DNA of 64,000 bases. It comes from Winogradskyella sp. GTDB lineage: Bacteria > Bacteroidota > Bacteroidia > Flavobacteriales > Flavobacteriaceae. Below are positions 1 to 64,000 of this stretch, piece after piece. The notes beneath the pieces are model-generated. The model searched no databases, was not told the DNA's origin, and was given only the letters and a program-made list of their open reading frames with translations. Location of the stretch: the NCBI RefSeq assembly GCF_003712105.1, contig NZ_RHLG01000001.1:1-64000 (forward strand), in the 5' to 3' direction. Made by a program: the position numbers and the translations under genes. Each line of letters opens with the position of its first letter. Within the stretch, counting starts at the first letter, position 1.

Positions 1-181
1 CTATCTCTGGTGTTGAATCTAAACTCGCGTATAAACCTAGAACACCTAACTGTAAATCTTCAAGATTTGTAAAAGCATTCGCTGCAGCAAGCCTTCCTGG
101 TTGAGCGATTTCTATCGCATCGTTACAACCCATTAAAAATGTCAAGGCTGCAACTAGTGTTATTTTAAATATATTCTTCAT
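1..181 (-). CDS. SusD/RagB-like nutrient-binding lipoprotein, N-terminal part (runs off the window)
   Basis: Only the first 60 codons are present, reading leftwards from ATG at 181 off the window edge. The start of the protein reads MKNIFKITLVAALTFLMGCN, a lipoprotein signal peptide with a lipobox ending at Cys19, followed by an NDAIEIAQPG-type start as in SusD-family proteins. The gene lies 12 bases downstream of the SusC-like porin gene on the same strand, which is the standard susC-susD order. SusD proteins are outer-surface lipoproteins that cap the SusC barrel and bind the oligosaccharide or peptide substrate. Family assignment rests on the signal sequence and position, because the binding domain lies outside the window. 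Confidence 0.8.
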   Translation of the reverse strand, partial: MKNIFKITLVAALTFLMGCNDAIEIAQPGRLAAANAFTNLEDLQLGVLGLYASLDSTPEI

Positions 182-193
182 ATCAATTTTTTT

Positions 194-3100
194 TTATAAT
201 CCTAATTCTACTCCAAATGAAATTGTTCTCGGAGTTGGGTATATTCTAGAACCATTACTTCTCGCTTCTGCATCAAATCCTCTCCATTCTGTGAAGGTAA
301 ATAAGTTTTCTCCATTTAAGAAAACTCTTGCACTAGATATTCCAGTGTTCTCTAACGCACTTTGTGGGAAGTTATATCCAAAACTAGCAAAACGTAATCT
401 TAAATAAGAAGCGTCTCTTAAGAATCTATCAGAATTACCAAAAGTAAATAAGTTAGATGCTGTAAAGCTAGGAATATCAGTAATATCTCCAGGTTGTTGC
501 CATCTTCTTAATACATCTGTCGATAAATTAAACTGGCTTAAGCCTGAAATATCTATTAAATCAGCATAATCATTATCGAAACGATCAACACCTAGTACAT
601 AGTTCCATTGTGTAGTTAGGAAAAATCCTTTATAATCGATATTTAAGTTAATACTACCATTCCAATCAGGAATAATATTCTTACCAATCCACTCACGGTC
701 TGTATCTGCATTTGGATTTTCAGTAACATTATTATTAGAATCTAAGTATAATAGATTACCATTTGCTGGGTTAACACCTACATAACGTAATGTAAAGTAT
801 TCACCTAATGGACCTCCATTTCTACCTACACCAATTAATTCGCCATTACCAGATAAGTTTGTAATTTCATTCTCGTTATAGTTACCAACTACTCCTAATG
901 TCATTGCAAAGTCACCTTCTGATTTAGCTCTAAAAATATCATAATTAACTTCAAAGTCAACACCTCTGTTGAATAATTCAATTTCAGTATTAGCAGGAAG
1001 TGATGTAAATCCTGTAACTGCTGATAAAGGAATATTGTTATATAAGTCTAATGTTTGTCTTTCATATACATCAATAGAACCTCTTAACCTGTTATTCCAA
1101 ACTCCGAAATCAATACCAATATTTGCTTGTGCAATTGTTTCCCACTGTAAACTTCTATCACCAATTTGAGAAAATAAGATTGAATTCACATTACCATAAC
1201 CTGCACCAGTTGCAAAGAAATCTAATGTACGATCTGGAGCAGAGAATGGTCCACCTCCAACGATGTCTTGGTTACCAGCAGTACCATAAGAAGCTCTTAA
1301 CTTTAAGTTGTTAATGTCAGATCCATCCATAAATGGTTCATTAGAAATATTCCAACGACCAGAAACAGACCAGAATGTCGCCCAACGGTTAGACTGAGCA
1401 AATCTATATGATGCATCTCTACGAACTGTAGCTCCTAAACCATACTTTTCATCATAGTCATAATTTAAAGACCCAAAATATGAGAATAAACCAGCGTTTC
1501 TAATTGTTGCATTTGCAGTATCAATAAATGAATCATCTGCAGCGTTATCAGGTATAAAACCAGCACCATCACCAGGGAAGAATGTTCTAGGGTCTAGACC
1601 TAATTGTCTAAATCCAAAGTCTCTTAAGTGTGCTTTAAAATACTCAGTGTAAAGCCCTAAATCAAAATTATGCTTACCAAATGTTTTATTTGCATTTAAC
1701 GATGTTACTTGGTTATAAGTAAACACACGAGTAGTTTGTTGGAATACACGTTGGTTGTTTGCTCCAAATAACAAAGCATTAAATGATAGTGGATCTTGAG
1801 CCTGAGTTAAAATTTCGTTTTGGTAATCACCACCCATAACTACATTAGCAGACAACCAATCTGTTAATTGATAATTAAAATTGGCACTACCTACTAATTT
1901 TACTTCCTCTTCTACTCTCGTAAAAGTTAATAATCTATCTAAAAGGAATAAAGGCGTATTTGTAAAAGATAATGGTGCTAATAAAGCTGCCCCATCAACA
2001 TAATCATCAGCAGTAACATAAGGTACAGAAATGTATGCACCTAATACAAAGTTTCTGTTAATTGCTCCTGATCCAATACTACTTGGCTCATTATTTTTAG
2101 AATAGTTAACTGTTAAGTTAGACCCATATGTAAACTTACCATTTTTAGATTTTCCAGATACATTAGATCTGATATTAAATCTCTGTAAGTCAGAATCAAC
2201 TAGAATACCTTCTGTATTTGAGAAACCAAAAGATGTAAATTGCGATGCATTTTCACCACCACTAGATAATGATACCGTATGGTTTTGTGTTACAGCAGTA
2301 CGGAAGAAAAAATCTGTCCAGCTAAAATTCGGCGCTGCTGCAATTTGAGCATCTGTTAATGGAGAACCATTTCCAGGGTTAAAAGCACCAGTTGAGTTAC
2401 CAGCACCAGCACCATTTCCTAGTTCTCTTTCTAATCTTAATAATTCTTGTGAAGACATTGGGTTGTAATCAGCATCTTGTAGAGTACTATATGATACAAA
2501 ACCATTATAGTTTACTTTAAGTCCTTGATTAAAATTACCTTGTCTCGTCTTAATTACAATTACACCATTCGCACCTCTATTACCATAAATTGCAGTAGCA
2601 CCTGCATCCTTAAGTACATCAATAGATTGAATGTCTTGAGGGTTTAACGAACGGAAGTTATCTTCATCAACTGGAGTACCATCAATAATGAATAAAGGTT
2701 CCGTATTACCATTAATAGAACCTACACCACGTAATTGAACTAATGAGTTACCACCAGGTTGACCTGTACTTGTTGTAATATTCAAACCTGGAACTTGACC
2801 AGAAAGTGTTTGAACAAAACTTGCATTAGGTCTGTTCTCTATCGTTTCGCTAGAGACTCTAACAGAAGCAACGTTAGATTTTGCCTTTGCAGTGGTTTTG
2901 TATCCAGTAACGACAACCTCATCAAGAGAGGCAACATCATCAGCCATTGCCAAATCTATAACATTACTAGAACCTACTGTTTGTTCGGTCGTTTTCATAC
3001 TAACGAACGAGAAGACTAAAATATCTCCCTGATTTGCCTTGATAGAATATTTTCCATCAAAGTCTGTTTGCGTACCTCTCGCGGTACCTTTAACAATTAC

Positions 3101-3232
3101 ATTAACTCCAGGCAATGGTAAACCATCAGAAGCTGCAGTAACTGTACCCGTAATGTCTTTCTCTTGTCCAAAAGAAAGCTGCATTACAAACGCCATAAAT
3201 AGCGTTAATAACCATGTTAACTTTAATTTCAT
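194..3232 (-). CDS. SusC/RagA-family TonB-linked outer-membrane transporter
   Basis: About 1012 residues, the usual SusC length. A signal peptide (1-22, ending in SFGQ) is followed by a carboxypeptidase-D-like regulatory domain (about 25-105, with GLPLPGVNVIVKGT and GTQTDFDGKYSI), a plug domain (about 113-235) with the SusC signature SLVQLRGVGSINGNTEPLFI, and a long beta-barrel ending in an aromatic-rich strand (ISFGVELGL). With the SusD-like lipoprotein gene 12 bases downstream it would import a polymer fragment using TonB energy; the substrate cannot be read from sequence. The open frame extends ten codons upstream to 3262, but I chose the ATG at 3232 because it begins directly with the signal peptide. 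No glycan-degrading enzymes lie in the window. Confidence 0.93.
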   Translation of the reverse strand: MKLKLTWLLTLFMAFVMQLSFGQEKDITGTVTAASDGLPLPGVNVIVKGTARGTQTDFDGKYSIKANQGDILVFSFVSMKTTEQTVGSSNVIDLAMADDVASLDEVVVTGYKTTAKAKSNVASVRVSSETIENRPNASFVQTLSGQVPGLNITTSTGQPGGNSLVQLRGVGSINGNTEPLFIIDGTPVDEDNFRSLNPQDIQSIDVLKDAGATAIYGNRGANGVIVIKTRQGNFNQGLKVNYNGFVSYSTLQDADYNPMSSQELLRLERELGNGAGAGNSTGAFNPGNGSPLTDAQIAAAPNFSWTDFFFRTAVTQNHTVSLSSGGENASQFTSFGFSNTEGILVDSDLQRFNIRSNVSGKSKNGKFTYGSNLTVNYSKNNEPSSIGSGAINRNFVLGAYISVPYVTADDYVDGAALLAPLSFTNTPLFLLDRLLTFTRVEEEVKLVGSANFNYQLTDWLSANVVMGGDYQNEILTQAQDPLSFNALLFGANNQRVFQQTTRVFTYNQVTSLNANKTFGKHNFDLGLYTEYFKAHLRDFGFRQLGLDPRTFFPGDGAGFIPDNAADDSFIDTANATIRNAGLFSYFGSLNYDYDEKYGLGATVRRDASYRFAQSNRWATFWSVSGRWNISNEPFMDGSDINNLKLRASYGTAGNQDIVGGGPFSAPDRTLDFFATGAGYGNVNSILFSQIGDRSLQWETIAQANIGIDFGVWNNRLRGSIDVYERQTLDLYNNIPLSAVTGFTSLPANTEIELFNRGVDFEVNYDIFRAKSEGDFAMTLGVVGNYNENEITNLSGNGELIGVGRNGGPLGEYFTLRYVGVNPANGNLLYLDSNNNVTENPNADTDREWIGKNIIPDWNGSINLNIDYKGFFLTTQWNYVLGVDRFDNDYADLIDISGLSQFNLSTDVLRRWQQPGDITDIPSFTASNLFTFGNSDRFLRDASYLRLRFASFGYNFPQSALENTGISSARVFLNGENLFTFTEWRGFDAEARSNGSRIYPTPRTISFGVELGL

Positions 3233-3436
3233 AAAACAATTATTTGAGTTAGTCTTCCGCAAACATCATAATAAAATATTAAAAATCCAAGGGAAAGCCA
3301 TAAAAAAATGTTAAAGGAAGTCGCATAAAATTTAATAATGCGGCAATATCTGATTTAATACTTTGAGGAATAAAAAAATCAACACCTCTGATATTGTTTT
3401 TTTAATAATTGGACGTATTTTTCAATTTGAAAATTT

Positions 3437-4039
3437 ATGGATTTAACAATTAGGTACTCAAAAGAGAAAATAGAGTGTGGCACAGACGAAGCTGGTCGTG
3501 GTTGTCTGGCTGGTCCGGTTACTGCTGCAGCGGTAATTTTAAAGGATAATTTTGAGAATAAAATTTTGAATGATTCCAAACAATTATCAGAAAAAAAGCG
3601 CTTCTTACTTAAACCAGTTATTGAGTCCAATGCTCTATCATATGGTGTAGCACATATATTTCAAGAAGAAATCGATGACATAAATATTTTAAACGCTTCA
3701 ATAAAAGCAATGCACAATTCTATAAAACAATTGCAACCGCAACCCAAATTTATTATTGTTGATGGTAACAAATTTAAACCTTATAATAAGACGCCTTTCA
3801 AAACAATCATTAAAGGCGATAGTAAATTCTTAAGTATTGCAGCGGCGTCTGTCCTTGCAAAAACATATAGAGACCTATATATGGATACCATTCATGAAGA
3901 GTATCCAATGTACAATTGGAAACAAAATAAAGGCTATCCAACAAAAGAACATAGAGAGGCCATTAAAAAATATGGCATTACAAAATACCATCGTAAATCC
4001 TTTCGTTTAATTCCTGAACAATACAAATTAGATTTATAG
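3437..4039 (+). CDS. rnhB: Ribonuclease HII
   Basis: 200 residues, full family length. RNase HII cleaves the RNA strand of RNA-DNA hybrids and nicks at single ribonucleotides left in DNA. The metal-binding residues are visible: Asp16-Glu17 in GTDEAGRG, Asp109 in IIVDGN, and Asp146 after [14 protein letters not shown]. The last motif normally reads AKVTRD, so this is a close variant. The gene is divergent from the SusC gene and is followed 34 bases later by a large lipoprotein gene on the same strand. It is a housekeeping gene with no sign of transfer. Confidence 0.96.
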
Positions 4040-4048
4040 GTCTTAATC

Positions 4049-4056
4049 TATCTTTG
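4049..4056 (+). promoter_or_regulatory. Candidate -7 promoter element (TATCTTTG) for the 780-residue lipoprotein gene
   Basis: TATCTTTG matches the Bacteroidetes sigma-A -7 consensus TAnnTTTG and ends 17 bases before the ATG at 4074. No good -33 TTTG is seen at normal spacing, so the call rests on the -7 box and its position. Confidence 0.45.
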
Positions 4057-4073
4057 TAGAAGATTCATAGCTG

Positions 4074-6416
4074 ATGAAAAATCCCTTTCTTTATTTAGTT
4101 TTTGTTTTATTCTTTTGCACGTGCTCTAAACGCTACAGTAAAAAGACTGAAGTTTCTGATTTTATTCCTCAATCTTTCGAAACTGTACTAAAGATTAATT
4201 CATTATCGGAGTTTAAAACACTTTCTAACTTAAACACTCCTTTTAATGACAATACAACAGATGCGATTCTTAATATATACGAGCATATAGAACCAAAGTA
4301 TCCTTTATATATAGTTAATACCGATTCTAGTTATTATCTATTTACCAAATATCATGACGAACTTTTAAAATCTGACGCTCCTTCTACACCAATTAATACC
4401 TCTTATACATCTGATATCGTAATCACTTCAAATGCTCATGGCACAATATATCATAAAGTCATTGATAGTGTCTTTATGACTTCTACTGATCTTAAATTGA
4501 TTAAGGGCATCGAAAAAAATGAAAACCTACAATTACAAAATGTAATTAGCACCTCAAATAACAAAGCTGTAGCATCAATTATATATAATACCACTGATGA
4601 AACACCTGTTTTATTGAATAAGTTGAATGCCAGAAGTTCATCTTCATATCATATATTGGATGTAGCAATGGATAAAGATGACATTATATTTAATGGTATT
4701 TCTGTGAGCAACGATAGTCTTTACTTTATTAATACTTTTAAAAATACTAGACCGCAACAATTTAAATTAGCTGAAATAATTCCTAATGATGTTACCTCAG
4801 TGACTAGAATTGGATATAATGATTTTGGTGCCCTATTAAATAATTTAAAAGAATTAAATGAAATTTCAACAGATAGTATTTCTGAATTTATAGAGTTTTC
4901 AAACGAAGCTGCATTAATCGAAACTAACATTAGTGATGCAATAGTTATAGGAGCATTAGATGGAAATCTTCTAAAAGAGTCTTTAGAGTCTCAAACAATT
5001 GAAGAAACTTTTAAGGGTATTCCCATTTTTAAATATGATCAACAAAATACATTTAAACATATTTTTTCTCCTTTTATATCAGTAGATAACGTCTCATTCT
5101 TTTTTAGTTATGAAACATTTGTAGTGTTTTCTAACGACATTGAAACATTACAAAACATAATTACTAACAAACTTAACAATCAAGTATTATCAAACTTTGA
5201 TAAGTTTAATGCTATTAGCAATCAGCTTTCAAACGAATCTTCTTACCTAGTGTATAAAAATAAAAAGGGTCTTGAGGATTTTTTATCCGGAGATAGTCAT
5301 GGTTACAATGCTAATGCAGTACAATATGTATACGACTCAGACTTTGCACACATTAATGGTGTATTTTCAAAGTATAAAAAAAGACAAAATACAAATACTA
5401 TTACTGAAGACTTTTCAGTACAAATACCGTCAGACATTTTGTCTTCACCGCAAACAGTAACGAATCATCGTAATGGCACTAAAGAAATTATGGTTCAAGA
5501 CATTAATAATGTGGTCTATCTTATATCTAATAGCGGAAAAATTCTTTGGAAAAAACAGCTAAATGGAGCTATCCTAGGAAAAATAGAACAAATAGATATT
5601 TATAAAAACAAAAGACTTCAACTGGCTTTTGCAACACCAAATCGTGTATATGTAATTGATAGAAATGGAAAAGACGTAGGACCATTTCCTTTAAAATTTA
5701 ATGACGCCATTACTCAGCCGTTGTCCGTTTTTGATTACGACAACAGAAAGAATTACCGATTGCTCGTTACCCAAGGCAGATCACTATTAATGTACGATGC
5801 CAAAGCAAAACGCGTTAATGGCTTTAGGTATAGTAACGCACAAAACACAATTAGTAGTCAGCCGAAGCATTTTAGAATTGCATCAAAAGATTACATTGTG
5901 TTTTCTCATGGAGAGAAACTTGAAATCCTTAATCGTCAAGGTCAAGAACGTATTAAAGTTCAAGGAGATATCTCATTTTCTAATAACTCTATCTTTAAAT
6001 ACAAAAACACCTTCACAACGCTCAACAAAAATGGAGCACTCGTGCAAGTAGATACTCGAGGCAGAATCTCTAATAAAAATATTGGATTAGAAGGTGATTC
6101 TAAATTAAACACGACAAGTAAAACTCTTGTTGCGCTAGATGAAAATAGGCTTAAAATTAAAAGTAATATTATCGATTTAGATTTTGGTAATTACACTGAC
6201 CCAAATCTATTTTATCTGAATGACAAAATATATGTCTCAGTTACAGATCTGCAATCTAAAAAAGTATTCCTTTACGATAGTCAAAGCAAGCCAATTAAAA
6301 ATTTTCCTGTCTTTGGAGTAGCTAGCGCAGAGTTGGTTGATTTAGATAATAAAAAGAAATTAAAACTCATTACTCAAACCGATAGTAAAACCATATTGGT
6401 TTATAATCTAAATTAG
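4074..6416 (+). CDS. Large predicted lipoprotein with a C-terminal beta-propeller-like half
   Basis: 780 residues. The start has a lipoprotein signal with Cys17 in FFCTCSKR, so the protein is probably anchored in the periplasm or at the outer membrane. Residues about 20-430 form a mixed region with no motif I recognise. From about 445 on there are repeated strands of the kind 'VYLISNSGKILWKKQL', 'VYVIDRNGKDVGPFPL' and 'ILNRQGQERIKVQG', which resemble PQQ/WD-type propeller blades. Neighbours are RNase HII upstream and a potassium channel 44 bases downstream. The function is unknown; a scaffold or outer-membrane assembly role like that of BamB-type propellers is only a guess. Confidence 0.6.
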   Translation: MKNPFLYLVFVLFFCTCSKRYSKKTEVSDFIPQSFETVLKINSLSEFKTLSNLNTPFNDNTTDAILNIYEHIEPKYPLYIVNTDSSYYLFTKYHDELLKSDAPSTPINTSYTSDIVITSNAHGTIYHKVIDSVFMTSTDLKLIKGIEKNENLQLQNVISTSNNKAVASIIYNTTDETPVLLNKLNARSSSSYHILDVAMDKDDIIFNGISVSNDSLYFINTFKNTRPQQFKLAEIIPNDVTSVTRIGYNDFGALLNNLKELNEISTDSISEFIEFSNEAALIETNISDAIVIGALDGNLLKESLESQTIEETFKGIPIFKYDQQNTFKHIFSPFISVDNVSFFFSYETFVVFSNDIETLQNIITNKLNNQVLSNFDKFNAISNQLSNESSYLVYKNKKGLEDFLSGDSHGYNANAVQYVYDSDFAHINGVFSKYKKRQNTNTITEDFSVQIPSDILSSPQTVTNHRNGTKEIMVQDINNVVYLISNSGKILWKKQLNGAILGKIEQIDIYKNKRLQLAFATPNRVYVIDRNGKDVGPFPLKFNDAITQPLSVFDYDNRKNYRLLVTQGRSLLMYDAKAKRVNGFRYSNAQNTISSQPKHFRIASKDYIVFSHGEKLEILNRQGQERIKVQGDISFSNNSIFKYKNTFTTLNKNGALVQVDTRGRISNKNIGLEGDSKLNTTSKTLVALDENRLKIKSNIIDLDFGNYTDPNLFYLNDKIYVSVTDLQSKKVFLYDSQSKPIKNFPVFGVASAELVDLDNKKKLKLITQTDSKTILVYNLN

Positions 6417-6459
6417 TTTTATAATTTAACATCAAATAATTAATGCTCAATAACGAGTA

Positions 6460-7392
6460 ATGGCAAAACAAAACTCAGAAAAATATAATGACTTTGGCTT
6501 AGGTGAAAAATCTTCGTCCAATGGATATCGTGCTCTGAATAAGGATGGAACATTCAATATTACGAAGGCTAATATTCCTTTTATTGAGCGTCAAAATTTT
6601 TTCCACACATTAGTAACTATGAAATGGTCACATTTCTTCGGATTTATTATTCTGGGTTATTTTATAGTTAATCTAATTTTTGCCTCTATTTATAGCTTGA
6701 TTGGAGTTGAAAATTTAACTGGCACTCAAGGAATGAATCCTTTTGAACAGTTTATGGAAGCTTTCTTTTTCAGTGCACAAACGATTACAACTTTGGGGTA
6801 TGGACGTGTGGCTCCCTTGGGCTTACCAGCTAATATCGTGGCAGCTATTGAGTCCTTATTAGGATTGCTGTTTTTTGCATTGGCTACTGGTTTACTTTAC
6901 GGGCGATTTTCTAAACCAAATACAACGATTAAATACAGTAATAAGGCTGTGATTGCACCTTATCATGATATTAATGGTTTTATGTTTAGAATCGTTAATC
7001 CTAAAGAGAACCAATTGCTTGAAGTTGAAATAGATGTTAGTCTTTCTGTTAAGCGCGATAATTCTGAATTAAGGAACTTTTACAGTCTTAAATTAGAACG
7101 AAAAAAAGTGATGTTTTTTCCGGCGATGTGGACTATAGTTCATCCAATAAATGAAGAAAGTCCAATACATCAATTATCTCAGCAAGATTTATTAGAAAAG
7201 GATGCCGAATTTATTGTAATGCTCAAGGCTTTTGATGAGTCTTCTTCTTTACCTGTATATTCTAGAAGTTCTTACAAAGCTGACGAGCTATTTTGGGGTG
7301 AAAAATTTATTTATGCTGTAAGTCGAAATAATGGTAGACTAATTGTAGATGTTAGCAAAATTGATGATACTGAAAAAGCCGAATTGAATTAG
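6460..7392 (+). CDS. Inward-rectifier (KirBac-type) potassium channel
   Basis: 310 residues, matching prokaryotic Kir channels. Two membrane helices (about 58-82 and 122-146) flank the pore loop carrying the selectivity filter TITTLGYGR (GYG at 113-115). After the second helix, LLYGRFSKP leads into the soluble immunoglobulin-like Kir domain (about 155-300). Kir channels pass K+ across the inner membrane and are gated by lipids and cytoplasmic ligands. The gene is followed 15 bases later by an M50-like membrane peptidase gene on the same strand, so the two are probably co-transcribed. Confidence 0.93.
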   Translation: MAKQNSEKYNDFGLGEKSSSNGYRALNKDGTFNITKANIPFIERQNFFHTLVTMKWSHFFGFIILGYFIVNLIFASIYSLIGVENLTGTQGMNPFEQFMEAFFFSAQTITTLGYGRVAPLGLPANIVAAIESLLGLLFFALATGLLYGRFSKPNTTIKYSNKAVIAPYHDINGFMFRIVNPKENQLLEVEIDVSLSVKRDNSELRNFYSLKLERKKVMFFPAMWTIVHPINEESPIHQLSQQDLLEKDAEFIVMLKAFDESSSLPVYSRSSYKADELFWGEKFIYAVSRNNGRLIVDVSKIDDTEKAELN

Positions 7393-7407
7393 AGCAAAAT
7401 ATTAAGT

Positions 7408-8142
7408 ATGGCCAAGGATTATCAAATCGATTATAAATCAATTTTTGCCTTTATTTTAGCTTCAGTGATATTAGTTCTTGTATGGAGAACATATTATGGT
7501 TACTACATTTTATATCCCTTTACCATTCTGGGAACTTGGTTTCACGAAATGGGGCATGGAATTATGTCCATGGTGGTTGGAGGTAGTTTTAATAAACTAG
7601 AAATATTCTCCAATGGATCTGGTCTTGCTCACAGTAGTTATTTCGATTCTGATTTTTACTTCAATAAAAATATTGCTTTAGGTTTAGTATCTGCTTCAGG
7701 ACTGTTTGGGCCACCTATTATTGGGTCTATTTTAATAATCATGAGTAAAACAGAAAAGCGTTCAAAAATAATGCTGTACTTGCTTTCAATAGTAATGCTA
7801 ATATCTGTTATTATATGGGTTAGGACTACCGTTGGAATTGTTGTTATAATATCTTTAGGGAGCATACTTCTTTATGTTGCAATAAAAGGAAACGAAACAT
7901 TACAACAATTAGTAGTACAGTTTTTAGGTGTAATAGCCATTATAGACACCTACAAACAAATTGATTATTTATATACAAAAAGCTTTATAAGTAATGGTGT
8001 TGAAAAACTATCAGATACTGGAGCTATGGCAGAGCGTATCGGTTTAACTTATAATTTCTGGGCAACTGTTATTCTTATTCTGAGTTTTACCTTGTTGCTA
8101 TACAGCTTATACATTAGAAGCAAAAAACGTCCTGCTCATTAA
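7408..8142 (+). CDS. M50-family-like integral membrane metallopeptidase
   Basis: 244 residues with about six hydrophobic segments. The zinc motif HEMGH (His46, Glu47, His50) is placed at the membrane edge after GTWF, as in M50B-like site-2-protease relatives. I do not see a clear second metal motif (NPDG), so the third ligand is uncertain. The gene starts 15 bases after the Kir channel gene, and its TAA stop overlaps the convergent lipB stop by four bases. The substrate is unknown; co-expression with the channel is an inference from spacing. Confidence 0.75.
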   Translation: MAKDYQIDYKSIFAFILASVILVLVWRTYYGYYILYPFTILGTWFHEMGHGIMSMVVGGSFNKLEIFSNGSGLAHSSYFDSDFYFNKNIALGLVSASGLFGPPIIGSILIIMSKTEKRSKIMLYLLSIVMLISVIIWVRTTVGIVVIISLGSILLYVAIKGNETLQQLVVQFLGVIAIIDTYKQIDYLYTKSFISNGVEKLSDTGAMAERIGLTYNFWATVILILSFTLLLYSLYIRSKKRPAH

Positions 8143-8840
8143 TTTGTCATTTCAGCCTCAAAAAGCTTAGCGAAATGCTTTAAAAGTTTTGACTTAACAT
8201 CTTGGTCATCTACTTTTTCTAAACCTAATTCAACATTAAGTGATGTCACAGCTTTACCTCTAATGCCGCAAGGGATAATATTATCAAAATAGCCTAAATC
8301 AGCATTTACATTAAGCGCAAAACCATGCATAGTAACCCAACGACTTGCACGTACACCCATGGCACAAATTTTCCGAGCAAATGGCGTACCAACATCAAGC
8401 CAAACACCAGTCTCACCGGGACTACGATCAGTTTTAAGTCCATATTCTTCAAGTGTAAGAATAATGACTTCTTCTAAGAATCGTAGGTATTTATGGATAT
8501 CAGTAAAAAAATTATCAAGGTCTAGAATTGGATATCCAACAATTTGTCCAGGACCATGATATGTAATATCTCCACCTCTATTTATTTTGTAAAATGACGC
8601 TCCTTTTTCTGCCAGTTGTTCTTCTGAAAGTAACAAATTAGATAAGTCGCCACTTTTACCCAAAGTATACACATGTGGATGCTCAACAAATAGAAAATGG
8701 TTGTTAGTTTCCAAACCGGCATCTTCTCGTCTATTCTTTATTTTAGTATCTAAAATAGCTTTGAAAAGCTGCTCCTGATAATCCCAAGTAGCCTTAAAAT
8801 CTTTGGTACCTAAGTCTTCTAATTTTACAATCTTATTCAT
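8139..8840 (-). CDS. lipB: Octanoyl-[acyl-carrier-protein] transferase
   Basis: 233 residues. LipB moves octanoyl groups from ACP to the lipoyl domains of 2-oxoacid dehydrogenases and GcvH; such a lipoyl domain is encoded in this window by the E2 gene at 34.8-36.1 kb. Family signatures are all present: RGGDITYHGPGQ (88-99), the catalytic Lys157 in FARKICAMG, GVRASRWVTMHGFALN, and the catalytic Cys191 in IIPCGIRGKAVTS. The start overlaps the end of the upstream lipoprotein gene by eight bases, suggesting translational coupling. The stop overlaps the convergent M50-like gene. Confidence 0.96.
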   Translation of the reverse strand: MNKIVKLEDLGTKDFKATWDYQEQLFKAILDTKIKNRREDAGLETNNHFLFVEHPHVYTLGKSGDLSNLLLSEEQLAEKGASFYKINRGGDITYHGPGQIVGYPILDLDNFFTDIHKYLRFLEEVIILTLEEYGLKTDRSPGETGVWLDVGTPFARKICAMGVRASRWVTMHGFALNVNADLGYFDNIIPCGIRGKAVTSLNVELGLEKVDDQDVKSKLLKHFAKLFEAEMTN

Positions 8841-9633
8841 AGAATTTTACATCTACGTCGAGTGTTTTCGGATTCTTTATATAATCAAGCCAAGACGTTT
8901 TGTAAGTTAAAGTCTTACCATCATCAGAAATTTGAGCATCTTCTATTGTAGTCGATTTAATGCGCTTAGGAAAGACCAATTTTACAGTGTAATACGAGGC
9001 TTTAAAATAGTCCATAAACTCCTTATCACTTTCACTGGTATTATTAAAAAGTGCGTTCATTTCATTGTATTCTTCCTCAGATAAATCTGGCATTGCAGTT
9101 GAACGCGTAAAACCACTTGTCGTGTAGTTATAAGCTACATTTCCGTCATTATCTCCCATAAACTTACCCATAGGAGAACCATCTCGCATAGCATCAATTT
9201 GCTTGTTTTCATCACCTAAACTTTGTGCCTTTTTTATTTTCTTTTGGATATCCTTTAAATCATTTATAGAGTTAAATTTCATTCCAATACCCATATTCAT
9301 TTTTGCTTTTTCTTCATCAACATGCATGGTCATATACATATCCTTAACATATTCTATGGCTAGACGTTGCTCTTCAGGTAAAGCAGCAATACTATCCTTA
9401 TGATTCTCCATAATTTCAGCAAAAACCATAGTTGTATCCATAACCTCTTTGCCTTCTTTTTTCTCAGAAGAATCTGTATTCATACCCAATTCCTTCATTT
9501 GCGACATCATCTGCGTCATATCGTAAGTCACTAAAAAATCTCCTGAGCCATCTTCAGTAAACACAATAGTTTCAGTAACATTACAACTCGACAAAAAGCC
9601 TAATAACACAAGGACGCCTAACAATTTCTTCAT
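8833..9633 (-). CDS. Predicted lipoprotein of unknown function, upstream of lipB
   Basis: 266 residues. The start carries a lipoprotein signal with Cys17 (GFLSSCNVT). The next stretch (TETIVFTEDGSGDFLVTYDM) is followed by a Lys/Asp/Met-rich helical middle (about 45-150) and a C-terminal strand region ending ILDYIKNPKTLDVDVKFYE-like. I do not recognise a named family. It overlaps lipB by eight bases on the same strand. Its promoter should lie between 9634 and 9675. Confidence 0.6.
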   Translation of the reverse strand: MKKLLGVLVLLGFLSSCNVTETIVFTEDGSGDFLVTYDMTQMMSQMKELGMNTDSSEKKEGKEVMDTTMVFAEIMENHKDSIAALPEEQRLAIEYVKDMYMTMHVDEEKAKMNMGIGMKFNSINDLKDIQKKIKKAQSLGDENKQIDAMRDGSPMGKFMGDNDGNVAYNYTTSGFTRSTAMPDLSEEEYNEMNALFNNTSESDKEFMDYFKASYYTVKLVFPKRIKSTTIEDAQISDDGKTLTYKTSWLDYIKNPKTLDVDVKFYE

Positions 9634-9675
9634 GATATAATTATTGATTTAAAATTGGAAAGCAAAGATACGAAT

Positions 9676-9834
9676 TTATCGCTCAGGATTGTTTAAAATT
9701 ACTAATGCTGCAATTACACCTGGAACCCAACCGCATAGCCAAAGTAAAAAGACGATAAAAATAGAACCGCAACCCTTACCTATAACTGATAGTGGCGGAA
9801 AAATAATAGCGAGAAGTACTCTCCAAAAACTCAT
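9676..9834 (-). CDS. YqaE/Pmp3-family small membrane peptide
   Basis: 52 residues, too short for most gene callers but fully open from ATG at 9834 to TAA at 9676. It begins MSFWRVLLAIIFPPLSVIGK and contains two hydrophobic helices joined by GKGCGS, with the family hallmark WLCGWVPGVIAALVIL in the second. These stress-associated inner-membrane proteolipids (Pmp3/YqaE, UPF0057) affect membrane potential in yeast and plants. It stands alone between a lipoprotein gene and the divergent LuxR-type regulator. Confidence 0.9.
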   Translation of the reverse strand: MSFWRVLLAIIFPPLSVIGKGCGSIFIVFLLWLCGWVPGVIAALVILNNPER

Positions 9835-9939
9835 AATTTTATGTTTTGATTTGATGTAACTATGTGACGTACAGCTTAAAGAATTGTTACAGATGATTTA
9901 AATAAGTTTTAATTCTGAAAAATTGATTAGTTTCGTTTT

Positions 9940-10998
9940 ATGAGATTAATGTACGCCATCGTTCTTTTGCTTTTGAGCCTCTTTAGTTATGGGCAATATT
10001 CATTCTCCGGATATATAGATTCAGATGAATGGAATAGTACCGTCTATTTGTCCCTTGTTGAAGATTATAGAAAACTATCTGGCGTATATGCAGAGCAGAT
10101 TATTGCAAAAACTACGGCTGACGAAAATGGCTTCTTTGAGTTTAACGGAAACATACTCGATGAAAAGAACAAAATATACCGCATTCATGTAGATAAGTGC
10201 TCAGAAGATAAGCAAGAAGTTAATCATTTTAATGGGCATTGTACCGATAGTAAAACCTTAATATTTATTGCAAATAATAATGATAATATAGAACTGCCTT
10301 TTTCTTTTGAAAATGAAGTGTTTTGCAATATAATTTCTACCAATCCAAAGTCTAACGCCTTTGTAAAAATAGATTCTTTAAAGGCCGATATGCGTTTTGC
10401 CTATGGCGAATTTAGAAGCGAAGCAAACAGGAAACTCAATAATAAAAAATGGTTTAAAACACTACAAGATTATGGCAAATCTTTAAACGAACCACTTGCC
10501 GAATTATATATTTATGCTTACCTGTCTGATAGGGCCAGTGATTTTCATAGCTATTACATTAAAGACTTAAGACAAAATGATTATTACGATAATCTCAAAA
10601 CGAGATTAACTGAAAAATATCCCGTTTCATTGTATACAAATCAATATGATAATGAATTAGCAGCCGATAAGTTTATGCTTGAATCATCAGCGGAAAATGA
10701 AGCAACTTTTAAATGGCAATGGCTTATTTATTTATTGCTAATAGCTTCACTTTTACTTAATGTGTTTTTTATATTTCAAAAGCGAAAAGCCAAGCAGTCA
10801 TCAACCAAAAAATTGAAAGAACGGTTATCCAAACAAGAACTTGTCGTTTTAGATTTAATCTTACAAAACAAAAGCAACAAAGAGATTGCCGAGACACTCT
10901 TTTTAAGCGTTAGCACCATAAAAACGCATACAAATAACATTTTCAAAAAGCTAGAGGTAAATTCCAGAGACGAAACTAAGTCTCTGTTTTTTAGTTAG
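9940..10998 (+). CDS. Membrane-tethered LuxR-type transcriptional regulator
   Basis: 352 residues. A signal-peptide-like start (1-18, ending SYGQ) is followed by a probable periplasmic domain (about 19-258), one membrane helix (about 260-280, WQWLIYLLLIASLLLNVFFI), a basic linker and a GerE/LuxR helix-turn-helix (292-350, with LSKQELVVLDLILQNKSNKE and STIKTHTNNIFKKL). The DNA-binding domain must therefore work from the inner membrane, as in one-component regulators of the ToxR/CadC kind but with a LuxR reader. The sensory domain matches no family I can name. A TAGTTTCG box at 9929-9936 may be its -7 element, giving a nearly leaderless mRNA. Confidence 0.82.
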   Translation: MRLMYAIVLLLLSLFSYGQYSFSGYIDSDEWNSTVYLSLVEDYRKLSGVYAEQIIAKTTADENGFFEFNGNILDEKNKIYRIHVDKCSEDKQEVNHFNGHCTDSKTLIFIANNNDNIELPFSFENEVFCNIISTNPKSNAFVKIDSLKADMRFAYGEFRSEANRKLNNKKWFKTLQDYGKSLNEPLAELYIYAYLSDRASDFHSYYIKDLRQNDYYDNLKTRLTEKYPVSLYTNQYDNELAADKFMLESSAENEATFKWQWLIYLLLIASLLLNVFFIFQKRKAKQSSTKKLKERLSKQELVVLDLILQNKSNKEIAETLFLSVSTIKTHTNNIFKKLEVNSRDETKSLFFS

Positions 10999-11106
10999 TT
11001 AAAAAATTCAACCTAGGTACTAGTACCATTTTCAAACCTTATTTGCACTTAACTAATAGCTATAATAGTGATGTTTGTTTCATTATTAATTACAAAATTA
11101 TTTATC

Positions 11107-11517
11107 ATGAAACGAACGGTTAAATTTCTTTTTCTTCTTACATTATCTATTGGTTTTTTTAGTAGTGCACCAGCAGAATTAGAATTCGAAACTCACAGCA
11201 GTAAGATCGCCGTAATAAAATTTACAACTACAGTAATTGACTACGGTATTATAAAGCAAAACTCTGATGGTATGCGTCTTTTTACGTTTACAAATGAAGG
11301 TAATGCTCCATTAGTAATAACTCAGGTAAAAACAAGCTGTGGATGCACGGTCCCAAATTATTCAAAAGCACCTATTCTACCTGGTGAATCAGGTGAAATT
11401 CAAATTAAGTATGATACTAAAAGACTCGGCAATTTCACCAAAACAGTAACTGTTATTTCTAATGCCGAAGGCGGTAATAAAATTCTGAAAATAAAAGGAA
11501 AAATTGTTACACCTTAA
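11107..11517 (+). CDS. DUF1573-domain secreted protein
   Basis: 136 residues from ATG at 11107; an in-frame ATG at 11068 would add 13 residues before the signal peptide and is less likely. A signal peptide (1-23) precedes an Ig-like DUF1573 fold with its usual pattern: FDYG-like VIDYGIIKQNSDG, FTFTNEGNAPLVI, SCGCTVPNYSKAPILPGESG and IQIKYDTKRLGNFTKTVTV. Such small proteins are abundant in Bacteroidetes and act in the periplasm or at the surface, with no settled function. The gene precedes a thioredoxin-like gene on the same strand, separated by an inverted repeat. Confidence 0.88.
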   Translation: MKRTVKFLFLLTLSIGFFSSAPAELEFETHSSKIAVIKFTTTVIDYGIIKQNSDGMRLFTFTNEGNAPLVITQVKTSCGCTVPNYSKAPILPGESGEIQIKYDTKRLGNFTKTVTVISNAEGGNKILKIKGKIVTP

Positions 11518-11543
11518 TATCCTTAAACGATTCTTACTGCTCT

Positions 11544-11579
11544 TTTGAGCGTAATCAAAATCACCAGATTACGCTCAAA
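11544..11579. terminator. Inverted repeat between the DUF1573 and thioredoxin-like genes
   Basis: 13-base arms (11544-11556 and 11567-11579) around a 10-base loop, with sequence TTTGAGCGTAATC on the left arm. It has no clean T-tract, so it may be a weak terminator or an mRNA-processing hairpin. Confidence 0.5.
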
Positions 11580-11608
11580 TAAATCAATCAATATTTAAAA
11601 CAATTATT

Positions 11609-12496
11609 ATGAAAACAAAGATGTTGTATAGCACAATAGCATTTTTAACATGCTTGTTTATGAGTGCGCAAACCCTTAATAATGAAATCACAGAAAACAC
11701 AAAATCCCCTTACCTTTTAGGAAAGATAGACAAGTCTGGATTGGAAAATGGAAACTACCAATGGTTTACAAAAAACTATCAAAATTATAATCCAGATAGC
11801 ACTACAATTAATGAAATATCTGATCTTTTAAGTGAATACAATATCATATTATTTATGGGTACATGGTGTGGTGATAGTAAGCGTGAAGTTCCTAAAATAT
11901 ACAAAATATTAGAAGCGGCTAATTTTCCTATGGAACAACTAACGACAGTTGCAGTAGGACGCACAAAACCACTTTATAAAAAAAGCCCTCAGCACGAGGA
12001 AGAAGGACTTAACATTCATCGTGTACCTACCCTTATTTTAAGTAAAAAAGGTAAAGAACATAACCGTATTGTTGAACATCCTGTCGAGAGTTTTGAAAAG
12101 GATATTCAAACTATTATTACGAATAATAACTATGAATCAAACTATGCCATAGTTACTACGGTGAATACTATTCTTGATAAAAAAGGAATTAAAGGCTTAA
12201 AAAAGAAAACTGATAAGCTTATTAACACATATAAAGAAAAAGTATTAAGCATGTACGAATTAAACACGTATGCAAGAGTTCTTCTCGGTTCAGAAGAAAA
12301 CGAAAAAGCAATTGCAGTATTAAAGCTTAACACAAAGTTTTTTCCAGATAACCCAAAAGCACACATTTCACTTTCAAAGGCATTGAATACTATTGGCAAT
12401 AAAGATGAGGCAATTAAAACGTTAGAAAATGCGCTAACAAAATTACCCGATAATACAGATATCAAAAAAAATCTTGAAGCAATTAAAACTAAGTAA
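11609..12496 (+). CDS. Secreted thioredoxin-like protein with C-terminal TPR repeats
   Basis: 295 residues. A signal peptide (1-20, ending MSAQ) is followed by a thioredoxin-like domain (about 45-175) with ILFMGTWCGDSKREVPK, a CxxS rather than CxxC active site, and the cis-proline region HRVPTLILSKKGKE. A tail of about 100 residues forms at least two TPR-like helical hairpins (NPKAHISLSKALNTIGNKDE and its neighbours). A CxxS site cannot act as a classical dithiol reductase and fits monothiol isomerase or binding roles. It is preceded by the DUF1573 gene. Confidence 0.78.
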   Translation: MKTKMLYSTIAFLTCLFMSAQTLNNEITENTKSPYLLGKIDKSGLENGNYQWFTKNYQNYNPDSTTINEISDLLSEYNIILFMGTWCGDSKREVPKIYKILEAANFPMEQLTTVAVGRTKPLYKKSPQHEEEGLNIHRVPTLILSKKGKEHNRIVEHPVESFEKDIQTIITNNNYESNYAIVTTVNTILDKKGIKGLKKKTDKLINTYKEKVLSMYELNTYARVLLGSEENEKAIAVLKLNTKFFPDNPKAHISLSKALNTIGNKDEAIKTLENALTKLPDNTDIKKNLEAIKTK

Positions 12497-12503
12497 ACAA
12501 GGC

Positions 12504-12535
12504 TTTCGCTAATTTTTTGAAATAGTGTAATTTTG
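12504..12535 (+). promoter_or_regulatory. Candidate lysS promoter
   Basis: TAATTTTG at 12528-12535 fits the TAnnTTTG -7 consensus. TTTC at 12504-12507 lies 20 bases upstream as a near-match to the -33 TTTG. The ATG follows at 12555. Confidence 0.5.
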
Positions 12536-12554
12536 CATTTTTAAAATAAGAAAA

Positions 12555-14246
12555 ATGCAGCTTTCAGAACAAGAATTAGTAAGACGCGAAAAACTAGAAA
12601 AATTAAGAGCTCTGGGTATTAATCCTTACCCAGCAGATTTATATCCTGCAGACCATTTATCTAAGGACATAAAAGAAAATTTTTCTGAAGGTAAACAGGT
12701 AGTTATAGCTGGCCGTTTAATGTCTAGACGAATTCAAGGTAAAGCATCTTTTGCAGAACTTCAAGATAGTGAAGGTCGTATTCAAGTGTATTTTAACAGA
12801 GATGAAATCTGTACTGGAGATGACAAATCCTTATACAACGATGTCTACAAAAAACTCCTTGACATAGGTGATTTTATTGGTATCGAAGGCGAACTATTTA
12901 CAACACAAGTTGGCGAAAAAACTGTTATGGTAAAGAACTTTACATTGTTAAGTAAAGCTCTGAAACCATTACCAATGCCTCGAGTAGATGCTGATGGCAA
13001 TGTATTCGATGCGTTTACCGATCCAGAACAGCGGTACCGACAACGTTACGCAGATTTAGCGGTAAATCCGCATGTCAAAGATGTTTTTGTTAAGCGTACA
13101 AAACTATTTAATGCTATGCGGCAGTTTTTTAATGACGCAGGTTATTTTGAAGTTGAAACACCAATATTACAGCCAATTCCTGGTGGTGCAGCAGCACGAC
13201 CATTTATTACGCATCACAATAGTTTAGATATTCCATTGTACATGAGAATTGCTAATGAACTCTATCTAAAACGTCTTATTGTTGGTGGTTTTGAAGGCGT
13301 GTATGAGTTTTCTAAAAACTTCCGAAACGAAGGTATGGATAGGACGCATAATCCTGAGTTTACTGCTATGGAAATCTATGTCGCTTACAAAGACTACAAT
13401 TGGATGATGGATTTTTGTGAGAAGCTTCTAGAACATTGCGCAATTGCTGTTAATGGTACAACTGAAGCAACATTTGGCGAATACAACGTAGATTTTAAAG
13501 CACCATACAAGCGTATCACAATGCGTGATTCAATATTAGAATTTACAGGTTTTGATATTAATGATAAATCTGAAGATGAGATACGCCAAGCTTGCAAAGA
13601 CATGAATATTGAAGTTGATGAAACCATGGGTAAAGGCAAGCTTATTGATGAAATATTTGGAGAAAAATGTGAGGGTAATTACATCCAACCAACCTTTATA
13701 ACTGATTATCCAAAAGAAATGAGCCCATTGTGCAAGGAGCATCGTGATAATCCTGAATTAACCGAGCGTTTTGAATTAATGGTTTGCGGTAAAGAAATTG
13801 CAAATGCATACTCCGAGCTTAACGACCCAATTGATCAAAGAGAACGTTTTGAACATCAGCTTAAATTAGCTCAAAAAGGTGATGATGAAGCTACTGAGTT
13901 TATAGATTTCGATTTCCTAAGAGCTCTAGAATACGGTATGCCTCCAACCTCAGGTATGGGTATTGGTATGGATAGATTAATTATGTTCTTAACCAATAAT
14001 CAGAGTATTCAAGAAGTGTTATTCTTCCCGCAAATGAAACCAGAGAAAAAAGCCATTGAGATGAGCGATAATGAGAAAGCCATCTTCGAGGTTTTAAAGT
14101 CTGAAAATCGTATGGATTTAAATGAGCTAAAATCTAAATCTGGCTTAAGTAATAAAGCTTGGGATAAAGGCATTAAAGGTTTAGGTAAATTAGGAGTTAC
14201 CAAGGTCGAAAAAACTGACGATGGTCTTTTTGTTGAACTCATTTAA
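12555..14246 (+). CDS. lysS: Lysyl-tRNA synthetase, class II, with a C-terminal extension
   Basis: 563 residues against about 505 in Escherichia coli. An OB-fold anticodon-binding domain (about 55-150) precedes the class II catalytic core with motif 2 (FRNEGMDRTHNPEFTAMEIY) and motif 3 (GMPPTSGMGIGMDRLIMFLT, about 463-482). The last 65 or so residues after FFPQMKPEKKA form a small helical domain resembling a winged helix (LSNKAWDKGIKGLGKLGVTK), seen in many Bacteroidetes LysRS. The enzyme charges tRNA-Lys. The gene ends at a strong bidirectional terminator. Confidence 0.96.
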   Translation: MQLSEQELVRREKLEKLRALGINPYPADLYPADHLSKDIKENFSEGKQVVIAGRLMSRRIQGKASFAELQDSEGRIQVYFNRDEICTGDDKSLYNDVYKKLLDIGDFIGIEGELFTTQVGEKTVMVKNFTLLSKALKPLPMPRVDADGNVFDAFTDPEQRYRQRYADLAVNPHVKDVFVKRTKLFNAMRQFFNDAGYFEVETPILQPIPGGAAARPFITHHNSLDIPLYMRIANELYLKRLIVGGFEGVYEFSKNFRNEGMDRTHNPEFTAMEIYVAYKDYNWMMDFCEKLLEHCAIAVNGTTEATFGEYNVDFKAPYKRITMRDSILEFTGFDINDKSEDEIRQACKDMNIEVDETMGKGKLIDEIFGEKCEGNYIQPTFITDYPKEMSPLCKEHRDNPELTERFELMVCGKEIANAYSELNDPIDQRERFEHQLKLAQKGDDEATEFIDFDFLRALEYGMPPTSGMGIGMDRLIMFLTNNQSIQEVLFFPQMKPEKKAIEMSDNEKAIFEVLKSENRMDLNELKSKSGLSNKAWDKGIKGLGKLGVTKVEKTDDGLFVELI

Positions 14247-14265
14247 ATACTAAAAATATTGCAAT

Positions 14266-14304
14266 AAAAAAGGCGAAAAAGAATAATTCTTTTTCGCCTT
14301 TTTT
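14266..14304. terminator. Bidirectional terminator between lysS and the MORN-repeat gene
   Basis: Inverted repeat with 14-base arms (14271-14284 and 14286-14299, arm AGGCGAAAAAGAAT) flanked by A-run and T-run, so it works as a rho-independent terminator in both directions for the two convergent genes. Confidence 0.9.
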
Positions 14305-14320
14305 CAATATTAAACTCAAC

Positions 14321-14803
14321 TTATCTTTTCTTTTTCTTAGGTTTTGCAGCTTTTACAAAAATGTCGTTTTCCCAAACGCCATCTTTAAGTAAATTACCAT
14401 CTTTATCATACAGCTGGCCTTTACCATTCTTTTTATTGTTCTTCCATTTACCATAATGACGTGTACCGTCTAAATAGTACATTGTACCTTTTCCATGACG
14501 CATATTATTTCTAAAACTACCTTCGTAGCGTTCTTTGTTTGGCCATATATAAGTTCCTTTTCCAGAAATGTTGTAACCGCTAAACGTACCAGAATATCGC
14601 GAATCGTCAAACCAAATCACATTACCTTCAGTTAAACGTTCTTCTTTTACTCCAACATCAAATTTTGCGCCTTGAAATCTGAACTTGTGCCATCCATCAG
14701 GAATTTGTTTAGCAGTACCTGGAACTACAATATTTAATTCTTGAGCGTTTAGTGTAGCTCCAAACAAAACCCCAAACAGAATACATATATTTAGATATTT
14801 CAT
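14321..14803 (-). CDS. Secreted MORN-repeat protein
   Basis: 160 residues. A signal peptide (1-20, ending LNAQ) is followed by three or four MORN-type repeats of the YxGxFxxxxxHGxGxYxxxxG kind: YSGTFSGYNISGKGTYIWPN, YEGSFRNNMRHGKGTMYYLD and YGKWKNNKKNGKGQLYDKDG. The C-terminus is basic (KAAKPKKKKR). MORN repeats in bacteria are mostly uncharacterised and may bind polysaccharide or protein. It is convergent with lysS across a shared terminator. Confidence 0.85.
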   Translation of the reverse strand: MKYLNICILFGVLFGATLNAQELNIVVPGTAKQIPDGWHKFRFQGAKFDVGVKEERLTEGNVIWFDDSRYSGTFSGYNISGKGTYIWPNKERYEGSFRNNMRHGKGTMYYLDGTRHYGKWKNNKKNGKGQLYDKDGNLLKDGVWENDIFVKAAKPKKKKR

Positions 14804-14820
14804 AATTAAAATAATTTCAA

Positions 14821-14836
14821 GCTTCAGTCGAAGGGA
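14821..14836. repeat. Remnant of the TTCGACTG-type dispersed repeat
   Basis: GCTTCAGTCGAAGGGA contains CAGTCGAAGGG, the same core (inverted) as the copies at 56922, 53927, 57621 and 32951. It lies upstream of the MORN gene and only part of the unit is recognisable. Confidence 0.45.
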
Positions 14837-14946
14837 TATTAGGAAAGCTTACAAATCATACCAAACAAGTTAAAAAAATACTAATTAACATGATAGTAAG
14901 TGATTTGATTATGTAATTTCACCGGAATTAATAAAACCAACTAACC

Positions 14947-17436
14947 GTGAAATATTTTAAGATTAAAATTCTCTTCATCGCATGTGCACTTTTGGCGTTC
15001 TCTTGCGATACGGCTAAAAAGGCAAGTAAATCAAAAAAAGCAACTGCTGCGGCCGCAAAACCACCAGCCAAAAAACCTGGTAAAAACGATATTAAACCTT
15101 ATAGCAAGGTTATTACCAAAAAAGCAAAAACCGACAAAGGATTATTCGACGTACACAAAATAGATGAAAAATTCTATTACGAAATTCCAGACACTCTTTT
15201 TGAAAGAGAAATGCTAATGGTAACTCGTATTGCAAAAACTGCAAACGGTATTGGATTTGGTGGTGGAAAACAAAATACGCAAGTATTACGCTGGCAAAAG
15301 AAAGATAAAAAAGTACTATTAAGAGTTGTATCTCACCAAGTTGTTGCTGCGGATTCTTTACCGGTACACGAAGCGGTAGTGAATTCTAATTTTGAGCCAG
15401 TACTGTACACGTTCCCAATTAAGGCATTTAGTAAAGATTCTACCAAAACGGTAATTGACGTTACACCAATGTTTTCTAAGGATGTAAAAGCATTAGGATT
15501 CCCTCAAGGAAGAAGACAGCAATATAGAATTACAAGACTGGATAGTGAAAAATCATTTATAGAATCATTAAAAAGTTACCCAGAAAATATTGAAGCACGA
15601 CACGTAAAAACTTACGCTGCTGGTCGTCCGCCTTCAAATTCAAGCACAGGAACAATTTCTTTAGAGATCAATAACTCAATGATTTTATTACCTAAAGTAC
15701 CTATGAAGCGTCGTTATTTTGACCAACGCGTAGGATGGTTTGCAAGAGGTCAAACAGATTATGGATTAGATGCTCAAGAAAGTAAAACTGTACGTTACCT
15801 TGACAGATGGCGTTTAGAGGTTAAGGATGAAGATATTGAAAAATTTAAACGTGGTGAATTAGTAGAACCTAAAAAACCTATTGTATACTATATTGATAGA
15901 GCAACACCTGAGCAATGGCGAAAGTACATCAAACAAGGAATCGAAGATTGGCAAGTTGCTTTTGAAGCTGCGGGCTTTAAAAATGCTATCATCGCAAAAG
16001 ATCCACCAACTGTCGAAGAAGACCCAGAATGGTCACCTGAAGATGTGCGTTATTCTGTTGTAAGATATTTGGCTTCACCAATACCAAATGCAAATGGACC
16101 TCATGTAAGTGACCCACGTTCTGGAGAGATTTTAGAAAGTGATATTAACTGGTATCATAATGTAATGACTTTATTACGTAACTGGTTCTTTGTGCAAACA
16201 GCAGCTATAAATCCTGATGCTCAAGGCGTAGCTTTTAAAGACGAGGTTATGGGACGACTTATAAGATTTGTATCTGCTCATGAGGTTGGTCATACTTTAG
16301 GATTACCACATAACATGGGTAGTAGTGTTGCATATCCTGTAGAAAAATTACGTGATGCGTCATTTACTCAAAAATATGGTACTGCGCCATCAATTATGGA
16401 TTATGCGCGATTTAACTATGTAGCACAGCCTGGAGATGAAGGTGTTGCTTTAATGCCAAATATAGGACCTTATGATAAGCATTCTATTAATTGGGGCTAT
16501 AGACCAATTCTTGATGCTAAAACAGCCGAAGATGAAAAGAAAACATTAGACAAATGGATTCTAGAAAAAGCTGATGATCCAATGTACCGTTTTGGAAGAC
16601 AGCAATTTGGTGTTATCGACCCAAGTTCTCAAACTGAAGACTTAGGAGACGATGCCGTATTAGCTAGTGACTATGGTATTAAAAACTTGAAGCGTATTGT
16701 TCCAAACCTTATCAAGTGGACAGCTGAAGATGGTAAAAATTATGATGACCTAGGTACAATGTATGGTCAGGTATTAAGCCAATTTAACCGTTACATGGGG
16801 CACGTATCATCAAATATTGGTGGTGTCTATGAGTACTACAAAACCTATGATCAAGATGGTGCTGTATACACTCATGTTGCAACCGATCATCAGAAAAAAG
16901 CAATGCAGTTTTTACAAGACCAGTTATTTACAACTCCAGATTGGATGTTAGATAATAACATATTTAATAAAATTGAAAGTGCAGGTCATATAGAACGAGT
17001 TAGAGGTATCCAGACTAGAACATTGAACAATATGATGGATTTTGGACGAATGCAACGCCTTTTAGAAAATGAGTCCATAAACGGTTCGGATGCTTATGGT
17101 TTATATGATATGATGAAAGACATACGAAGTGGACTATTTAGCGAACTACGTACAGGAAGAAAAATAGATATTTACAGACGTAACTTGCAACGTGCTTATA
17201 TAGAGCGTATGGAATTCATTATGAAGAATGAACAACCACAAGTTCCAGCTGCATTTAGACGATTCGTTAGAGGTACAAATGTAAATGTTAGCCAATCAGA
17301 TATCAGAGCAATTGTAAGAGCTGAATTAAAATCTTTACGTTCGCAGTTAAGAAATGCTCGTGGTGGTGATACCATGAGCAGAATACATATTTCTGACGCT
17401 TTAGAACGTGTAAATGATATTTTAGACCCTAAGTAA
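14947..17436 (+). CDS. Secreted zinc-dependent metalloprotease, metzincin type (DUF5117/DUF4953 family)
   Basis: 829 residues. The start codon is GTG; the product begins with a lipoprotein signal (Cys20 in LLAFSCDTAKK), then a Lys/Ala-rich linker. The catalytic site is an extended metzincin motif, HEVGHTLGLPHN (His445, Glu446, His449, His455), followed by SIMDYARFNY as the Met-turn. The N-terminal 400 residues are the DUF5117-like propeptide or fold domain, and the C-terminal 250 are helical. The family is common in Bacteroidetes but has no settled substrate; degradation of external protein is likely. A strong terminator follows at 17458. Confidence 0.9.
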   Translation: MKYFKIKILFIACALLAFSCDTAKKASKSKKATAAAAKPPAKKPGKNDIKPYSKVITKKAKTDKGLFDVHKIDEKFYYEIPDTLFEREMLMVTRIAKTANGIGFGGGKQNTQVLRWQKKDKKVLLRVVSHQVVAADSLPVHEAVVNSNFEPVLYTFPIKAFSKDSTKTVIDVTPMFSKDVKALGFPQGRRQQYRITRLDSEKSFIESLKSYPENIEARHVKTYAAGRPPSNSSTGTISLEINNSMILLPKVPMKRRYFDQRVGWFARGQTDYGLDAQESKTVRYLDRWRLEVKDEDIEKFKRGELVEPKKPIVYYIDRATPEQWRKYIKQGIEDWQVAFEAAGFKNAIIAKDPPTVEEDPEWSPEDVRYSVVRYLASPIPNANGPHVSDPRSGEILESDINWYHNVMTLLRNWFFVQTAAINPDAQGVAFKDEVMGRLIRFVSAHEVGHTLGLPHNMGSSVAYPVEKLRDASFTQKYGTAPSIMDYARFNYVAQPGDEGVALMPNIGPYDKHSINWGYRPILDAKTAEDEKKTLDKWILEKADDPMYRFGRQQFGVIDPSSQTEDLGDDAVLASDYGIKNLKRIVPNLIKWTAEDGKNYDDLGTMYGQVLSQFNRYMGHVSSNIGGVYEYYKTYDQDGAVYTHVATDHQKKAMQFLQDQLFTTPDWMLDNNIFNKIESAGHIERVRGIQTRTLNNMMDFGRMQRLLENESINGSDAYGLYDMMKDIRSGLFSELRTGRKIDIYRRNLQRAYIERMEFIMKNEQPQVPAAFRRFVRGTNVNVSQSDIRAIVRAELKSLRSQLRNARGGDTMSRIHISDALERVNDILDPK

Positions 17437-17457
17437 CTATATATACTAACTGATTTT

Positions 17458-17492
17458 AAAAAGGTTTCAAATAGTATTTGAAACCTTTTTTT
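17458..17492 (+). terminator. Rho-independent terminator after the metalloprotease gene
   Basis: 15-base arms (17458-17472 and 17476-17490) with a three-base loop, then continuing T-run to 17492. The T-run also supplies the -33 TTTG of the next gene. Confidence 0.92.
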
Positions 17493-17519
17493 GTAGTCTT
17501 ATTTCAAATAGTATTTTTG
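17490..17519 (+). promoter_or_regulatory. Consensus Bacteroidetes promoter for the outer-membrane barrel gene
   Basis: TTTG at 17490-17493, an 18-base spacer and TATTTTTG at 17512-17519. The ATG is at 17524, so the transcript should be almost leaderless. The -33 box overlaps the last bases of the preceding terminator. Confidence 0.75.
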
Positions 17520-17523
17520 CGTC

Positions 17524-18738
17524 ATGCAAAAACACCTGCTAATTCTTTTTTTCGCAATTCCATTTATAAACTTTGCACAGTCCAATGACAGCATTGTTTT
17601 TAAGAATGGAATCGATAATCCAAACATGCAGACCACACATCATTTCGGGATTTTTAGCTCAAGGATTCAGCAAAATTTTAAAAGAGAACCTAATCGACAA
17701 ACGCTACTATCATTAAATTATGCAAGCGGTAATAATTTTCAACCTTTTGTTGAAACGCATTTACCAAGTGATCCCGATGTTAGGGAAGAACTTAGTCAGC
17801 TTATTTGGTTTCAGAGGCAGTTTGAGTTTATAGATCAAGAGACCACACCAGCAGAATATTACAATATTGTTATCGATGCTGTAATAAAAGAATTTAGAGT
17901 TGACCTCACGTTTCCGATTGCAAAAAAGCACGAATTGGGAATTAACTTAAGGTCTTATTTAATAACTGACGGAAGTTACCCGTTTTCGTTTTTTACAAGT
18001 GATAAAACGATTGAATGGTTTCACAGCAATATTGCTGGTGGCGAAGACCCATTTGGTAGACGTTTTTATGGTTTAAATCAAGTTGATTTTAGATACGAAG
18101 ATCGAAATGGAAATGTCCTGAAACTTGATAAAAATGATTTCTTCATTGGTGGATTAGAGCTTAACCATCACTATTACCCAACTTTTGGTTTTAACGAGAC
18201 TAGGAATCTCTATTTTAATTTTGGAAGCCACCTTGGCATAAACCTTTCTAAGTTTAATCCATCCGTAGATATCGGTGTCTCTATAAACGCTCTAAAACAG
18301 TTTAAATTTAAAAACAACAATGAGTTAGATGTTGCGGCAGGTGCGAGTGTTTTAAGAAAAAATGTAATTGACTTTGACGAGGTTATAGACCTAGGTAATA
18401 ATCCATTTTTAGCAACCTTTGAGGCCGATGTCGAATTTACAAAATACACCCAAAAAGGGAATTACAATGCCTTTGGCCTTAATTATCAAATCCAATCGCG
18501 ATATAATAAAAAAGTCGAAACTGAATATTATAGACTTCTTGGTAATTTTAGAGATATCAACGCAGGTTGGCACAATGGAGTTTCGCGCTTGTATGTTCCG
18601 TTATCTAATTGGTCTCTTATCTATACATATGGTCGAGAACGTTATAAGCTATCGCTATATGTTAAACAAGACTTCTCAGTAAATAACGCTCCAGATATTC
18701 AAACAGGAATAAACTTTAAGATTCCTGTAGGCAACTAA
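17524..18738 (+). CDS. Predicted outer-membrane beta-barrel protein (DUF3187-like)
   Basis: 404 residues. A signal peptide (1-18, ending NFAQ) is followed by alternating amphipathic strands with many aromatic residues (e.g. NLYFNFGSHLGINLSKFNPS, NWSLIYTYGRERYKLSLYVK) and a terminal strand GINFKIPVGN. This pattern is that of an outer-membrane barrel. The resemblance to DUF3187 proteins is from memory and only moderate. It has its own promoter and converges on the CPBP-like gene with a four-base overlap at the stops. Function unknown. Confidence 0.6.
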   Translation: MQKHLLILFFAIPFINFAQSNDSIVFKNGIDNPNMQTTHHFGIFSSRIQQNFKREPNRQTLLSLNYASGNNFQPFVETHLPSDPDVREELSQLIWFQRQFEFIDQETTPAEYYNIVIDAVIKEFRVDLTFPIAKKHELGINLRSYLITDGSYPFSFFTSDKTIEWFHSNIAGGEDPFGRRFYGLNQVDFRYEDRNGNVLKLDKNDFFIGGLELNHHYYPTFGFNETRNLYFNFGSHLGINLSKFNPSVDIGVSINALKQFKFKNNNELDVAAGASVLRKNVIDFDEVIDLGNNPFLATFEADVEFTKYTQKGNYNAFGLNYQIQSRYNKKVETEYYRLLGNFRDINAGWHNGVSRLYVPLSNWSLIYTYGRERYKLSLYVKQDFSVNNAPDIQTGINFKIPVGN

Positions 18739-19427
18739 AAATACTTCAAGAAAACATCTGCAAAAGGATCTTGCCCTACAACAGTATAATAGAATAAGGC
18801 ACCTAGCCAACCATGGAACAATCCTAGCATATAAATATTTTTAGATTTTAAATAGACATAGCCATAAAACAATGCTAAAATAAAAGTCCCTAACATTAAC
18901 CATGGATTAGGATAATGAACACTAGAAAAGAATATTGCTGTTAACAGAATAATCAAAAAAGTATTGATTTCTACGCCTTTAAGTTCTTTTAAATTACCAG
19001 CAAGTAACCCAATTGTTAAGAATTGCTGAATGCATCCCCATAAAGGATATGTGATTAATAAAGGAATAATGTGCCACGTTACATTAATAGTACCTCGCAA
19101 ATACCCAACTACTAAAAAAGCAATTATTGCAACTAGGACAAAAGGTAACATCAACTTTAAAACCTTATGAGTGTTATCTAACCTAAAACCCCAATCTTTT
19201 AATACATTTTTATCTTTCTTATAGCGATACATAACATAACTAGACCAGGTCAAAATTGCTACGATTACAAATGGTAATCGCCAATTTAAATAATCCATAA
19301 AAATGAACTTACCAACACCAGTTAGTACTACGCCAATTATTTCTATTAGTCTTACCCTATTAGAAATTGGTCTTATCAATTTTAAATCTGAAAAATCACT
19401 TAGATATTTTGTTAATCTCTGTCTCAT
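18735..19427 (-). CDS. CPBP/Abi-like integral membrane protein, catalytic glutamates not seen
   Basis: 230 residues with about seven hydrophobic helices. The second and third CPBP motifs are visible: FFSSVHYPNP and HGWLGALFYY. The first motif, normally EExxxR and carrying the catalytic glutamates, is replaced by CIQQFLTIGL. CPBP proteins are intramembrane glutamic proteases related to Rce1; without the glutamate pair this copy is probably not an active protease and may bind a substrate or partner. It is downstream of a YiaA-like gene on the same strand, with a hairpin between them. Confidence 0.7.
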   Translation of the reverse strand: MRQRLTKYLSDFSDLKLIRPISNRVRLIEIIGVVLTGVGKFIFMDYLNWRLPFVIVAILTWSSYVMYRYKKDKNVLKDWGFRLDNTHKVLKLMLPFVLVAIIAFLVVGYLRGTINVTWHIIPLLITYPLWGCIQQFLTIGLLAGNLKELKGVEINTFLIILLTAIFFSSVHYPNPWLMLGTFILALFYGYVYLKSKNIYMLGLFHGWLGALFYYTVVGQDPFADVFLKYF

Positions 19428-19439
19428 AACTTTTGGTTT

Positions 19440-19476
19440 AAAACCCCAGAATCATGAATGACTCTGAGGTTTTAGG
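19440..19476 (-). terminator. Hairpin downstream of the YiaA-like gene
   Basis: Imperfect inverted repeat that pairs fully on the minus-strand transcript if G-U pairs are allowed (AAACCTCAGAGTCA against TGATTCTGGGGTTT), followed by TTTTAAA. A plausible terminator for the gene at 19507-19989. Confidence 0.6.
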
Positions 19477-19506
19477 TTACATGCAAACCAATCATTAAAA
19501 CTAATT

Positions 19507-19989
19507 TTAATTGTCTTTAGATTGTGCTCTATTGTCAATGTATGCAACATCTCTAGTGTTTTTCTGAACAGCTATAGCTCCAAAAAGACTTAGTGTAAAT
19601 GACATAGCGTAAAATCCTTTTTCGCTTAATTCTATGTCGGCATGCCATAGGCCTATAACCAATAATAAAATTGAAATTATTGTTGTAAACCAGCTAATAC
19701 TATGATACATGTTCGTTACCTGAATATCCTCGAGTTTATCTCTTACAGCCTTTTGAACAGATATTACAGAGAAGAGTCCAAAGAGTAATATTGTAAAATA
19801 ATATCCCTTCTCATTGAGTTCCATATAGGCATTCCATAACCCAATGCAATAAGATACCACACCAATAAATACCGCAGCCCAAGATGCACCAATAAATGCA
19901 GGAGTAGGTTTTTGATCATAAATTTTTTTCTCTTTCTTTTTTGTTTTAGTATTCTCTTCTTTTAGAGATACTGTTGTTTGATAATTCAT
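19507..19989 (-). CDS. YiaA/YiaB two-helix-domain inner-membrane protein
   Basis: 160 residues. Two copies of the YiaAB two-helix unit are seen: PTPAFIGASWAAVFIGVVSY with NEKGYYFTILLFGLFSVISV (about 29-85), and a second with WHADIELSEKGFYAMSFTLS (about 98-145). The internal repeat WxAxxELxEKG is clear. A charged cytoplasmic N-terminus (1-27) is rich in Lys and Glu. The family is of unknown function and sits in the inner membrane. The gene lies upstream of the CPBP-like gene. Confidence 0.85.
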   Translation of the reverse strand: MNYQTTVSLKEENTKTKKKEKKIYDQKPTPAFIGASWAAVFIGVVSYCIGLWNAYMELNEKGYYFTILLFGLFSVISVQKAVRDKLEDIQVTNMYHSISWFTTIISILLLVIGLWHADIELSEKGFYAMSFTLSLFGAIAVQKNTRDVAYIDNRAQSKDN

Positions 19990-20140
19990 AACATAGTGTT
20001 TTAATGATTACACCACAAAAATGTGCTTTAAACGATATCTATAAAAACTTAAATTGAAACAAACCTTACGATATTTTTTAAACATAAAAATTAAATACTC
20101 CATTTATACTTATATTTAACATATAAAAACTTATGATTAA

Positions 20141-21622
20141 ATGTTAAATATTAATTCCATAATAAACAGTTTTAATATCAACGAGCAGCAAAAGTTTATT
20201 AGTTACTTAAAGCAGAAAAACAAAAGAAAAGACACTAAAAACATTCAGTTGTTTGCGTTATTAGCACAAGGCGAAACTAATTCTGAAGTTATTTGCAATA
20301 AACTTTACAGTGGCGATAACAAAAATGCATATCACGCCTTACGTAAACGCTTAGTTGACGCTTTAATAGATTACACTGCTAACAAAAATTTAGCAGATGA
20401 GAATTCTGTTGACATGAAAATAATTAAGTATCTCTTGGCATCACGCACCTTTTTACTTCAAAAAAATTATGAGCTAGCTTATAAACTCCTAGATAGAGCA
20501 GAACACTTAGCAGATGAACATTCATTATTTCCAATACTTAATGAGATTTACCATACTAAAATTCAGTACGCACCAGATTATCCCACAATAGATTTAAACT
20601 TGTTGATTAAGAAACAAATCGAAAATCAAAAAAGACATCAACTTGAAGATCAGTTAAACATATTGTATTCAAAATTAAAACTGGCTTTGAATACAATTAA
20701 CTACAAAGCACAAGACTTAGATTTTGAAACCGTATTAAATAAAAGCCTTAACGATATTAACTTAAAACTAGATGAATCTTTATCCTTTAAATCTCTATAC
20801 CAAATTTTAGCCGTAAGTAATATTTCGGCTTTTGTAACCACTAAATATTACGAAATTGAGCCGTTTGTATTAAAGAGCTATGATATAGTAAAGCGCAAAA
20901 AAGAAACAGACAAACAATTATTTTATCAAATCCATATTGTATATATAATTGCTAATACATTGTTTAGAAACAGAAAATTTAGCGCATCATTAAACTATAT
21001 TGATGAGATGGAGCAACTTATGCGTTCTAAAAAAGAGGTGCATTATAATGATTTTGTTTTAAAGCACACCTTAGTAAAAGCACTAAACCTTAATTATAAT
21101 AATAGTCCCGATAAAGCCATATCCCTTGTTGAATTAATCATCAACAAAAAGCATAACGATATTGAAGCCATACTTGATTTACACCTAAGCTTACTTATGT
21201 TTTATTTTCAGCAAGAAAATTATAAAAAGGCTAAATCTATATTAGCTAAGTTTTACCACACAGATCAATGGTACATTGAAAAAGCAGGTATAGATTGGAT
21301 TTTGAAGAAAAATATAGCAGAATTACTACTATATATTGAACTTAAAGAAGAAAATTTATTCTATTCTAGATTGCGAAGTTTCAAAAAACGATATAAGAAA
21401 TATCTCGCCGACAACAATAAAATGCAAGTTTTAGATTTTTTAAAAATTGCTGAAATGGTGTATTTAAATATCGATAATAAGGCAGAACTTGGAAAGCTTA
21501 AAATAATGAAACAACTCAATAACAGAAACAATGACATTTTTGTTACCAGCATCTATGCATGGTTAAAAAGCAAACAAGAAAACACACCACTTTACCAAAC
21601 TACATTGCGCCTGCTTAAATAA
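20141..21622 (+). CDS. Hypothetical all-helical protein, TPR-like
   Basis: 493 residues without signal peptide or membrane helix, so probably cytoplasmic. Nearly the whole sequence reads as amphipathic helices in pairs (for example NYELAYKLLDRAEHLADEHS, RKFSASLNYIDEMEQLM, ENYKKAKSILAKFYHTDQWY), consistent with a TPR-like solenoid. The N-terminal 70 residues (ISYLKQKNKRKDTKN; NAYHALRKRLVDALIDYT) resemble a compact helical start found in other Bacteroidetes hypothetical proteins. It has no operon partner: the next gene lies 147 bases downstream. I do not recognise a function. Confidence 0.55.
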   Translation: MLNINSIINSFNINEQQKFISYLKQKNKRKDTKNIQLFALLAQGETNSEVICNKLYSGDNKNAYHALRKRLVDALIDYTANKNLADENSVDMKIIKYLLASRTFLLQKNYELAYKLLDRAEHLADEHSLFPILNEIYHTKIQYAPDYPTIDLNLLIKKQIENQKRHQLEDQLNILYSKLKLALNTINYKAQDLDFETVLNKSLNDINLKLDESLSFKSLYQILAVSNISAFVTTKYYEIEPFVLKSYDIVKRKKETDKQLFYQIHIVYIIANTLFRNRKFSASLNYIDEMEQLMRSKKEVHYNDFVLKHTLVKALNLNYNNSPDKAISLVELIINKKHNDIEAILDLHLSLLMFYFQQENYKKAKSILAKFYHTDQWYIEKAGIDWILKKNIAELLLYIELKEENLFYSRLRSFKKRYKKYLADNNKMQVLDFLKIAEMVYLNIDNKAELGKLKIMKQLNNRNNDIFVTSIYAWLKSKQENTPLYQTTLRLLK

Positions 21623-21768
21623 TGTTAATTCCAAAACTTATGTTAAAAAAAGTAGTATTTTTAAACGCTTTATACTTTATCAAGTCTTACAAGAGAATTT
21701 AGATAAGCGTGAATGATTTTAAATTTAAAACCATTCCCATCAATTAAAAAACTATAAAAATTTAGAAC

Positions 21769-22200
21769 ATGAAAAAATTATTGATTTTAGCCTTGAGTTT
21801 ATATACGCTTGGAGGTTTTGCACAAGAAAAAAGTGAAGAGAAGAAAAAAACGTTAATGGAACGGTTAACAAAAAACCCTAAATCACCTGAACAGCGTGCC
21901 GAAGTAGCAACAAAACATCTTACTCTAAAATTAGACTTGACCAAGGATCAACAATCCAAAGTTCAAGAGCTATTATCAGCTGCATATACTGAAGGTAAAA
22001 ATAAAATGGATGCTAAAAAGAGTAAAGGAAAGGAATTGACTGAAGCTGAACGCCATAATATGCAAGTTGAAAGACTTGATGCCCAAATTGCGTTAAAAGA
22101 AAAAATGAAAGGCATTCTAAACGCGGAGCAATATGCTAAATACTCAGAGATGATGGATCGAAAAATGAAGCGAAGAAAACAACGCAGAAAAAGAAGGTAA
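21769..22200 (+). CDS. Small secreted Spy/CpxP-like helical protein
   Basis: 143 residues. A signal peptide (1-18, ending GGFAQ) is followed by helices with a LTxxQ-like motif, LDLTKDQQSKVQELL, and a second ILNAEQYAKYSEMMDRKM. This is the pattern of Spy/CpxP-type periplasmic chaperones and their many Bacteroidetes relatives. The tail is strongly basic (KMKRRKQRRKRR). It ends at a strong terminator shared with the convergent hemL gene. Confidence 0.7.
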   Translation: MKKLLILALSLYTLGGFAQEKSEEKKKTLMERLTKNPKSPEQRAEVATKHLTLKLDLTKDQQSKVQELLSAAYTEGKNKMDAKKSKGKELTEAERHNMQVERLDAQIALKEKMKGILNAEQYAKYSEMMDRKMKRRKQRRKRR

Positions 22201-22211
22201 TTCTTATAAAG

Positions 22212-22239
22212 AAAAAGAGCGCTCTTAGCGCTCTTTTTT
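22212..22239. terminator. Bidirectional terminator between the Spy-like gene and hemL
   Basis: 12-base arms (22212-22223 and 22227-22238, arm AAAAAGAGCGCT) with a three-base loop and T-run. The right end overlaps the hemL stop codon at 22238. Confidence 0.92.
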
Positions 22240-23527
22240 AGTTTTGTATCCTTGCAAACTCTTCAACTGCCGAGATAGTTTCATCCAAATCTTTATATGA
22301 TAACGCATCGGTTATAAACCAGGTTTCAAATGCACTCGGTGCAATATATATTCCTTTTTTGAGCATATGATGAAAAAATGCTTTAAACGTATCATTGTTA
22401 CCATTTGCCGCAGTTTTAAAATCATAAACAGGATGTTCGTCAAAATGAACAGAAATCATTGATCCAACTCTATTAATAGTATGCTTAACTTGAAATTTAT
22501 GTAACGCATCAGCAATCCCCAAATGAAGATATTTGGTTTTCTCACTTAACCTATTAAACAACTCTAAGTCCTCATTAATTGCTTTTAACATAGCTAAACC
22601 AGCAGCCATTGCTAATGGGTTACCGCTTAAAGTTCCTGCTTGATATACAGGTCCTAAAGGCGCAAGATGATTCATAATTTCATCTCTTGCAGCAAATGCA
22701 CCTACAGGTAATCCACCACCAACAACCTTACCGAAGCAAACTATATCTGCATTGATAGTGTATAACTCTTGTGCACCACCTTTTGCCAATCTAAAACCAG
22801 TCATTACCTCATCAAAAATAAGTAAGATATTGTTTTCATAACACAACATCCTAAGGCCTTCCAAAAATCCTTCTTTAGGTGGAATACATCCCATATTACC
22901 AGCAACAGGCTCTATAATTATAGCAGCAATTTCATTTTCGTTAGCAGCAATTAGATCTTTTACATCTTCTAGATTGTTATAGTCTGCCAACAAGGTATCC
23001 TTTGCTGTACCCTGAGTAACACCTGGGCTATTTGGCGTACCAAATGTAGCACCACCACTACCCGCTGCAATTAAAAATGCATCACTATGTCCATGATAAC
23101 AGCCCGAAAATTTTATAATCTTGTCTTTACCTGTATAACCACGTGCTAACCTAATAGCACTCATACATGCTTCAGTACCAGAATTAACAAATCGAATTTT
23201 ATCGATATTTGGAACCATAGACACTGCTAGTTCTGCAATCTCTGTTTCAATCACTGTTGGCATACCAAATGAAGTCCCTGATTCAGCTTTTGTCTTCACT
23301 GCATTTACAACTGCTTCATAAGCATGTCCAAGTAACATTGGCCCCCAAGAGTTTATGTAATCAATAAAACGATTTCCATCTTCATCATAGACATAAGCAC
23401 CTTTGGCAGACTTGGCAAAAATTGGAGTGCCTCCTACGCCTTTAAATGCTCTTACGGGAGAATTTACACCTCCTGGAATTACAGTTTGTGCTTCTTTAAA
23501 AAGCGCACTACTTCTTTGGTATAGCAT
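22238..23527 (-). CDS. hemL: Glutamate-1-semialdehyde 2,1-aminomutase
   Basis: 429 residues, full length. HemL converts glutamate-1-semialdehyde to 5-aminolevulinate, the committed step of the C5 route to haem. The PLP lysine is Lys267 in [32 protein letters not shown] and FDEVMTGFR are also present. The start ATG overlaps by one base the stop of a glucosaminidase gene, which itself abuts a PLP deaminase gene, so the three are probably one transcript read leftwards. A shared terminator lies at its 3' end. Confidence 0.97.
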
Positions 23528-24339
23528 TAATTATTAGATTTTATTAGAAGTACTTGACCTAGAGATAAAGTATTAGAATTAAGATTATTAGTAGACTTAA
23601 TCGTGTCGACTGCTAAGCCATATCTTTTACTCAAAGAATATAAGGTATCCCCTTTTACTACTATATGTTTTATAGCAGTTACTTCAGTATCAACTTTAAC
23701 ATCAGTTTTAGCACCTAGAACTTGCTGGTCGTACTTATAGAGCTCGTAGCGTTCAATAAGACTAATCAACTTTTGAGGATATTTTCTATCCGTAGCATAT
23801 CCTGCAACTTTTAAGCCTCTTGCCCATCCTTTATAATCCGTTGGTTTCAGCTTAAACAGACCTGCATAGCGTTTTCTTCCAGTTAAAAATTCCGAATGAT
23901 CTTTGTAAGATGTTGCTGCAGCTTTGTATTTTCTGAAACATTCTTGCCTACGGTCGTCATCATGGTAAATCTTCTGGCCTTTCCATCCATGACATTTAAT
24001 TCCAAAATGATTATTTGCTTCTTTAGCCAATCGTCCATTTCCCGAACCCGATTCTAAAATGCCTTGAGCAAGCGTAATACTAGCAGGTATTTTTGATGTT
24101 CGCATTTCATCCATTGCAATTGCTGCATAAGTATCGATGTAATTATCTACTGAAGTTCGTTTCTTTACTGGTTTTTCTTTAGGTTTCGAAGTTGGTTCTG
24201 GAGTCTTTTCTGTTTCCTTTTTAACAGCTTCGATTTCAGTCTTTTCTTTTGAGTTCTTTTTTTTGGTAACCACACCCTTTTTAGGACCACATCCTAGAAT
24301 AAAACATGAAATTATTACGATAAGAATTCTAATTTTCAT
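23527..24339 (-). CDS. Glucosaminidase (FlgJ/Bax-type) lipoprotein with a LysM domain
   Basis: 270 residues. A lipoprotein signal (Cys17 in FILGCGPKK) is followed by a Lys/Glu/Pro-rich linker (20-60), a glucosaminidase domain (about 65-205) with [19 protein letters not shown] (catalytic Glu96), [14 protein letters not shown] and the [19 protein letters not shown] region, then one LysM domain (about 224-268, [16 protein letters not shown]). The enzyme cuts between N-acetylglucosamine and N-acetylmuramic acid in peptidoglycan. It sits between hemL and an ACC-deaminase-like gene with one-base overlaps. Confidence 0.93.
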
Positions 24340-25238
24340 TACACCTTAATTTGGGGCATTGATTTGGCTTTCAGTCTTTGGTTCATTCCTAAAATTCCTT
24401 GCAAACCACCTGTGTGAATTGCAAGTATTTTTGAGTTTTCTTCAAATTGGTTTAAGGCAATCATATCCAAAATTCCAAACATCATTTTCCCTGTATAAAT
24501 AGGGTCTAATGAAATATTATACATTGACTTAAAATCATTAATAAACGTAATTAATTCAGTATTTATTTTTGCGTAACCTCCAAAATTATAACCCGGAATT
24601 AACTGCCAATTAGTTTTAGTTGCAAATTTAGTGATTTCTTTACTCAAAAAGGCGCCTTTAAGTGCAGGAAAACCTAATATTTTTTGATGTGTTTCCGATG
24701 CATTTATAATACCAGAAATAGTTCCTCCAGTTCCAACTGATGTGCATATATAATTGAACTTTTTGGTGCTATCATCCAAAATATCTTCACATCCTTTAAC
24801 AGCTAATGTATTTGTACCACCTTCAGGGATTAGATAAAAATCACCATACTTTTCATATAATTGATTAAGGATATCGGGATCCTCCTTTTTTCTATAAGCT
24901 TCACGTGACATAAAATAAAATATCATACCACATTCTTGAGCAAAACTTAACGTAGGGTTAGTTGAAATCTTGGACTTTAATTCTTCTCCTCTAATAACCC
25001 CAATGGTTCTAAGTCCATTTAACTTTCCCGCATAAGCTGAAGCCGCAATATGATTAGAAAAGGCCCCTCCAAAGGTCAATAATGTATCTTTTCCTTTTTG
25101 CTTTGCTTCCTGTAAATTATACTTTAATTTTCTATACTTATTTCCTGAAATATGAGGATGAAGTAAATCTTCACGCTTTATATAAAGCTGAATATTAGCA
25201 TCGTTTTTAATATGAATTTCCTCTAGTGGCGATGTCAT
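24339..25238 (-). CDS. PLP-dependent ACC deaminase / D-cysteine desulfhydrase-family protein
   Basis: 299 residues. The PLP lysine is Lys34 in SGNKYRKLKY, and the neighbouring serine motif is GGAFSNHIAASA (Ser61). SVGTGGTISGI is the phosphate-binding loop. Members act as 1-aminocyclopropane-1-carboxylate deaminases or D-cysteine desulfhydrases; which one this is cannot be told from sequence alone, and D-cysteine desulfhydrase is the commoner activity in non-plant-associated bacteria. It abuts the glucosaminidase gene by one base and follows a small membrane-protein gene by six bases. Confidence 0.87.
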   Translation of the reverse strand: MTSPLEEIHIKNDANIQLYIKREDLLHPHISGNKYRKLKYNLQEAKQKGKDTLLTFGGAFSNHIAASAYAGKLNGLRTIGVIRGEELKSKISTNPTLSFAQECGMIFYFMSREAYRKKEDPDILNQLYEKYGDFYLIPEGGTNTLAVKGCEDILDDSTKKFNYICTSVGTGGTISGIINASETHQKILGFPALKGAFLSKEITKFATKTNWQLIPGYNFGGYAKINTELITFINDFKSMYNISLDPIYTGKMMFGILDMIALNQFEENSKILAIHTGGLQGILGMNQRLKAKSMPQIKV

Positions 25239-25244
25239 TGAAAA

Positions 25245-25568
25245 TCAAAAATAATGGATAAAATTCCAAAACGGACGTTTCTTTAAAAACTTTAAGTCAG
25301 AGTCATTCTCATAAGCTTCACGTTCAAAAGAAATGGCTCTATAAGCAGCTTGCCAATTTCTTAACTTGATAAACCGAAAAATAAATTCGAAAAAATAAAC
25401 CACATAAAATGGTATTACCAATAACTCTAATTGTTGGCGCAGATGAATTTTTTCATGATTCAGAAGCACTTGATTTTGTCTTAATTCCTTTCTATTTAAA
25501 AAAATAAAAGGAAACACTGTCAAACCAAAATAACCCTTAGGAACAATATATTTTGAAATAATTACCAT
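25245..25568 (-). CDS. Small membrane protein with an HExxH motif
   Basis: 107 residues. HEKIH (about residues 38-42) follows NQVLLN and is followed by a hydrophobic helix (LLVIPFYVVYFFEFIF) and later FEREAYEND, which could supply a third ligand. This resembles the gate-keeper half of M56/M48-type membrane peptidases but is much shorter. The family is common as 'hypothetical' in Bacteroidetes. It is the first gene of the leftward run ending in hemL. Protease activity is unproven. Confidence 0.6.
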   Translation of the reverse strand: MVIISKYIVPKGYFGLTVFPFIFLNRKELRQNQVLLNHEKIHLRQQLELLVIPFYVVYFFEFIFRFIKLRNWQAAYRAISFEREAYENDSDLKFLKKRPFWNFIHYF

Positions 25569-25603
25569 ACTACAAGATATTCAAAAATCAATCCAAAATC
25601 AGT

Positions 25604-25611
25604 TATCTTTG
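25604..25611 (+). promoter_or_regulatory. -7 promoter element (TATCTTTG) for the DUF5522-hutU pair
   Basis: TATCTTTG ends seven bases before the ATG at 25618, so the transcript would be nearly leaderless. No clear -33 TTTG is seen. Confidence 0.5.
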
Positions 25612-25617
25612 TTAAGT

Positions 25618-25779
25618 ATGAAGAAATATGTCCCGATTGAAGATGGTGATTATTATTTAACACCTGAAGGATATCGTTGTTTTACCGAACAATATCATCT
25701 AAAACGAGGATACTGCTGTGAAAGTGGTTGCAGACATTGTCCATATGGTTTTAATAAAAAAAAGCAAAACACAAACTAA
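25618..25779 (+). CDS. DUF5522-type small cysteine-rich protein
   Basis: 53 residues from ATG at 25618 to TAA at 25779. The sequence contains YYLTPEGYRCFTEQYHLKRG followed by CCESGCRHCPYGF, a compact set of four cysteines with the CRHCPYGF ending typical of DUF5522. The cysteines may bind metal. Its stop overlaps the hutU ATG by one base (TAATG), so the two are translationally coupled. Function unknown. Confidence 0.88.
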   Translation: MKKYVPIEDGDYYLTPEGYRCFTEQYHLKRGYCCESGCRHCPYGFNKKKQNTN

Positions 25780-27797
25780 TGCAAATTACGAGCTTGTCAT
25801 TTAAGGAGCAGATTTTAGAAGGAATTCCTGATGAACTTCCACAACCTAAGCCTTATGAGGATGCCATAAATCATGCCCCAATAAGAAAAGATATTCTTTC
25901 CCTAGAAGAGAAAAAACTTGCACTCAGTAATGCCTTGCGTTATTTTGACAAAAAGCATCATAGTATCTTAATAGAAGAGTTTAAAAATGAGCTCGAAACC
26001 TATGGTCGTATTTACATGTATCGGTTTAGGCCTGATTACAAAATGTATGCGAGACCAATAGAAGACTATCCTGCAAAATCTAAGCAAGCTGCAGCAATAA
26101 TGTTGATGATTCAGAATAACTTAGATTATGCTGTTGCACAACACCCTCATGAGCTAATTACTTATGGTGGTAATGGTGGTGTGTTTTCGAACTGGGCACA
26201 ATATAGACTTACCATGAAATATTTGGCCGAAATGAATGATGAACAGACGCTTGTTATGTATTCTGGACATCCAATGGGTCTATTTCCTAGCCATAAAGAC
26301 GCTCCAAGAGTTGTAGTAACTAATGGCATGATGATCCCTAATTATTCCAAACAAGATGATTGGGAAAAATTTAATGCACTTGGCGTTACCCAATATGGGC
26401 AAATGACAGCAGGTAGTTATATGTATATTGGTCCTCAAGGTATTGTACATGGTACAACTATTACCGTGCTTAATGGTTTTAGAAAAATTGGAAAATCGCC
26501 AAAAGGAAATCTTTTTGTGACTTCTGGTTTAGGTGGTATGTCTGGCGCACAACCTAAAGCAGGTAATATTGCAGGTTGTATCACCGTATGTGCCGAGGTC
26601 AATCCAAAAATTACACAAGTACGTCTAGAGCAAGGTTGGATCGACGAAAAAATATTAGACTTAGACGAGCTTGTATTGCGCGTTAAACATGCTAAAGCAA
26701 ACAAAGAGACAGTTTCTATTGCTTATTTAGGAAATATAGTAGATGTATGGGAGAAGTTTAACGAAGCAGGTATTTACATTGATTTAGGAAGTGATCAAAC
26801 ATCTCTTCATAATCCTTGGGCAGGCGGTTATTATCCTGTTGGCTTATCTTTTGAAACCTCTAATGATATGATGGCAAATGCGCCCGAAAAATTTAAAGAA
26901 AAGGTCCAAGAGAGCTTAAGACGACATGCAGATGCTATAAATAAACACACAGCAAAAGGCACTTACTTCTTTGATTATGGTAATGCATTTTTATTAGAAG
27001 CCTCACGAGCTGGTGCAGATATCATGTCTAAAAATAAAACATTAGGACGTGAATTTAAATATCCAAGTTATGTACAAGATATTATGGGACCAATGTGCTT
27101 TGATTATGGTTTTGGACCATTCCGTTGGGTGTGTGCATCAGGTAAAGCCGAAGATTTAGCCAAAACTGATGAGATCGCATGTAAAGTATTAGAAGATATT
27201 AAGCAAAACTCTCCTGAGGAAATCCAACAACAAATGTCTGACAATATTCAGTGGATTAAAGGCGCTCAAGAGAACAAACTTGTCGTCGGTTCTCAAGCAA
27301 GAATATTATATGCTGATGCAGAAGGACGACTAAAAATTGCCGAAGCTTTTAATCAAGCTATTTCAAAAGGAGAAATAGGCTATGTAGTTCTTGGCCGTGA
27401 TCACCACGATGTTTCGGGTACAGACTCACCGTATAGAGAAACTAGTAACATTTATGATGGTTCAAGATTTACTGCAGACATGGCAATCCATAATGTTATT
27501 GGTGATAGTTTTAGAGGTGCAACTTGGGTAAGTATTCACAATGGTGGTGGTGTTGGTTGGGGCGAAGTAATTAATGGTGGTTTCGGCATGGTTCTTGATG
27601 GTACTAAGGAAGCATCTAAGCGTCTGAAACAGATGTTGTTTTGGGACGTAAACAATGGAATTTCTAGACGAAGTTGGGCTAAAAATGAAGGTGCCGTTTT
27701 TGCAATAAAACGTGCTATGGAAAGTGAACCAAACCTAAAAGTTACATTGCCAAATTATGTAGATGGTGAATTATTAAAAACACTCGAACTCAAATAA
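25779..27797 (+). CDS. hutU: Urocanate hydratase
   Basis: 672 residues, about 110 longer than the Pseudomonas or Bacillus enzymes (about 555) and typical of the Bacteroidetes form. It hydrates urocanate to 4-imidazolone-5-propionate in histidine breakdown using tightly bound NAD+. Signatures: YGGNGGVFSNWAQYR, VMYSGHPMGLFPS, SGLGGMSGAQPKAG, and the C-terminal GRDHHDVSGTDSPYRETSNI and IHNGGGVGWGEVINGG. The other hut genes are not in the window. It is coupled to the DUF5522 gene and followed 10 bases later by a DUF4136 lipoprotein gene. Confidence 0.96.
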   Translation: MQITSLSFKEQILEGIPDELPQPKPYEDAINHAPIRKDILSLEEKKLALSNALRYFDKKHHSILIEEFKNELETYGRIYMYRFRPDYKMYARPIEDYPAKSKQAAAIMLMIQNNLDYAVAQHPHELITYGGNGGVFSNWAQYRLTMKYLAEMNDEQTLVMYSGHPMGLFPSHKDAPRVVVTNGMMIPNYSKQDDWEKFNALGVTQYGQMTAGSYMYIGPQGIVHGTTITVLNGFRKIGKSPKGNLFVTSGLGGMSGAQPKAGNIAGCITVCAEVNPKITQVRLEQGWIDEKILDLDELVLRVKHAKANKETVSIAYLGNIVDVWEKFNEAGIYIDLGSDQTSLHNPWAGGYYPVGLSFETSNDMMANAPEKFKEKVQESLRRHADAINKHTAKGTYFFDYGNAFLLEASRAGADIMSKNKTLGREFKYPSYVQDIMGPMCFDYGFGPFRWVCASGKAEDLAKTDEIACKVLEDIKQNSPEEIQQQMSDNIQWIKGAQENKLVVGSQARILYADAEGRLKIAEAFNQAISKGEIGYVVLGRDHHDVSGTDSPYRETSNIYDGSRFTADMAIHNVIGDSFRGATWVSIHNGGGVGWGEVINGGFGMVLDGTKEASKRLKQMLFWDVNNGISRRSWAKNEGAVFAIKRAMESEPNLKVTLPNYVDGELLKTLELK

Positions 27798-27807
27798 ATT
27801 CTACGTT

Positions 27808-28380
27808 ATGAAAAAGACTATTAAATTTTTACCGCTGCTATTAATAGCATTAGTATTAAGCTCGTGTAGCTCTGTGCGTGTGGCATCAGATTATAATAAA
27901 GACACACAATTTAATAATTACAAGACCTTTGCATTTTTCAAGCCAGGTATCGATAAAGCTGAAATCAGTGATTTAGATAAGCGAAGAATTCTAAAAGCAA
28001 TCGAAGCAGAACTTATGGCTAAAGGTATGACCAAATCTGAAAACCCTGATATGCTTGTTAGCATTTTTACAAAATCGAATCAACGTGTCGATGTATACAA
28101 TAACGCCTGGGGCGTTGGCGCTTGGGGCTGGGGTGGTTTCAACCGATGGGGTTGGGGCTGGGGCCCAGGATTTTGGGGTCAAGGTTGGGGTGGAAATAAT
28201 GTCTCTACCAGAACTGAAGGTATCTTATTTATCGACTTTATAGATACCGCAAAAAAAGAATTAATTTGGCAAGGCTCTGGAACTGGATACCTAGTAACCA
28301 AAAACGTTGATAAAAAAGAAGAACGAATTAAAAAGTTTGTCGCTAAAACCATAGAGCAATATCCTCCAACTACGAAATAA
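27808..28380 (+). CDS. DUF4136 lipoprotein
   Basis: 190 residues. A lipoprotein signal (Cys20 in LVLSSCSSVRV) precedes a DUF4136 domain (about 22-188, with VASDYNKDTQFNNYKTFAFF and the C-terminal FIDTAKKELIWQGSGTG). A Gly/Trp-rich stretch (about 97-130) is inserted in the middle and is probably a loop. It lies 10 bases after hutU, but no metabolic link to histidine breakdown is evident. A terminator follows at 28406. Confidence 0.88.
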   Translation: MKKTIKFLPLLLIALVLSSCSSVRVASDYNKDTQFNNYKTFAFFKPGIDKAEISDLDKRRILKAIEAELMAKGMTKSENPDMLVSIFTKSNQRVDVYNNAWGVGAWGWGGFNRWGWGWGPGFWGQGWGGNNVSTRTEGILFIDFIDTAKKELIWQGSGTGYLVTKNVDKKEERIKKFVAKTIEQYPPTTK

Positions 28381-28405
28381 ATAATAGTATTCACGACTAT
28401 TTCCT

Positions 28406-28439
28406 AAGAGCATTCGCACCAATTGAATGCTCTTTTTTA
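28406..28439 (+). terminator. Rho-independent terminator after the DUF4136 gene
   Basis: 10-base arms (28406-28415 and 28425-28434, arm AAGAGCATTC) and a T-run. Confidence 0.88.
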
Positions 28440-28450
28440 TTCTCACGACT

Positions 28451-28478
28451 TTTCGTATACACTAAAAGTTTATCTTTG
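28451..28478 (+). promoter_or_regulatory. Candidate promoter of the SulP transporter gene
   Basis: TATCTTTG at 28471-28478 fits the -7 consensus; TTTC at 28451-28454 is a near-match to TTTG with a 16-base spacer. The ATG is at 28502. Confidence 0.55.
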
Positions 28479-28501
28479 CCGACTTTTAAAAGAATTGCGT
28501 T

Positions 28502-30151
28502 ATGATTTTAGGACATACTACTCGAAAAAACTTCACTCAAAACCCTAAGAATGATATTCTTTCCGGATTAACTGTAGCTTTAGCATTGGTGCCAGAAGCT
28601 GTGGCTTTTGCTTTTATTGCAGAAATACCTCCAATAGTTGGACTTTATGGGGCGTTTATGATGGGAATTGTTACTGCACTTTTTGGTGGAAGACCTGGCA
28701 TGATTTCGGGTGCAACTGGTGCAATGGCAGTAGTTATGGTAAACCTCATTCGAAAAGGAAATGAAATAGGTTCTGGATTAGAAACACCTATCGAAAACTT
28801 AGGGCTACAATGGTTATTTATAACACTTTTAGTTGTAGGTGGTATTCAAATCTTAGCAGGTATTTTTAAGTTAGGAAAATTTGTTCGTTTAATACCTCAT
28901 CCAGTAATGATGGGGTTTGTTAATGGGTTAGCCATTGTAATTTTTATAGCACAGCTTGGTTTGTTTAAGGAACAAATTAATGGAGAATTACAATATATGA
29001 CTGGACAAAATTTATGGATTATGCTAGGGCTAATTGCATTAACCATGGGGATTATGTTTGGATTACCTAAACTTACTAAAAAAGTTCCAGCAGCACTTGT
29101 CGCAATAATTGTCATTGCTTGTATTACGATATTTGGTGACATCGATGTAAGTACGGTTGGATCTTTTATTGCAGATAGAGGTGGAAAAGATGGCTTACAA
29201 GGAAGTTTACCCACTTTTCAAGACCAAATCTTTGGGCTATTTGGCACTCTAGACGGACATCTTTTAAGCACGATTTTACCAACAGCTTTTATTCTAGCTG
29301 CAGTTGGTCTAATAGAATCATTAATGACCTTAAATCTCGTTGACGACATTACCGAAACACGAGGAAGTGGAAATAGAGAATGTATTGCTCAAGGTGGTGC
29401 AAATATTTTGAATGGACTATTTGGCGGAATGGGTGGTTGCGCTATGATTGGTCAGTCTATAATTAATGTAGATTCTGGTGGAAGAGGTCGTCTATCTGGC
29501 GCAGTAGCAGCCATTGCTTTACTATGTTTTGTACTATTTGGTGCACCACTAATAGAACAAATACCTATTGCAGCTTTGGTTGGTGTTATGTTTATGGTTG
29601 TAATAGGGACTTTTGCTTGGTCTAGTTTCAGGATTATTAGAAAAATTCCTTTGTCTGATGCCATAGTATTAATTACTGTATCAGCAATCACAGTTTGGAA
29701 AGATTTAGCCATTGCTGTAGTTGCCGGTGTTATTATTTCGGCATTAGTATTTGCATGGAAAAATGCTACTATGATTAGAGCACGTAAACGTATGCAGCCA
29801 GACGGAACTAAAACATATGAAATCTGGGGTCCACTATTTTTTGGTTCTATCCAAAACTTTAATGCAAAATTCGATGTGAAAAATGACCCTCAAAATGTTG
29901 AAATCGATTTTGTTGAATCTAGAGTAAGTGACCATTCGGCTTTAGAGGCAATTTTCAATTTAGTGAATAAATACGAAGCTGCCGGAAAATCCATCAAACT
30001 GAAACATTTAAGTAGAGATTGTAAAAATTTAATGTATAAAGCGAGTCCAAAATTTAAGGAAGTTATTATTGAGGATATTAACGACCCGAGGTATCATTTG
30101 GCAGCAAATCCTGAAAAGTATACAAAACCACTTTCAGAATATAGTATATAA
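28502..30151 (+). CDS. SulP-family inorganic anion transporter with a STAS domain
   Basis: 549 residues with ten or more membrane helices (about 18-420) and a cytoplasmic STAS domain (about 440-535). Family hallmarks: DILSGLTVALALVPEAVAFA, the second conserved ISGATGAMAVVMVNLI region, and NILNGLFGGMGGCAMIGQSI. SulP carriers move sulfate, bicarbonate, dicarboxylates or other anions, often with Na+ or H+; the substrate cannot be told from sequence. It has its own promoter and a bidirectional terminator shared with the convergent bestrophin gene. Confidence 0.93.
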   Translation: MILGHTTRKNFTQNPKNDILSGLTVALALVPEAVAFAFIAEIPPIVGLYGAFMMGIVTALFGGRPGMISGATGAMAVVMVNLIRKGNEIGSGLETPIENLGLQWLFITLLVVGGIQILAGIFKLGKFVRLIPHPVMMGFVNGLAIVIFIAQLGLFKEQINGELQYMTGQNLWIMLGLIALTMGIMFGLPKLTKKVPAALVAIIVIACITIFGDIDVSTVGSFIADRGGKDGLQGSLPTFQDQIFGLFGTLDGHLLSTILPTAFILAAVGLIESLMTLNLVDDITETRGSGNRECIAQGGANILNGLFGGMGGCAMIGQSIINVDSGGRGRLSGAVAAIALLCFVLFGAPLIEQIPIAALVGVMFMVVIGTFAWSSFRIIRKIPLSDAIVLITVSAITVWKDLAIAVVAGVIISALVFAWKNATMIRARKRMQPDGTKTYEIWGPLFFGSIQNFNAKFDVKNDPQNVEIDFVESRVSDHSALEAIFNLVNKYEAAGKSIKLKHLSRDCKNLMYKASPKFKEVIIEDINDPRYHLAANPEKYTKPLSEYSI

Positions 30152-30153
30152 TA

Positions 30154-30185
30154 AAAAAGGCTTTCAACTATTCGAAAGCCTTTTT
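30154..30185. terminator. Bidirectional terminator between the SulP and bestrophin genes
   Basis: 12-base arms (30154-30165 and 30174-30185, arm AAAAAGGCTTTC) with an 8-base loop, flanked by A and T runs. Confidence 0.9.
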
Positions 30186-30190
30186 CTATT

Positions 30191-31294
30191 TTACATTACA
30201 ATATCATTTTTCCATTCGTAAGGTTCAGGGATATCTGTATCGTCTATTAATTGTCTTATATCAATCTCAATTCCTCGACTCATGTTGGTAATCGGTACAT
30301 CGTTAGGACCACCTTCAAATGGGTTTTCAGTGTTTTCTCCTATGGCTTCCATAGTATGGAAAACCCAAGCTAATAAGGCACTAAAAGGAATTGAAAACCA
30401 CACAAAATGCGTAGCGATAAATTCTTGAATTAAATGCCCCCAAGTTGTCCTTGATTGATGGACCGTTAATTCATTAAGAATATGTTGACCTATCGATTCA
30501 AACTCCTCCATAATACCATAAGGTAGCATTAGTATAAACAACCAGACAAATATATAATTCATAGTAGCATATTGCCTTGGGTAAGGAAAGTTCTTAATCC
30601 GTTCACTTTTTCCTTGCAGGGTATAAAACTCTACCAGTATATTTTCCATTTCCATATGTCTGAAATCATCAATAAGGCCTGATGATTTTAGCTCTTTTAA
30701 ACGTCTAGATTGTATTCCTAAAATCTGAGATGCTTGATTTCCCTTTGCGAACAATTCATCATATTCTTGTTCAGTAATGTAAGGACTTATCGCTTCTTTT
30801 ATGGGGATGGTGTCTTCACAAACTAAATATTGAGACTCACGAAATTCTTTATTAGATTTTGTGTTTTTTAAATGCATTTCCCACGGCTTGTCTTTACGTA
30901 ATTGATAGCGTAAGGCTGTAAGCCAAGCCACGTGTCTGTGTACCAACTCCCTGTGAATGGTTTTAAGTTCTTCGTTACTTATCTTTTTATCAGCATACTC
31001 ATTAGTTATAAAATCTTTCACTTGTATGGTCCAAGAACGAGACGCATTAACAATACCGCCCCATATTTTACGTGCTTCCCATAGCCTATCATAAGATGCA
31101 TTGTTTTTAAAACTCACCAAAAAAGCTACAGCAGTACCTAAAACACCAAGTGGCAACCATGGTACATGAAGCCATTTCAAACCCACTATATCAAATAGTA
31201 TTACGGGAACAGTTGCGAGAATTAAAAATAAAAATATGCGACGCCTTGTCCATTTGATGACGCCTTTTACAGGGAATATCCGTCTTGTATACAT
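30191..31294 (-). CDS. Bestrophin-family ion channel
   Basis: 367 residues. Helices at about 22-40 and 46-64, then the conserved LVSFKNNASYDRLWEARKIWGGIVNASRSW, a bestrophin / UPF0187 signature, a helical middle, and two further helices near 245-265 and 290-315. The C-terminus contains ENPFEGGPNDVPITNMSRGIEIDIRQ, also typical. These form pentameric anion or cation channels in the inner membrane. It is downstream of the E1 gene by 33 bases on the same strand and may be co-transcribed with it. Confidence 0.93.
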   Translation of the reverse strand: MYTRRIFPVKGVIKWTRRRIFLFLILATVPVILFDIVGLKWLHVPWLPLGVLGTAVAFLVSFKNNASYDRLWEARKIWGGIVNASRSWTIQVKDFITNEYADKKISNEELKTIHRELVHRHVAWLTALRYQLRKDKPWEMHLKNTKSNKEFRESQYLVCEDTIPIKEAISPYITEQEYDELFAKGNQASQILGIQSRRLKELKSSGLIDDFRHMEMENILVEFYTLQGKSERIKNFPYPRQYATMNYIFVWLFILMLPYGIMEEFESIGQHILNELTVHQSRTTWGHLIQEFIATHFVWFSIPFSALLAWVFHTMEAIGENTENPFEGGPNDVPITNMSRGIEIDIRQLIDDTDIPEPYEWKNDIVM

Positions 31295-31327
31295 GAAATA
31301 AATTTATTCCATGTAATATACAAAAGA

Positions 31328-33400
31328 CTAGTAATTAAGCAAAGCTTCAATTTTAGCTTTTACCTTTTCAGTTGAAGGAATCATAGTTTGCTCCAAAGTA
31401 GAATTTAAAGGAATTGCAGGCATATTTTCGCTACCAATAGTCATCACTGGAGCATCCAAATACTTGAAACATTCTTCCTGAATCTTTCCTGCTAAAGCTC
31501 TTGCAAAACTATTGTTTGAAGGTTCTTCAGTAACCACCAAACACTTACCTGTTTTCTTAACCGATTTCATAATTGTTTCCTCATCTAAAGGATACAATGT
31601 TCTTAAATCGATAATTTCTATTTGGTCTCGCATACCTAATTCACCTGACGCATTGTATGCCCAATGAACTCCCATTCCGTAGGTAACAATAGTACAGGTT
31701 TCAACACGCTCTTGTTTCCATATTTCTTGAAGCAACCAAGCCTTACCAAATGGTAACACGTAATCTTCACTAGGTTCTACAGAAGTAGCACCTTGCGTTC
31801 CTGGAACTTTGGACCAATACAAGCCTTTATGTTCTAAAATCACAACTGGATTTGAGTCATGATATGCTGCTTTCATTAAGCCTTTTAAATCTGCTCCATT
31901 ACTTGGATAAGCTATTTTTATTCCTCTGATATTAGTAACTACACTTTCTACTGAAGACGAGTGATAAGGTCCACCACTACCATACGCTCCAATCGGCACA
32001 CGAAGAATCATACTTACTGGCCATTTTCCGTTAGATAAGTAACAACTTCTACTTACCTCAGTAAATAATTGATTTAATCCTGGCCAGATGTAATCTGCAA
32101 ATTGCACCTCAACAATTGGCTTTAGACCTACTGCAGACATACCAACTGTAGAACCTACTATAAATGCTTCTTGAATAGGTGTATTAAACACTCTATCATC
32201 ACCAAATTTTTGCGCTAAGGTTGCCGCTTCTCTAAATACACCACCTAGTCGTCCACCAACATCTTGACCATACAACAAACATTCTTTATGTGCTCTCATT
32301 AACTCTTCGACCGCAAATAGTGCGCAATCTACCATCACTACTTTTTCTGCACCTTCAGGTTCACGTGTACCCTTTTCTTCAGTTATTGGCGTTGGTGCAA
32401 AATCGTGAGTAAATAAATCCTCAGGTTTTGGATCTTCAGCTTTTAAGGCCTTTTCAAAATCTGATGCTACTTTGTCTTTTGCTTCAGTTTCTATAGTATC
32501 AACTTCAGCTTCAGAAAATCCGTTATCTAATAACTGTTGTCTAAGTACTGGATATGGATCTCTAGAACGTGCTTCATCCAAATCATCTCGATACCATTCC
32601 ATACGAACACCAGATGTATGATGATTTAAAAGTGGCACTTTTGCATGAACCAAAAATGGGCGTCGTTCTTTACGTATTGTTGCTATTACTTTTTCGATAG
32701 CTTCATAGCTTTCTATAAAATTAGCACCATCAATACTTATGGCCTCCAGACCATGAAATCCTGCTGCATATTCAGCCGCATTCTGCGCTCTGGTTTCTGC
32801 TTCATTAGCTGAAATATCCCAACCATTATCTTGAACCAAATAGAGTATAGGCATTTGTTTTAAAGCCGCCATTTGAAAGGCCTCAGCAATTTCTCCTTCT
32901 GTAACTGAAGCATCGCCTAATGAACATACAGTAATTGGATTTTCTTGAGACGTTTCGACTGCGCTCAACGTGACAGGATTTTTTAAACCTTGTTTTTCGA
33001 TATACTGCATACCCATCGCCACGCCAGTAGCAGGAATAGCTTGCATACCTGTTGCTGAAGACTGATGTGGAATTTTTGGCTTGTCGTCGTCTTTTAAACT
33101 AGGATGAGAATAATAAGTTCTGCCGCCTGAAAATGGGTCATCTTTTTTTGCCAATAATTGCAGCATCACATCATAAGGCTCTAAACCAAATGACAACAAC
33201 ATGGCATCATCTCGATAATACGGAAATGCATAGTCTTGAGGTAATAATTGCATTCCTAAAGCCACTTGTATGGCTTCATGGCCACGAGAAGTAGCATGTA
33301 CATATTTTGAAACTTGCTTAAAATTTTCTTCATACAACTCTGCCATTGCTTTTGCCGTGCAAAGTTTTGAAAACCCTTTTTTTAAGATGTCTTTATCCAT
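31328..33400 (-). CDS. Branched-chain 2-oxoacid dehydrogenase E1, alpha-beta fusion, with a repeat-derived insertion
   Basis: 690 residues: an E1-alpha half (about 1-320, thiamine-diphosphate motif SLGDASVTEGEIAEAFQ) fused to an E1-beta half (about 345-690, with LYGQDVGGRLGGVFREAATL, IVEVQFADYIWPGLNQLF and VTEEPSNNSFA). With the E2 gene two genes upstream and the transaminase between, it forms a branched-chain amino acid breakdown operon. The E3 subunit is not in the window. Residues 142-152 (PVTLSAVETSQ) are encoded by bases 32945-32977, which match the TTCGACTGCGCTCA-type intergenic repeat, so the protein seems to carry a translated repeat between QGLKN and ENPITVCSLGD. The gene starts one base after the ilvE stop. 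Confidence 0.92.
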   Translation of the reverse strand: MDKDILKKGFSKLCTAKAMAELYEENFKQVSKYVHATSRGHEAIQVALGMQLLPQDYAFPYYRDDAMLLSFGLEPYDVMLQLLAKKDDPFSGGRTYYSHPSLKDDDKPKIPHQSSATGMQAIPATGVAMGMQYIEKQGLKNPVTLSAVETSQENPITVCSLGDASVTEGEIAEAFQMAALKQMPILYLVQDNGWDISANEAETRAQNAAEYAAGFHGLEAISIDGANFIESYEAIEKVIATIRKERRPFLVHAKVPLLNHHTSGVRMEWYRDDLDEARSRDPYPVLRQQLLDNGFSEAEVDTIETEAKDKVASDFEKALKAEDPKPEDLFTHDFAPTPITEEKGTREPEGAEKVVMVDCALFAVEELMRAHKECLLYGQDVGGRLGGVFREAATLAQKFGDDRVFNTPIQEAFIVGSTVGMSAVGLKPIVEVQFADYIWPGLNQLFTEVSRSCYLSNGKWPVSMILRVPIGAYGSGGPYHSSSVESVVTNIRGIKIAYPSNGADLKGLMKAAYHDSNPVVILEHKGLYWSKVPGTQGATSVEPSEDYVLPFGKAWLLQEIWKQERVETCTIVTYGMGVHWAYNASGELGMRDQIEIIDLRTLYPLDEETIMKSVKKTGKCLVVTEEPSNNSFARALAGKIQEECFKYLDAPVMTIGSENMPAIPLNSTLEQTMIPSTEKVKAKIEALLNY
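32945..32977. repeat. TTCGACTG-family hairpin repeat inside the E1 coding region
   Basis: The core CGTTTCGACTGCGCTCAACG (32951-32970) shares TTCGACTGCGCTCA with the intergenic copy at 56922-56943. The flanking stem differs in a paired way: CGTT/AACG here, ACCCT/AGGGT there. The reading frame is kept across it. Confidence 0.75.
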
Positions 33401-34468
33401 TTAAGCTAGCTCTTTTCTGGTTTTTAGCATCCAGCCAAATTTGTCTTCTTGCTTTCCGGTTTTAATAGCATCTAAAGTGTTATTAATCTCTAATCCAACA
33501 GGGCTTTCGTCGGAGACATGAATAGTTTCCCCTTCTAAACCAATCTCTTGAATATAAGCAATACCAACTGCTGTTCCTGCACCGAAGGCTTCTTCTAGAG
33601 TTCCGTTTTGTGACGCTTCTTTTATCTCTTTTAAAGTGATTAAGCGCTCAGTTACCTCAAATCCTTTGTCTCTTAATACGTCAATAACACTTTTTCGTGT
33701 AATACCATCCAATACAGAACCATCTAATTTTGGGGTAATAAAAGCACCATTAATCTTGAAGAAGATATTCATCGTACCTACTTCTTGGATGTATTTATGT
33801 TCTGCAGCATCTAACCACAATACTTGATCATAACCTTTTGCTTTAGCCAATTCAGTAGGACGAATTGCTGCAGCATAATTTCCGGCAGCTTTAGCTTCAC
33901 CTGTTCCGCCGTGAGCAGCTCTTATAAATTGTTTTTCAGCCCAAAGTTTAATGCGCTTACTAAAAAATGGACCGGCTGGTGATGCCATGATAATAAATTT
34001 ATAATGTGTGGCCGCACGCATCCCAATAAAAGGTTCATCGGCATACATAAAAGGTCTTAGGTACAAAGCACTACCATCTTTTGGTGGGATCCAGTTATGT
34101 TCTAAACTGACTAATTCTTTTAATCCTTCTACAAACAAATCTTCAGGAAAATATGGCATACCCATGCGATCAGCACTCGTGTTTAATCGCTTAGCATTTT
34201 GGTCTGGTCTAAACAGCATTGGCTCACCTTGAGCGTCTTTATAAGCTTTCATACCTTCGAATATTGCTTGTCCGTAATGTAATGCCATTGCTGCAGGGTG
34301 CGTTGGAATCATTCCCATTGGGACAATTCTAGGATTCACCCATACACCATTTTCGTAATCACAAATAAACATGTGGTCCGTGAAGGTGGTTCCTAATGGT
34401 ATATTGTCGAAATCTAAAGCATCTACTTTAGACTGTTCTACTTTGGTAATATTTATATTATAACTCAT
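33401..34468 (-). CDS. ilvE: Branched-chain amino acid aminotransferase
   Basis: 355 residues, the class IV fold with the long form typical of Bacteroidetes. Recognisable regions are HYGQAIFEGMKAYKDAQGEP, FRPDQNAKRLNTSADRMGMP, KAAGNYAAAIRPTELAKAKG and LWLDAAEHKYIQEVGTMNIF, then DGITRKSVIDVLRDKGFEV and EAFGAGTAVGIAYIQEI. The enzyme interconverts leucine, isoleucine and valine with their 2-oxoacids, the substrates of the E1/E2 complex encoded around it, so here the likely direction is breakdown. Its ATG overlaps the stop of the upstream 112-residue gene by four bases. Confidence 0.96.
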   Translation of the reverse strand: MSYNINITKVEQSKVDALDFDNIPLGTTFTDHMFICDYENGVWVNPRIVPMGMIPTHPAAMALHYGQAIFEGMKAYKDAQGEPMLFRPDQNAKRLNTSADRMGMPYFPEDLFVEGLKELVSLEHNWIPPKDGSALYLRPFMYADEPFIGMRAATHYKFIIMASPAGPFFSKRIKLWAEKQFIRAAHGGTGEAKAAGNYAAAIRPTELAKAKGYDQVLWLDAAEHKYIQEVGTMNIFFKINGAFITPKLDGSVLDGITRKSVIDVLRDKGFEVTERLITLKEIKEASQNGTLEEAFGAGTAVGIAYIQEIGLEGETIHVSDESPVGLEINNTLDAIKTGKQEDKFGWMLKTRKELA

Positions 34469-34803
34469 AATCTATTTTTTAAAATTCTATGAAACCACGA
34501 ACTATTGGTTTTTTTAATCTCAGGCTTTATACCTTTTTCAAGATACCCTAACACCTCAGGAGTTACTCTATGCTTATTATCTTCTATAACTCGTTTATAT
34601 TTATCAACTAATTGTTCTGAATCCGTTTTTGCATTAATTAGAAAGTAATGATATTCTAGTATTCTTAAAACTTGTATCTCTTCTTCACTAATCCCCTTTA
34701 AAATTACTTTATGCCAATTTCCATTTCGCATATCGTACATAGTTGCAAACTCATCATAATATTTCCAAAAGGCTTTGAGTTTAACAATTCCAATGACGTC
34801 CAT
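34465..34803 (-). CDS. Hypothetical small helical protein within the branched-chain operon
   Basis: 112 residues, no signal peptide. It reads as four or so helices (FWKYYDEFATMYDMRNGNWH, EEEIQVLRILEYHYFLINAK, QLVDKYKRVIEDNKHRVT). It overlaps ilvE by four bases (ATGA) and the E2 stop by one base, so it is certainly translated as part of this operon. I do not recognise a family. Its position between E2 and the transaminase hints at a small accessory role, which is only an inference. Confidence 0.6.
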   Translation of the reverse strand: MDVIGIVKLKAFWKYYDEFATMYDMRNGNWHKVILKGISEEEIQVLRILEYHYFLINAKTDSEQLVDKYKRVIEDNKHRVTPEVLGYLEKGIKPEIKKTNSSWFHRILKNRL

Positions 34804-36104
34804 TATATCACTCTATTGATATCAAATTGTTCAAAATAATCCGCAACGCGACGTACAAAACTTCCGCCTAAGAAGCCATCAACGACGCGATGGTCAAAGG
34901 ACAACGACAAGTACATCATGCTTCTTATAGCGATTTCATCACCATGTTCAGTTTCAATAACTTCAGGTCGTTTTTTAATAATTCCTAAAGCTAAAATGGC
35001 TACTTCTGGTTGATTGATAATTGGTGTTCCCATAACACTTCCAAAAGTCCCCACATTAGAAATCGTAAACGTGCTGCCTTTAATATCATCTCCAGCCAAT
35101 TTATTTTCTCTAGCTTTTGCTGCTAAATCATTAACGTCTGCAGCTAAGGTTTTTAAATCCTTGGCATCTGCATTTTTTACTACAGGAACAATTAAGTTTC
35201 CGCTTGGTAAAGCAGTAGCCATACCAATATTGATATCGTCTTTTACAATGATATTGGTGCCGTCAACTGAGGCATTAATATTTGGAAAATCTTTAACTGC
35301 TTTTGCAACAGCTTCAACAAATAAAGGTGTGAATGTTAATCGCTCGCCGTATTTGTCTTGAAATGCTTTTTTGTTCGCATTTCGCCATTGTACCATATTG
35401 GTTAAATCCGCCTCAACATAAGCCGTAACATGAGGCGAAGTGTGTTTAGAATAAACCATATGGTCAGCAATCATCTGACGCATACGGTCCATTTCTATAA
35501 TTTTCCCTTTTCCTTTATCAAATGTTAATTGTGGTATTCTATAAGCTGTTGGGTCTTGAGTTACTGGCTGCGCAAATTTGTATGGTCGTCCATCTTCGAT
35601 ATACTGAAAAACATCGCTTTTACGAAGACGTCCTTCGTTTCCAGTAGCTGGGATTCTAGCTAATTCTTCAAAACTAATATGTTCGGCTTTTGCTATCTCT
35701 AATACTAATGGCGAAAAAAACGTATTGCTATTAGAGACACTAAAGTTATTAGACTGTACAGGAGCCTGAACTGGTTTTACACGTTTAGTTTTTTCTTTCT
35801 TCTTCTCTGAATTAGGGGTATCAACCTTTTCAACTTTTGGCTCTTTTTTAGAGCTAACTTCACCTGAAACTTCTAAAAGGGCAATCACCTCACCAACTGG
35901 AACCACATCTTTTGCCTTAAAAAGTGTTTGAATCATAGTTCCTGAAGATGGCGCTGGCACTTCATTATCTACTTTATCTGTTGCCACTTCAAGAATAATA
36001 TCACCTTCATTAAACGTATCACCTTCGTCAACTAACCAATTTATTATGGTGCCTTCAGTAATACTTTCGCCCATTTTGGGCATTTTTAATTCAAATTTGC
36101 TCAA
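34803..36104 (-). CDS. Dihydrolipoamide acyltransferase E2 of a branched-chain 2-oxoacid dehydrogenase
   Basis: 433 residues: a single lipoyl domain (1-78, with the lipoylated Lys44 in EVATDKVDNEVPAPSSG), a charged linker (90-115), an E1/E3-binding domain (about 130-170, SPLVLEIAKAEHISFEELAR), and the catalytic acyltransferase domain (about 195-433) with the active-site FDHRVVDGFLGGSFV (His405). It is the first gene of the leftward operon; the E1 fusion and transaminase follow. LipB, encoded at 8.1 kb, would supply the octanoyl group for Lys44. The divergent Lrp/AsnC gene starts 167 bases away. Confidence 0.94.
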   Translation of the reverse strand: MSKFELKMPKMGESITEGTIINWLVDEGDTFNEGDIILEVATDKVDNEVPAPSSGTMIQTLFKAKDVVPVGEVIALLEVSGEVSSKKEPKVEKVDTPNSEKKKEKTKRVKPVQAPVQSNNFSVSNSNTFFSPLVLEIAKAEHISFEELARIPATGNEGRLRKSDVFQYIEDGRPYKFAQPVTQDPTAYRIPQLTFDKGKGKIIEMDRMRQMIADHMVYSKHTSPHVTAYVEADLTNMVQWRNANKKAFQDKYGERLTFTPLFVEAVAKAVKDFPNINASVDGTNIIVKDDINIGMATALPSGNLIVPVVKNADAKDLKTLAADVNDLAAKARENKLAGDDIKGSTFTISNVGTFGSVMGTPIINQPEVAILALGIIKKRPEVIETEHGDEIAIRSMMYLSLSFDHRVVDGFLGGSFVRRVADYFEQFDINRVI

Positions 36105-36233
36105 ATCTTAACCTTTTTAAGTCAGCATCAAAACTAATAAATTGCTGTATTTTAAATTGTTAATAACTTATAAATTAAATTTTAACAGGATAATTTTCTT
36201 TAATTTTTAAAATAAAAAGTATTTAATTCTTTT

Positions 36234-36241
36234 TATATTTG
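36234..36241 (+). promoter_or_regulatory. Candidate -7 element (TATATTTG) of the Lrp/AsnC gene
   Basis: Fits TAnnTTTG and lies 30 bases before the ATG at 36272. No good -33 element at normal spacing. The very AT-rich 36105-36271 spacer must also hold the divergent E2 promoter. Confidence 0.4.
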
Positions 36242-36271
36242 AAATATTAAAAAGCGAAAGGATAATTTTCT

Positions 36272-36745
36272 ATGGCATATGCATTAGACAGTATTGACAC
36301 CAAAATTTTAGACATGCTTCAGAATAATAGCAACCGCACAACAAAAAGCATTGCGGAGGCATTAGGCATGACAACATCACCTGTTTTTGAACGCATAAAA
36401 AAACTAGAAAAAGAAGGCTATATCAAGAAATATGTCGCTGTATTGGACAATAAAAAAATAGGATTAAAACTTACTGTATTTATTGGCATTACACTTCAAG
36501 GCCATACCAGAAGTTATCTCGAAAAATTTGTAAAGGAAATCAATAATTTTCCTGAGATAATTGAGTGTCATCGTGTTAGTGGAAACTTTGATTATTTACT
36601 AAAACTTGTAGTTGAAGATATTGAAGCCTATGAAACATTCATTATTTCAAAATTGACACTTCTACCTTATTTGGGGAATGTTCAAAGTTTAATTACACTT
36701 TCTACTGGGAAAGAAACCAATGAGATTGATTTAAGCCGAGTTTAA
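36272..36745 (+). CDS. Lrp/AsnC-family transcriptional regulator
   Basis: 157 residues. An N-terminal helix-turn-helix (about 5-60: DSIDTKILDMLQNNSNRTTK and TSPVFERIKKLEKEGYIKKY) precedes the RAM ligand-binding domain (about 68-150: GITLQGHTRSYLEKFVKEIN, ECHRVSGNFDYLLKLVVEDI). Lrp-type proteins sense leucine or other amino acids. It is divergent from the branched-chain dehydrogenase operon, which is the classic arrangement of a BkdR-like activator of branched-chain catabolism. Regulation of that operon is inferred from position. Its stop faces the convergent paaY stop one base away. Confidence 0.92.
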   Translation: MAYALDSIDTKILDMLQNNSNRTTKSIAEALGMTTSPVFERIKKLEKEGYIKKYVAVLDNKKIGLKLTVFIGITLQGHTRSYLEKFVKEINNFPEIIECHRVSGNFDYLLKLVVEDIEAYETFIISKLTLLPYLGNVQSLITLSTGKETNEIDLSRV

Positions 36746-36746
36746 A

Positions 36747-37346
36747 TCACTTCTTTTTAAAAGTCTCTCGAAGTGTTTTATAGACATCGTCTTGAAGTTT
36801 TCTATTTTCTGGTACTTCTCGCAAAGGCTCTACTTCTTTTAGAGAATCGTGACATTCTTTAGGCAATTGCTGATACAATTCTGTGCCTTTTGTTTTCCAA
36901 GCAATCATCTCGTCAGTAACTTCTTTAATTATTTTAGCAGGATTACCAACAACCAAGCTACGCTTCGGGATTTTGGTTTCGGCTTTTACAAACGCCATAG
37001 CACCTACAATAGATTCATCGCCAATTTCGGCATCATCCATTATTACCGAGTTCATACCAATTAAACAATTTCTACCCAAATTAGCACCATGAATAATTGC
37101 ACCATGACCCACATGAGCGCTTTCTTTTAACACTATAGATTTCCCAGGAAACATATGAATAGTGCAATTCTCTTGAACATTGACTCCATCTTCTAATACG
37201 ATTTGTCCCCAATCACCTCTAATTGCAGCACCTGGACCAATGTAACAGTTTTTCCCGATGATTACATTACCAGTAACAGCAGCCAATGGATGCACAAAAC
37301 TGCTTTGATGAACTATGGGTATATATCCTTGAAACTCGTAAATCAT
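36747..37346 (-). CDS. paaY: PaaY-like gamma-carbonic-anhydrase-fold hexapeptide protein
   Basis: 199 residues. Left-handed beta-helix repeats cover about 10-150 (FVHPLAAVTGNVIIGKNCYI, RGDWGQIVLEDGVNVQENCT, HVGHGAIIHGANLGRNCLIG). His residues in the HMFPG, HVGHGAIIH positions match the zinc ligands of the gamma-class fold. PaaY is a thioesterase that clears 2-hydroxycyclohepta-1,4,6-triene-1-formyl-CoA, a dead-end by-product of the phenylacetate pathway. The length and the C-terminal helices (TELYQQLPKECHDSLKEVEP) favour PaaY over a plain carbonic anhydrase. It lies 10 kb from the paa block and 22 bases after a TonB-receptor gene. Confidence 0.82.
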   Translation of the reverse strand: MIYEFQGYIPIVHQSSFVHPLAAVTGNVIIGKNCYIGPGAAIRGDWGQIVLEDGVNVQENCTIHMFPGKSIVLKESAHVGHGAIIHGANLGRNCLIGMNSVIMDDAEIGDESIVGAMAFVKAETKIPKRSLVVGNPAKIIKEVTDEMIAWKTKGTELYQQLPKECHDSLKEVEPLREVPENRKLQDDVYKTLRETFKKK

Positions 37347-37368
37347 TTTAAAAATTCTCTATTTAAAA

Positions 37369-39714
37369 TTAAAAATTTATTCTAAAGACTACATTGGCAG
37401 TCGTATTTAATCCAATACTATTTTCTTGAATTAAAGTTGGTGGCGAATTGTCTTCATCTAACGAAAACAATCTATCTATATCATTTTCTCTATTAAATAC
37501 ATTTATAACTGAAGCGCCAACTCTTCCCTTAAGCTTTCGTTTTTCATTAAAATAAAAATCATAGATAACACTTGCATCAAGTCTTTGATAACTAGGTAAA
37601 CGCCCACCATTTTGCTCATTATAATCAATCCTAAAATCAGTTTGGTTCATGTCATTTGTAAATTCCTCAACTGAACTCGCATCACTAAAAGGAATTCCTG
37701 TAGCATATTGCCAACCAAGAGACAACTGTAATCTTTTATAATTATAAGTGCTAGACAATGAAAGTACGTGTCGTTGATCGAAGTTTCCAGGGAATTTAGT
37801 GTCTTGGATTTCGGGAAAATTGAACTCATTTTTACTTAAAGAATAACCTAACCAAAAATTAAATCTTTGAATTCGTTTTTTTACTAATACATCTAAACCA
37901 TAAATAGTATTAGTACCCGAAGTAAAAGTATCGTTAGTAGCATTTAAATTAAATCCTCTTGTAAAGGATGATAACCCATTTAATCTTTTATGGTAAGCTT
38001 CAATATCGAGTTTCCAACCATTGTTATTGAATAAAATTCCAGTTGTGAATTGCGTGTTCGATAGTATAGGAATGTCTTCATTGGTTAATGCCCAAACTTC
38101 ATTACCTAGCCCTAAATCATTGACATCAAAGTCTACAAGTTGACTAATAATTTGATAACGTTTTTCGGCTGAAAGTTTTACTTTAAAATTATTACCTAAA
38201 TGATACTCTGAATACAATCTTGGCTCAAAATTTATAAGGTCTAAATCCGAAAAGTTATTTACCCTCAAACCACCACGAACATACCATTTATTTGAAGCGT
38301 AATTGTATTCTGAAAACAAGGTATGCCTATTTTGTTTTGTATTAGAGCGTTGGCTAAATGTATCACCGTCTTGATTCTCTAAAATTTCTAAAAACACATC
38401 ATAATTTGAAAAATCATAGCCTATAGATAGCTCATGTTTATCGGATGGTTTATAATATGCTATAGCAGATAGACCAAAATCTTTTATTCTGTTATTTCTT
38501 GTGAATACATCCTCTGATGCTTCATCAAATTGTCGGGTAAAATTTTCTGAAATGTAATCAGAATAATAAAGTTTAAATAGCGAACGCCATTGTTTTTTGT
38601 AGGTTCCATTCCAATTTAAACTAAAGCCATCATTTTTTAGTTTTAAATTATCGGCTGAACCTTCTTGATCTAAATCTTGACTCACATGGTTTAAATCGTT
38701 AGTTACAAATATGCCACTCAAACTAAAGCTGTGATTTTCTGTTGGATTGTAAATAGCCTTAGCAAATACATCCGAAAAATTCAGAGTATTATCTAAAACC
38801 GAAAGTTCTTCTTCGGTTTGAATATTATTGATTTCTTCAATCTTGGTGTTTTGAAATATTTTATCACTATAATTTCTGAAGGTAAATGAATCCCAAATAT
38901 CTGTTAGCGCACGTCTTCCTGCCACAATAATACCAAGTTTATCTTTAATAATTGGAGCGCTAATATTAATATCTGATTGAATGGTGTTTGTCCCTAAACT
39001 CCCTTTTATGTTATCCGGAATTTCATTAATTGTTTTAATATTCACAACACCAGCAACGCGCTTACCATATTCTGCACTAGCACCACTTCTAAGGACCTCA
39101 ATTTGCTCAGTTACGTACGGATTAAAAGGTGAAATCATACCAAAAAGGTGACCGTCGTGATACATCGTAATACCATCAAAAAGAATGAGATTTTGGTCTG
39201 GTGTTCCGCCTCGAATATGCAATCGAGAAGCCGATTCGGTTGGGCTAGTAACACCCGGTAAAGACTGTAAACTTTGCAATACATCTGGCTCTACAAGTCC
39301 TGGTAAGACAGAAAGTTTGTTAGGGCTAACGGTTATAGCACCTGTCTTTTTATTGAGGTCAAAACCTGAGGTCAAATACTCTGACACCACAACAACTTCA
39401 TCTAATAGATTTAAATCTTTAATCGATGTTTCATCTGATTTTATAATGACAAAATTATCTGAATCAATTTGCTGAATTTTAACTTGAGTCTGACTCTCGA
39501 TAAGATTAATAAATGCATCTAAGACCATTGTCCCAGAATATGTTATAAACTGATTTTGAAGTGCTTTTATATTAAACGAAAAACGAACCTGAAATCGGCT
39601 CTCAATATCACGAACCACATCCTCTAATGGCTCGTTATTATAATCTAAATTTTGCTCTTGTGCACGAATTAACATTCCAACCAAAAGCAAAACGCACAGA
39701 AGTACTTTCCTCAT
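37369..39714 (-). CDS. TonB-dependent receptor with an N-terminal STN signalling domain
   Basis: 781 residues. A signal peptide (1-18) is followed by an STN domain (about 20-92, LDYNNEPLEDVVRDIESRFQ), a plug (about 105-235, with SRLHIRGGTPDQNLILFDGI and EQIEVLRSGASAEYGKRVAG), and a barrel ending FRINF. STN domains contact FecR-type anti-sigma proteins, so this receptor senses and imports the inducing compound of the FecI/FecR-like pair just upstream. The start is one base from the fecR-like stop. The ligand is unknown; ferric siderophores are usual, but polymers are also common in this phylum. Confidence 0.92.
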   Translation of the reverse strand: MRKVLLCVLLLVGMLIRAQEQNLDYNNEPLEDVVRDIESRFQVRFSFNIKALQNQFITYSGTMVLDAFINLIESQTQVKIQQIDSDNFVIIKSDETSIKDLNLLDEVVVVSEYLTSGFDLNKKTGAITVSPNKLSVLPGLVEPDVLQSLQSLPGVTSPTESASRLHIRGGTPDQNLILFDGITMYHDGHLFGMISPFNPYVTEQIEVLRSGASAEYGKRVAGVVNIKTINEIPDNIKGSLGTNTIQSDINISAPIIKDKLGIIVAGRRALTDIWDSFTFRNYSDKIFQNTKIEEINNIQTEEELSVLDNTLNFSDVFAKAIYNPTENHSFSLSGIFVTNDLNHVSQDLDQEGSADNLKLKNDGFSLNWNGTYKKQWRSLFKLYYSDYISENFTRQFDEASEDVFTRNNRIKDFGLSAIAYYKPSDKHELSIGYDFSNYDVFLEILENQDGDTFSQRSNTKQNRHTLFSEYNYASNKWYVRGGLRVNNFSDLDLINFEPRLYSEYHLGNNFKVKLSAEKRYQIISQLVDFDVNDLGLGNEVWALTNEDIPILSNTQFTTGILFNNNGWKLDIEAYHKRLNGLSSFTRGFNLNATNDTFTSGTNTIYGLDVLVKKRIQRFNFWLGYSLSKNEFNFPEIQDTKFPGNFDQRHVLSLSSTYNYKRLQLSLGWQYATGIPFSDASSVEEFTNDMNQTDFRIDYNEQNGGRLPSYQRLDASVIYDFYFNEKRKLKGRVGASVINVFNRENDIDRLFSLDEDNSPPTLIQENSIGLNTTANVVFRINF

Positions 39715-40641
39715 TTAATACTTTAAAATCTCTATACCATTTTCTGATAACCTATAAGGTATATCCATTGCTGTGAAGATAGTTAATGCAGCTTGATTTA
39801 GGTTATTATGCGTAAATCTTCCTGAAAATTGTGCAGGTTTCAATAGTGCTTTTCCTCTTACTTCTATATTGTATTGGCGCTCTAACTCATTAATAACTTC
39901 AGTAATATCAACACCTGTAAATGAACTTTCGTCTGTAATCCAACTAGGTTCACTTTCGCTAAAATTGTACTGAATAGTAGTACCACCTTGTACATTTATA
40001 GCCATACCTTGAGTTAAAATTACAGATTTTTCTTCATTAGTTGAAACACGTACTTTACCTTCAAAACATTGTACACCAAAAAACTTAGGTCTTGATATTA
40101 CTGTAAACTCAGTACCAAGCACGGTAATAATTCCTTTATTGGTGTTTACTGTAAATGTTTCACCTTTGTTTACTTTAAAATAGGCTTCACCTTCTAGACT
40201 TAATTCACGATTAGCTTTCCATCCAAATGTTTTAAAATCGAGCTGAGAATCTGCATTTAATATGGCTTCGGAACCATCTGGAAGCATTACTACTTGTTGT
40301 TGGGCAAAATCAGTAGTGTACTCTGTTTGCTGAAAAAATGAAGTATACCCAATAACTAAAAGTACACAGGCTGCAGCAACAGTATATACCCAAAGCGGTA
40401 TTATTCGCTTTGTACTTGACTCTTTATTGTCAACTGAATTATTTTGCGTTTTAATCTTAGTCTGGAAGCCTTCATAATTTCTTGACAAGTTCGAAGTTGG
40501 TAATTCGGCAGAATCAACTGTATCAATTATTGCCTTGTAGGCGTCATAATCTTCAGATGTTTTAAAAGCTTCTAATTCAGATTCTGAAAGCTCACCTGCT
40601 AGCCATCGTGCTAAAAAATTGTCTGAGTAATTTTGCTCCAT
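39715..40641 (-). CDS. FecR-type anti-sigma factor
   Basis: 308 residues. A short cytoplasmic anti-sigma segment (1-79, with FLARWLAGELSESELEAFKT), one membrane helix (80-103), then the periplasmic FecR domain (about 125-215: VVMLPDGSEAILNADSQLDF, LEGEAYFKVNKGETFTVNTN, VLGTEFTVISRP) and a C-terminal DUF4974-type domain (about 235-308: VDITEVINELERQYNIEVRG). It relays the state of the STN receptor to the ECF sigma factor. It lies between the receptor gene and an SGNH hydrolase gene, all on the same strand. Confidence 0.93.
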   Translation of the reverse strand: MEQNYSDNFLARWLAGELSESELEAFKTSEDYDAYKAIIDTVDSAELPTSNLSRNYEGFQTKIKTQNNSVDNKESSTKRIIPLWVYTVAAACVLLVIGYTSFFQQTEYTTDFAQQQVVMLPDGSEAILNADSQLDFKTFGWKANRELSLEGEAYFKVNKGETFTVNTNKGIITVLGTEFTVISRPKFFGVQCFEGKVRVSTNEEKSVILTQGMAINVQGGTTIQYNFSESEPSWITDESSFTGVDITEVINELERQYNIEVRGKALLKPAQFSGRFTHNNLNQAALTIFTAMDIPYRLSENGIEILKY

Positions 40642-40674
40642 ACATAAGGTATTAATTAAAGCTTTCTATAATCT

Positions 40675-41427
40675 TTATTCTTCTAAAACATCTATTAATA
40701 TATTATAATAACGTTGTGCTACAAAATTAGCTCCTGCTTCGTTATAATGAACAGCGTCGGCGAGCAAATCATCCGTAAATCCTGTAAACATATCTACCGG
40801 AATCACCTTAGAGTTAGCTGTAGTTTTGGCAGCAGATATCTGTAGCACTTGACTATTTAGTTGATTGAAATAAGTCGTTAACTCTGGTGTCATCTCTGAG
40901 CTTTTCGCCGGTGCCATTTGTTCTATAATTATTGTAATATTTGGATTAGCAGTTTGTAAAATATCTATTATTGTATTTATGTTATTTATTGCGTTATCAA
41001 AGGACAATCCAATCAACGCATCATTTCCTCCTGGTGAGCTAAACAACACAATATCAGGTATACCTGCTTGATTTAGCCAGCCTTCAATTCCATTTAAGAT
41101 TTGCCCTGAAGTCCATCCACCTCTTCCTTCATGATTAATATCAAAAGATATATTATTATAATTTGGATATGTTCCTTCATCATCAACAGTACCTATATAA
41201 TCGAATGTGTAGTTGCCATCAATTAGATCTTTCCAAAGTTCATACCTATAACTTTCATAAGCGGGTCTATTTCCTTGCACTCTTGATGCTCCCAAAGGCA
41301 TTATTTTGTTAATTGAATTATTAGGTTGTTCATCATTATTTTGAGCAAAACCGTCATCTGAAGAACAACCAGACAACCAAAAAGTAATACCTAAAAGTAA
41401 GAGCGCTTTTTTTAATTTAATAATCAT
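40675..41427 (-). CDS. SGNH/GDSL-like hydrolase lipoprotein between the sigma and anti-sigma genes
   Basis: 250 residues with a lipoprotein signal (Cys21 in TFWLSGCSSDD). Block I reads IMPLGASRVQG, so the nucleophile Ser48 is in GAS instead of GDS. Block III is SSPGGNDAL (Asn135), and block V is DAVHYNEAG with Asp224 and His227, so the catalytic set is complete. Enzymes of this fold remove acetyl or other acyl groups from polysaccharides or lipids. Standing between the ECF sigma factor and FecR, it may be co-regulated and modify the same substrate that the TonB receptor takes up; this is inference from position. Confidence 0.8.
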   Translation of the reverse strand: MIIKLKKALLLLGITFWLSGCSSDDGFAQNNDEQPNNSINKIMPLGASRVQGNRPAYESYRYELWKDLIDGNYTFDYIGTVDDEGTYPNYNNISFDINHEGRGGWTSGQILNGIEGWLNQAGIPDIVLFSSPGGNDALIGLSFDNAINNINTIIDILQTANPNITIIIEQMAPAKSSEMTPELTTYFNQLNSQVLQISAAKTTANSKVIPVDMFTGFTDDLLADAVHYNEAGANFVAQRYYNILIDVLEE

Positions 41428-41488
41428 AATCTAAAAATTAATATCACATATTTTAGATACTAACCGTTATATAAAACATTACCCTATG

Positions 41489-42010
41489 TTAAAATTTATA
41501 ATTTTTTATATTTCTTCTCAATTGTTCTAATGCGCGTTGCATTCTTGTTTCAACAGATTTTACTGATATATCTAATAACTCAGCAATTTCTCTGTATTTT
41601 TTCTTTTCTATCCTGTTAAGTAAAAATACTTCGCGCTGTTTGTCTGACAATTGATTAATGGCATCATTAAGTTGAATATGAAATTCTTTTTCGCGCATTA
41701 AAAATTCTGGATCTTCAATATTAGCTGAATCCCTTTTAATAGACTTATATTTCAGTACTACTTTTTGATGCTCGAAAGCATTAAAAAATGCGTTTTTTGT
41801 TATCGTAAACAAATAGGATACAGCCTTTTCTTTGGTAACTTTTTTACAGTTATTCCAAAGTTTCACAAAAGCATCTTGTGTTAAATCATCGGCCTGAGCT
41901 TCATCTTTACACTTTATATAGATAAAATTTCGAACTGTTTGAAAATGGGTGTCAAACACCTTTTTAAATACAGCTTCGTCACAAACATGACTCAAAACAG
42001 AATTGCTCAT
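41489..42010 (-). CDS. ECF-type RNA polymerase sigma factor (FecI-like)
   Basis: 173 residues: sigma region 2 (about 20-90, FDTHFQTVRNFIYIKCKDEA and DDLTQDAFVKLWNN) and region 4 (about 110-165, LSDKQREVFLLNRIEKKKYR, IAELLDISVKSVETRMQRAL). With the FecR-type anti-sigma and STN receptor genes downstream it forms a cell-surface signalling unit. The sequence CAAACATA at 42029-42036 on the plus strand is a TAnnTTTG box on the minus strand, suitable as its promoter. Confidence 0.93.
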   Translation of the reverse strand: MSNSVLSHVCDEAVFKKVFDTHFQTVRNFIYIKCKDEAQADDLTQDAFVKLWNNCKKVTKEKAVSYLFTITKNAFFNAFEHQKVVLKYKSIKRDSANIEDPEFLMREKEFHIQLNDAINQLSDKQREVFLLNRIEKKKYREIAELLDISVKSVETRMQRALEQLRRNIKNYKF

Positions 42011-42028
42011 AGTGTAAAGTTAGCACTA

Positions 42029-42036
42029 CAAACATA
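42029..42036 (-). promoter_or_regulatory. Candidate -7 element (TATGTTTG) for the ECF sigma gene
   Basis: Minus-strand TATGTTTG lies 19 bases before the ATG at 42010. The upstream half (TTTT at the -33 position) is poor. Confidence 0.4.
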
Positions 42037-42154
42037 ACGTATTTTCTAAAACATCATTAGGTAGTTTTTCAAACCAATCAAAAAAAATTAAAAATACATA
42101 TAGGGTAAAATTTTCTCATCCTGTTTTTAATGCAACAATCGCAAATTAAAAACA

Positions 42155-43336
42155 ATGCAGAGCCTTATTCTTTTAATCATTATTACCTCGATACTTGTGA
42201 CTTATGGAATGATTGAGTACAAACTTCATCAAAACAACTTAAAAGCTATACCTACAAGAATTCACATTAATGGTACGCGAGGTAAATCTAGTGTCACCAG
42301 ATTAGTAGGCGCTGGCCTGCGCGCAGGTGGTTACAAGACTATTACCAAAGTTACTGGTACGTTTCCAAGACTTATTCTTAGTGATGGTACTGAAGCTGTT
42401 GTACACAGAAAAGAAAAAGCCAACATATTAGAGCAATTAGATATTATCGATTATTGCTCAAAACAAAATGCTGATGTGTTAATAATAGAGTGCATGGCAT
42501 TACAACCTATATATCAAAAAATCACTGAACATCAAATGGTAAAAGCTGACATAGGTGTAATCACAAACATAAGATTAGATCATCTAGATGTCATGGGACC
42601 TACACTTAATGATGTTGCTAAGGCTATTTGTGGTACTATTCCGAAAGGAACACGATTGTTTACTGCTGAAGACCGTTATATCCATTATATGTCGGCGATA
42701 GCAAAAAGGCGTAAAACCAAAATTCATCAAAGTAAAGCTGAAACCATTAGCAATGAAGACCTAGAAGGATTCACATACATAGAACATAAAGAAAATGTAG
42801 CCTTAGCATTAGATATCTGTACCCAAATGGGTGTGAATAGAAATGTTGCATTAGCCGAAATGAAAATGGCAATACCGGACGAAGGTGTCTTACGTCGATT
42901 TACAGTTCATGAAAATGAAAAACGCATTCACTTTTACAATGCATTAGCCGCAAATGACCCGGAATCTACCATAATGATTTGGGACGCTATTAAAGTACAA
43001 TCAGGTAAAGATGAGCATTTCATGTTCTTGCTAAATACCAGACAAGACCGCCAAGACAGAGCAGTACGACTTGTAGATATGATGAGTCAGTTAGACTATT
43101 CAAGCATAGCCTTGGTTGGTGAGTCTTTAGATATGGTAGTACAAATGTGTAAAGAGAAAAATATCTCGACCGAACAGATTCATGCTATTGGCTCAAAACC
43201 TACTATTGAACAATACAATGATTTAGTTACTGCTTCAGCCTCAAAAACTACCATCATTGCTATAGGTAATATGGGTGCTGGCGGTGCCGAATTATCCAAA
43301 CATTTTGAACTTATTCACCAAAACACAAATGCTTAA
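42155..43336 (+). CDS. pgsB: Poly-gamma-glutamate synthase, ligase subunit PgsB/CapB
   Basis: 393 residues. One N-terminal membrane helix (1-20) is followed by a Mur-ligase-like ATP-binding fold with the P-loop NGTRGKSSVTRL (39-50), VLIIECMALQPIYQKITEHQ and IGVITNIRLDHLDVMGPTLN. PgsB adds glutamate units to the growing poly-gamma-glutamate chain at the inner membrane. The gene starts a five-gene run: pgsC 15 bases downstream, a PgsW-like gene, a secreted protein and a barrel. No CapA/PgsA gene is seen, as in the variant form of the system. Confidence 0.94.
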   Translation: MQSLILLIIITSILVTYGMIEYKLHQNNLKAIPTRIHINGTRGKSSVTRLVGAGLRAGGYKTITKVTGTFPRLILSDGTEAVVHRKEKANILEQLDIIDYCSKQNADVLIIECMALQPIYQKITEHQMVKADIGVITNIRLDHLDVMGPTLNDVAKAICGTIPKGTRLFTAEDRYIHYMSAIAKRRKTKIHQSKAETISNEDLEGFTYIEHKENVALALDICTQMGVNRNVALAEMKMAIPDEGVLRRFTVHENEKRIHFYNALAANDPESTIMIWDAIKVQSGKDEHFMFLLNTRQDRQDRAVRLVDMMSQLDYSSIALVGESLDMVVQMCKEKNISTEQIHAIGSKPTIEQYNDLVTASASKTTIIAIGNMGAGGAELSKHFELIHQNTNA

Positions 43337-43351
43337 AACCAAATACTAATT

Positions 43352-43810
43352 ATGATAGAACTTTCAGTAACACTTGGTATCGTTATCAGTTTATTCTTTA
43401 TTGAAAAATTCGGACTAGCATCAGGCGGTATCATTGTACCAGGATATATTGCATTGCAGCTCACTAATATAGATCGCTTAATAGGTCTAGTGATTATTTC
43501 TTTAGCCACATTTGGGTTAATAAAACTGATTTCAAAATTCACTTTTTTATTTGGGAGACGCCAAATGGTAGTCGCATTACTTATTGGCACCATCTTGTCC
43601 ATTATATCACATCATCTATTTATTGTAGAAACGCAAACTACGACTATAGAACTCAGTGCTATTGGTTGGGTAATCCCTGGATTAATAGCGCATACAGCAG
43701 CAAAACAAGGTTATATAAAAACCATGGCCATGTTGTCTATCTCATCTGTGATTGTTAGACTATTGGTCATCCTTATTTTTTCTGGCAAACTTTTTCCAGA
43801 ATTGTATTAA
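43352..43810 (+). CDS. pgsC: Poly-gamma-glutamate synthase, membrane subunit PgsC/CapC
   Basis: 152 residues with about five membrane helices. The family start is visible: MIELSVTLGIVISLFFIEKF and GLASGGIIVPGYIALQL, and the later GWVIPGLIAHTAAKQGYIKT is also conserved in CapC. PgsC forms the membrane core of the synthase with PgsB and probably the inner-membrane channel. It follows pgsB by 15 bases and precedes the PgsW-like gene. Confidence 0.94.
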   Translation: MIELSVTLGIVISLFFIEKFGLASGGIIVPGYIALQLTNIDRLIGLVIISLATFGLIKLISKFTFLFGRRQMVVALLIGTILSIISHHLFIVETQTTTIELSAIGWVIPGLIAHTAAKQGYIKTMAMLSISSVIVRLLVILIFSGKLFPELY

Positions 43811-43829
43811 CACTTCAAAATTTCAACAC

Positions 43830-44939
43830 ATGAAAAATATATCTATAAGGTCAACAGCTGTATTATCTGTGATAGCTATAATTACCATAATTGCATTAGT
43901 AGTGGTAGAGAACTTGAAAAGCTATAAAAAACAGAAGTATTACTATGAAAAAATTGACGCCGCTCATCTTAACAGAAAACTTCAAAAGCATCTGAAACAA
44001 AAATTTTTTAAGGATGAAATCATCGTCAATAATATTAACGATCCAAATAATACGGGGCTTATAGGGCAACAATTTACCGAAATCACATCTGGTCGTGGAT
44101 CTTTACCCATAAAGTTATCTACTTTAAATCCTAATTTTTCGGCCATGGTTGTTCAGCAGATAAAAGATGCAGGGCTAAAAAAAGGAGATAAAGTTGCTAT
44201 GTGTTTCACTGGCTCATTCCCAGCACTTAATATGGCAGTTATTGCCGCTATAGAAACTTTAGAGCTTGAGCCTGTATTAATTACATCAGTTACCTCATCG
44301 TCTTGGGGCGCAAATGATGCTAACTTAACATGGATAGATATGCAAAATGAATTGCATAAAAGCAAACTTATATCATTTATGCCTATCGCATCTTCAATTG
44401 GCGGAAATCAGGACATCGGTGTTACGCTTAGCAAAGACGGAAGACAAAAAGCAATAAACGCTATTATGCGCCATAATATTCCACTAATAAAAGGCAACAC
44501 CCTTGAAGATAATATTGCTGAACGCATGGCACTTTTTAACGCAGAAAGAGGTATTAAACTTTTCATTAATGTTGGTGGCGGAGTGGCTAGTTTAGGCAGT
44601 CACAATAACTCCAAAAAATTACCATCTGGCTTGAGAGATAATTTAAAGCATGTCAATTTCGCAGACAAGCAAGGTATTGTCTATGAGATGGTAAAGCAGG
44701 ATATACCAATAATTAACCTTTTGAATATCGACAGGCTTTTAAAACGCTATCAATTACCTAGAGATCCATTACCCTTACCTAAACCTGGAGAAGGCACTTT
44801 GTACAATACCTATAAATACGATCTCCTAACTGTTGGTATCGCGATATCACTACTTATTAGTTTGTTGATTATTGCAATGTATTACGATAAGAAACAAAAT
44901 GCTTTAGGCACACAAATCATTAAAACTCAAGACGCATAA
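43830..44939 (+). CDS. Poly-gamma-glutamate system protein (PgsW-like)
   Basis: 369 residues from ATG at 43830; an earlier in-frame ATG at 43752 lies inside pgsC and is unlikely. One membrane helix near each end (about 9-26 and 333-355) with a large extracytoplasmic domain between them. Motifs such as SAMVVQQIKDAGLKKGDKVA, FTGSFPALNMAVIAAIETLE, FINVGGGVASLGS and INLLNIDRLLKRYQLPRDPL fit the family that replaces CapA in some poly-gamma-glutamate operons, as I recall it. The exact role is not established. It is 12 bases upstream of the next secreted-protein gene. Confidence 0.82.
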   Translation: MKNISIRSTAVLSVIAIITIIALVVVENLKSYKKQKYYYEKIDAAHLNRKLQKHLKQKFFKDEIIVNNINDPNNTGLIGQQFTEITSGRGSLPIKLSTLNPNFSAMVVQQIKDAGLKKGDKVAMCFTGSFPALNMAVIAAIETLELEPVLITSVTSSSWGANDANLTWIDMQNELHKSKLISFMPIASSIGGNQDIGVTLSKDGRQKAINAIMRHNIPLIKGNTLEDNIAERMALFNAERGIKLFINVGGGVASLGSHNNSKKLPSGLRDNLKHVNFADKQGIVYEMVKQDIPIINLLNIDRLLKRYQLPRDPLPLPKPGEGTLYNTYKYDLLTVGIAISLLISLLIIAMYYDKKQNALGTQIIKTQDA

Positions 44940-44951
44940 AACCTATTCAAA

Positions 44952-45869
44952 ATGAAAGTACTATTTAATCTATTAAGTCTATTTCTATTAGTAAACTTAA
45001 CTTTTGCTCAACAAAAAATAGTTCCAAAAACGGAGAACTCTAAAACTATAGTTTCCACTGGAAAAACGAATTCAACTTATTATAACCTTTCAAAATATAA
45101 ACCTGTTACAGTTACTGTTGAAGGTCCTGGCGAGCTTATCATTTATAACAGAACTGTTGTAACAACTAATAGAACACAATCCATTCCGTTTATTTTGAAA
45201 TATAATGTCGATGGAAAACAAATACGAACTCAAAAAATTCCTAAGAAGCAAAAATCGAAACGTTCTAGATTAAAGAATAACACAGATAAAGCTACAACTA
45301 AAGCACATAAGATTAAAATTAAAGTTCCTGATGGAAAACACAGCTATTCGTTTTACAGACAAACCACAAAACAGCAAGTTTTATCAAGGTTTGCATTTGT
45401 AAAAAATACCAAATTAACTTGGAATGAACTAAAATCAAACTCCGCAAAACAGGTGCTACTTAAAGATGTCAAGCGCAATAAAGAAGTGACTTATTTTCAG
45501 ATTAGTAAAAAAGAAGCTTTTGCATTTAAGACTGATAAAAACACTAACAACGTGCGATTGTTTTTCCGAGCAAACTTTGATTATAAAATGTTAGAAGATT
45601 GTGTAAATCGACTACAAATAAAAATTGATGGAAAGCCTACCGTTTTTAAGATTGTAAGTAAAAAATCTTCCAGGCTTGAGAACTTAACTCATCCTAAATT
45701 AATACCTGGTGCACTAGAGAAAATCTATATAGATATTCCTCTAAATGGTGTTCATAATATAGAAGTCTCATTAAAGGACGAGGATACCACAGCACTTATC
45801 AGAGTATTTGCAACAGCTACTAACCTACTTAACACAAACATCAATGAAAAATTTGCTTTCTCTTATTAG
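44952..45869 (+). CDS. Secreted protein of unknown function in the poly-gamma-glutamate operon
   Basis: 305 residues. A signal peptide (1-19, ending LTFAQ) and a strongly basic middle (about 95-125, KKQKSKRSRLKNNTDKATTK) with beta-rich sections around it (YKPVTVTVEGPGELIIYNRT, NNVRLFFRANFDYKMLEDCV). Such a basic patch could bind the polyanionic poly-gamma-glutamate; that is inference. It overlaps the following barrel gene by 26 bases. I recognise no named domain. Confidence 0.65.
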   Translation: MKVLFNLLSLFLLVNLTFAQQKIVPKTENSKTIVSTGKTNSTYYNLSKYKPVTVTVEGPGELIIYNRTVVTTNRTQSIPFILKYNVDGKQIRTQKIPKKQKSKRSRLKNNTDKATTKAHKIKIKVPDGKHSYSFYRQTTKQQVLSRFAFVKNTKLTWNELKSNSAKQVLLKDVKRNKEVTYFQISKKEAFAFKTDKNTNNVRLFFRANFDYKMLEDCVNRLQIKIDGKPTVFKIVSKKSSRLENLTHPKLIPGALEKIYIDIPLNGVHNIEVSLKDEDTTALIRVFATATNLLNTNINEKFAFSY

Positions 45870-46962
45870 TTTAAGTAGCATCTTACTGTGCCATGCTCAA
45901 ATAGAGACCAGTGCAACTATTGAAACCAATACTGGTTTTGAACATAATATTTTTAAATTCCCAAATACTTATGTAGATAGTGACGGTAATACCATAACGG
46001 GTAGTGACGCACTTGCAAGTAGTTTCTACCAAAGATTTTATGCGCGATTAGCTGCAAAACGCACTTGGCGAAAATCGGAATTAAGCCTATCATTTAGCCC
46101 ACAAGCTCGAGTGTATTATTCCGAATCGGACGCAAGCTATTCGGAATTCTTTACAAAGCTTCAATATGATTATGACTTAAGAGAACACACCAAATTAAGA
46201 ACAGCCATTTGGTATAGATTAAAAGATAGAGAAGGTTTAAATGCTGATGCCAGTGATTTAGCATTTCCGTTAGGCTATACCCATTATGGCATTTACTCGA
46301 GATTAGATTTTAGATTGCATGAAAATAACCGTTCGCAATTAAGGATAAGCTTCAACTCTAAAAACTATGATGCTACCCAGACTTCAGAATTATCCTATAA
46401 TGCCTTTGCTGGGAAGTACGCTTTTAAAAATATTTTCAAACGTCGAATGGGTTATCATCATTATGGTTTTGAGCTGAATTATAACACTAAAGCCTTTACT
46501 AGGATACAAAACTCAGGAACCGATAATTTTACATGGCAAGATGCTAGTGTTCAATTATTTTACAAATATCCAATTAGCAAACCTATAGACATTAAAGCTA
46601 TGCTAGCTTATAAAATAAGAAAAGACAATAATGACGATGCTTTCTCTTTTAAGGAAATAAGCCCGGCTTTACATTTGAGGTATAACACCAAATCATGGGA
46701 TGCTAATTTTACCACAAGTTATACGCTTAGAAATTATGACACTATCGAAGCTACAAATTCTAATGATGAGTTTTTAGGTGAGCTTGAATACAAATACATT
46801 CGCTTTAACTTGAATATCGAAAAAGAAATCAATGATAAATGGACTGTGTTTCTTAATGGAAATTTCACAAATAGAAACTCAAACAGAACCAACATCAACT
46901 CCGTTTTCTTTAGAAGCTATGATTATAGTGATGTGTCTTTGGGTGTAAAATTTAGGTTTTGA
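45844..46962 (+). CDS. Predicted outer-membrane barrel in the poly-gamma-glutamate operon
   Basis: 372 residues from ATG at 45844. A signal peptide (1-18, SILLCHAQ) is followed by alternating strands with aromatic girdles (RFYARLAAKRTWRKSELSLS, FFTKLQYDYDLREHTKLRTA, WTVFLNGNFTNRNSN) and a typical terminal strand ending SLGVKFRF. This is an outer-membrane barrel of perhaps 14-16 strands. Its start lies inside the previous gene, so they are coupled. It is the best candidate for moving or anchoring the polymer at the outer membrane; this is inference from position. Confidence 0.68.
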   Translation: MKNLLSLISLSSILLCHAQIETSATIETNTGFEHNIFKFPNTYVDSDGNTITGSDALASSFYQRFYARLAAKRTWRKSELSLSFSPQARVYYSESDASYSEFFTKLQYDYDLREHTKLRTAIWYRLKDREGLNADASDLAFPLGYTHYGIYSRLDFRLHENNRSQLRISFNSKNYDATQTSELSYNAFAGKYAFKNIFKRRMGYHHYGFELNYNTKAFTRIQNSGTDNFTWQDASVQLFYKYPISKPIDIKAMLAYKIRKDNNDDAFSFKEISPALHLRYNTKSWDANFTTSYTLRNYDTIEATNSNDEFLGELEYKYIRFNLNIEKEINDKWTVFLNGNFTNRNSNRTNINSVFFRSYDYSDVSLGVKFRF

Positions 46963-47715
46963 TTACTTAAACCTCTTCAGAGTCTCTTTTGTGAAATCAC
47001 TTAATACTAAACGCCCACTTATTTGAGCGCGTTCGGCTAACAAATTATCCCAGTCTTCTGTTCCTTTCCAAAACATTTGCTTCATTTCTTTCATGGCCTC
47101 TGTATTGTAATTACAGAGGTTTTCTGCAAACGCTTTAACAGCATCATCAAGGTCTTCTGTCGATTCAAAAACTTGTGTGAATAAGCCTTTTTGTTTTGCC
47201 CATTCGGCAGGATAAAAACTATTAGCATCAATAGCAATTTGAGACATTCCGCTTAATCCAAGTTTACGCTCAACTGCTGGACCAACTACAAATGGCCCAA
47301 TACCAACATTAAGCTCACTTAACTTTATTGCGGCAAATTTTGTAGCCATACAATAATCAGTTGCCGAAGCTAAGCCAACTCCACCACCAACAGTTTTACC
47401 TTGAACGCGTCCAATAATAAACTTTGGACACTTGCGCATCGCATTAATCACATTAGCAAACCCTGAAAAGAACACACGACCAGTTTCAGCGTCATTAATA
47501 TTAATCAATTCTTTAAAACTAGCCCCAGCACAAAAGGTTCTATCGCCTCCACTTTTTAAAACAATAACTTTTATATCATCGTTGTTCCCAGCATCAGTTA
47601 TAGTTTGTGCCAATTCTGCTAAAATATGTCCTGGTAGTGAATTATGTGCAGGGTGAAAAAATTCTATATATCCTACACCATTTTCAATGGTTTGCTTTAC
47701 GTAAGGTTGTGTCAT
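46963..47715 (-). CDS. paaF: Enoyl-CoA hydratase/isomerase-family protein (PaaF-like)
   Basis: 250 residues of the crotonase fold. Oxyanion-hole segments are CAGASFKELIN (about 62-72) and VGGGVGLASATDYCMAT (about 108-124). In the phenylacetate pathway PaaF hydrates 2,3-dehydroadipyl-CoA. It is the last gene of the leftward paa block, separated from paaZ by a broken GIY-YIG gene. The choice between PaaF and PaaG for the two crotonase genes (the other at 56.1 kb) is provisional. A hairpin repeat abuts its start codon. Confidence 0.78.
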   Translation of the reverse strand: MTQPYVKQTIENGVGYIEFFHPAHNSLPGHILAELAQTITDAGNNDDIKVIVLKSGGDRTFCAGASFKELININDAETGRVFFSGFANVINAMRKCPKFIIGRVQGKTVGGGVGLASATDYCMATKFAAIKLSELNVGIGPFVVGPAVERKLGLSGMSQIAIDANSFYPAEWAKQKGLFTQVFESTEDLDDAVKAFAENLCNYNTEAMKEMKQMFWKGTEDWDNLLAERAQISGRLVLSDFTKETLKRFK

Positions 47716-47747
47716 GTTTACTTTCCGCGAAAGCGGTAATCTTATTA
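47716..47747. repeat. CGAAAG-type hairpin repeat next to the paaF start (3' end of GIY-YIG cassette 1)
   Basis: The stem-loop on the minus strand is TTACCGC-TTTC-GCGGAAA. Sequence from the start codon outward (GTTTACTTTCC then CGAAAG then GGNAAT) closely matches the copies upstream of paaC (58483) and paaI (53889). Confidence 0.75.
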
Positions 47748-47760
47748 AATAATATTCAAT

Positions 47761-48045
47761 TTATAATTCTTCATACAAATCCTTCCAATAAGGATTTGAT
47801 TTTTCTATTAGTTCTATCTTCCAAGCTCTATTCCATTTTTTCATTCTCTTTTCTCTTAATTTGGTTTCATCTTCAGTGTCAGACTCTTCAAAATAAACTA
47901 ATTTGTCCAAATTATATCTTGCTGAAAATGTCTTTAGATGAGCTTTATTTTTATGTTGATATATTCTTGCTTTTAATCGTTTAGTTTTTCCTATGTATAA
48001 AACACCATCCCTTTTGTTTGTGATGATATATATGCAGTGTCACAT
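47761..48045 (-). pseudogene. GIY-YIG nuclease gene, TGA at codon 2 (cassette 1)
   Basis: 95 codons from ATG at 48045 to TAA at 47761. Codon 2 is TGA (48040-48042); after it the frame is open and reads HCIYIITNKRDGVLYIGKTK then ARYNLDKLVYFEES and KRMKKWNRAWKIELIEKSNP, a complete stand-alone GIY-YIG domain of the UvrC-N/YhbQ type. No other start codon lies upstream of the GIY-YIG motif in this frame, so the gene is probably dead or rests on a sequencing error. It is bracketed by hairpin repeats at 48066 and 47716. The spacer 47716-48103 has no other gene. Confidence 0.8.
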
Positions 48046-48065
48046 ATTCTAGAACTTAATCTTAG

Positions 48066-48084
48066 ATTCCCACTTTCGTGGGAA
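48066..48084. repeat. GAAA-loop hairpin repeat at the 5' side of GIY-YIG cassette 1
   Basis: On the minus strand TTCCCAC-GAAA-GTGGGAA: seven-base stem and a GNRA tetraloop. It directly adjoins the palindrome that spans the paaZ stop codon. Confidence 0.8.
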
Positions 48085-48129
48085 CTTTGAACAATTCGAT
48101 CTGTTATAACAGATCGAATTGTTCAAAGT
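48084..48129. repeat. 46-base perfect palindrome across the paaZ stop codon
   Basis: Bases 48084-48105 are the exact reverse complement of 48108-48129, with the centre at TTATAA. The right half is the last seven codons and stop of paaZ (HFEQFDLL region), so the left half is an inverted copy of the gene's 3' end. It can serve as a transcription terminator hairpin, though no T-run follows. Confidence 0.92.
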
Positions 48130-50608
48130 GATGATTCAGATGTTTTCTTTCCATCAAATACCACTCGTATCTATTCAATTCACCAAATACCATATTAGAT
48201 AATGTCGCATCTGGGTTGTCTTTAAAAAAATCTAAATATTTTTGACGTTGAGATTTAAAACTTTCAACAGCTGTGACAAAATCGGGATGCTTAAGTTCAT
48301 CTAAAGTATCTTTTTCCAGTAAAGGAAATTGACTGTTTTTTGGAAACTTTCTGTAATTATATAGACTGTTCTTAACTTTTTCTAAAATCTTTTCTGGTGT
48401 AGAGATTTCAAAATCCTGAATTTCTCCTGCAGCAATTTTATACGTATACTCTAAATGCTCTAGCATATGTTGTGGCGTCATAATTCCCCATAAAGGTTTT
48501 GCATCTTCAGAAAGTTTAGCTAAACATTCATCAATCTTATCATCATTTATTTCAACAAAAGTTTCTTGCTTTTTCTGCACCATTGTTAACACCGTTGCCA
48601 ATGCCACTAATTCATCGTCGGCATCAAAAATTTCGGCAAACCATTTTACAATACCGCTAGGATGTTCAGCAGAGGCCACATCTCTATCTACTTTTTGCTT
48701 ACATGTTAATCGCACATAAATGGTATCGTTGTGATAAAGAGGCCGTAAAAATCGGCATTCTTCTAATCCATAATTTGCAGACACAGGGCCTTTATTTGGA
48801 TACACGAATAATCCCGCAGCAGCAGATATTATGAAATAGCCATGAGCAGTGCGCTTTTCGAAAATACTACCATCTAAAGACGTAATATCTGTATGTGCAT
48901 AAAAATGGTCCCATGTAAGATTCGAGAAATTAATAATATCCGAATCTGTTATAGTACGTTTGTGCGTCTTCATTGACATTCCTGGCTGAATATCTTCCCA
49001 ATGGTATTTAAATGGATGCTGCTCTGCTTCCTTATATTTTGCCTTCTGCTGATAAATGCCTGTGATTTCGGTAATAGTTGTAGGTGAACCTTGAATTGCC
49101 GTACGCTGTAAGTAATGTTTAATCCCGCGCATGCCTCCCATTTCTTCACCACCACCAGCACGTCCTGGACCACCATGAACCAAATATGGTAATGGCGAAC
49201 CATGACCTGTACTTTCTTTTGCCATTTCACGATTAATAACCAAAATACGCCCATGATGACTTGCAGCATTGACTACGTATTCTGATGCAATTTTATCATC
49301 GAACGTTGCTATTGAAGACACTAATGAGCCTTTACCCATTTGTGCCAATTGTACAGCCTCATCCAAACTCTTATAGGGCATAATTGTACTTACTGGCCCA
49401 AAAGCTTCTCGTTCGTGAATAACAGTATTTTTGAAAGGATGGTCTGCTCGTAATAAAATAGGACTTATAAATGCACCTTTTTTAGCGTCAGCTCCGATAG
49501 TTTCTATTTTATCTAAATCTCCATATACAATTTGAGCTTCTTTAGCCAAATCGTTAACCGAATCTTTAACAGCCTGTACTTGTTGACGACTCACTAATGC
49601 GCCCATTCTAACCTCTTTTAAACGAGGATCACCAATCGTAACTTTATCAAGTGCTTTCCCTAATGCAATTTGTACATCTTCAACTAAATTATCAGGGACT
49701 ATGATTCGTCTAATGGCTGTACATTTCTGACCAGCTTTGACAGTCATTTCTTTTCTGACTTCCTTGATAAACAAATCAAATTCTGGTGTACCAGGAACAG
49801 CATCTTCTCCTAAAATTGATGCGTTTAAAGAATCTGCTTCCATTGTAAATGGTACAGATTCTTGTATTAATCTTGGGTGTGCTTTTAATAATCTACCTGT
49901 TTGAGCAGAACCCGTAAATGTTACTACATCTTGAGATTCAACAGTGTCTAAAATTGATTTTACCGTTCCGTTAATAATTTGCAATGCACCTTCTGGCAGT
50001 ATACCCGAATCGATAATAGTTCTCGCAACAGCTTCTGCTAAATATGATGATGAAGGCGCAGGTAAAACCACAGCTGGCATTCCTGCCATCCAATTCACAG
50101 CGCATTTTTCTAGCATTCCCCAAACTGGAAAATTAAAGGCATTAATATGAACGGCAACGCCTTTTTTTGGCACCATAATATGATGTGCCATAAAACGTCC
50201 GCCACGAGATAAATCTACAGGGTCACCTTCTACATGAAACGGTTGATTTGGGAACAACTTTCTTAATGAGGCATTTGCAAATAAGTTACCAAAACCTCCT
50301 TCAATATCTATCCAACTATCCACTTTAGTTGCTCCTGTTCTATAACTTAAATCATAAAAAGCATCCTTACGTTTTGTAAGATATAATGCCAATTTCTTAA
50401 GCATATTACCTCGTTCTTGAAAGGTCATTTTCCGAAGTTGTTCTCCGCCTTTAGTTCGTCCGTAATGTAGTATTTCAGGAATATCTAATCCTTCTATGGC
50501 AACACTTGTGAAAGCTTCGCCAGTGATTGCATCATGAACTGGTGTTCCATCTTCTGTACCTGTTGTCCATTGTCCTTGGACGTAATGTTGTATTTTTTCC
50601 ATAACCAT
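48104..50608 (-). CDS. paaZ: PaaZ bifunctional oxepin-CoA hydrolase / semialdehyde dehydrogenase with an extra C-terminal domain
   Basis: 834 residues against about 680 in Escherichia coli. An aldehyde dehydrogenase domain (1-515; Glu257 in FTMEADSLNAS and Cys296 in AGQKCTAIRR) oxidises the semialdehyde, and a MaoC-like hydratase domain (about 530-680; Asp567 and His572 in WDHFYAHTD) opens the oxepin-CoA ring. Residues about 690-834 form an added helical domain with LWGIMTPQHMLEHLEYTYKI and ERKHLNHHFEQF, resembling DUF1569/DinB-like proteins. An alternative ATG lies two codons in (50602). Broken GIY-YIG genes lie on both sides, and a hairpin repeat abuts the start. Confidence 0.94.
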   Translation of the reverse strand: MVMEKIQHYVQGQWTTGTEDGTPVHDAITGEAFTSVAIEGLDIPEILHYGRTKGGEQLRKMTFQERGNMLKKLALYLTKRKDAFYDLSYRTGATKVDSWIDIEGGFGNLFANASLRKLFPNQPFHVEGDPVDLSRGGRFMAHHIMVPKKGVAVHINAFNFPVWGMLEKCAVNWMAGMPAVVLPAPSSSYLAEAVARTIIDSGILPEGALQIINGTVKSILDTVESQDVVTFTGSAQTGRLLKAHPRLIQESVPFTMEADSLNASILGEDAVPGTPEFDLFIKEVRKEMTVKAGQKCTAIRRIIVPDNLVEDVQIALGKALDKVTIGDPRLKEVRMGALVSRQQVQAVKDSVNDLAKEAQIVYGDLDKIETIGADAKKGAFISPILLRADHPFKNTVIHEREAFGPVSTIMPYKSLDEAVQLAQMGKGSLVSSIATFDDKIASEYVVNAASHHGRILVINREMAKESTGHGSPLPYLVHGGPGRAGGGEEMGGMRGIKHYLQRTAIQGSPTTITEITGIYQQKAKYKEAEQHPFKYHWEDIQPGMSMKTHKRTITDSDIINFSNLTWDHFYAHTDITSLDGSIFEKRTAHGYFIISAAAGLFVYPNKGPVSANYGLEECRFLRPLYHNDTIYVRLTCKQKVDRDVASAEHPSGIVKWFAEIFDADDELVALATVLTMVQKKQETFVEINDDKIDECLAKLSEDAKPLWGIMTPQHMLEHLEYTYKIAAGEIQDFEISTPEKILEKVKNSLYNYRKFPKNSQFPLLEKDTLDELKHPDFVTAVESFKSQRQKYLDFFKDNPDATLSNMVFGELNRYEWYLMERKHLNHHFEQFDLL

Positions 50609-50625
50609 GCCTGCGAAAGCAGTTA
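50606..50625. repeat. CGAAAG-type hairpin repeat at the paaZ start (3' end of GIY-YIG cassette 2)
   Basis: CTGCGAAAGCAG at 50611-50622; on the minus strand TAACTGC-TTTC-GCAGGCA, inverted relative to the GAAA-loop copy at the other end of the cassette. The following ATCTTATT is shared with the copies at 47716 and 58879. Confidence 0.7.
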
Positions 50626-50630
50626 TCTTA

Positions 50631-50954
50631 TTAATAATTTCTTCTAAATCTTCTTGTGCCTAAATTCCAATTCAAACTTAAATCCGACCAACTTGGATTC
50701 ATCTCTTCAATCAACTTAATTTTCTCATCTCTTTTCCACTTTTTAAACCGAACTTCTCAAATTAATGCTTCATCTGCATTTTCTAACTCTTCAAAATAAA
50801 CTAATTTATCACAATTATATCTTGCAGTAAAAGCTTTAGGATATACTTTTAGTTTATGCTCTTTAACTCTTTCATCAATATTATCGGTTAAACCAATATA
50901 AATTACGCCGTTAGCCTTATTTGTCATTATATAGACATACCAAGTTTCATTCAC
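50631..50954 (-). pseudogene. GIY-YIG nuclease gene, internal TGA (cassette 2)
   Basis: From ATG at 50954 the frame reads WYVYIMTNKANGVIYIGLTD then ARYNCDKLVYFEELENADEA, stops at TGA (50757-50759) after 65 codons, and is then open again for EVRFKKWKRDEKIKLIEEMN and on to TAA at 50631. The segment after the stop is the normal C-terminal part of the GIY-YIG family (compare KRMKKWNRAWKIELIEKSNP in cassette 1), so a single nonsense change, probably from CGA or AGA, broke the gene. The cassette has hairpins on both sides, and the spacer 50609-50986 has no other gene. Confidence 0.82.
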
Positions 50955-50966
50955 TTTTATAAAGAG

Positions 50967-50986
50967 ATTCCTGCCTTCGCAGGAAT
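50967..50986. repeat. GAAG-loop hairpin repeat at the 5' side of GIY-YIG cassette 2
   Basis: On the minus strand ATTCCTGC-GAAG-GCAGGAAT, an eight-base stem. It abuts the stop codon of the short-chain dehydrogenase gene. Confidence 0.8.
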
Positions 50987-51589
50987 TTATGCCATTATTC
51001 TTAAAATTCTTCCTGTAATTTTCCCTTCAATAGATTTGACATAACCATCTACAATTTTATGCATTGGTACAGGTGTATTTCCCGGGAAATAATCTTTATA
51101 TTTTTCAAATGAGTCTTCTACCAAATCTGAGCATACTACATTAATACGCTTTCCATCTTCTAATTCTAGAGCAACTGCTTTTGCAAAACTATTAATTGCA
51201 CCATTCACTAATGCAGCACTTGTTGTCATATTAACAGGATCATCTGCTAATATCCCAGTGGATAGAGTGATTGAGCCACCTGAATTTAAATAATCCTTAC
51301 CTATTCTTACGACATTTACCTGACCCATCATTTTACTCTTAATACCAATGGAAAAATCCTCCTCAGAGAGATTGTCTAATTTATCCCATTTAGCATCACC
51401 AGCAATTGCTACTATAGCATCAATACTGCCAACATTTTCAAACATTGACTTAATAGATTGAGCATCTGTAAAATCGACAGTAACATTTCCGGAATTTCGA
51501 CCTGCTACGAGTACTTCATGTTTTTGGGCTAAGCGCTCGCTTACTTTTTTGCCGATGGTACCGTTTCCGCCTATGACTAATATTTTCAT
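50987..51589 (-). CDS. Short-chain dehydrogenase-like protein without the usual catalytic Tyr/Lys
   Basis: 200 residues, shorter than classical SDRs (about 250). The Rossmann glycine motif is GGNGTIGKK (7-15), with a VAGRNSG loop for NADP. The segment where YxxxK normally lies reads DPVNMTTSAALVNGAINSFA, so the tyrosine and lysine are absent. It matches my memory of a short SDR subgroup (PRK07578-like) that also lacks them. Its role in the paa block is unclear; it lies 89 bases downstream of the thiolase gene. Confidence 0.8.
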   Translation of the reverse strand: MKILVIGGNGTIGKKVSERLAQKHEVLVAGRNSGNVTVDFTDAQSIKSMFENVGSIDAIVAIAGDAKWDKLDNLSEEDFSIGIKSKMMGQVNVVRIGKDYLNSGGSITLSTGILADDPVNMTTSAALVNGAINSFAKAVALELEDGKRINVVCSDLVEDSFEKYKDYFPGNTPVPMHKIVDGYVKSIEGKITGRILRIMA

Positions 51590-51639
51590 TTCTAATGCTC
51601 TCCTTTAGTTATTTTTAAAGTTAGATTAACACCCCGAAA

Positions 51640-51655
51640 GTCCCCTCAAGGGGAC
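51640..51655. repeat. GTCCCCT/AGGGGAC hairpin between the thiolase and SDR genes
   Basis: Seven-base arms with a CA loop. Different in sequence from the two main repeat families. Confidence 0.6.
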
Positions 51656-51678
51656 AAAATTCAACTTAATATTCTAAT

Positions 51679-52893
51679 CTATAAATTAGTGTTTTCTAAA
51701 ATTGCAGCATAACCTTGTCCTACCCCTATACACATTGTGACTAATGCGTACTTTTTATTCTGCTCATGTAATTCTAATGCTGCTGAATATGCAATTCTTG
51801 CACCGGTTACACCTAATGGATGACCAATAGCAATAGATCCTCCATTTGGGTTTAATCTTGGGTCATCATCTGCCAATCCCCAAGCTCGAGTACATGCTAA
51901 AGCCTGTGCTGCGAATGCTTCGTTAAGCTCAATCACATCTATATCACCCATGGTTAAACCTGCTTTTTCTAATGCTTTATTTGAAGCTCGCACAGGTCCA
52001 ATTCCCATAATTCTCGGCTCTACACCTACAACTGCTGAACTTACAATTCTTGCTAGTGGTTTTAGGTTATATTTTTTTATTGCATCTTCTGATGCAATTA
52101 TAGTTGCAGCGGCGCCATCATTTAAACCAGAGGCATTTCCGGCAGTGACACTGCCACCTTCTTTTTTAAATGCTGTTCTTAATTTTCCTAAAACTTCTAA
52201 TGATGTATTTGGTTTGACAAATTCATCTTTAGAAAATTGAATAGGGTCTCTTTTACGTTGAGGGATTTCGACAGTTACAATTTCTTTTGCCAAACGCCCA
52301 TTCTGTTGCGCTTTTGATGCTTTCATTTGACTCCAGTAGGCAAACTTATCTTGGTCTTCTCGAGATATGTTATACTTCTCTACTAAGTTCTCAGCTGTCA
52401 TTCCCATTCCATCTGTACCATACATCTCATGCATTTTTGGATTGATAAATCGCCATCCAAAACTAGAGTCGTACATTTTAGAATCATTTCCAAAAGCACT
52501 TGACGGTTTAGCAATCACATACGGTCCGCGAGTCATGTTTTCTACGCCACCCGAAATAAATACCTCACCATCACCAGCTTTAATAGCGCGATTTGCATGT
52601 ATAATTGCAGATAATCCTGAGCTACATAGTCTATTTACTGTTTCACCAGGCACCGTGAATGGTAATCCAGCTAGTAACGAGGCCATACGTGCCACATTTC
52701 GATTGTCTTCTCCGGCTTGATTAGCACAACCCATAATGACATCATCATATGCCTCTTTTGGAATGTTTGGATTTCGTTTTACAATTTCTGAAATCACTAA
52801 TGCTCCTAAATCATCTGTTCGAACGGCTGATAAGGTTCCTTTATAATTTCCTATTGGTGTACGAACACCATCTATAATATATGCTTCTTTCAT
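51679..52893 (-). CDS. paaJ: 3-oxoadipyl-CoA/acetyl-CoA thiolase (PaaJ-like)
   Basis: 404 residues. The acyl-accepting Cys90 lies in VNRLCSSGLSAI, with ELNEAFAAQALA, GGSIAIGHPLGVTGAR and the second cysteine in VTMCIGVGQG. In the phenylacetate pathway PaaJ splits 3-oxo-5,6-dehydrosuberyl-CoA and 3-oxoadipyl-CoA to release acetyl-CoA. Placement in the paa block favours PaaJ over a general FadA/AtoB thiolase. It is preceded by an unknown secreted protein gene. Confidence 0.9.
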   Translation of the reverse strand: MKEAYIIDGVRTPIGNYKGTLSAVRTDDLGALVISEIVKRNPNIPKEAYDDVIMGCANQAGEDNRNVARMASLLAGLPFTVPGETVNRLCSSGLSAIIHANRAIKAGDGEVFISGGVENMTRGPYVIAKPSSAFGNDSKMYDSSFGWRFINPKMHEMYGTDGMGMTAENLVEKYNISREDQDKFAYWSQMKASKAQQNGRLAKEIVTVEIPQRKRDPIQFSKDEFVKPNTSLEVLGKLRTAFKKEGGSVTAGNASGLNDGAAATIIASEDAIKKYNLKPLARIVSSAVVGVEPRIMGIGPVRASNKALEKAGLTMGDIDVIELNEAFAAQALACTRAWGLADDDPRLNPNGGSIAIGHPLGVTGARIAYSAALELHEQNKKYALVTMCIGVGQGYAAILENTNL

Positions 52894-52923
52894 TTGTATG
52901 AGATAGATGTATTGAATTCGAAT

Positions 52924-53487
52924 TTACCTCTTAAACGCTTTCGAAATAACTTTAACTAATTCTTTATTATCTTTTTTAAACATATCCGTATCTCTTACGG
53001 AGTACTTACGTTTCATTAATATTCGATTTGTGTTAGATTCAACAAGAATAAGATAGAAATCATAAAAATATTCAGGCATACGGTTATCATAAAGCACAAC
53101 ATTGCCATTTTTAGTAGTTGGCTGAGACATTTCATAATCTCCGGCTAACACAACGCATATAGCATTAAAATCAGAATTATTGAACTTTAAGTCTAATTCA
53201 TCAAAAGACGTAATACTTTTTGGAAGGCTTGCATTTCTCTTATATCGGAAAACATTATTATTGTCGCTTTTATTCAATCGCTTATCAAGTTTTTTAAATA
53301 ACGACCTGTAATTGTCTTCTAAAGAGAAGTTTCCTCCGGTATACCAAAGAATTTTTTTAGGCATTTTAAAATCTGGACTAGTATACTTTTCTACTAATTG
53401 AATTCTTCTTGAAACTTTCTCTTTTTTATTTTGCGCAAATCCTATTGTACACGTAAATACAAGAGTAAAAATTATAATTTTTTTCAT
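52924..53487 (-). CDS. Small secreted protein of unknown function coupled to paaI
   Basis: 187 residues from ATG at 53487, which overlaps the paaI stop (ATGA). A signal peptide (1-18, ending IGFAQ) is followed by a basic segment and a mixed fold (MPKKILWYTGGNFSLEDNYR, NAICVVLAGDYEMSQPTTKN, FYDFYLILVESNTNRILMKR). I do not recognise a family. It may be an unrelated passenger in the operon. Confidence 0.6.
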   Translation of the reverse strand: MKKIIIFTLVFTCTIGFAQNKKEKVSRRIQLVEKYTSPDFKMPKKILWYTGGNFSLEDNYRSLFKKLDKRLNKSDNNNVFRYKRNASLPKSITSFDELDLKFNNSDFNAICVVLAGDYEMSQPTTKNGNVVLYDNRMPEYFYDFYLILVESNTNRILMKRKYSVRDTDMFKKDNKELVKVISKAFKR

Positions 53488-53888
53488 TCCCATTCTTTAT
53501 TTGTTCTATATACCACACCTTTAAATAGTGCTACTAATTGATTATTACGTTTAACTTCGACTATATTAAATCCTAATTTATTGTTTACTTTTTCGATAAT
53601 ACATTCTGCTACTAAATAATCGCCTTCATTTAATGCTTCAATATGATTTATACTTGTTTCTATAGATACGGCATACTTACCATGCGTATTTGATGTAAAC
53701 CCGAATGCTGTATCGGCTAATGTATAACTAATACCGCCGTGTGCATAATTCATACTATTAAGCATTTCTCTACGAATAGTCATTCCTATTTTAACACGAC
53801 CTACCTGAGACTCTATGATCTCAATTCCCATCCAAGAGCTAAATGCATCTTGACTCAACATTTTGTATGGAATGTCTTCTCCTTTCAT
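53484..53888 (-). CDS. paaI: Hot-dog thioesterase PaaI
   Basis: 134 residues from ATG at 53888. The hot-dog signature is MLNSMNYAHGGISYTLADTA with later SIETSINHIEALNEGDYLVA. PaaI hydrolyses ring-hydroxylated and other stalled phenylacetyl-CoA intermediates to free CoA. The open frame runs 27 codons further up to 53969, but that stretch is a translated copy of the intergenic repeat (53927-53979) and is not expected to be coding. It overlaps the next gene by four bases. Confidence 0.92.
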   Translation of the reverse strand: MKGEDIPYKMLSQDAFSSWMGIEIIESQVGRVKIGMTIRREMLNSMNYAHGGISYTLADTAFGFTSNTHGKYAVSIETSINHIEALNEGDYLVAECIIEKVNNKLGFNIVEVKRNNQLVALFKGVVYRTNKEWE

Positions 53889-53894
53889 GTTCAC

Positions 53895-53912
53895 TTCCCA
53901 CGAAATAGGGAA
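53895..53912. repeat. CGAAA-type hairpin repeat next to the paaI start
   Basis: TTCCCACGAAATAGGGAA, an imperfect stem of the same family and at the same place relative to the start codon (CATGTTNACTT) as the copies next to paaF and paaC. Confidence 0.6.
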
Positions 53913-53926
53913 TTTTATTTTGAGAG

Positions 53927-53979
53927 CCCTTTCGACTGCACTTCGACATCGCTCAGTGACCACGCTCAAGGTGACATCT
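53927..53979. repeat. Long TTCGACTG-family repeat between paaH and paaI
   Basis: About 52 bases, nearly identical to 57621-57672 (shared CGCTCAGTGACCACGCT and AAGGTGACATCT). Same orientation as that copy. Confidence 0.85.
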
Positions 53980-53995
53980 CTATTATATTTATAAT

Positions 53996-55153
53996 CTAAT
54001 TAAAAAATGTTCTACCTTCTTTATTCATTTTACGAAGCAAAGGACTGCAACGGTATCTATCTTCATGATATTCATTATATAAATCATCAAGCAAATCTAC
54101 ACACCAAACAATACCTTTTTCATCTGCCCAAGCCAATAAGCCTTTTGGATAATTTACACCTTTGGTCATGGCATTGTCAATATCTTCAGCAGAGGCAATA
54201 TTTAAAAACAAGGCATCTGCAGCTTCGTTAATTAACATAACTAAAACACGATTGAAAATCTGTTCAGCTAAAGCTTTGTCTTCTTTTGGCTTAGGTTTGA
54301 CTGCATCATCAGAGTAGTCATAATAGCCTTTTCCAGATTTTCTACCCAAGTAACCTGCTTCTGCAAAGCGCTTTTGTGTGAATGCTGGTTTGTATCTTGG
54401 ATCGAAATAAAATGCTGTAAACACGGTTTCTGTAACTGTATAGTTGATGTCGTTCCCAATAAAGTCCATGAGTTCAAATGGTCCCATTCTGAAACCGCCA
54501 AGTGTTTTTAAGCTCCAGTCTATGGTCGCAAAATCTGCGATACCTTCTTCGTAAATACGTAGTGATTCTCCATAAAATGGTCGAGCAACGCGATTAACAA
54601 TAAATCCAGGTGTATCCTTAGCTACAGCAACGACTTTGTTCCAATCTGAAATGATCTTCACTGAACGCTCCAAAATCTCATGAGATGTTTGAATTGAAGG
54701 AATTACCTCGACCAATTTCATTAATGGCGCTGGATTGAAAAAATGAATACCAATACAACGTTCAGGTTTTTGCAAGGATGCGGCAATAGATGCAATTGAT
54801 AAACTAGAGGTATTTGACGCTATAATGCAATCATCAGAAACATAACTTTCAAGCTCAGTAAATACGTTTTGTTTAATCTCAAGATTTTCGATGATGGCTT
54901 CGATTGTAAGATTTGAATCTCTCAAATCATTTAAGCTATCAACATAGGTTATATTGGATTGAATTCGGGTTTTTTCTCTAGTATCAATTTTTCCTTTTTG
55001 AATTAGACGATTCAATATTTTGTCGAGACTTGCCTTTGCTTTATCTAAAGCAGCTTGATTTGTATCGTATAATTTAACTGTACAACCAGCAGTAGCAGCA
55101 ACTTGCGCTATACCACTACCCATTGTTCCAGAACCTATAATTCCTACGTTCAT
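53996..55153 (-). CDS. paaH: 3-hydroxyacyl-CoA dehydrogenase PaaH
   Basis: 385 residues. The NAD-binding start is IGSGTMGSGIAQVAATAGCT (5-24). The dehydrogenase motifs HFFNPAPLMKLVEVIPS and KDTPGFIVNRVARPFYGESL follow, then the C-terminal dimer region. PaaH oxidises 3-hydroxyadipyl-CoA to 3-oxoadipyl-CoA. It is shorter than the Escherichia coli form (about 475), lacking the second C-terminal repeat. It lies nine bases after a PLP-enzyme gene on the same strand. Confidence 0.93.
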   Translation of the reverse strand: MNVGIIGSGTMGSGIAQVAATAGCTVKLYDTNQAALDKAKASLDKILNRLIQKGKIDTREKTRIQSNITYVDSLNDLRDSNLTIEAIIENLEIKQNVFTELESYVSDDCIIASNTSSLSIASIAASLQKPERCIGIHFFNPAPLMKLVEVIPSIQTSHEILERSVKIISDWNKVVAVAKDTPGFIVNRVARPFYGESLRIYEEGIADFATIDWSLKTLGGFRMGPFELMDFIGNDINYTVTETVFTAFYFDPRYKPAFTQKRFAEAGYLGRKSGKGYYDYSDDAVKPKPKEDKALAEQIFNRVLVMLINEAADALFLNIASAEDIDNAMTKGVNYPKGLLAWADEKGIVWCVDLLDDLYNEYHEDRYRCSPLLRKMNKEGRTFFN

Positions 55154-55162
55154 ATTTATATA

Positions 55163-56098
55163 TTAAAACGGTAGATTTTTTACATCTACATTTCCGCCAG
55201 ATAAAATAATTCCGACGTTTTTATTTTTGAATTCTTCTTTATTCTTTAATACTGCAGCAAAAGGAACAGCACATGAAGGCTCAATAATTATTTTCATTCG
55301 TTCCCAAATGATTTGCATTGCTTTTATAATTTCATCTTCCTCAACACGAATAATTTTCTCAACATATTTTTTTATAATTGGAAAATTACGGTCGCCTAAA
55401 TGAGTTCTTAACCCATCTGCGACGGTATGAAAGCTATCGTTAGTTTCTATTTTACCAGAAATTAAAGATCGATATGCATCATCTGCTTCCATGGGCTCGC
55501 CACCTATAACTTTACATTTTTTAGAAAAATTATGTACAGCTAAGGCTGTTCCTGCAATTAATCCGCCACCGCCAACTGGTGTTAAAATTACATCTAATTC
55601 TGGACATTCTTCAAGTAATTCTATCGCCGCTGTACTGTTACCATAGATTACCTCATCTTGATTTGACGGATGCAAGAAAGAGGCACCTTTTTCTTCCTTT
55701 ATTTTATTTGCAGTTGCTTCTCTTGCTTGAGGTGTAGATTCGCATTCTATAATCTCACCTTTATATGTTTTTACACCATTCTTTTTTACTTGTGGCGCAT
55801 TTTCTGGCATCACAATATAAGCCTTGACATCTAATTTCTGGGCAGCTAGTGATACCGCTTGTGCAAAGTTTCCTGATGAGTGTGTTACGACGCCTCGATT
55901 TCTTTCTTCTTCAGATAAAGACAATATAGCATTAGCTGCACCGCGCATTTTAAAGGCACCCATTTTCTGGAAGTTTTCACATTTAAATACAATATCGGCG
56001 CCAACCATTTTATTAATTAAGCTAGAACTTAAAACTGGTGTTTTATGAATAAAGGGTTTTATTCGATCGTGAACTTCTATGAGGGTAGTTTTATCCAA
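55163..56098 (-). CDS. Serine/threonine dehydratase-family PLP enzyme
   Basis: 311 residues, fold type II. The PLP lysine is Lys50 in MGAFKMRGAAN, the phosphate loop is TPVGGGGLIAGT, and SSGNFAQAVSLAA holds the substrate loop. Members are threonine or serine dehydratases, serine racemases or threo-3-hydroxyaspartate dehydratases; it lacks the regulatory ACT domain of IlvA, so it is of the catabolic/racemase type. It is tightly packed in the paa block (one base from paaG, nine from paaH), though no step of the pathway needs it. Confidence 0.88.
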   Translation of the reverse strand: MDKTTLIEVHDRIKPFIHKTPVLSSSLINKMVGADIVFKCENFQKMGAFKMRGAANAILSLSEEERNRGVVTHSSGNFAQAVSLAAQKLDVKAYIVMPENAPQVKKNGVKTYKGEIIECESTPQAREATANKIKEEKGASFLHPSNQDEVIYGNSTAAIELLEECPELDVILTPVGGGGLIAGTALAVHNFSKKCKVIGGEPMEADDAYRSLISGKIETNDSFHTVADGLRTHLGDRNFPIIKKYVEKIIRVEEDEIIKAMQIIWERMKIIIEPSCAVPFAAVLKNKEEFKNKNVGIILSGGNVDVKNLPF

Positions 56099-56099
56099 A

Positions 56100-56879
56100 T
56101 TAATTTCCTTTAAAATTTGGTTTACGTTTTTCTATAAATGCTGCAACACCTTCTGCATAGTCATTACTACTTGCGGCTTCTATTTGCAATTTAGACTCCA
56201 GAGCTAACTGATCTTCTAAAGTATTCGTCATTGATTGATTAAACAATTCTTTAATAAAACCTAATGCCATAGTAGGCATGTGAGCAAGTTTAATAGCTAG
56301 TTGATGTATAGTTTCTTCGAATTCTTCGAATGACACCGATTTATATATCATTCCCATTTTTTCTGCTTCTTCAGCCGAAACTTTATCACCTAACATTGCC
56401 AATGCTTGTGCTTTCTGAAAACCTATTAAACGTGGTAAAAAGAAGGTACCAGCACTATCTGGTACCAAACCAATTAAACTAAACGCCTGAATAAAACTCA
56501 CCTTTTCATGAGCCACTACTATATCGCATGCCAAAGCAATATTAGCTCCTGCACCTGCGGCAACACCATTGACTGCAGCAATAATAGGCTTCTTAATTGC
56601 CCGTAATCTTGTTATTATTGGATTATAGTGTTCTTCAAGTATCTTTTTAAATCCCGGATTCAACTCTGGAGATGTAACCTCTTTTAAATCTTGACCCGCA
56701 CAAAACGCTTTACCATTCCCTGTTAGCACAATTGCTCTGACTTCATCGTTAGATTCACAATCATCTAATATTGATTGTAGCCGTAACGCCATTTCGCGAT
56801 TGAAGCTATTAAATACTTCAGGTCTATTAAGTGTTATATACGCTACCTTATTTTCTATTGTTAATTCTATTGAATTCAT
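56100..56879 (-). CDS. paaG: Enoyl-CoA isomerase/hydratase PaaG-like
   Basis: 259 residues of the crotonase fold. The oxyanion-hole loops are CAGQDLKEVTS (about 62-72) and AAGAGANIALACDIVVAHEK (about 107-126), and DSAGTFFLPRLIGFQKAQAL is typical of PaaG/PaaB proteins. PaaG turns ring-1,2-epoxyphenylacetyl-CoA into the oxepin-CoA handled by PaaZ. Assignment against PaaF is by similarity pattern and position next to paaH. Confidence 0.85.
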   Translation of the reverse strand: MNSIELTIENKVAYITLNRPEVFNSFNREMALRLQSILDDCESNDEVRAIVLTGNGKAFCAGQDLKEVTSPELNPGFKKILEEHYNPIITRLRAIKKPIIAAVNGVAAGAGANIALACDIVVAHEKVSFIQAFSLIGLVPDSAGTFFLPRLIGFQKAQALAMLGDKVSAEEAEKMGMIYKSVSFEEFEETIHQLAIKLAHMPTMALGFIKELFNQSMTNTLEDQLALESKLQIEAASSNDYAEGVAAFIEKRKPNFKGN

Positions 56880-56921
56880 ATCTTTTTATTTCTTTCTGTT
56901 CATTTTTGTCATGACACAAAA

Positions 56922-56943
56922 ACCCTTCGACTGCGCTCAGGGT
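56922..56943. repeat. Short TTCGACTG-family hairpin between paaD and paaG
   Basis: Stem ACCCT/AGGGT around TTCGACTGCGCTC. The 231-base spacer 56880-57109 also has further small hairpins (for example 57057-57073, arms TCAATGC/GCATTGA) and no gene. Confidence 0.8.
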
Positions 56944-57109
56944 AAACCAAGCCAAAAAAAGTCAAATTGAAAATCAAAAATAAAATCTAAATTCAGTCCA
57001 AGGCTTCCTGAATTCTTAACGATTTGATTTTTATATTCTGCATTTCAACATTTATTTCAATGCTTCGCATTGATAATATCTATAAGCGAAGCGGTCTATT
57101 CTCTATTTT

Positions 57110-57610
57110 CTATTTAAGACATTTAAAATAATCAAATGGCTCATGACAATCTTCACATTGAAATTGTGCTTTACAAGCTGTTGAACCAAATTGACTTACT
57201 AATCGTGTATTTTTAGAACCACAATTGGTACATTTTACGAGTTTTTTTCCATCAAGCAATACTGCCTTGTCGGCTTCAGATTCTAAAGGTGCTGCAATAC
57301 CATAATCTTCTAGTGCTTTTCGACCTCTAGATGTAATCCAATCCGTAGTCCAAGCAGGAAACAATATAAGATCAACTTCTGCACTATAACCTGCCACATG
57401 CAACGCTGCTTTAATATCATCACCAATAACATCCATAGCAGGACAACCACTATATGTTGGTGTAATTTCGACTTTAACCTTATTATTTATGATTACAGCA
57501 GAACGTACAACTCCCATATCCATTATTGATAACACTGGAATCTCAGGGTCTGACACCTTTTCTAAGATTGGTATTAATCTCTTATCAATATTTTGTTCTG
57601 TTGCTGTCAT
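57110..57610 (-). CDS. paaD: Phenylacetyl-CoA epoxidase accessory subunit PaaD
   Basis: 166 residues from ATG at 57610; the open frame can be extended eight codons to a GTG in the repeat at 57634, which is unlikely. The N-terminal part is a MIP18/DUF59 fold (about 10-95: ILEKVSDPEIPVLSIMDMGV and TYSGCPAMDVIGDDIK). The C-terminus has a zinc ribbon with Cys127, 130, 146, 152, 155 and 164. PaaD is thought to help assemble the metal centre of the epoxidase. It lies between paaC and paaG. Confidence 0.92.
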   Translation of the reverse strand: MTATEQNIDKRLIPILEKVSDPEIPVLSIMDMGVVRSAVIINNKVKVEITPTYSGCPAMDVIGDDIKAALHVAGYSAEVDLILFPAWTTDWITSRGRKALEDYGIAAPLESEADKAVLLDGKKLVKCTNCGSKNTRLVSQFGSTACKAQFQCEDCHEPFDYFKCLK

Positions 57611-57620
57611 TCTATTTAAA

Positions 57621-57672
57621 CCCCTCAACTGCACTTCGACTTCGCTCAGTGACCACGCTTAAGGTGACATCT
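57621..57672. repeat. Long TTCGACTG-family repeat between paaC and paaD
   Basis: Differs from the copy at 53927-53979 in only a few positions. It runs up to the paaD start region. Confidence 0.85.
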
Positions 57673-57685
57673 ATTTTTAATTAAT

Positions 57686-57710
57686 GAGATACTGAAACAC
57701 GTTCAGCATA
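57686..57710. repeat. Imperfect inverted repeat, third repeat type, in the paaC-paaD spacer
   Basis: GATACTGAAACACGTTCAGC: imperfect arms with a CTGAA/TTCAG core. It lies next to the long repeat at 57621. Confidence 0.5.
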
Positions 57711-57726
57711 ACAAATCAAGAACTTG

Positions 57727-58482
57727 CTACCATTCCATATTTGGATAGGTTCTTTGCATGTATTGTAAATCGGCTAGCAAATAACCTAAATGCTCAGTAT
57801 GGATGCCTATTTTACCACCTTTTTGAAACCATTTCGATTCTGGAGTGTTTAATCTTGCTTTATTTAACAGCTCGCCAACTGATTTATAATAGTTGTCTTT
57901 TAGTTTAGTAACATCAACTCCGACACCATCTTCAACCATAACCTTATCAGCTTCAGTTTGATGAAATAATTCATCTGTGTACGTCCATAAGTCATTTATT
58001 GCTTCTTGCATCTTCTGATTGCTTTCTTCGGTTCCGTCACCTAATCGCTTTACCCAATCTGAAGAAAAGCGTTCATGATAACTCACTTCTTTAATACATT
58101 TATTAGCTATTGCAGAAAGTGTCAAATCTGAACTTTTTTGCAGCTCGTTAAGAAAAGAGAAATGGTATACATCAAATAAAAAATGTCGCGCAATTGTATA
58201 TGCAAAATTTGTATTTGGCTGCTCTGCTAATAAAACATTTTTATACTCGCGCTCTTTGCGAAGCATTGCAATATCATCTTCTGTTCTGCCATCACCAGCA
58301 ATTTTTGCCGCATATTGAAAATAGCTGCGTACTTGCCCGAATAAATCTAGTGAGATGTTTGTACAGGCAATATCAGTTTCTAAAGTTGGTCCATGGCCGC
58401 AAAGCTCACCCATTCGCTGTCCTAGAATAAGACTATTGTCGGCAATGCCAAGTATATAATTATATAAATTTTCGTTTTTCAT
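57727..58482 (-). CDS. paaC: Phenylacetyl-CoA epoxidase structural subunit PaaC
   Basis: 251 residues, helical ferritin-like fold. Typical segments are LYNYILGIADNSLILGQRMG, GPTLETDIACTNISLDLFGQ and KEVSYHERFSSDWVKRLGDG. PaaC pairs with PaaA in the (PaaA)2(PaaC)2 core and lacks a full diiron site. It lies between paaB and paaD. Confidence 0.95.
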   Translation of the reverse strand: MKNENLYNYILGIADNSLILGQRMGELCGHGPTLETDIACTNISLDLFGQVRSYFQYAAKIAGDGRTEDDIAMLRKEREYKNVLLAEQPNTNFAYTIARHFLFDVYHFSFLNELQKSSDLTLSAIANKCIKEVSYHERFSSDWVKRLGDGTEESNQKMQEAINDLWTYTDELFHQTEADKVMVEDGVGVDVTKLKDNYYKSVGELLNKARLNTPESKWFQKGGKIGIHTEHLGYLLADLQYMQRTYPNMEW

Positions 58483-58512
58483 GTTTACTTTCCACGAAAG
58501 TGGAAATCCTTT
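58483..58512. repeat. CGAAAG-type hairpin repeat next to the paaC start
   Basis: TTTCCAC-GAAA-GTGGAAA on the plus strand, directly after the start codon region, nearly the same as the copy next to paaF. Confidence 0.78.
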
Positions 58513-58540
58513 TAATTAAACATTCACTTAATTTTTTGAG

Positions 58541-58585
58541 TTTCCCATTTTCATGGGAAACGTAAATTGAAAAAATTCAATTTAC
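58541..58585. repeat. Paired inverted repeats at the paaB 3' end
   Basis: A ten-base inverted repeat (58562-58571 with 58576-58585) includes the paaB stop codon and its inverted copy; it is followed by a GAAA-type hairpin (58541-58560, TTTCCCAT and its complement). The layout repeats that at the paaZ 3' end (48066-48129). Confidence 0.75.
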
Positions 58586-58869
58586 ATATGTTTTACTTCG
58601 TCTGGTAAATCGTAAAATGTTGGGTGACGATATACTTTATCTTGGGCGGGTTCAAATAATTCGCCATTATTTTCAGGATTAGAGGCTGTAATATGCTTTG
58701 ATTCTACAACCCAAATACTTACACCTTCGTTTCGTCTTGTATAAACATCACGAGCATTCTCTAGTGCCATTTCAGCATCTGATGCATGAAGACTACCACA
58801 ATGTCTGTGCTCTAATCCATTTTTACTTCTTACGAAGATTTCCCAAAGTGGCCAGTTTTTTGTTGACAT
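58582..58869 (-). CDS. paaB: Phenylacetyl-CoA epoxidase subunit PaaB
   Basis: 95 residues, full family length. It begins TKNWPLWEIFVRSKNGLEHR and contains HCGSLHASDAEMALENARDV, YTRRNEGVSIWVVESKHITA and the C-terminal KVYRHPTFYDLPDEV. PaaB bridges PaaA/PaaC heterotetramers. The TAA stop lies in an inverted repeat, and another hairpin (58879-58901) lies ten bases upstream of its start. Confidence 0.95.
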   Translation of the reverse strand: MSTKNWPLWEIFVRSKNGLEHRHCGSLHASDAEMALENARDVYTRRNEGVSIWVVESKHITASNPENNGELFEPAQDKVYRHPTFYDLPDEVKHM

Positions 58870-58878
58870 AATTTTAGC

Positions 58879-58901
58879 GCCTGCTTAAGCAGGATATCTT
58901 A
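58879..58901. repeat. CCTGCTTAAGCAGG hairpin upstream of paaB
   Basis: Perfect CCTGCTTAAGCAGG palindrome followed by ATCTTATTAAT, which is also seen after the hairpins at 47716 and 50606. Confidence 0.7.
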
Positions 58902-58924
58902 TTAATTAAATTTTTTTATATTAT

Positions 58925-59881
58925 TTAAACTGCTTGTTTTTGCTTTCTTTCTTCTTTCTTTTCTGCATGAGCCATTGCTGCATCTCTAACCCATTGACCA
59001 CGTTCCCATGCGCCAACTCTTGCTTTCATTCTAGCTTTGTTCATAGGTCCATGACCCTTAACCACTTGCCAAAATTCATCCCAATCAATTTCTCCAAAAT
59101 CATAGCTTCCTCGCTCTTCATTCCATTTTAAATCTGGGTCGGGTACTGTTAATCCTATTAAGTCTGCTTGAGGCACTGTTTGGTCTATGAACTGTTGACG
59201 TAACTCGTCATTAGTTTTACGTTTAAGTTTCCATTTCATAGATTGTGCAGTATGCACTGACTTATCATCTGTCGGCCCAAGCATCATTAGACTTGGCCAC
59301 CACCAACGATTTAATGCATCTTGAGCCATTTCTTTTTGCTCAGGTGTACCATTTGCCAACTTAATCATGATCTCATAGCCTTGACGTTGGTGGAAACTTT
59401 CCTCCTTACATACACGAATCATAGCTCTTGCATAAGGTCCATATGAGGTATTACATAAAGGTACTTGATTGATAATGGCTGCACCATCTACTAACCAACC
59501 AATAGCTCCCATATCTGCCCAAGTTAAGGTAGGATAATTGAAGATACTCGAGTATTTAGCCTTACCGGTATGTAATTGCTCATACATTTGGTCCCGTGAA
59601 ATACCAAGAGTTTCCGTCGCAGAATACAAGTATAAACCATGACCTGCTTCATCTTGAACCTTAGCCAGTAGTGCTACCTTACGCCTAAGTGAAGGTGCTC
59701 TTGTAATCCAGTTTCCTTCGGGAAGCATTCCTATTATTTCAGAATGCGCATGCTGAGACATTTGTCTTATATGCGTCTGACGATACTTTTCGGGCATCCA
59801 ATCTTTAGGTTCAATTTTTTCGTCGCGGGCTATACGGGCTTCGAATTCTTTTTCTAGGTTTTTAATTTGATCTTCACTCAT
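58925..59881 (-). CDS. paaA: Phenylacetyl-CoA epoxidase catalytic subunit PaaA
   Basis: 318 residues. The diiron motifs of the ferritin-like fold are visible: [20 protein letters not shown] and [20 protein letters not shown]. PaaA inserts one oxygen atom into the phenyl ring of phenylacetyl-CoA to give the 1,2-epoxide. The start of the protein ([20 protein letters not shown]) and the end ([20 protein letters not shown]) are typical. It is the second gene of the leftward block, after paaE. Confidence 0.97.
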
Positions 59882-59918
59882 AATCTTTAACTTTTTCTCT
59901 TTTTCAATATATCATTGG

Positions 59919-59939
59919 ATTCCTGCATGCCGCAGGAAT
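59919..59939. repeat. ATTCCTGC/GCAGGAAT hairpin between paaE and paaA
   Basis: Eight-base arms around ATGCC-type loop, the same stem sequence as the repeat at 50967. Confidence 0.78.
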
Positions 59940-59954
59940 GACAAATCATTTGAT

Positions 59955-61028
59955 TTACACATCAAAATCAACCACTACCTTATCCGTTGTAGGTACGGCT
60001 TGACAACTTAGTACCAAATTTTGCGACACTTCTTTGTCATCAAGTGCATAATTAATCATCATTTCAACTTGGCCTTCTTTGACTTCGCACTTACACGTAC
60101 TGCACACTCCACCTTTACATGCAAATGGTAAATCGGCTCCTGCACCTAAAGCGGCATCTAATATGTTATTATACTCTTTGGTCATGGTAAATAAGAATTC
60201 TTTTCCTCCATCTACTATAACCACTTCAGTACCTTCTAAATTTTGCTTTGATAAGCGTTCCGCACGTTTAATGTCTTCTTCTGACAAACCCGTTACAAAC
60301 AACTCGTAATGAATCAACTCCTTGGGCAAACCCGCATTCACCAAATAATCGCTAACGAAATTTATCATTTGCTCCGGCCCACATAAAAAGACGTCGTTAG
60401 TATCTGGGATATCGATAAACGTCTTGGTTAGTATTTCCATTTTCTCATCGTCAAAACGACCATTAAATAACTCAATATCTCGTCGTTCTTTAGTTAAGAA
60501 ATAATAAATCTCGAGCCTCCCAAAATATGTATTGCGTAACTGCTCTAGCACTTCTTTAAAGATAATGGATTTAGCAGTTTTATTTACATAAAATAATTTA
60601 CAGGTTGAGTTTGGCTCAACTGATAAATGTGCTTTTATCATCGATAATATTGGCGTAATTCCGCTGCCTGCAGCAAAAAATAGATAGTTCTTAGAGGCTT
60701 CTGGGTTTACTTCAATACCAAAATGACCACTTGGTGCCATCACTTCCATTATATCTCCAACAGTTACAGACTGATTAATAAAGGTTGAAAATTTTCCGCC
60801 AGGAATCTCTTTTACAGCTACTTGCCACTTTCCGTCATTTGGGCCCGAGCACAATGAATATGAACGACGCACATCTTCCCCATCAATATCAGCTTTAAGG
60901 GTTAAATGTTGTCCTTGCCTAAAACTAAACTCTTGTTTTAATTCTTCAGGAATATTAAAAGTCACTACAGATGTATCCGAAGTTTCTTTATAAATATCTT
61001 CAACTTTTAAATCGTGAAATTCTGCCAT
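59955..61028 (-). CDS. paaE: Phenylacetyl-CoA epoxidase reductase PaaE
   Basis: 357 residues: a FAD-binding barrel (about 1-105, FRQGQHLTLKADIDGEDVRR and SYSLCSGPNDGKWQVAVKE), an NAD-binding domain (about 110-235, FFAAGSGITPILSMIKAHLS), and a plant-type 2Fe-2S domain (about 265-357) with Cys304, 309, 312 and 342. It moves electrons from NADPH to PaaA. It is the first gene of the paa block and has a clear promoter with a palindromic operator just upstream. Confidence 0.96.
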   Translation of the reverse strand: MAEFHDLKVEDIYKETSDTSVVTFNIPEELKQEFSFRQGQHLTLKADIDGEDVRRSYSLCSGPNDGKWQVAVKEIPGGKFSTFINQSVTVGDIMEVMAPSGHFGIEVNPEASKNYLFFAAGSGITPILSMIKAHLSVEPNSTCKLFYVNKTAKSIIFKEVLEQLRNTYFGRLEIYYFLTKERRDIELFNGRFDDEKMEILTKTFIDIPDTNDVFLCGPEQMINFVSDYLVNAGLPKELIHYELFVTGLSEEDIKRAERLSKQNLEGTEVVIVDGGKEFLFTMTKEYNNILDAALGAGADLPFACKGGVCSTCKCEVKEGQVEMMINYALDDKEVSQNLVLSCQAVPTTDKVVVDFDV

Positions 61029-61043
61029 ATCTTATATAAAACA

Positions 61044-61065
61044 CAAACTAACAATTGTTAGTTTG
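61044..61065. promoter_or_regulatory. 22-base perfect palindrome, probable TetR operator of the paa operon
   Basis: The core is AACTAACAATTGTTAGTT, extended by two further paired bases on each side. It lies between the -7 box (61071-61078) and the paaE start (61028), where a bound repressor would block transcription start. The neighbouring TetR-type gene at 61096 is the obvious regulator. I found no second copy in the window. Confidence 0.8.
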
Positions 61066-61070
61066 CTCCA

Positions 61071-61078
61071 CAAAGATA
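61071..61078 (-). promoter_or_regulatory. -7 promoter element (TATCTTTG) of paaE
   Basis: Minus-strand TATCTTTG, 42 bases before the paaE ATG. The expected start of transcription falls in the palindrome. No strong -33 TTTG is seen. Confidence 0.6.
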
Positions 61079-61095
61079 TGAAATTTAATTCGGAT

Positions 61096-61671
61096 TTAAA
61101 TATTGATACCTTCTATTAGAATCAGAGAGAGTGCATTAGACAATTCTTCTTGGTTAATTGCCCCTTTTTTAGGTATCCATAGATATAATGAGCGTAAAGT
61201 AGATAACATAGAAAACATTAACACATCAGGATTTATTTGCTTAATTTCATTATTATCGATCCCCTTATTTATGACAGACAAAAAGTTTGATTCATAGTTC
61301 TGTCTTAATTCTAAATAATAATCTAGTTTATTTTCAAGATGCATCCAGTCAGAATTTAATGCTGCGAGACCATCTGCATTGTCTATTGCTATCCTTACAT
61401 GAAGACCAATAATTTGTTTTAATCGCTCAATTGTATTAGCATCGTTGCGGATAATTTCGTTCATACCTTGGGTAAACTCTTCAGCAATAGCAATGATAAT
61501 TTCCTGTAAAATCGTTTGCTTCGAGGTAATATGATTGTAAAGACTAGCAGCCTTAATCCCCATTTCGGCAGCTAAATCTCTCATAGTAACTGCACTATAA
61601 CCCTTATCTTTAAAGAGCTTAGCAGCTACTCTAATTATTTCTTCCTTACGTGTTTCGGTTTTTGTACTCAA
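61096..61671 (-). CDS. TetR/AcrR-family regulator of phenylacetate degradation
   Basis: 191 residues. An N-terminal helix-turn-helix (about 8-56: IIRVAAKLFKDKGYSAVTMR, DLAAEMGIKAASLYNHITSK) and a helical ligand domain. It sits just upstream of paaE and its operator. In other phyla PaaR, also a TetR protein, is released by phenylacetyl-CoA; the same effector is likely here. Its ATG overlaps the stop of the upstream DUF4230 gene by four bases, so it is expressed with that gene. Confidence 0.9.
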   Translation of the reverse strand: MSTKTETRKEEIIRVAAKLFKDKGYSAVTMRDLAAEMGIKAASLYNHITSKQTILQEIIIAIAEEFTQGMNEIIRNDANTIERLKQIIGLHVRIAIDNADGLAALNSDWMHLENKLDYYLELRQNYESNFLSVINKGIDNNEIKQINPDVLMFSMLSTLRSLYLWIPKKGAINQEELSNALSLILIEGINI

Positions 61672-62288
61672 AGCTTAAAATCTATAATCTGTAAATCTTT
61701 GGAACTTGTAATTGGTTTGGCGTTGTATTTTAACGTCCACCCGAGTGAATTGGTAAGAATCAGAAATTTTGAAAGCTCACTAATTAATCTGTTTTGCGCA
61801 TTAGATTTTAACTCTGACGCTTCAATCTTTTTCATTAGTGATGCCTTAACTGTGTTTTTAATTTCGTTATAGTCATTAGCCTCGAACTGATTTAAGAAAT
61901 CTTCCTGTATATCATAGTATTCAAAATCTGGGCTGATTTTTATTTCTTCTTCCGGAATCTTTAAAATTTCTAAGGTTTTACTAACCTCATCTATTTTATA
62001 GTTAATCTTACTTAAGTCGTAACCTACCGTAACATCTGCATTTACTATTACAATAGCTTGCTTTTTTGCTTCTAATAAATCGGCGAAAATCGCTTTTGAA
62101 TTTTTATAGGTAAACACTTCACTAAAGTGACCTTCCGTTACAACTAACTTCCCAACATTGTTAATCTGCTCTTGTATAAGCGCAGCATTTTCTTTTAAAG
62201 TAATTGTGCTTTCTTCTTTATCACCACAATATTTAAAAGTGAATAAAACAATAAGGGTTATTATAACTCCAAATAGAATTTTGCGCAT
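61668..62288 (-). CDS. DUF4230-domain membrane-anchored protein
   Basis: 206 residues. One N-terminal hydrophobic helix (4-20, containing a Cys at 21) anchors it, followed by the DUF4230 domain (about 45-200, with VVTEGHFSEVFTYKN and KQAIVIVNADVTVGYDLSKI). The family is of unknown function and is common in Bacteroidetes. It overlaps the TetR gene by four bases but has no known link to phenylacetate metabolism. Confidence 0.8.
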   Translation of the reverse strand: MRKILFGVIITLIVLFTFKYCGDKEESTITLKENAALIQEQINNVGKLVVTEGHFSEVFTYKNSKAIFADLLEAKKQAIVIVNADVTVGYDLSKINYKIDEVSKTLEILKIPEEEIKISPDFEYYDIQEDFLNQFEANDYNEIKNTVKASLMKKIEASELKSNAQNRLISELSKFLILTNSLGWTLKYNAKPITSSKDLQIIDFKL

Positions 62289-62328
62289 GCCCGAATTTAA
62301 CTATGTTTCTATAATTAACAAAATCCAC

Positions 62329-62358
62329 ATTAGTTGCAACGTTGAAATTGCAACTAAT
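62329..62358. promoter_or_regulatory. 11-base inverted repeat upstream of the DUF4230-tetR pair
   Basis: Arms ATTAGTTGCAA (62329-62339) and its complement (62348-62358) with an eight-base loop. It could be an operator or a hairpin; it shares TTAG with the paaE operator but not the full core. Confidence 0.45.
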
Positions 62359-62462
62359 TTGCAATTCGTCTAGGAATATTACTGTATAGCTTTTTACTAA
62401 AAATTTATCATAAAATGATTGTATATTTATACTCTAGCTGTTAATTAATCCAAACCGTATAA

Positions 62463-63275
62463 ATGGTCAGATTTTTGTCTTTTCTGTCACTTATATTTAT
62501 ATCCTATTTTGTTCAAGCTCAGAAGACTACATTAATTCAAAATGTAAACTTTAGAGCCAAAGAATTAAAGCATCATTTATCTGAAGATCTAGACAGCCTT
62601 ATCCTTAAGGGCGAACGCACAATTTACACCGTTAACATCTTTAGTAAAGACTACGATACTTCAGTAACAGTATACGACAAGGAAGTTTCAATACCTCTTT
62701 ATGACTTAGGCATAGGACGATATGTAGTTGAAGTTATGTTATATGATAAACGCATCATTATTACACTATTTAGAAATGAATCTTACGTGGTTCCTTTACC
62801 AGACGAGGAACAGCTTTTAACTATTGCGGAAGACAATGCAGAGCCCAACCTTAACTTAGAGGAATTAGAAATTAATAATAGAGCAACGCCCAAATATTTT
62901 AATAACCGTAGTATAAGTGATTTACTCAATTACAGAAGACCAAAAAAAGAAAAGGTTGTCGTTAAGAAAAAGAAGAAAGTTGCTAAGTACAATTTTTGGG
63001 TTATAAACATTGTAAATAGTAGTCAGTCTTCAAGAGTTACAAGGAAAATGGCTACATTAAAAGAGGTTGAGCGTTTAATTGAATTAAACCAGTTAGAGAT
63101 AAAAACTTTTAAGGGACAATCTAATGTCCTTGTAATATGGCAAGTTTATGATTCTAACAAGTTTTTAAGGCAACTAAATAATGATGAGCGTTATCTAAAA
63201 ACAGATTCACCATATTTTAATAAGACGCCTTACTATACTACAGATAGTTATGGCTTAGCACTAAAAAGCCGTTAA
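62463..63275 (+). CDS. Secreted protein of unknown function, first of a tandem pair
   Basis: 270 residues. A signal peptide (1-19, ending YFVQAQ) is followed by a conserved part shared with the next gene: TLIQNVNFRAKELKHHLSED, IYTVNIFSKDYDTSVTVYDK and IPLYDLGIGRYVVEVMLYDK. A charged linker (about 145-172, PKKEKVVVKKKKKVAKYNFW) leads to the C-terminal region (about 170-270). I do not recognise a family. Confidence 0.7.
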   Translation: MVRFLSFLSLIFISYFVQAQKTTLIQNVNFRAKELKHHLSEDLDSLILKGERTIYTVNIFSKDYDTSVTVYDKEVSIPLYDLGIGRYVVEVMLYDKRIIITLFRNESYVVPLPDEEQLLTIAEDNAEPNLNLEELEINNRATPKYFNNRSISDLLNYRRPKKEKVVVKKKKKVAKYNFWVINIVNSSQSSRVTRKMATLKEVERLIELNQLEIKTFKGQSNVLVIWQVYDSNKFLRQLNNDERYLKTDSPYFNKTPYYTTDSYGLALKSR

Positions 63276-63412
63276 ATTAGAAAACACTTCTAATACTTTT
63301 TATTTAAGATTTTCATCTTTTTTATAATCTACTTACTTAGTCCTCATTTTTTGCAGTACATCGATTGTTGGAGCGTTTTGTCTAATAATTAAGTAAATAG
63401 TCTTAATTATTA

Positions 63413-63442
63413 TTTGGCAAGAAATTTGTGTAAGTACCTTTG
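63413..63442 (+). promoter_or_regulatory. Consensus Bacteroidetes promoter for the second paralogue
   Basis: TTTG at 63413-63416, 18-base spacer, TACCTTTG at 63435-63442. The ATG follows at 63510, leaving a leader of about 60 bases. Confidence 0.78.
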
Positions 63443-63470
63443 TATCAATTAATCACCCAATCCATATACT

Positions 63471-63491
63471 CAAATAGAAAAATTCTATTTG
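63471..63491 (+). promoter_or_regulatory. Hairpin in the leader of the second paralogue
   Basis: Nine-base arms (CAAATAGAA and its complement) with a three-base loop, 18 bases before the ATG. It could affect translation or mRNA stability. Confidence 0.5.
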
Positions 63492-63509
63492 TTAAACAAA
63501 CCTACTATT

Positions 63510-64000
63510 ATGAAAACTATTTTTTTTAGTATAGTTCTGTGTATGACCCTATGTCTTCAGGGTCAGAATTCTACATTGCTACAAAATATTAATCCTAGGG
63601 CAAAAGAACTTAAGCACAGTCTTAATACAACAGGTGATAGCATTTTATTATCATCTGATAAAATGATTTACAAAGTGGATATTTTTAACTCTGAATATGA
63701 AAAGAGTTTCTCTGGTAACAAATATCAATTAAAAATACCATTGCATGATATCCCTTTAGGTAGATTTGTAGTCTTAGCTAAGCTTGATGCTAAACTTATT
63801 GCTATTAGCTTATTAAGAAACAGACCTTACGAAGAACCTAGGCAAGCGCTAACAATGTCTCGCCCAAGTATTGAATCAAATCCTGGTAAAAGCTCTATTC
63901 AACCCGTAAAAATTAAAAAGGCAATTAAAGGGTATTGGATTGTAAAAATCATTAATGGTAGGCTAGGTTCTAAAAGAATTCGACAAATGGCAAATAAGGC
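63510..64000 (+). CDS. Secreted protein of unknown function, second of a tandem pair (runs off the window)
   Basis: The first 163 codons are present. A signal peptide (1-18, CLQGQ) is followed by LLQNINPRAKELKHSLNTTG, MIYKVDIFNSEYEKSFSGNK and IPLHDIPLGRFVVLAKLDAK, clearly paralogous to the preceding gene. The linker after about residue 112 differs in sequence and length. The frame is open to the window edge. Confidence 0.75.
   Translation, partial: MKTIFFSIVLCMTLCLQGQNSTLLQNINPRAKELKHSLNTTGDSILLSSDKMIYKVDIFNSEYEKSFSGNKYQLKIPLHDIPLGRFVVLAKLDAKLIAISLLRNRPYEEPRQALTMSRPSIESNPGKSSIQPVKIKKAIKGYWIVKIINGRLGSKRIRQMANK

Follow-up and report, generated by a model that had tools for sequence, protein, structure and literature searches.

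Our analysis suggests, with a probability of roughly 0.7, that the cassettes flanking the paaZ gene of Winogradskyella sp. (NZ_RHLG01000001.1) belong to a widespread mobile unit, in which a single GIY-YIG nuclease gene is placed between inverted REPs tagged with CGTC or TGTC and which would multiply through cutting and repair and give rise to REPINs and solo REPs. For the window, i.e. the whole stretch of 64,000 nucleotides that was analysed, a preliminary description had proposed a REP/REPIN-like system with a GIY-YIG nuclease in place of RAYT; this was borne out by most of the tests, far beyond the window, but the copies in the window itself are broken. In the proposed mechanism, the nuclease would recognise the tagged REP ends in folded form, or else the junction in which they lie, and cut the DNA, after which host break repair would copy the unit. 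For the most part the copy would enter the corresponding junction on another chromosome in a homing-like manner, as a rule together with 100-300 nt of co-converted flank; insertion into new junctions within one genome would be rarer. Where the gene is lost, non-autonomous derivatives would remain, either as two inverted REPs (a REPIN) or as a solo REP.

The gene junctions on both sides of paaZ each carry a minus-strand cassette made up of a hairpin, a GIY-YIG frame and an inverted hairpin, and the orientation, lengths and layout given earlier for the pair (47716-48084 and 50606-50986) agree with the sequence. In cassette 1, the 3' hairpin (47722-47741, minus strand; core CCGC-GAAA-GCGG, read from the sequence) forms a REP-like end, followed by GTAAAC and then by the start codon of an enoyl-CoA hydratase-like gene (46963-47715), an arrangement also found in the relatives L031-L033. 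The GIY-YIG frame of this cassette (47761-48042, minus strand) is open for 92 amino acids from 48039 to the TAA at 47761-47763 and is broken by a TGA at 48040-48042, just ahead of the conserved frame; orthologues with open frames are present in 8 relatives, with a protein identity of 71-81%. The 5' hairpin (48067-48084, minus strand) reads TTCCCAC-GAAA-GTGGGAA in the gene sense, with the loop TTTC on the plus strand. Next to cassette 1, an inverted copy of the final 23 nt around the paaZ stop forms with them a perfect, covarying palindrome (48084-48129).

In cassette 2, the 3' hairpin (50608-50628, minus strand; core CTGC-GAAA-GCAG) directly precedes the paaZ start. The GIY-YIG frame (50679-50954, minus strand) is interrupted by an in-frame TGA at 50757-50759; the ATG matching the start in relatives is apparently out of frame, and a GTG is the sole in-frame start. 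The 5' hairpin (50967-50986, minus strand), which reads ATTCCTGC-GAAG-GCAGGAAT in the gene sense and ATTCCTGC-CTTC-GCAGGAAT on the plus strand, adjoins the stop of a short-chain dehydrogenase-like (SDR) gene (50987-51589). A stand-alone nuclease gene had been claimed for each cassette; both frames indeed match the PF01541 profile (E 1.2e-16 for cassette 1 and 9.1e-17 for cassette 2), but neither gene is intact, and the two window copies are therefore dead relics. Intact relatives of these broken nucleases are common. The solitary hairpins reported for the neighbourhood were also recovered, as a REPIN-like inverted pair (58489-58561, consisting of 58489-58506 and 58540-58561) upstream of the ORF 57727-58482 and as a solo tagged REP (59919-59943, minus strand, with its hairpin at 59919-59939) which reads TGTCATTCCTGC-GGCAT-GCAGGAATCC in the minus sense and lies between the ORFs 58925-59881 and 59955-61028.

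The architecture and its generality are seen directly in the compared sequences. An inverted-flank score, which measures the match of the two flanks of a gene as inverted repeats, reached the threshold of at least 12 at 54 of 91 orphan GIY-YIG loci of the window genome and its relatives (contig-end places and some weaker matches left out), at 68 of 80 cross-phylum loci (exact duplicates L118, L119, L133 and L142 retained) and at 20 of 30 other Bacteroidota loci from a phylum search, or 19 of 29 without L318, which repeats L068 of the first set. The remaining 37/91, 12/80 and 10/30 loci scored below 12, and the window cassettes scored only 9 and 10 because the two ends of each have diverged from one another. 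The check proposed at the outset, of inverted hairpins at both ends against ordinary genes, gave 54/91 loci versus 6/126 control genes and 4/182 displaced windows; a further gene-centred control set gave 6/209, and displaced windows gave 9/432 for the cross-phylum loci and 2/116 for the phylum search. These counts reject a chance pairing of hairpins. Direct, non-inverted comparison of the flanks also scores (46/80 cross-phylum, 26/91 in the window genome and relatives), since the hairpins are palindromic, and flanks paired from mismatched loci do so in 246 of 800 and 118 of 910 cases, respectively.

Many of the cassette ends fit the form of the CGTC REPs, [CT]GTCAT-hairpin-ATCCA. When a tag was defined as [CT]GTC beside a stem of at least 7 pairs, a tag-outward REP was found upstream in 52 and downstream in 63 of the 80 cross-phylum loci, and in only 15 and 26 of the 91 loci of the window genome and relatives. 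Tags pointed outward at both ends in 48/80 cross-phylum loci versus 0/293 displaced windows, and under the strict rule in only 13 of the 91; among the same 80, inward tags on both sides occurred 12 times and the head-to-tail combination 24 times, these categories being overlapping. The tags at the cassette ends were TGTC and CGTC, the ones searched for, and both window cassettes are without a clear one. The unpaired 3-nt tail was most commonly CCA (94), followed by CTA (31).

Moreover, the ends match each other and the nuclease that they enclose. The two ends carry one and the same hairpin class, left and right, at 84 of 89 loci, against 33 expected, and none of 5000 shuffles was as high. On the nuclease tree the REP class changes 17 times versus at least 52 times in 200 shuffles, and with one row per site 16 times versus at least 28. 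Identity of the loops between the two ends gave a weak but positive signal (12/47 versus 6.1 expected; 61 of 5000 shuffles as high). From these counts, the stem counts and the 21-site counts given below, L080, L117 and the four exact duplicates named above were dropped, and L105 was also dropped from class agreement and the tree. One REP type has 13 copies in the 48 genus genomes, of which 10 stand as 5 pairs on either side of genes from a single nuclease clade, at the pheS site; these elements are 98% identical in their ends and 82% in the inner part (4 of the 5 compared, in 6 pairs), the G028 element has one change common to both ends, and the nuclease gene is degenerate in G018.

Dispersed REP copies number 0-51 per genus genome, with many inverted pairs, about 37-55 nt apart from start to start, among the REP places listed, and reach 284 in one Bacteroidota genome. 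Among 392 Bacteroidota genomes, the nuclease was found in 59 of 65 genomes with one REP class versus 147 of 327 without it (p 1e-12), and stratification into four families and one remaining group gave an odds ratio of 9.1 (p 3e-8). Of the 966 REP copies in these genomes, 948 belong to genomes that have the nuclease; G156 holds 8 REPs with no nuclease detected. Within single families the association was significant in f38 only (p 0.015), and not in f32 (p 0.16), f31 (p 0.15) or f1, the family of the window (p 1.0). Within the genus, REP number rises only weakly with the matching nuclease, as a simple dose relation would have it (rho 0.34, p 0.016), and the comparison of genomes with and without that nuclease gave p 0.07.

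Presence and absence of the unit could be compared at single junctions. The paaZ/paaG junction, in 43 loci, is occupied by a cassette of the cassette 1 type in 9 (window included), by another nuclease type in 6, by a REPIN in 6 and by a solo REP in 3, and is empty in 14, with 5 other arrangements; the SDR/paaZ junction, the site of cassette 2, is empty in G010, G024, G004 and G007. Hairpins at a site lacking the nuclease had been named as an observation that would speak against the mobility idea, and the 6 REPIN and 3 solo-REP genomes are in part of this kind. We read these hairpins as probable cassette derivatives; most of them differ in stem type from the type-1 cassette found there. An arrangement in which the REPIN serves as homing target and the cassette is an interrupted REPIN was considered as well, and REPINs and cassettes do occupy common junctions, but mostly with different stems. 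The target duplication sought between filled and empty copies of the two junctions was not seen by eye, where divergence could hide 2-3 nt. The suggestion that the nuclease mobilises the unit is supported in part: at orthologous sites the spread resembles homing, in which the unit enters the same junction together with a short piece of co-converted flank, more than free transposition.

In 5 species pairs at 3 sites, the cassette cores are 96-99% identical (350-nt windows) versus at most 88.5-96.2% in the other 400-nt windows compared; two G043 pairs were not counted among these five, as the paa site itself recurs in their 'other loci'. Between some cassettes of one site, identity is 96-100%, with flanks that are more diverged. 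On the other hand, in terms of medians 7 of the 21 sites have a nuclease no more alike than its flanks, most of the 24 identity profiles drawn have no clear cassette excess over the flanks, and the pheS element does not exceed its flanks in likeness, which gives no sign of recent transfer there. The site of cassette 1 is kept in nine species with diverged hairpins, and much of the inheritance is therefore vertical. Ordinary transfer with recombination may also produce the same-site likeness.

A rather unlikely explanation is that a free-standing homing endonuclease cuts the empty junction, with the REPs as bystanders which gather in intergenic gaps. Same-site transfer with short flanks, the clearly different nuclease types at one junction in 3 of the 21 sites, and the GIY-YIG nature and intergenic position of the T4 Seg enzymes (available text of PMC2988022) would all fit it. 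Bystanders would not be expected to agree in class at the left and right ends and to follow the nuclease tree, nor to be more conserved than the gene and to change together as at pheS, nor to mark the points at or near which similarity between copies within a genome stops. The enzyme is moreover only about 100 amino acids long, whereas the GIY-YIG homing enzymes of T4 carry further DNA-binding modules beside the nuclease domain.

Copies at unrelated sites of one genome do exist, although few were seen. Several copies per genome occur in G164, G143 and G151; in G151 the ORFs are identical and the 3' similarity ends at ATGACAGA, and in G164 the common sequence runs from TGTCAT to ATGAC. Such boundaries at or near the GTC tag, the multiple copies, and the REPIN derivatives and end-enzyme match which mirror REP/RAYT systems would also suit a true transposase that acts on single-stranded hairpin ends and excises and inserts the unit, as is supposed for REP transposases. 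We consider this unlikely, as GIY-YIG enzymes hydrolyse DNA and strand joining by them is not known to us. It is also disfavoured by the 149 pairs with nuclease identity of at least 80% (the four duplicates retained), of which 97 have some flank similarity, in a few only crossed or short and in four from duplicate records, and 52 have none.

The GIY-YIG domain is familiar from introns, phage homing genes, and restriction and repair enzymes. The nuclease of the cassettes is YhbQ/UPF0213-like, with little beyond the catalytic domain, and the residues Y, R, H, E and N, which we take to form the active site, are invariant in 24 diverse intact copies. The medians of dN/dS in five groups (0.07-0.14, i.e. 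about 0.1) point to strong purifying selection. This selection, the covarying palindrome at the paaZ end and the placing of YhbQ in the Slx1 family by a review (available text of PMC7017083) would agree with a gene useful to the host, for example a repair enzyme or resolvase like Slx1, with hairpins that punctuate transcripts or stabilise mRNA and spread by unrelated means. We hold this to be quite improbable in view of the patchy presence, empty sites and broken copies, the several divergent nuclease types per genome, and same-site cassettes more alike than their surroundings.

That RAYT/IS200-type (Y1) transposases mobilise the REPs, with the nuclease as an occasional passenger, is very improbable indeed: Y1 matches occur in 14 of 48 genus genomes, REP-rich G032 and G018 included, but at E 1e-5 PF01797 had no match in the other 34, among them 6 of the 8 with at least 18 REPs (G019, the REP-richest, G003, G035, G005, G017 and G043), REP number had no relation to Y1 in these genomes (rho -0.14, p 0.34), and, in the available portion of their paper, Di Nocera et al. 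2013 (PMC3733652) found CGTC REPs flanking no gene of a tyrosine transposase.

In that portion of the 2013 survey, CGTC-type palindromic repeats are recorded in several phyla, with Neisseria dRS3 and Rickettsia RPE-4/6 in the group; they are said to 'apparently lack a dedicated transposase', and the multiplying agent is left open. A nuclease which lies between matched REPs, follows their type on the tree and co-occurs with them is a concrete candidate enzyme for CGTC REP multiplication, possibly the missing partner of a repeat family described without one. In the parts of the open-licence PMC literature that were covered, no link of GIY-YIG to REP, REPIN, RAYT, extragenic or palindromic repeats was found; RAYT and GIY-YIG genes appear only as separate gene-table rows in the available text of PMC9465073. 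The nuclease-REP unit would account for many of the scattered hairpins, some of them now located within genes, and suggests a chromosomal selfish GIY-YIG form which, at about 370 bases, would rank among the smallest autonomous mobile units. We see even odds for the wider proposal that CGTC REPs throughout bacteria, dRS3 and RPE-4/6 too, represent the ends and the non-autonomous descendants of GIY-YIG nuclease elements, forming a second REP-multiplying class in which a structure-selective Slx1-like nuclease and host repair take the place of the HUH transposase and enzyme and hairpin co-evolve.

Among known systems, the nearest solved sequences by profile are PDB 1zg2 (E 2.7e-10) and 1ywl (E 4.2e-7), named hypothetical proteins, and in the literature covered we found no hairpin-bracketed context reported for such UPF0213/YhbQ/Slx1-like proteins. 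The Seg endonucleases of T4-like phages (PMC2988022, as far as its available text goes) resemble the cassettes in the intergenic GIY-YIG gene inherited with co-converted flanks, whereas the cassettes reside in bacterial chromosomes with a minimal nuclease domain, inverted hairpin ends and genome-wide REP relatives. REP/REPIN systems with RAYT likewise have an enzyme gene between inverted palindromic repeats, and REPINs and solo repeats elsewhere in the genome; the enzyme there is of the HUH/Y1 type and the tag is GTAG, whereas here a GIY-YIG nuclease and homing-like same-site transfer are found, and the tags, in a search for TGTC and CGTC, were of the GTC kind. The CGTC REPs of PMC3733652, in its available text, share with the cassette ends the [CT]GTC tag, an 8-9 bp stem beginning with AT, a 4-5 nt loop, a CCA-like tail and inverted dimers; unlike them, many cassettes of the genus of the window have lost or altered the tag. 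No transposase gene was flanked by the CGTC REPs in that text, whereas here a GIY-YIG gene lies between the REPs.

The cassettes flanking paaZ are best read as a minimal mobile unit, in which one Slx1/YhbQ-like nuclease gene is carried between two matched CGTC REPs. The window genome (G000) is a flavobacterial genome of 3.15 Mb in 10 contigs, with the window at C6:1-64000. As the preliminary description had stated, both cassettes have one orientation and share the layout of hairpin, GIY-YIG frame and inverted hairpin. They lie on the minus strand, in junctions of a phenylacetate-type operon: cassette 1 (47716-48084) at the junction of paaZ and an enoyl-CoA hydratase-like gene, and cassette 2 (50606-50986) at the junction of a short-chain dehydrogenase-like gene (SDR) and paaZ. 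The stand-alone GIY-YIG genes reported in them were found to be correct as to family, since PF01541 matches both frames (E about 1e-16), but not as to intactness. Cassette 1 is broken by a TGA at 48040-48042 and cassette 2 by a TGA at 50757-50759, the latter also having no in-frame ATG. The further hairpins claimed for the neighbourhood are likewise present, as an inverted pair (58489-58561) and a tagged solo hairpin (59919-59943).

Inverted flanks were scored by comparing the 200 nt upstream of each gene with the reverse complement of the 260 nt downstream, with 12 as the threshold. Matches to the cassette-1 protein came from 43 of 79 genomes, counting the window genome, and the 91 loci scored are a subset of the matching places (30 from this search, one being cassette 1, 60 fetched, and cassette 2). 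The threshold was reached at 54 of these 91, all from the window genome or its relatives, against 118/910 mismatched pairs, 4/182 displaced windows and 0/91 shuffles; the direct, non-inverted comparison also reached it at 26/91. In a cross-phylum set, the 80 listed of 551 confirmed candidates from a scan of named genomes, the inverted score reached 12 at 68/80 loci, against 9/432 displaced and 246/800 mismatched, with 46/80 in the direct comparison. These 80 loci are assigned to Bacteroidota, several proteobacterial classes, Ignavibacteria, Spirochaetes, Nitrospirae, Planctomycetota, Cloacimonadota, Dehalococcoidia and candidate phyla; since metagenome bins are frequent among them, individual assignments may be wrong. 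Loci from a separate phylum search gave 20/30 (one repeating an earlier locus) against 2/116 displaced. Control genes in the same loci reached 12 in 6/126 and 6/209, and the proposed excess of inverted hairpins at GIY-YIG orphans over other genes is thus borne out. Within the window genome, a third orphan gene, L002 (G000:C9:220709-220927), has an open frame, a score of 17 and inverted TGTCA..CTGAGCGCAGTCGAAG repeats at its ends. Two other GIY-YIG genes there, one UvrC-like and one exonuclease-like (L005, L006), scored 9 and 9, and loci L001 and L007 scored 11 and 7; repeats similar to those of L002 also occur near L001 and L007.

The ends of the 80 listed cross-phylum loci mostly read [CT]GTCAT-stem-loop-stem-ATCCA or ATCT, with the tag outward. 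Under a strict rule both tags were outward at 48/80 (0/293 displaced); tags were inward on both sides at 12/80 and head-to-tail at 24/80, these categories overlapping where one flank holds several REPs. For the 91 loci from G000 and its relatives the strict rule gave 13 (1/363 displaced), a small number because many have lost the tag. The structure matches that of the CGTC REP super-family, which Di Nocera, De Gregorio and Rocco described in 2013 (PMC3733652), and the cross-phylum cassette ends mostly fit that super-family. By eye, the 3' hairpin of the cassette at loci L042 and L040 appears to provide the opening codons of the gene that follows (MKNNEIPAYAGI..., aldehyde dehydrogenase-like; MSNNKVPASAGNRF..., acyltransferase-like).

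The two ends match each other and the enzyme. Hairpins were sorted by pattern into eight classes in 164 loci (left end classed in 106, right in 119, both in 89), and left and right classes agree in 84/89 (32.6 expected; 0/5000 shuffles). On the nuclease tree of 136 rows the class changes 17 times, against at least 52 in 200 shuffles; when each site is represented by a single row (88 rows) there are 16 changes against at least 28. Of the 13 copies of the REP type TCATTTCGAGCTTGNCGAGAAATC in 48 genus genomes, ten make up both ends of five elements at the pheS junction, whose nucleases form one clade; there the nuclease gene of G018 is degenerate and the element of G028 carries the same single change at both ends. 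Identity among the four of these five elements compared is 98.1% at the ends against 81.7% in the inner part. The coupling of ends with enzyme is imperfect, because loop letters agree between ends in just 12/47 loci (6.1 expected) and cassette-1 orthologues retain hairpins with differing stems.

In a set of 392 Bacteroidota genomes, 206 match the A3 nuclease profile and 65 contain the REP pattern GTCATTCCYGCNNNNGCRGGAATC. The nuclease is present in 59/65 genomes with REPs versus 147/327 without (odds ratio 12, p 1e-12), and 948 of 966 REP copies lie in nuclease-positive genomes. Where at least five copies occur it was detected in 32/33 genomes, although 13 candidates were scored per genome and some genes may be missed; the exception, G156, has eight REPs of the searched class, and its partner gene may have been lost or overlooked. 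Taxonomy confounds this association in part: by family, p is 0.015 (f38), 0.16 (f32) and 0.15 (f31), and the window's own family f1 shows no association (5/6 versus 29/40, p 1.0), while stratification by these four and the rest leaves an odds ratio of 9.1 (p 3e-8). Within the genus, REP number is weakly related to the nuclease (rho 0.34, p 0.016; p 0.07 when genomes with and without it are compared). Of the 48 genus genomes, 34 lack Y1/RAYT matches, among them six of the eight with at least 18 REPs; the other two, G032 and G018, have such matches.

Orthologous junctions were found filled, empty or with REPINs or solo REPs. At paaZ/paaG, with states assigned by eye in 43 loci including the window's, the cassette-1 type occurs in 9, a different nuclease type in 6, another hairpin pair in 1 and no insert in 14 (1-2 nt from stop to start), the next gene being non-adjacent in 4. 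The preliminary description had named hairpins at the same site without the nuclease gene as an observation against its mobility idea, and this is borne out here in part, by six REPINs and three solo REPs, whose stems are mostly of types other than that of the type-1 cassette. The SDR/paaZ junction, occupied by cassette 2 in the window, is empty in four near relatives (G010, G024, G004, G007), and G030 retains what appears to be the outer border of a right end that has been lost. The pheS junction holds a REPIN in the window genome (L290, C6) and a cassette in five relatives. Insertion and loss have therefore happened. In 9/9 genomes with the type-1 cassette (window 48084-48129; L202, L207, L209, L217, L226, L236, L237 and L238), paaZ ends in 19-24 nt that recur directly after it as a near-perfect inverted copy, and the two arms covary between species; by eye this arrangement was not seen at empty paaZ/paaG junctions, nor next to cassettes of the other type. 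It may represent an RNA stem or a scar left by fold-back synthesis when the cassette inserted.

Among 149 pairs with nuclease identity of at least 80%, 52 share no flank similarity and 97 some, a few of the latter by crossed or short matches only and four as duplicate records. Across 195 same-site pairs at 21 sites, median nuclease identity is higher than that of the flanks at 14 sites but not at the remaining 7, and clearly different nuclease types share a site at three. Five species pairs, from three sites, have cassette cores 96.3-99.4% identical over 350-nt windows, and other compared 400-nt windows of those species reach at most 88.5-96.2%. A clear excess was seen in about seven of 24 profiles (loci L043/L058/L059, L097/L098, L085/L090, L046/L061, L048/L123), spanning the cassette and ~100-300 nt of flank; in L048/L123 it extends ~900 nt into one of the flanks. 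Such excess is what homing with co-conversion would produce, though ordinary transfer followed by recombination may also have been its source. Copies also occur within genomes. In G151, two cassettes whose ORFs are identical are separated by 6.4 kb, their similarity stopping at ATGACAGA on the 3' side and extending ~15-20 nt beyond the tag into a REP array on the 5' side. G164 has three copies on three contigs (82-92% identical, common from TGTCAT to ATGAC, two sharing the upstream flank as well), and G143 three tandem copies and one inverted. In G143:C86 (L345) the three cassettes follow one another at a spacing of about 420 nt, and in G019:C25:286342-292561 many REPs, mostly in the same direction, lie within about 6 kb. 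Across five groups the median dN/dS of the nuclease is 0.07-0.14, and 24/24 diverse copies share the presumed catalytic residues without change.

The nearest solved sequences to the nuclease are the UPF0213 proteins 1zg2 and 1ywl, both named hypothetical. A review (PMC7017083) places YhbQ in the Slx1 family, which would make it plausible that the nuclease recognises a folded hairpin. CGTC REPs and GIY-YIG nucleases are each already known. No paper linking them was found in searches of open-licence articles, so priority is not certain. The main text of the 2025 REP survey (PMC12306157) has no word beginning with nuclease, GIY, transposase or RAYT, and no REP link was found in the portions consulted of the 2006 GIY-YIG survey (PMC1564403). 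In its mode of entry into orthologous sites the cassette unit is like the homing endonucleases, to which it may or may not belong. Since the HUH enzyme is absent, it was rejected as a member of the REP-RAYT systems, which it resembles in its anatomy and its derivatives.
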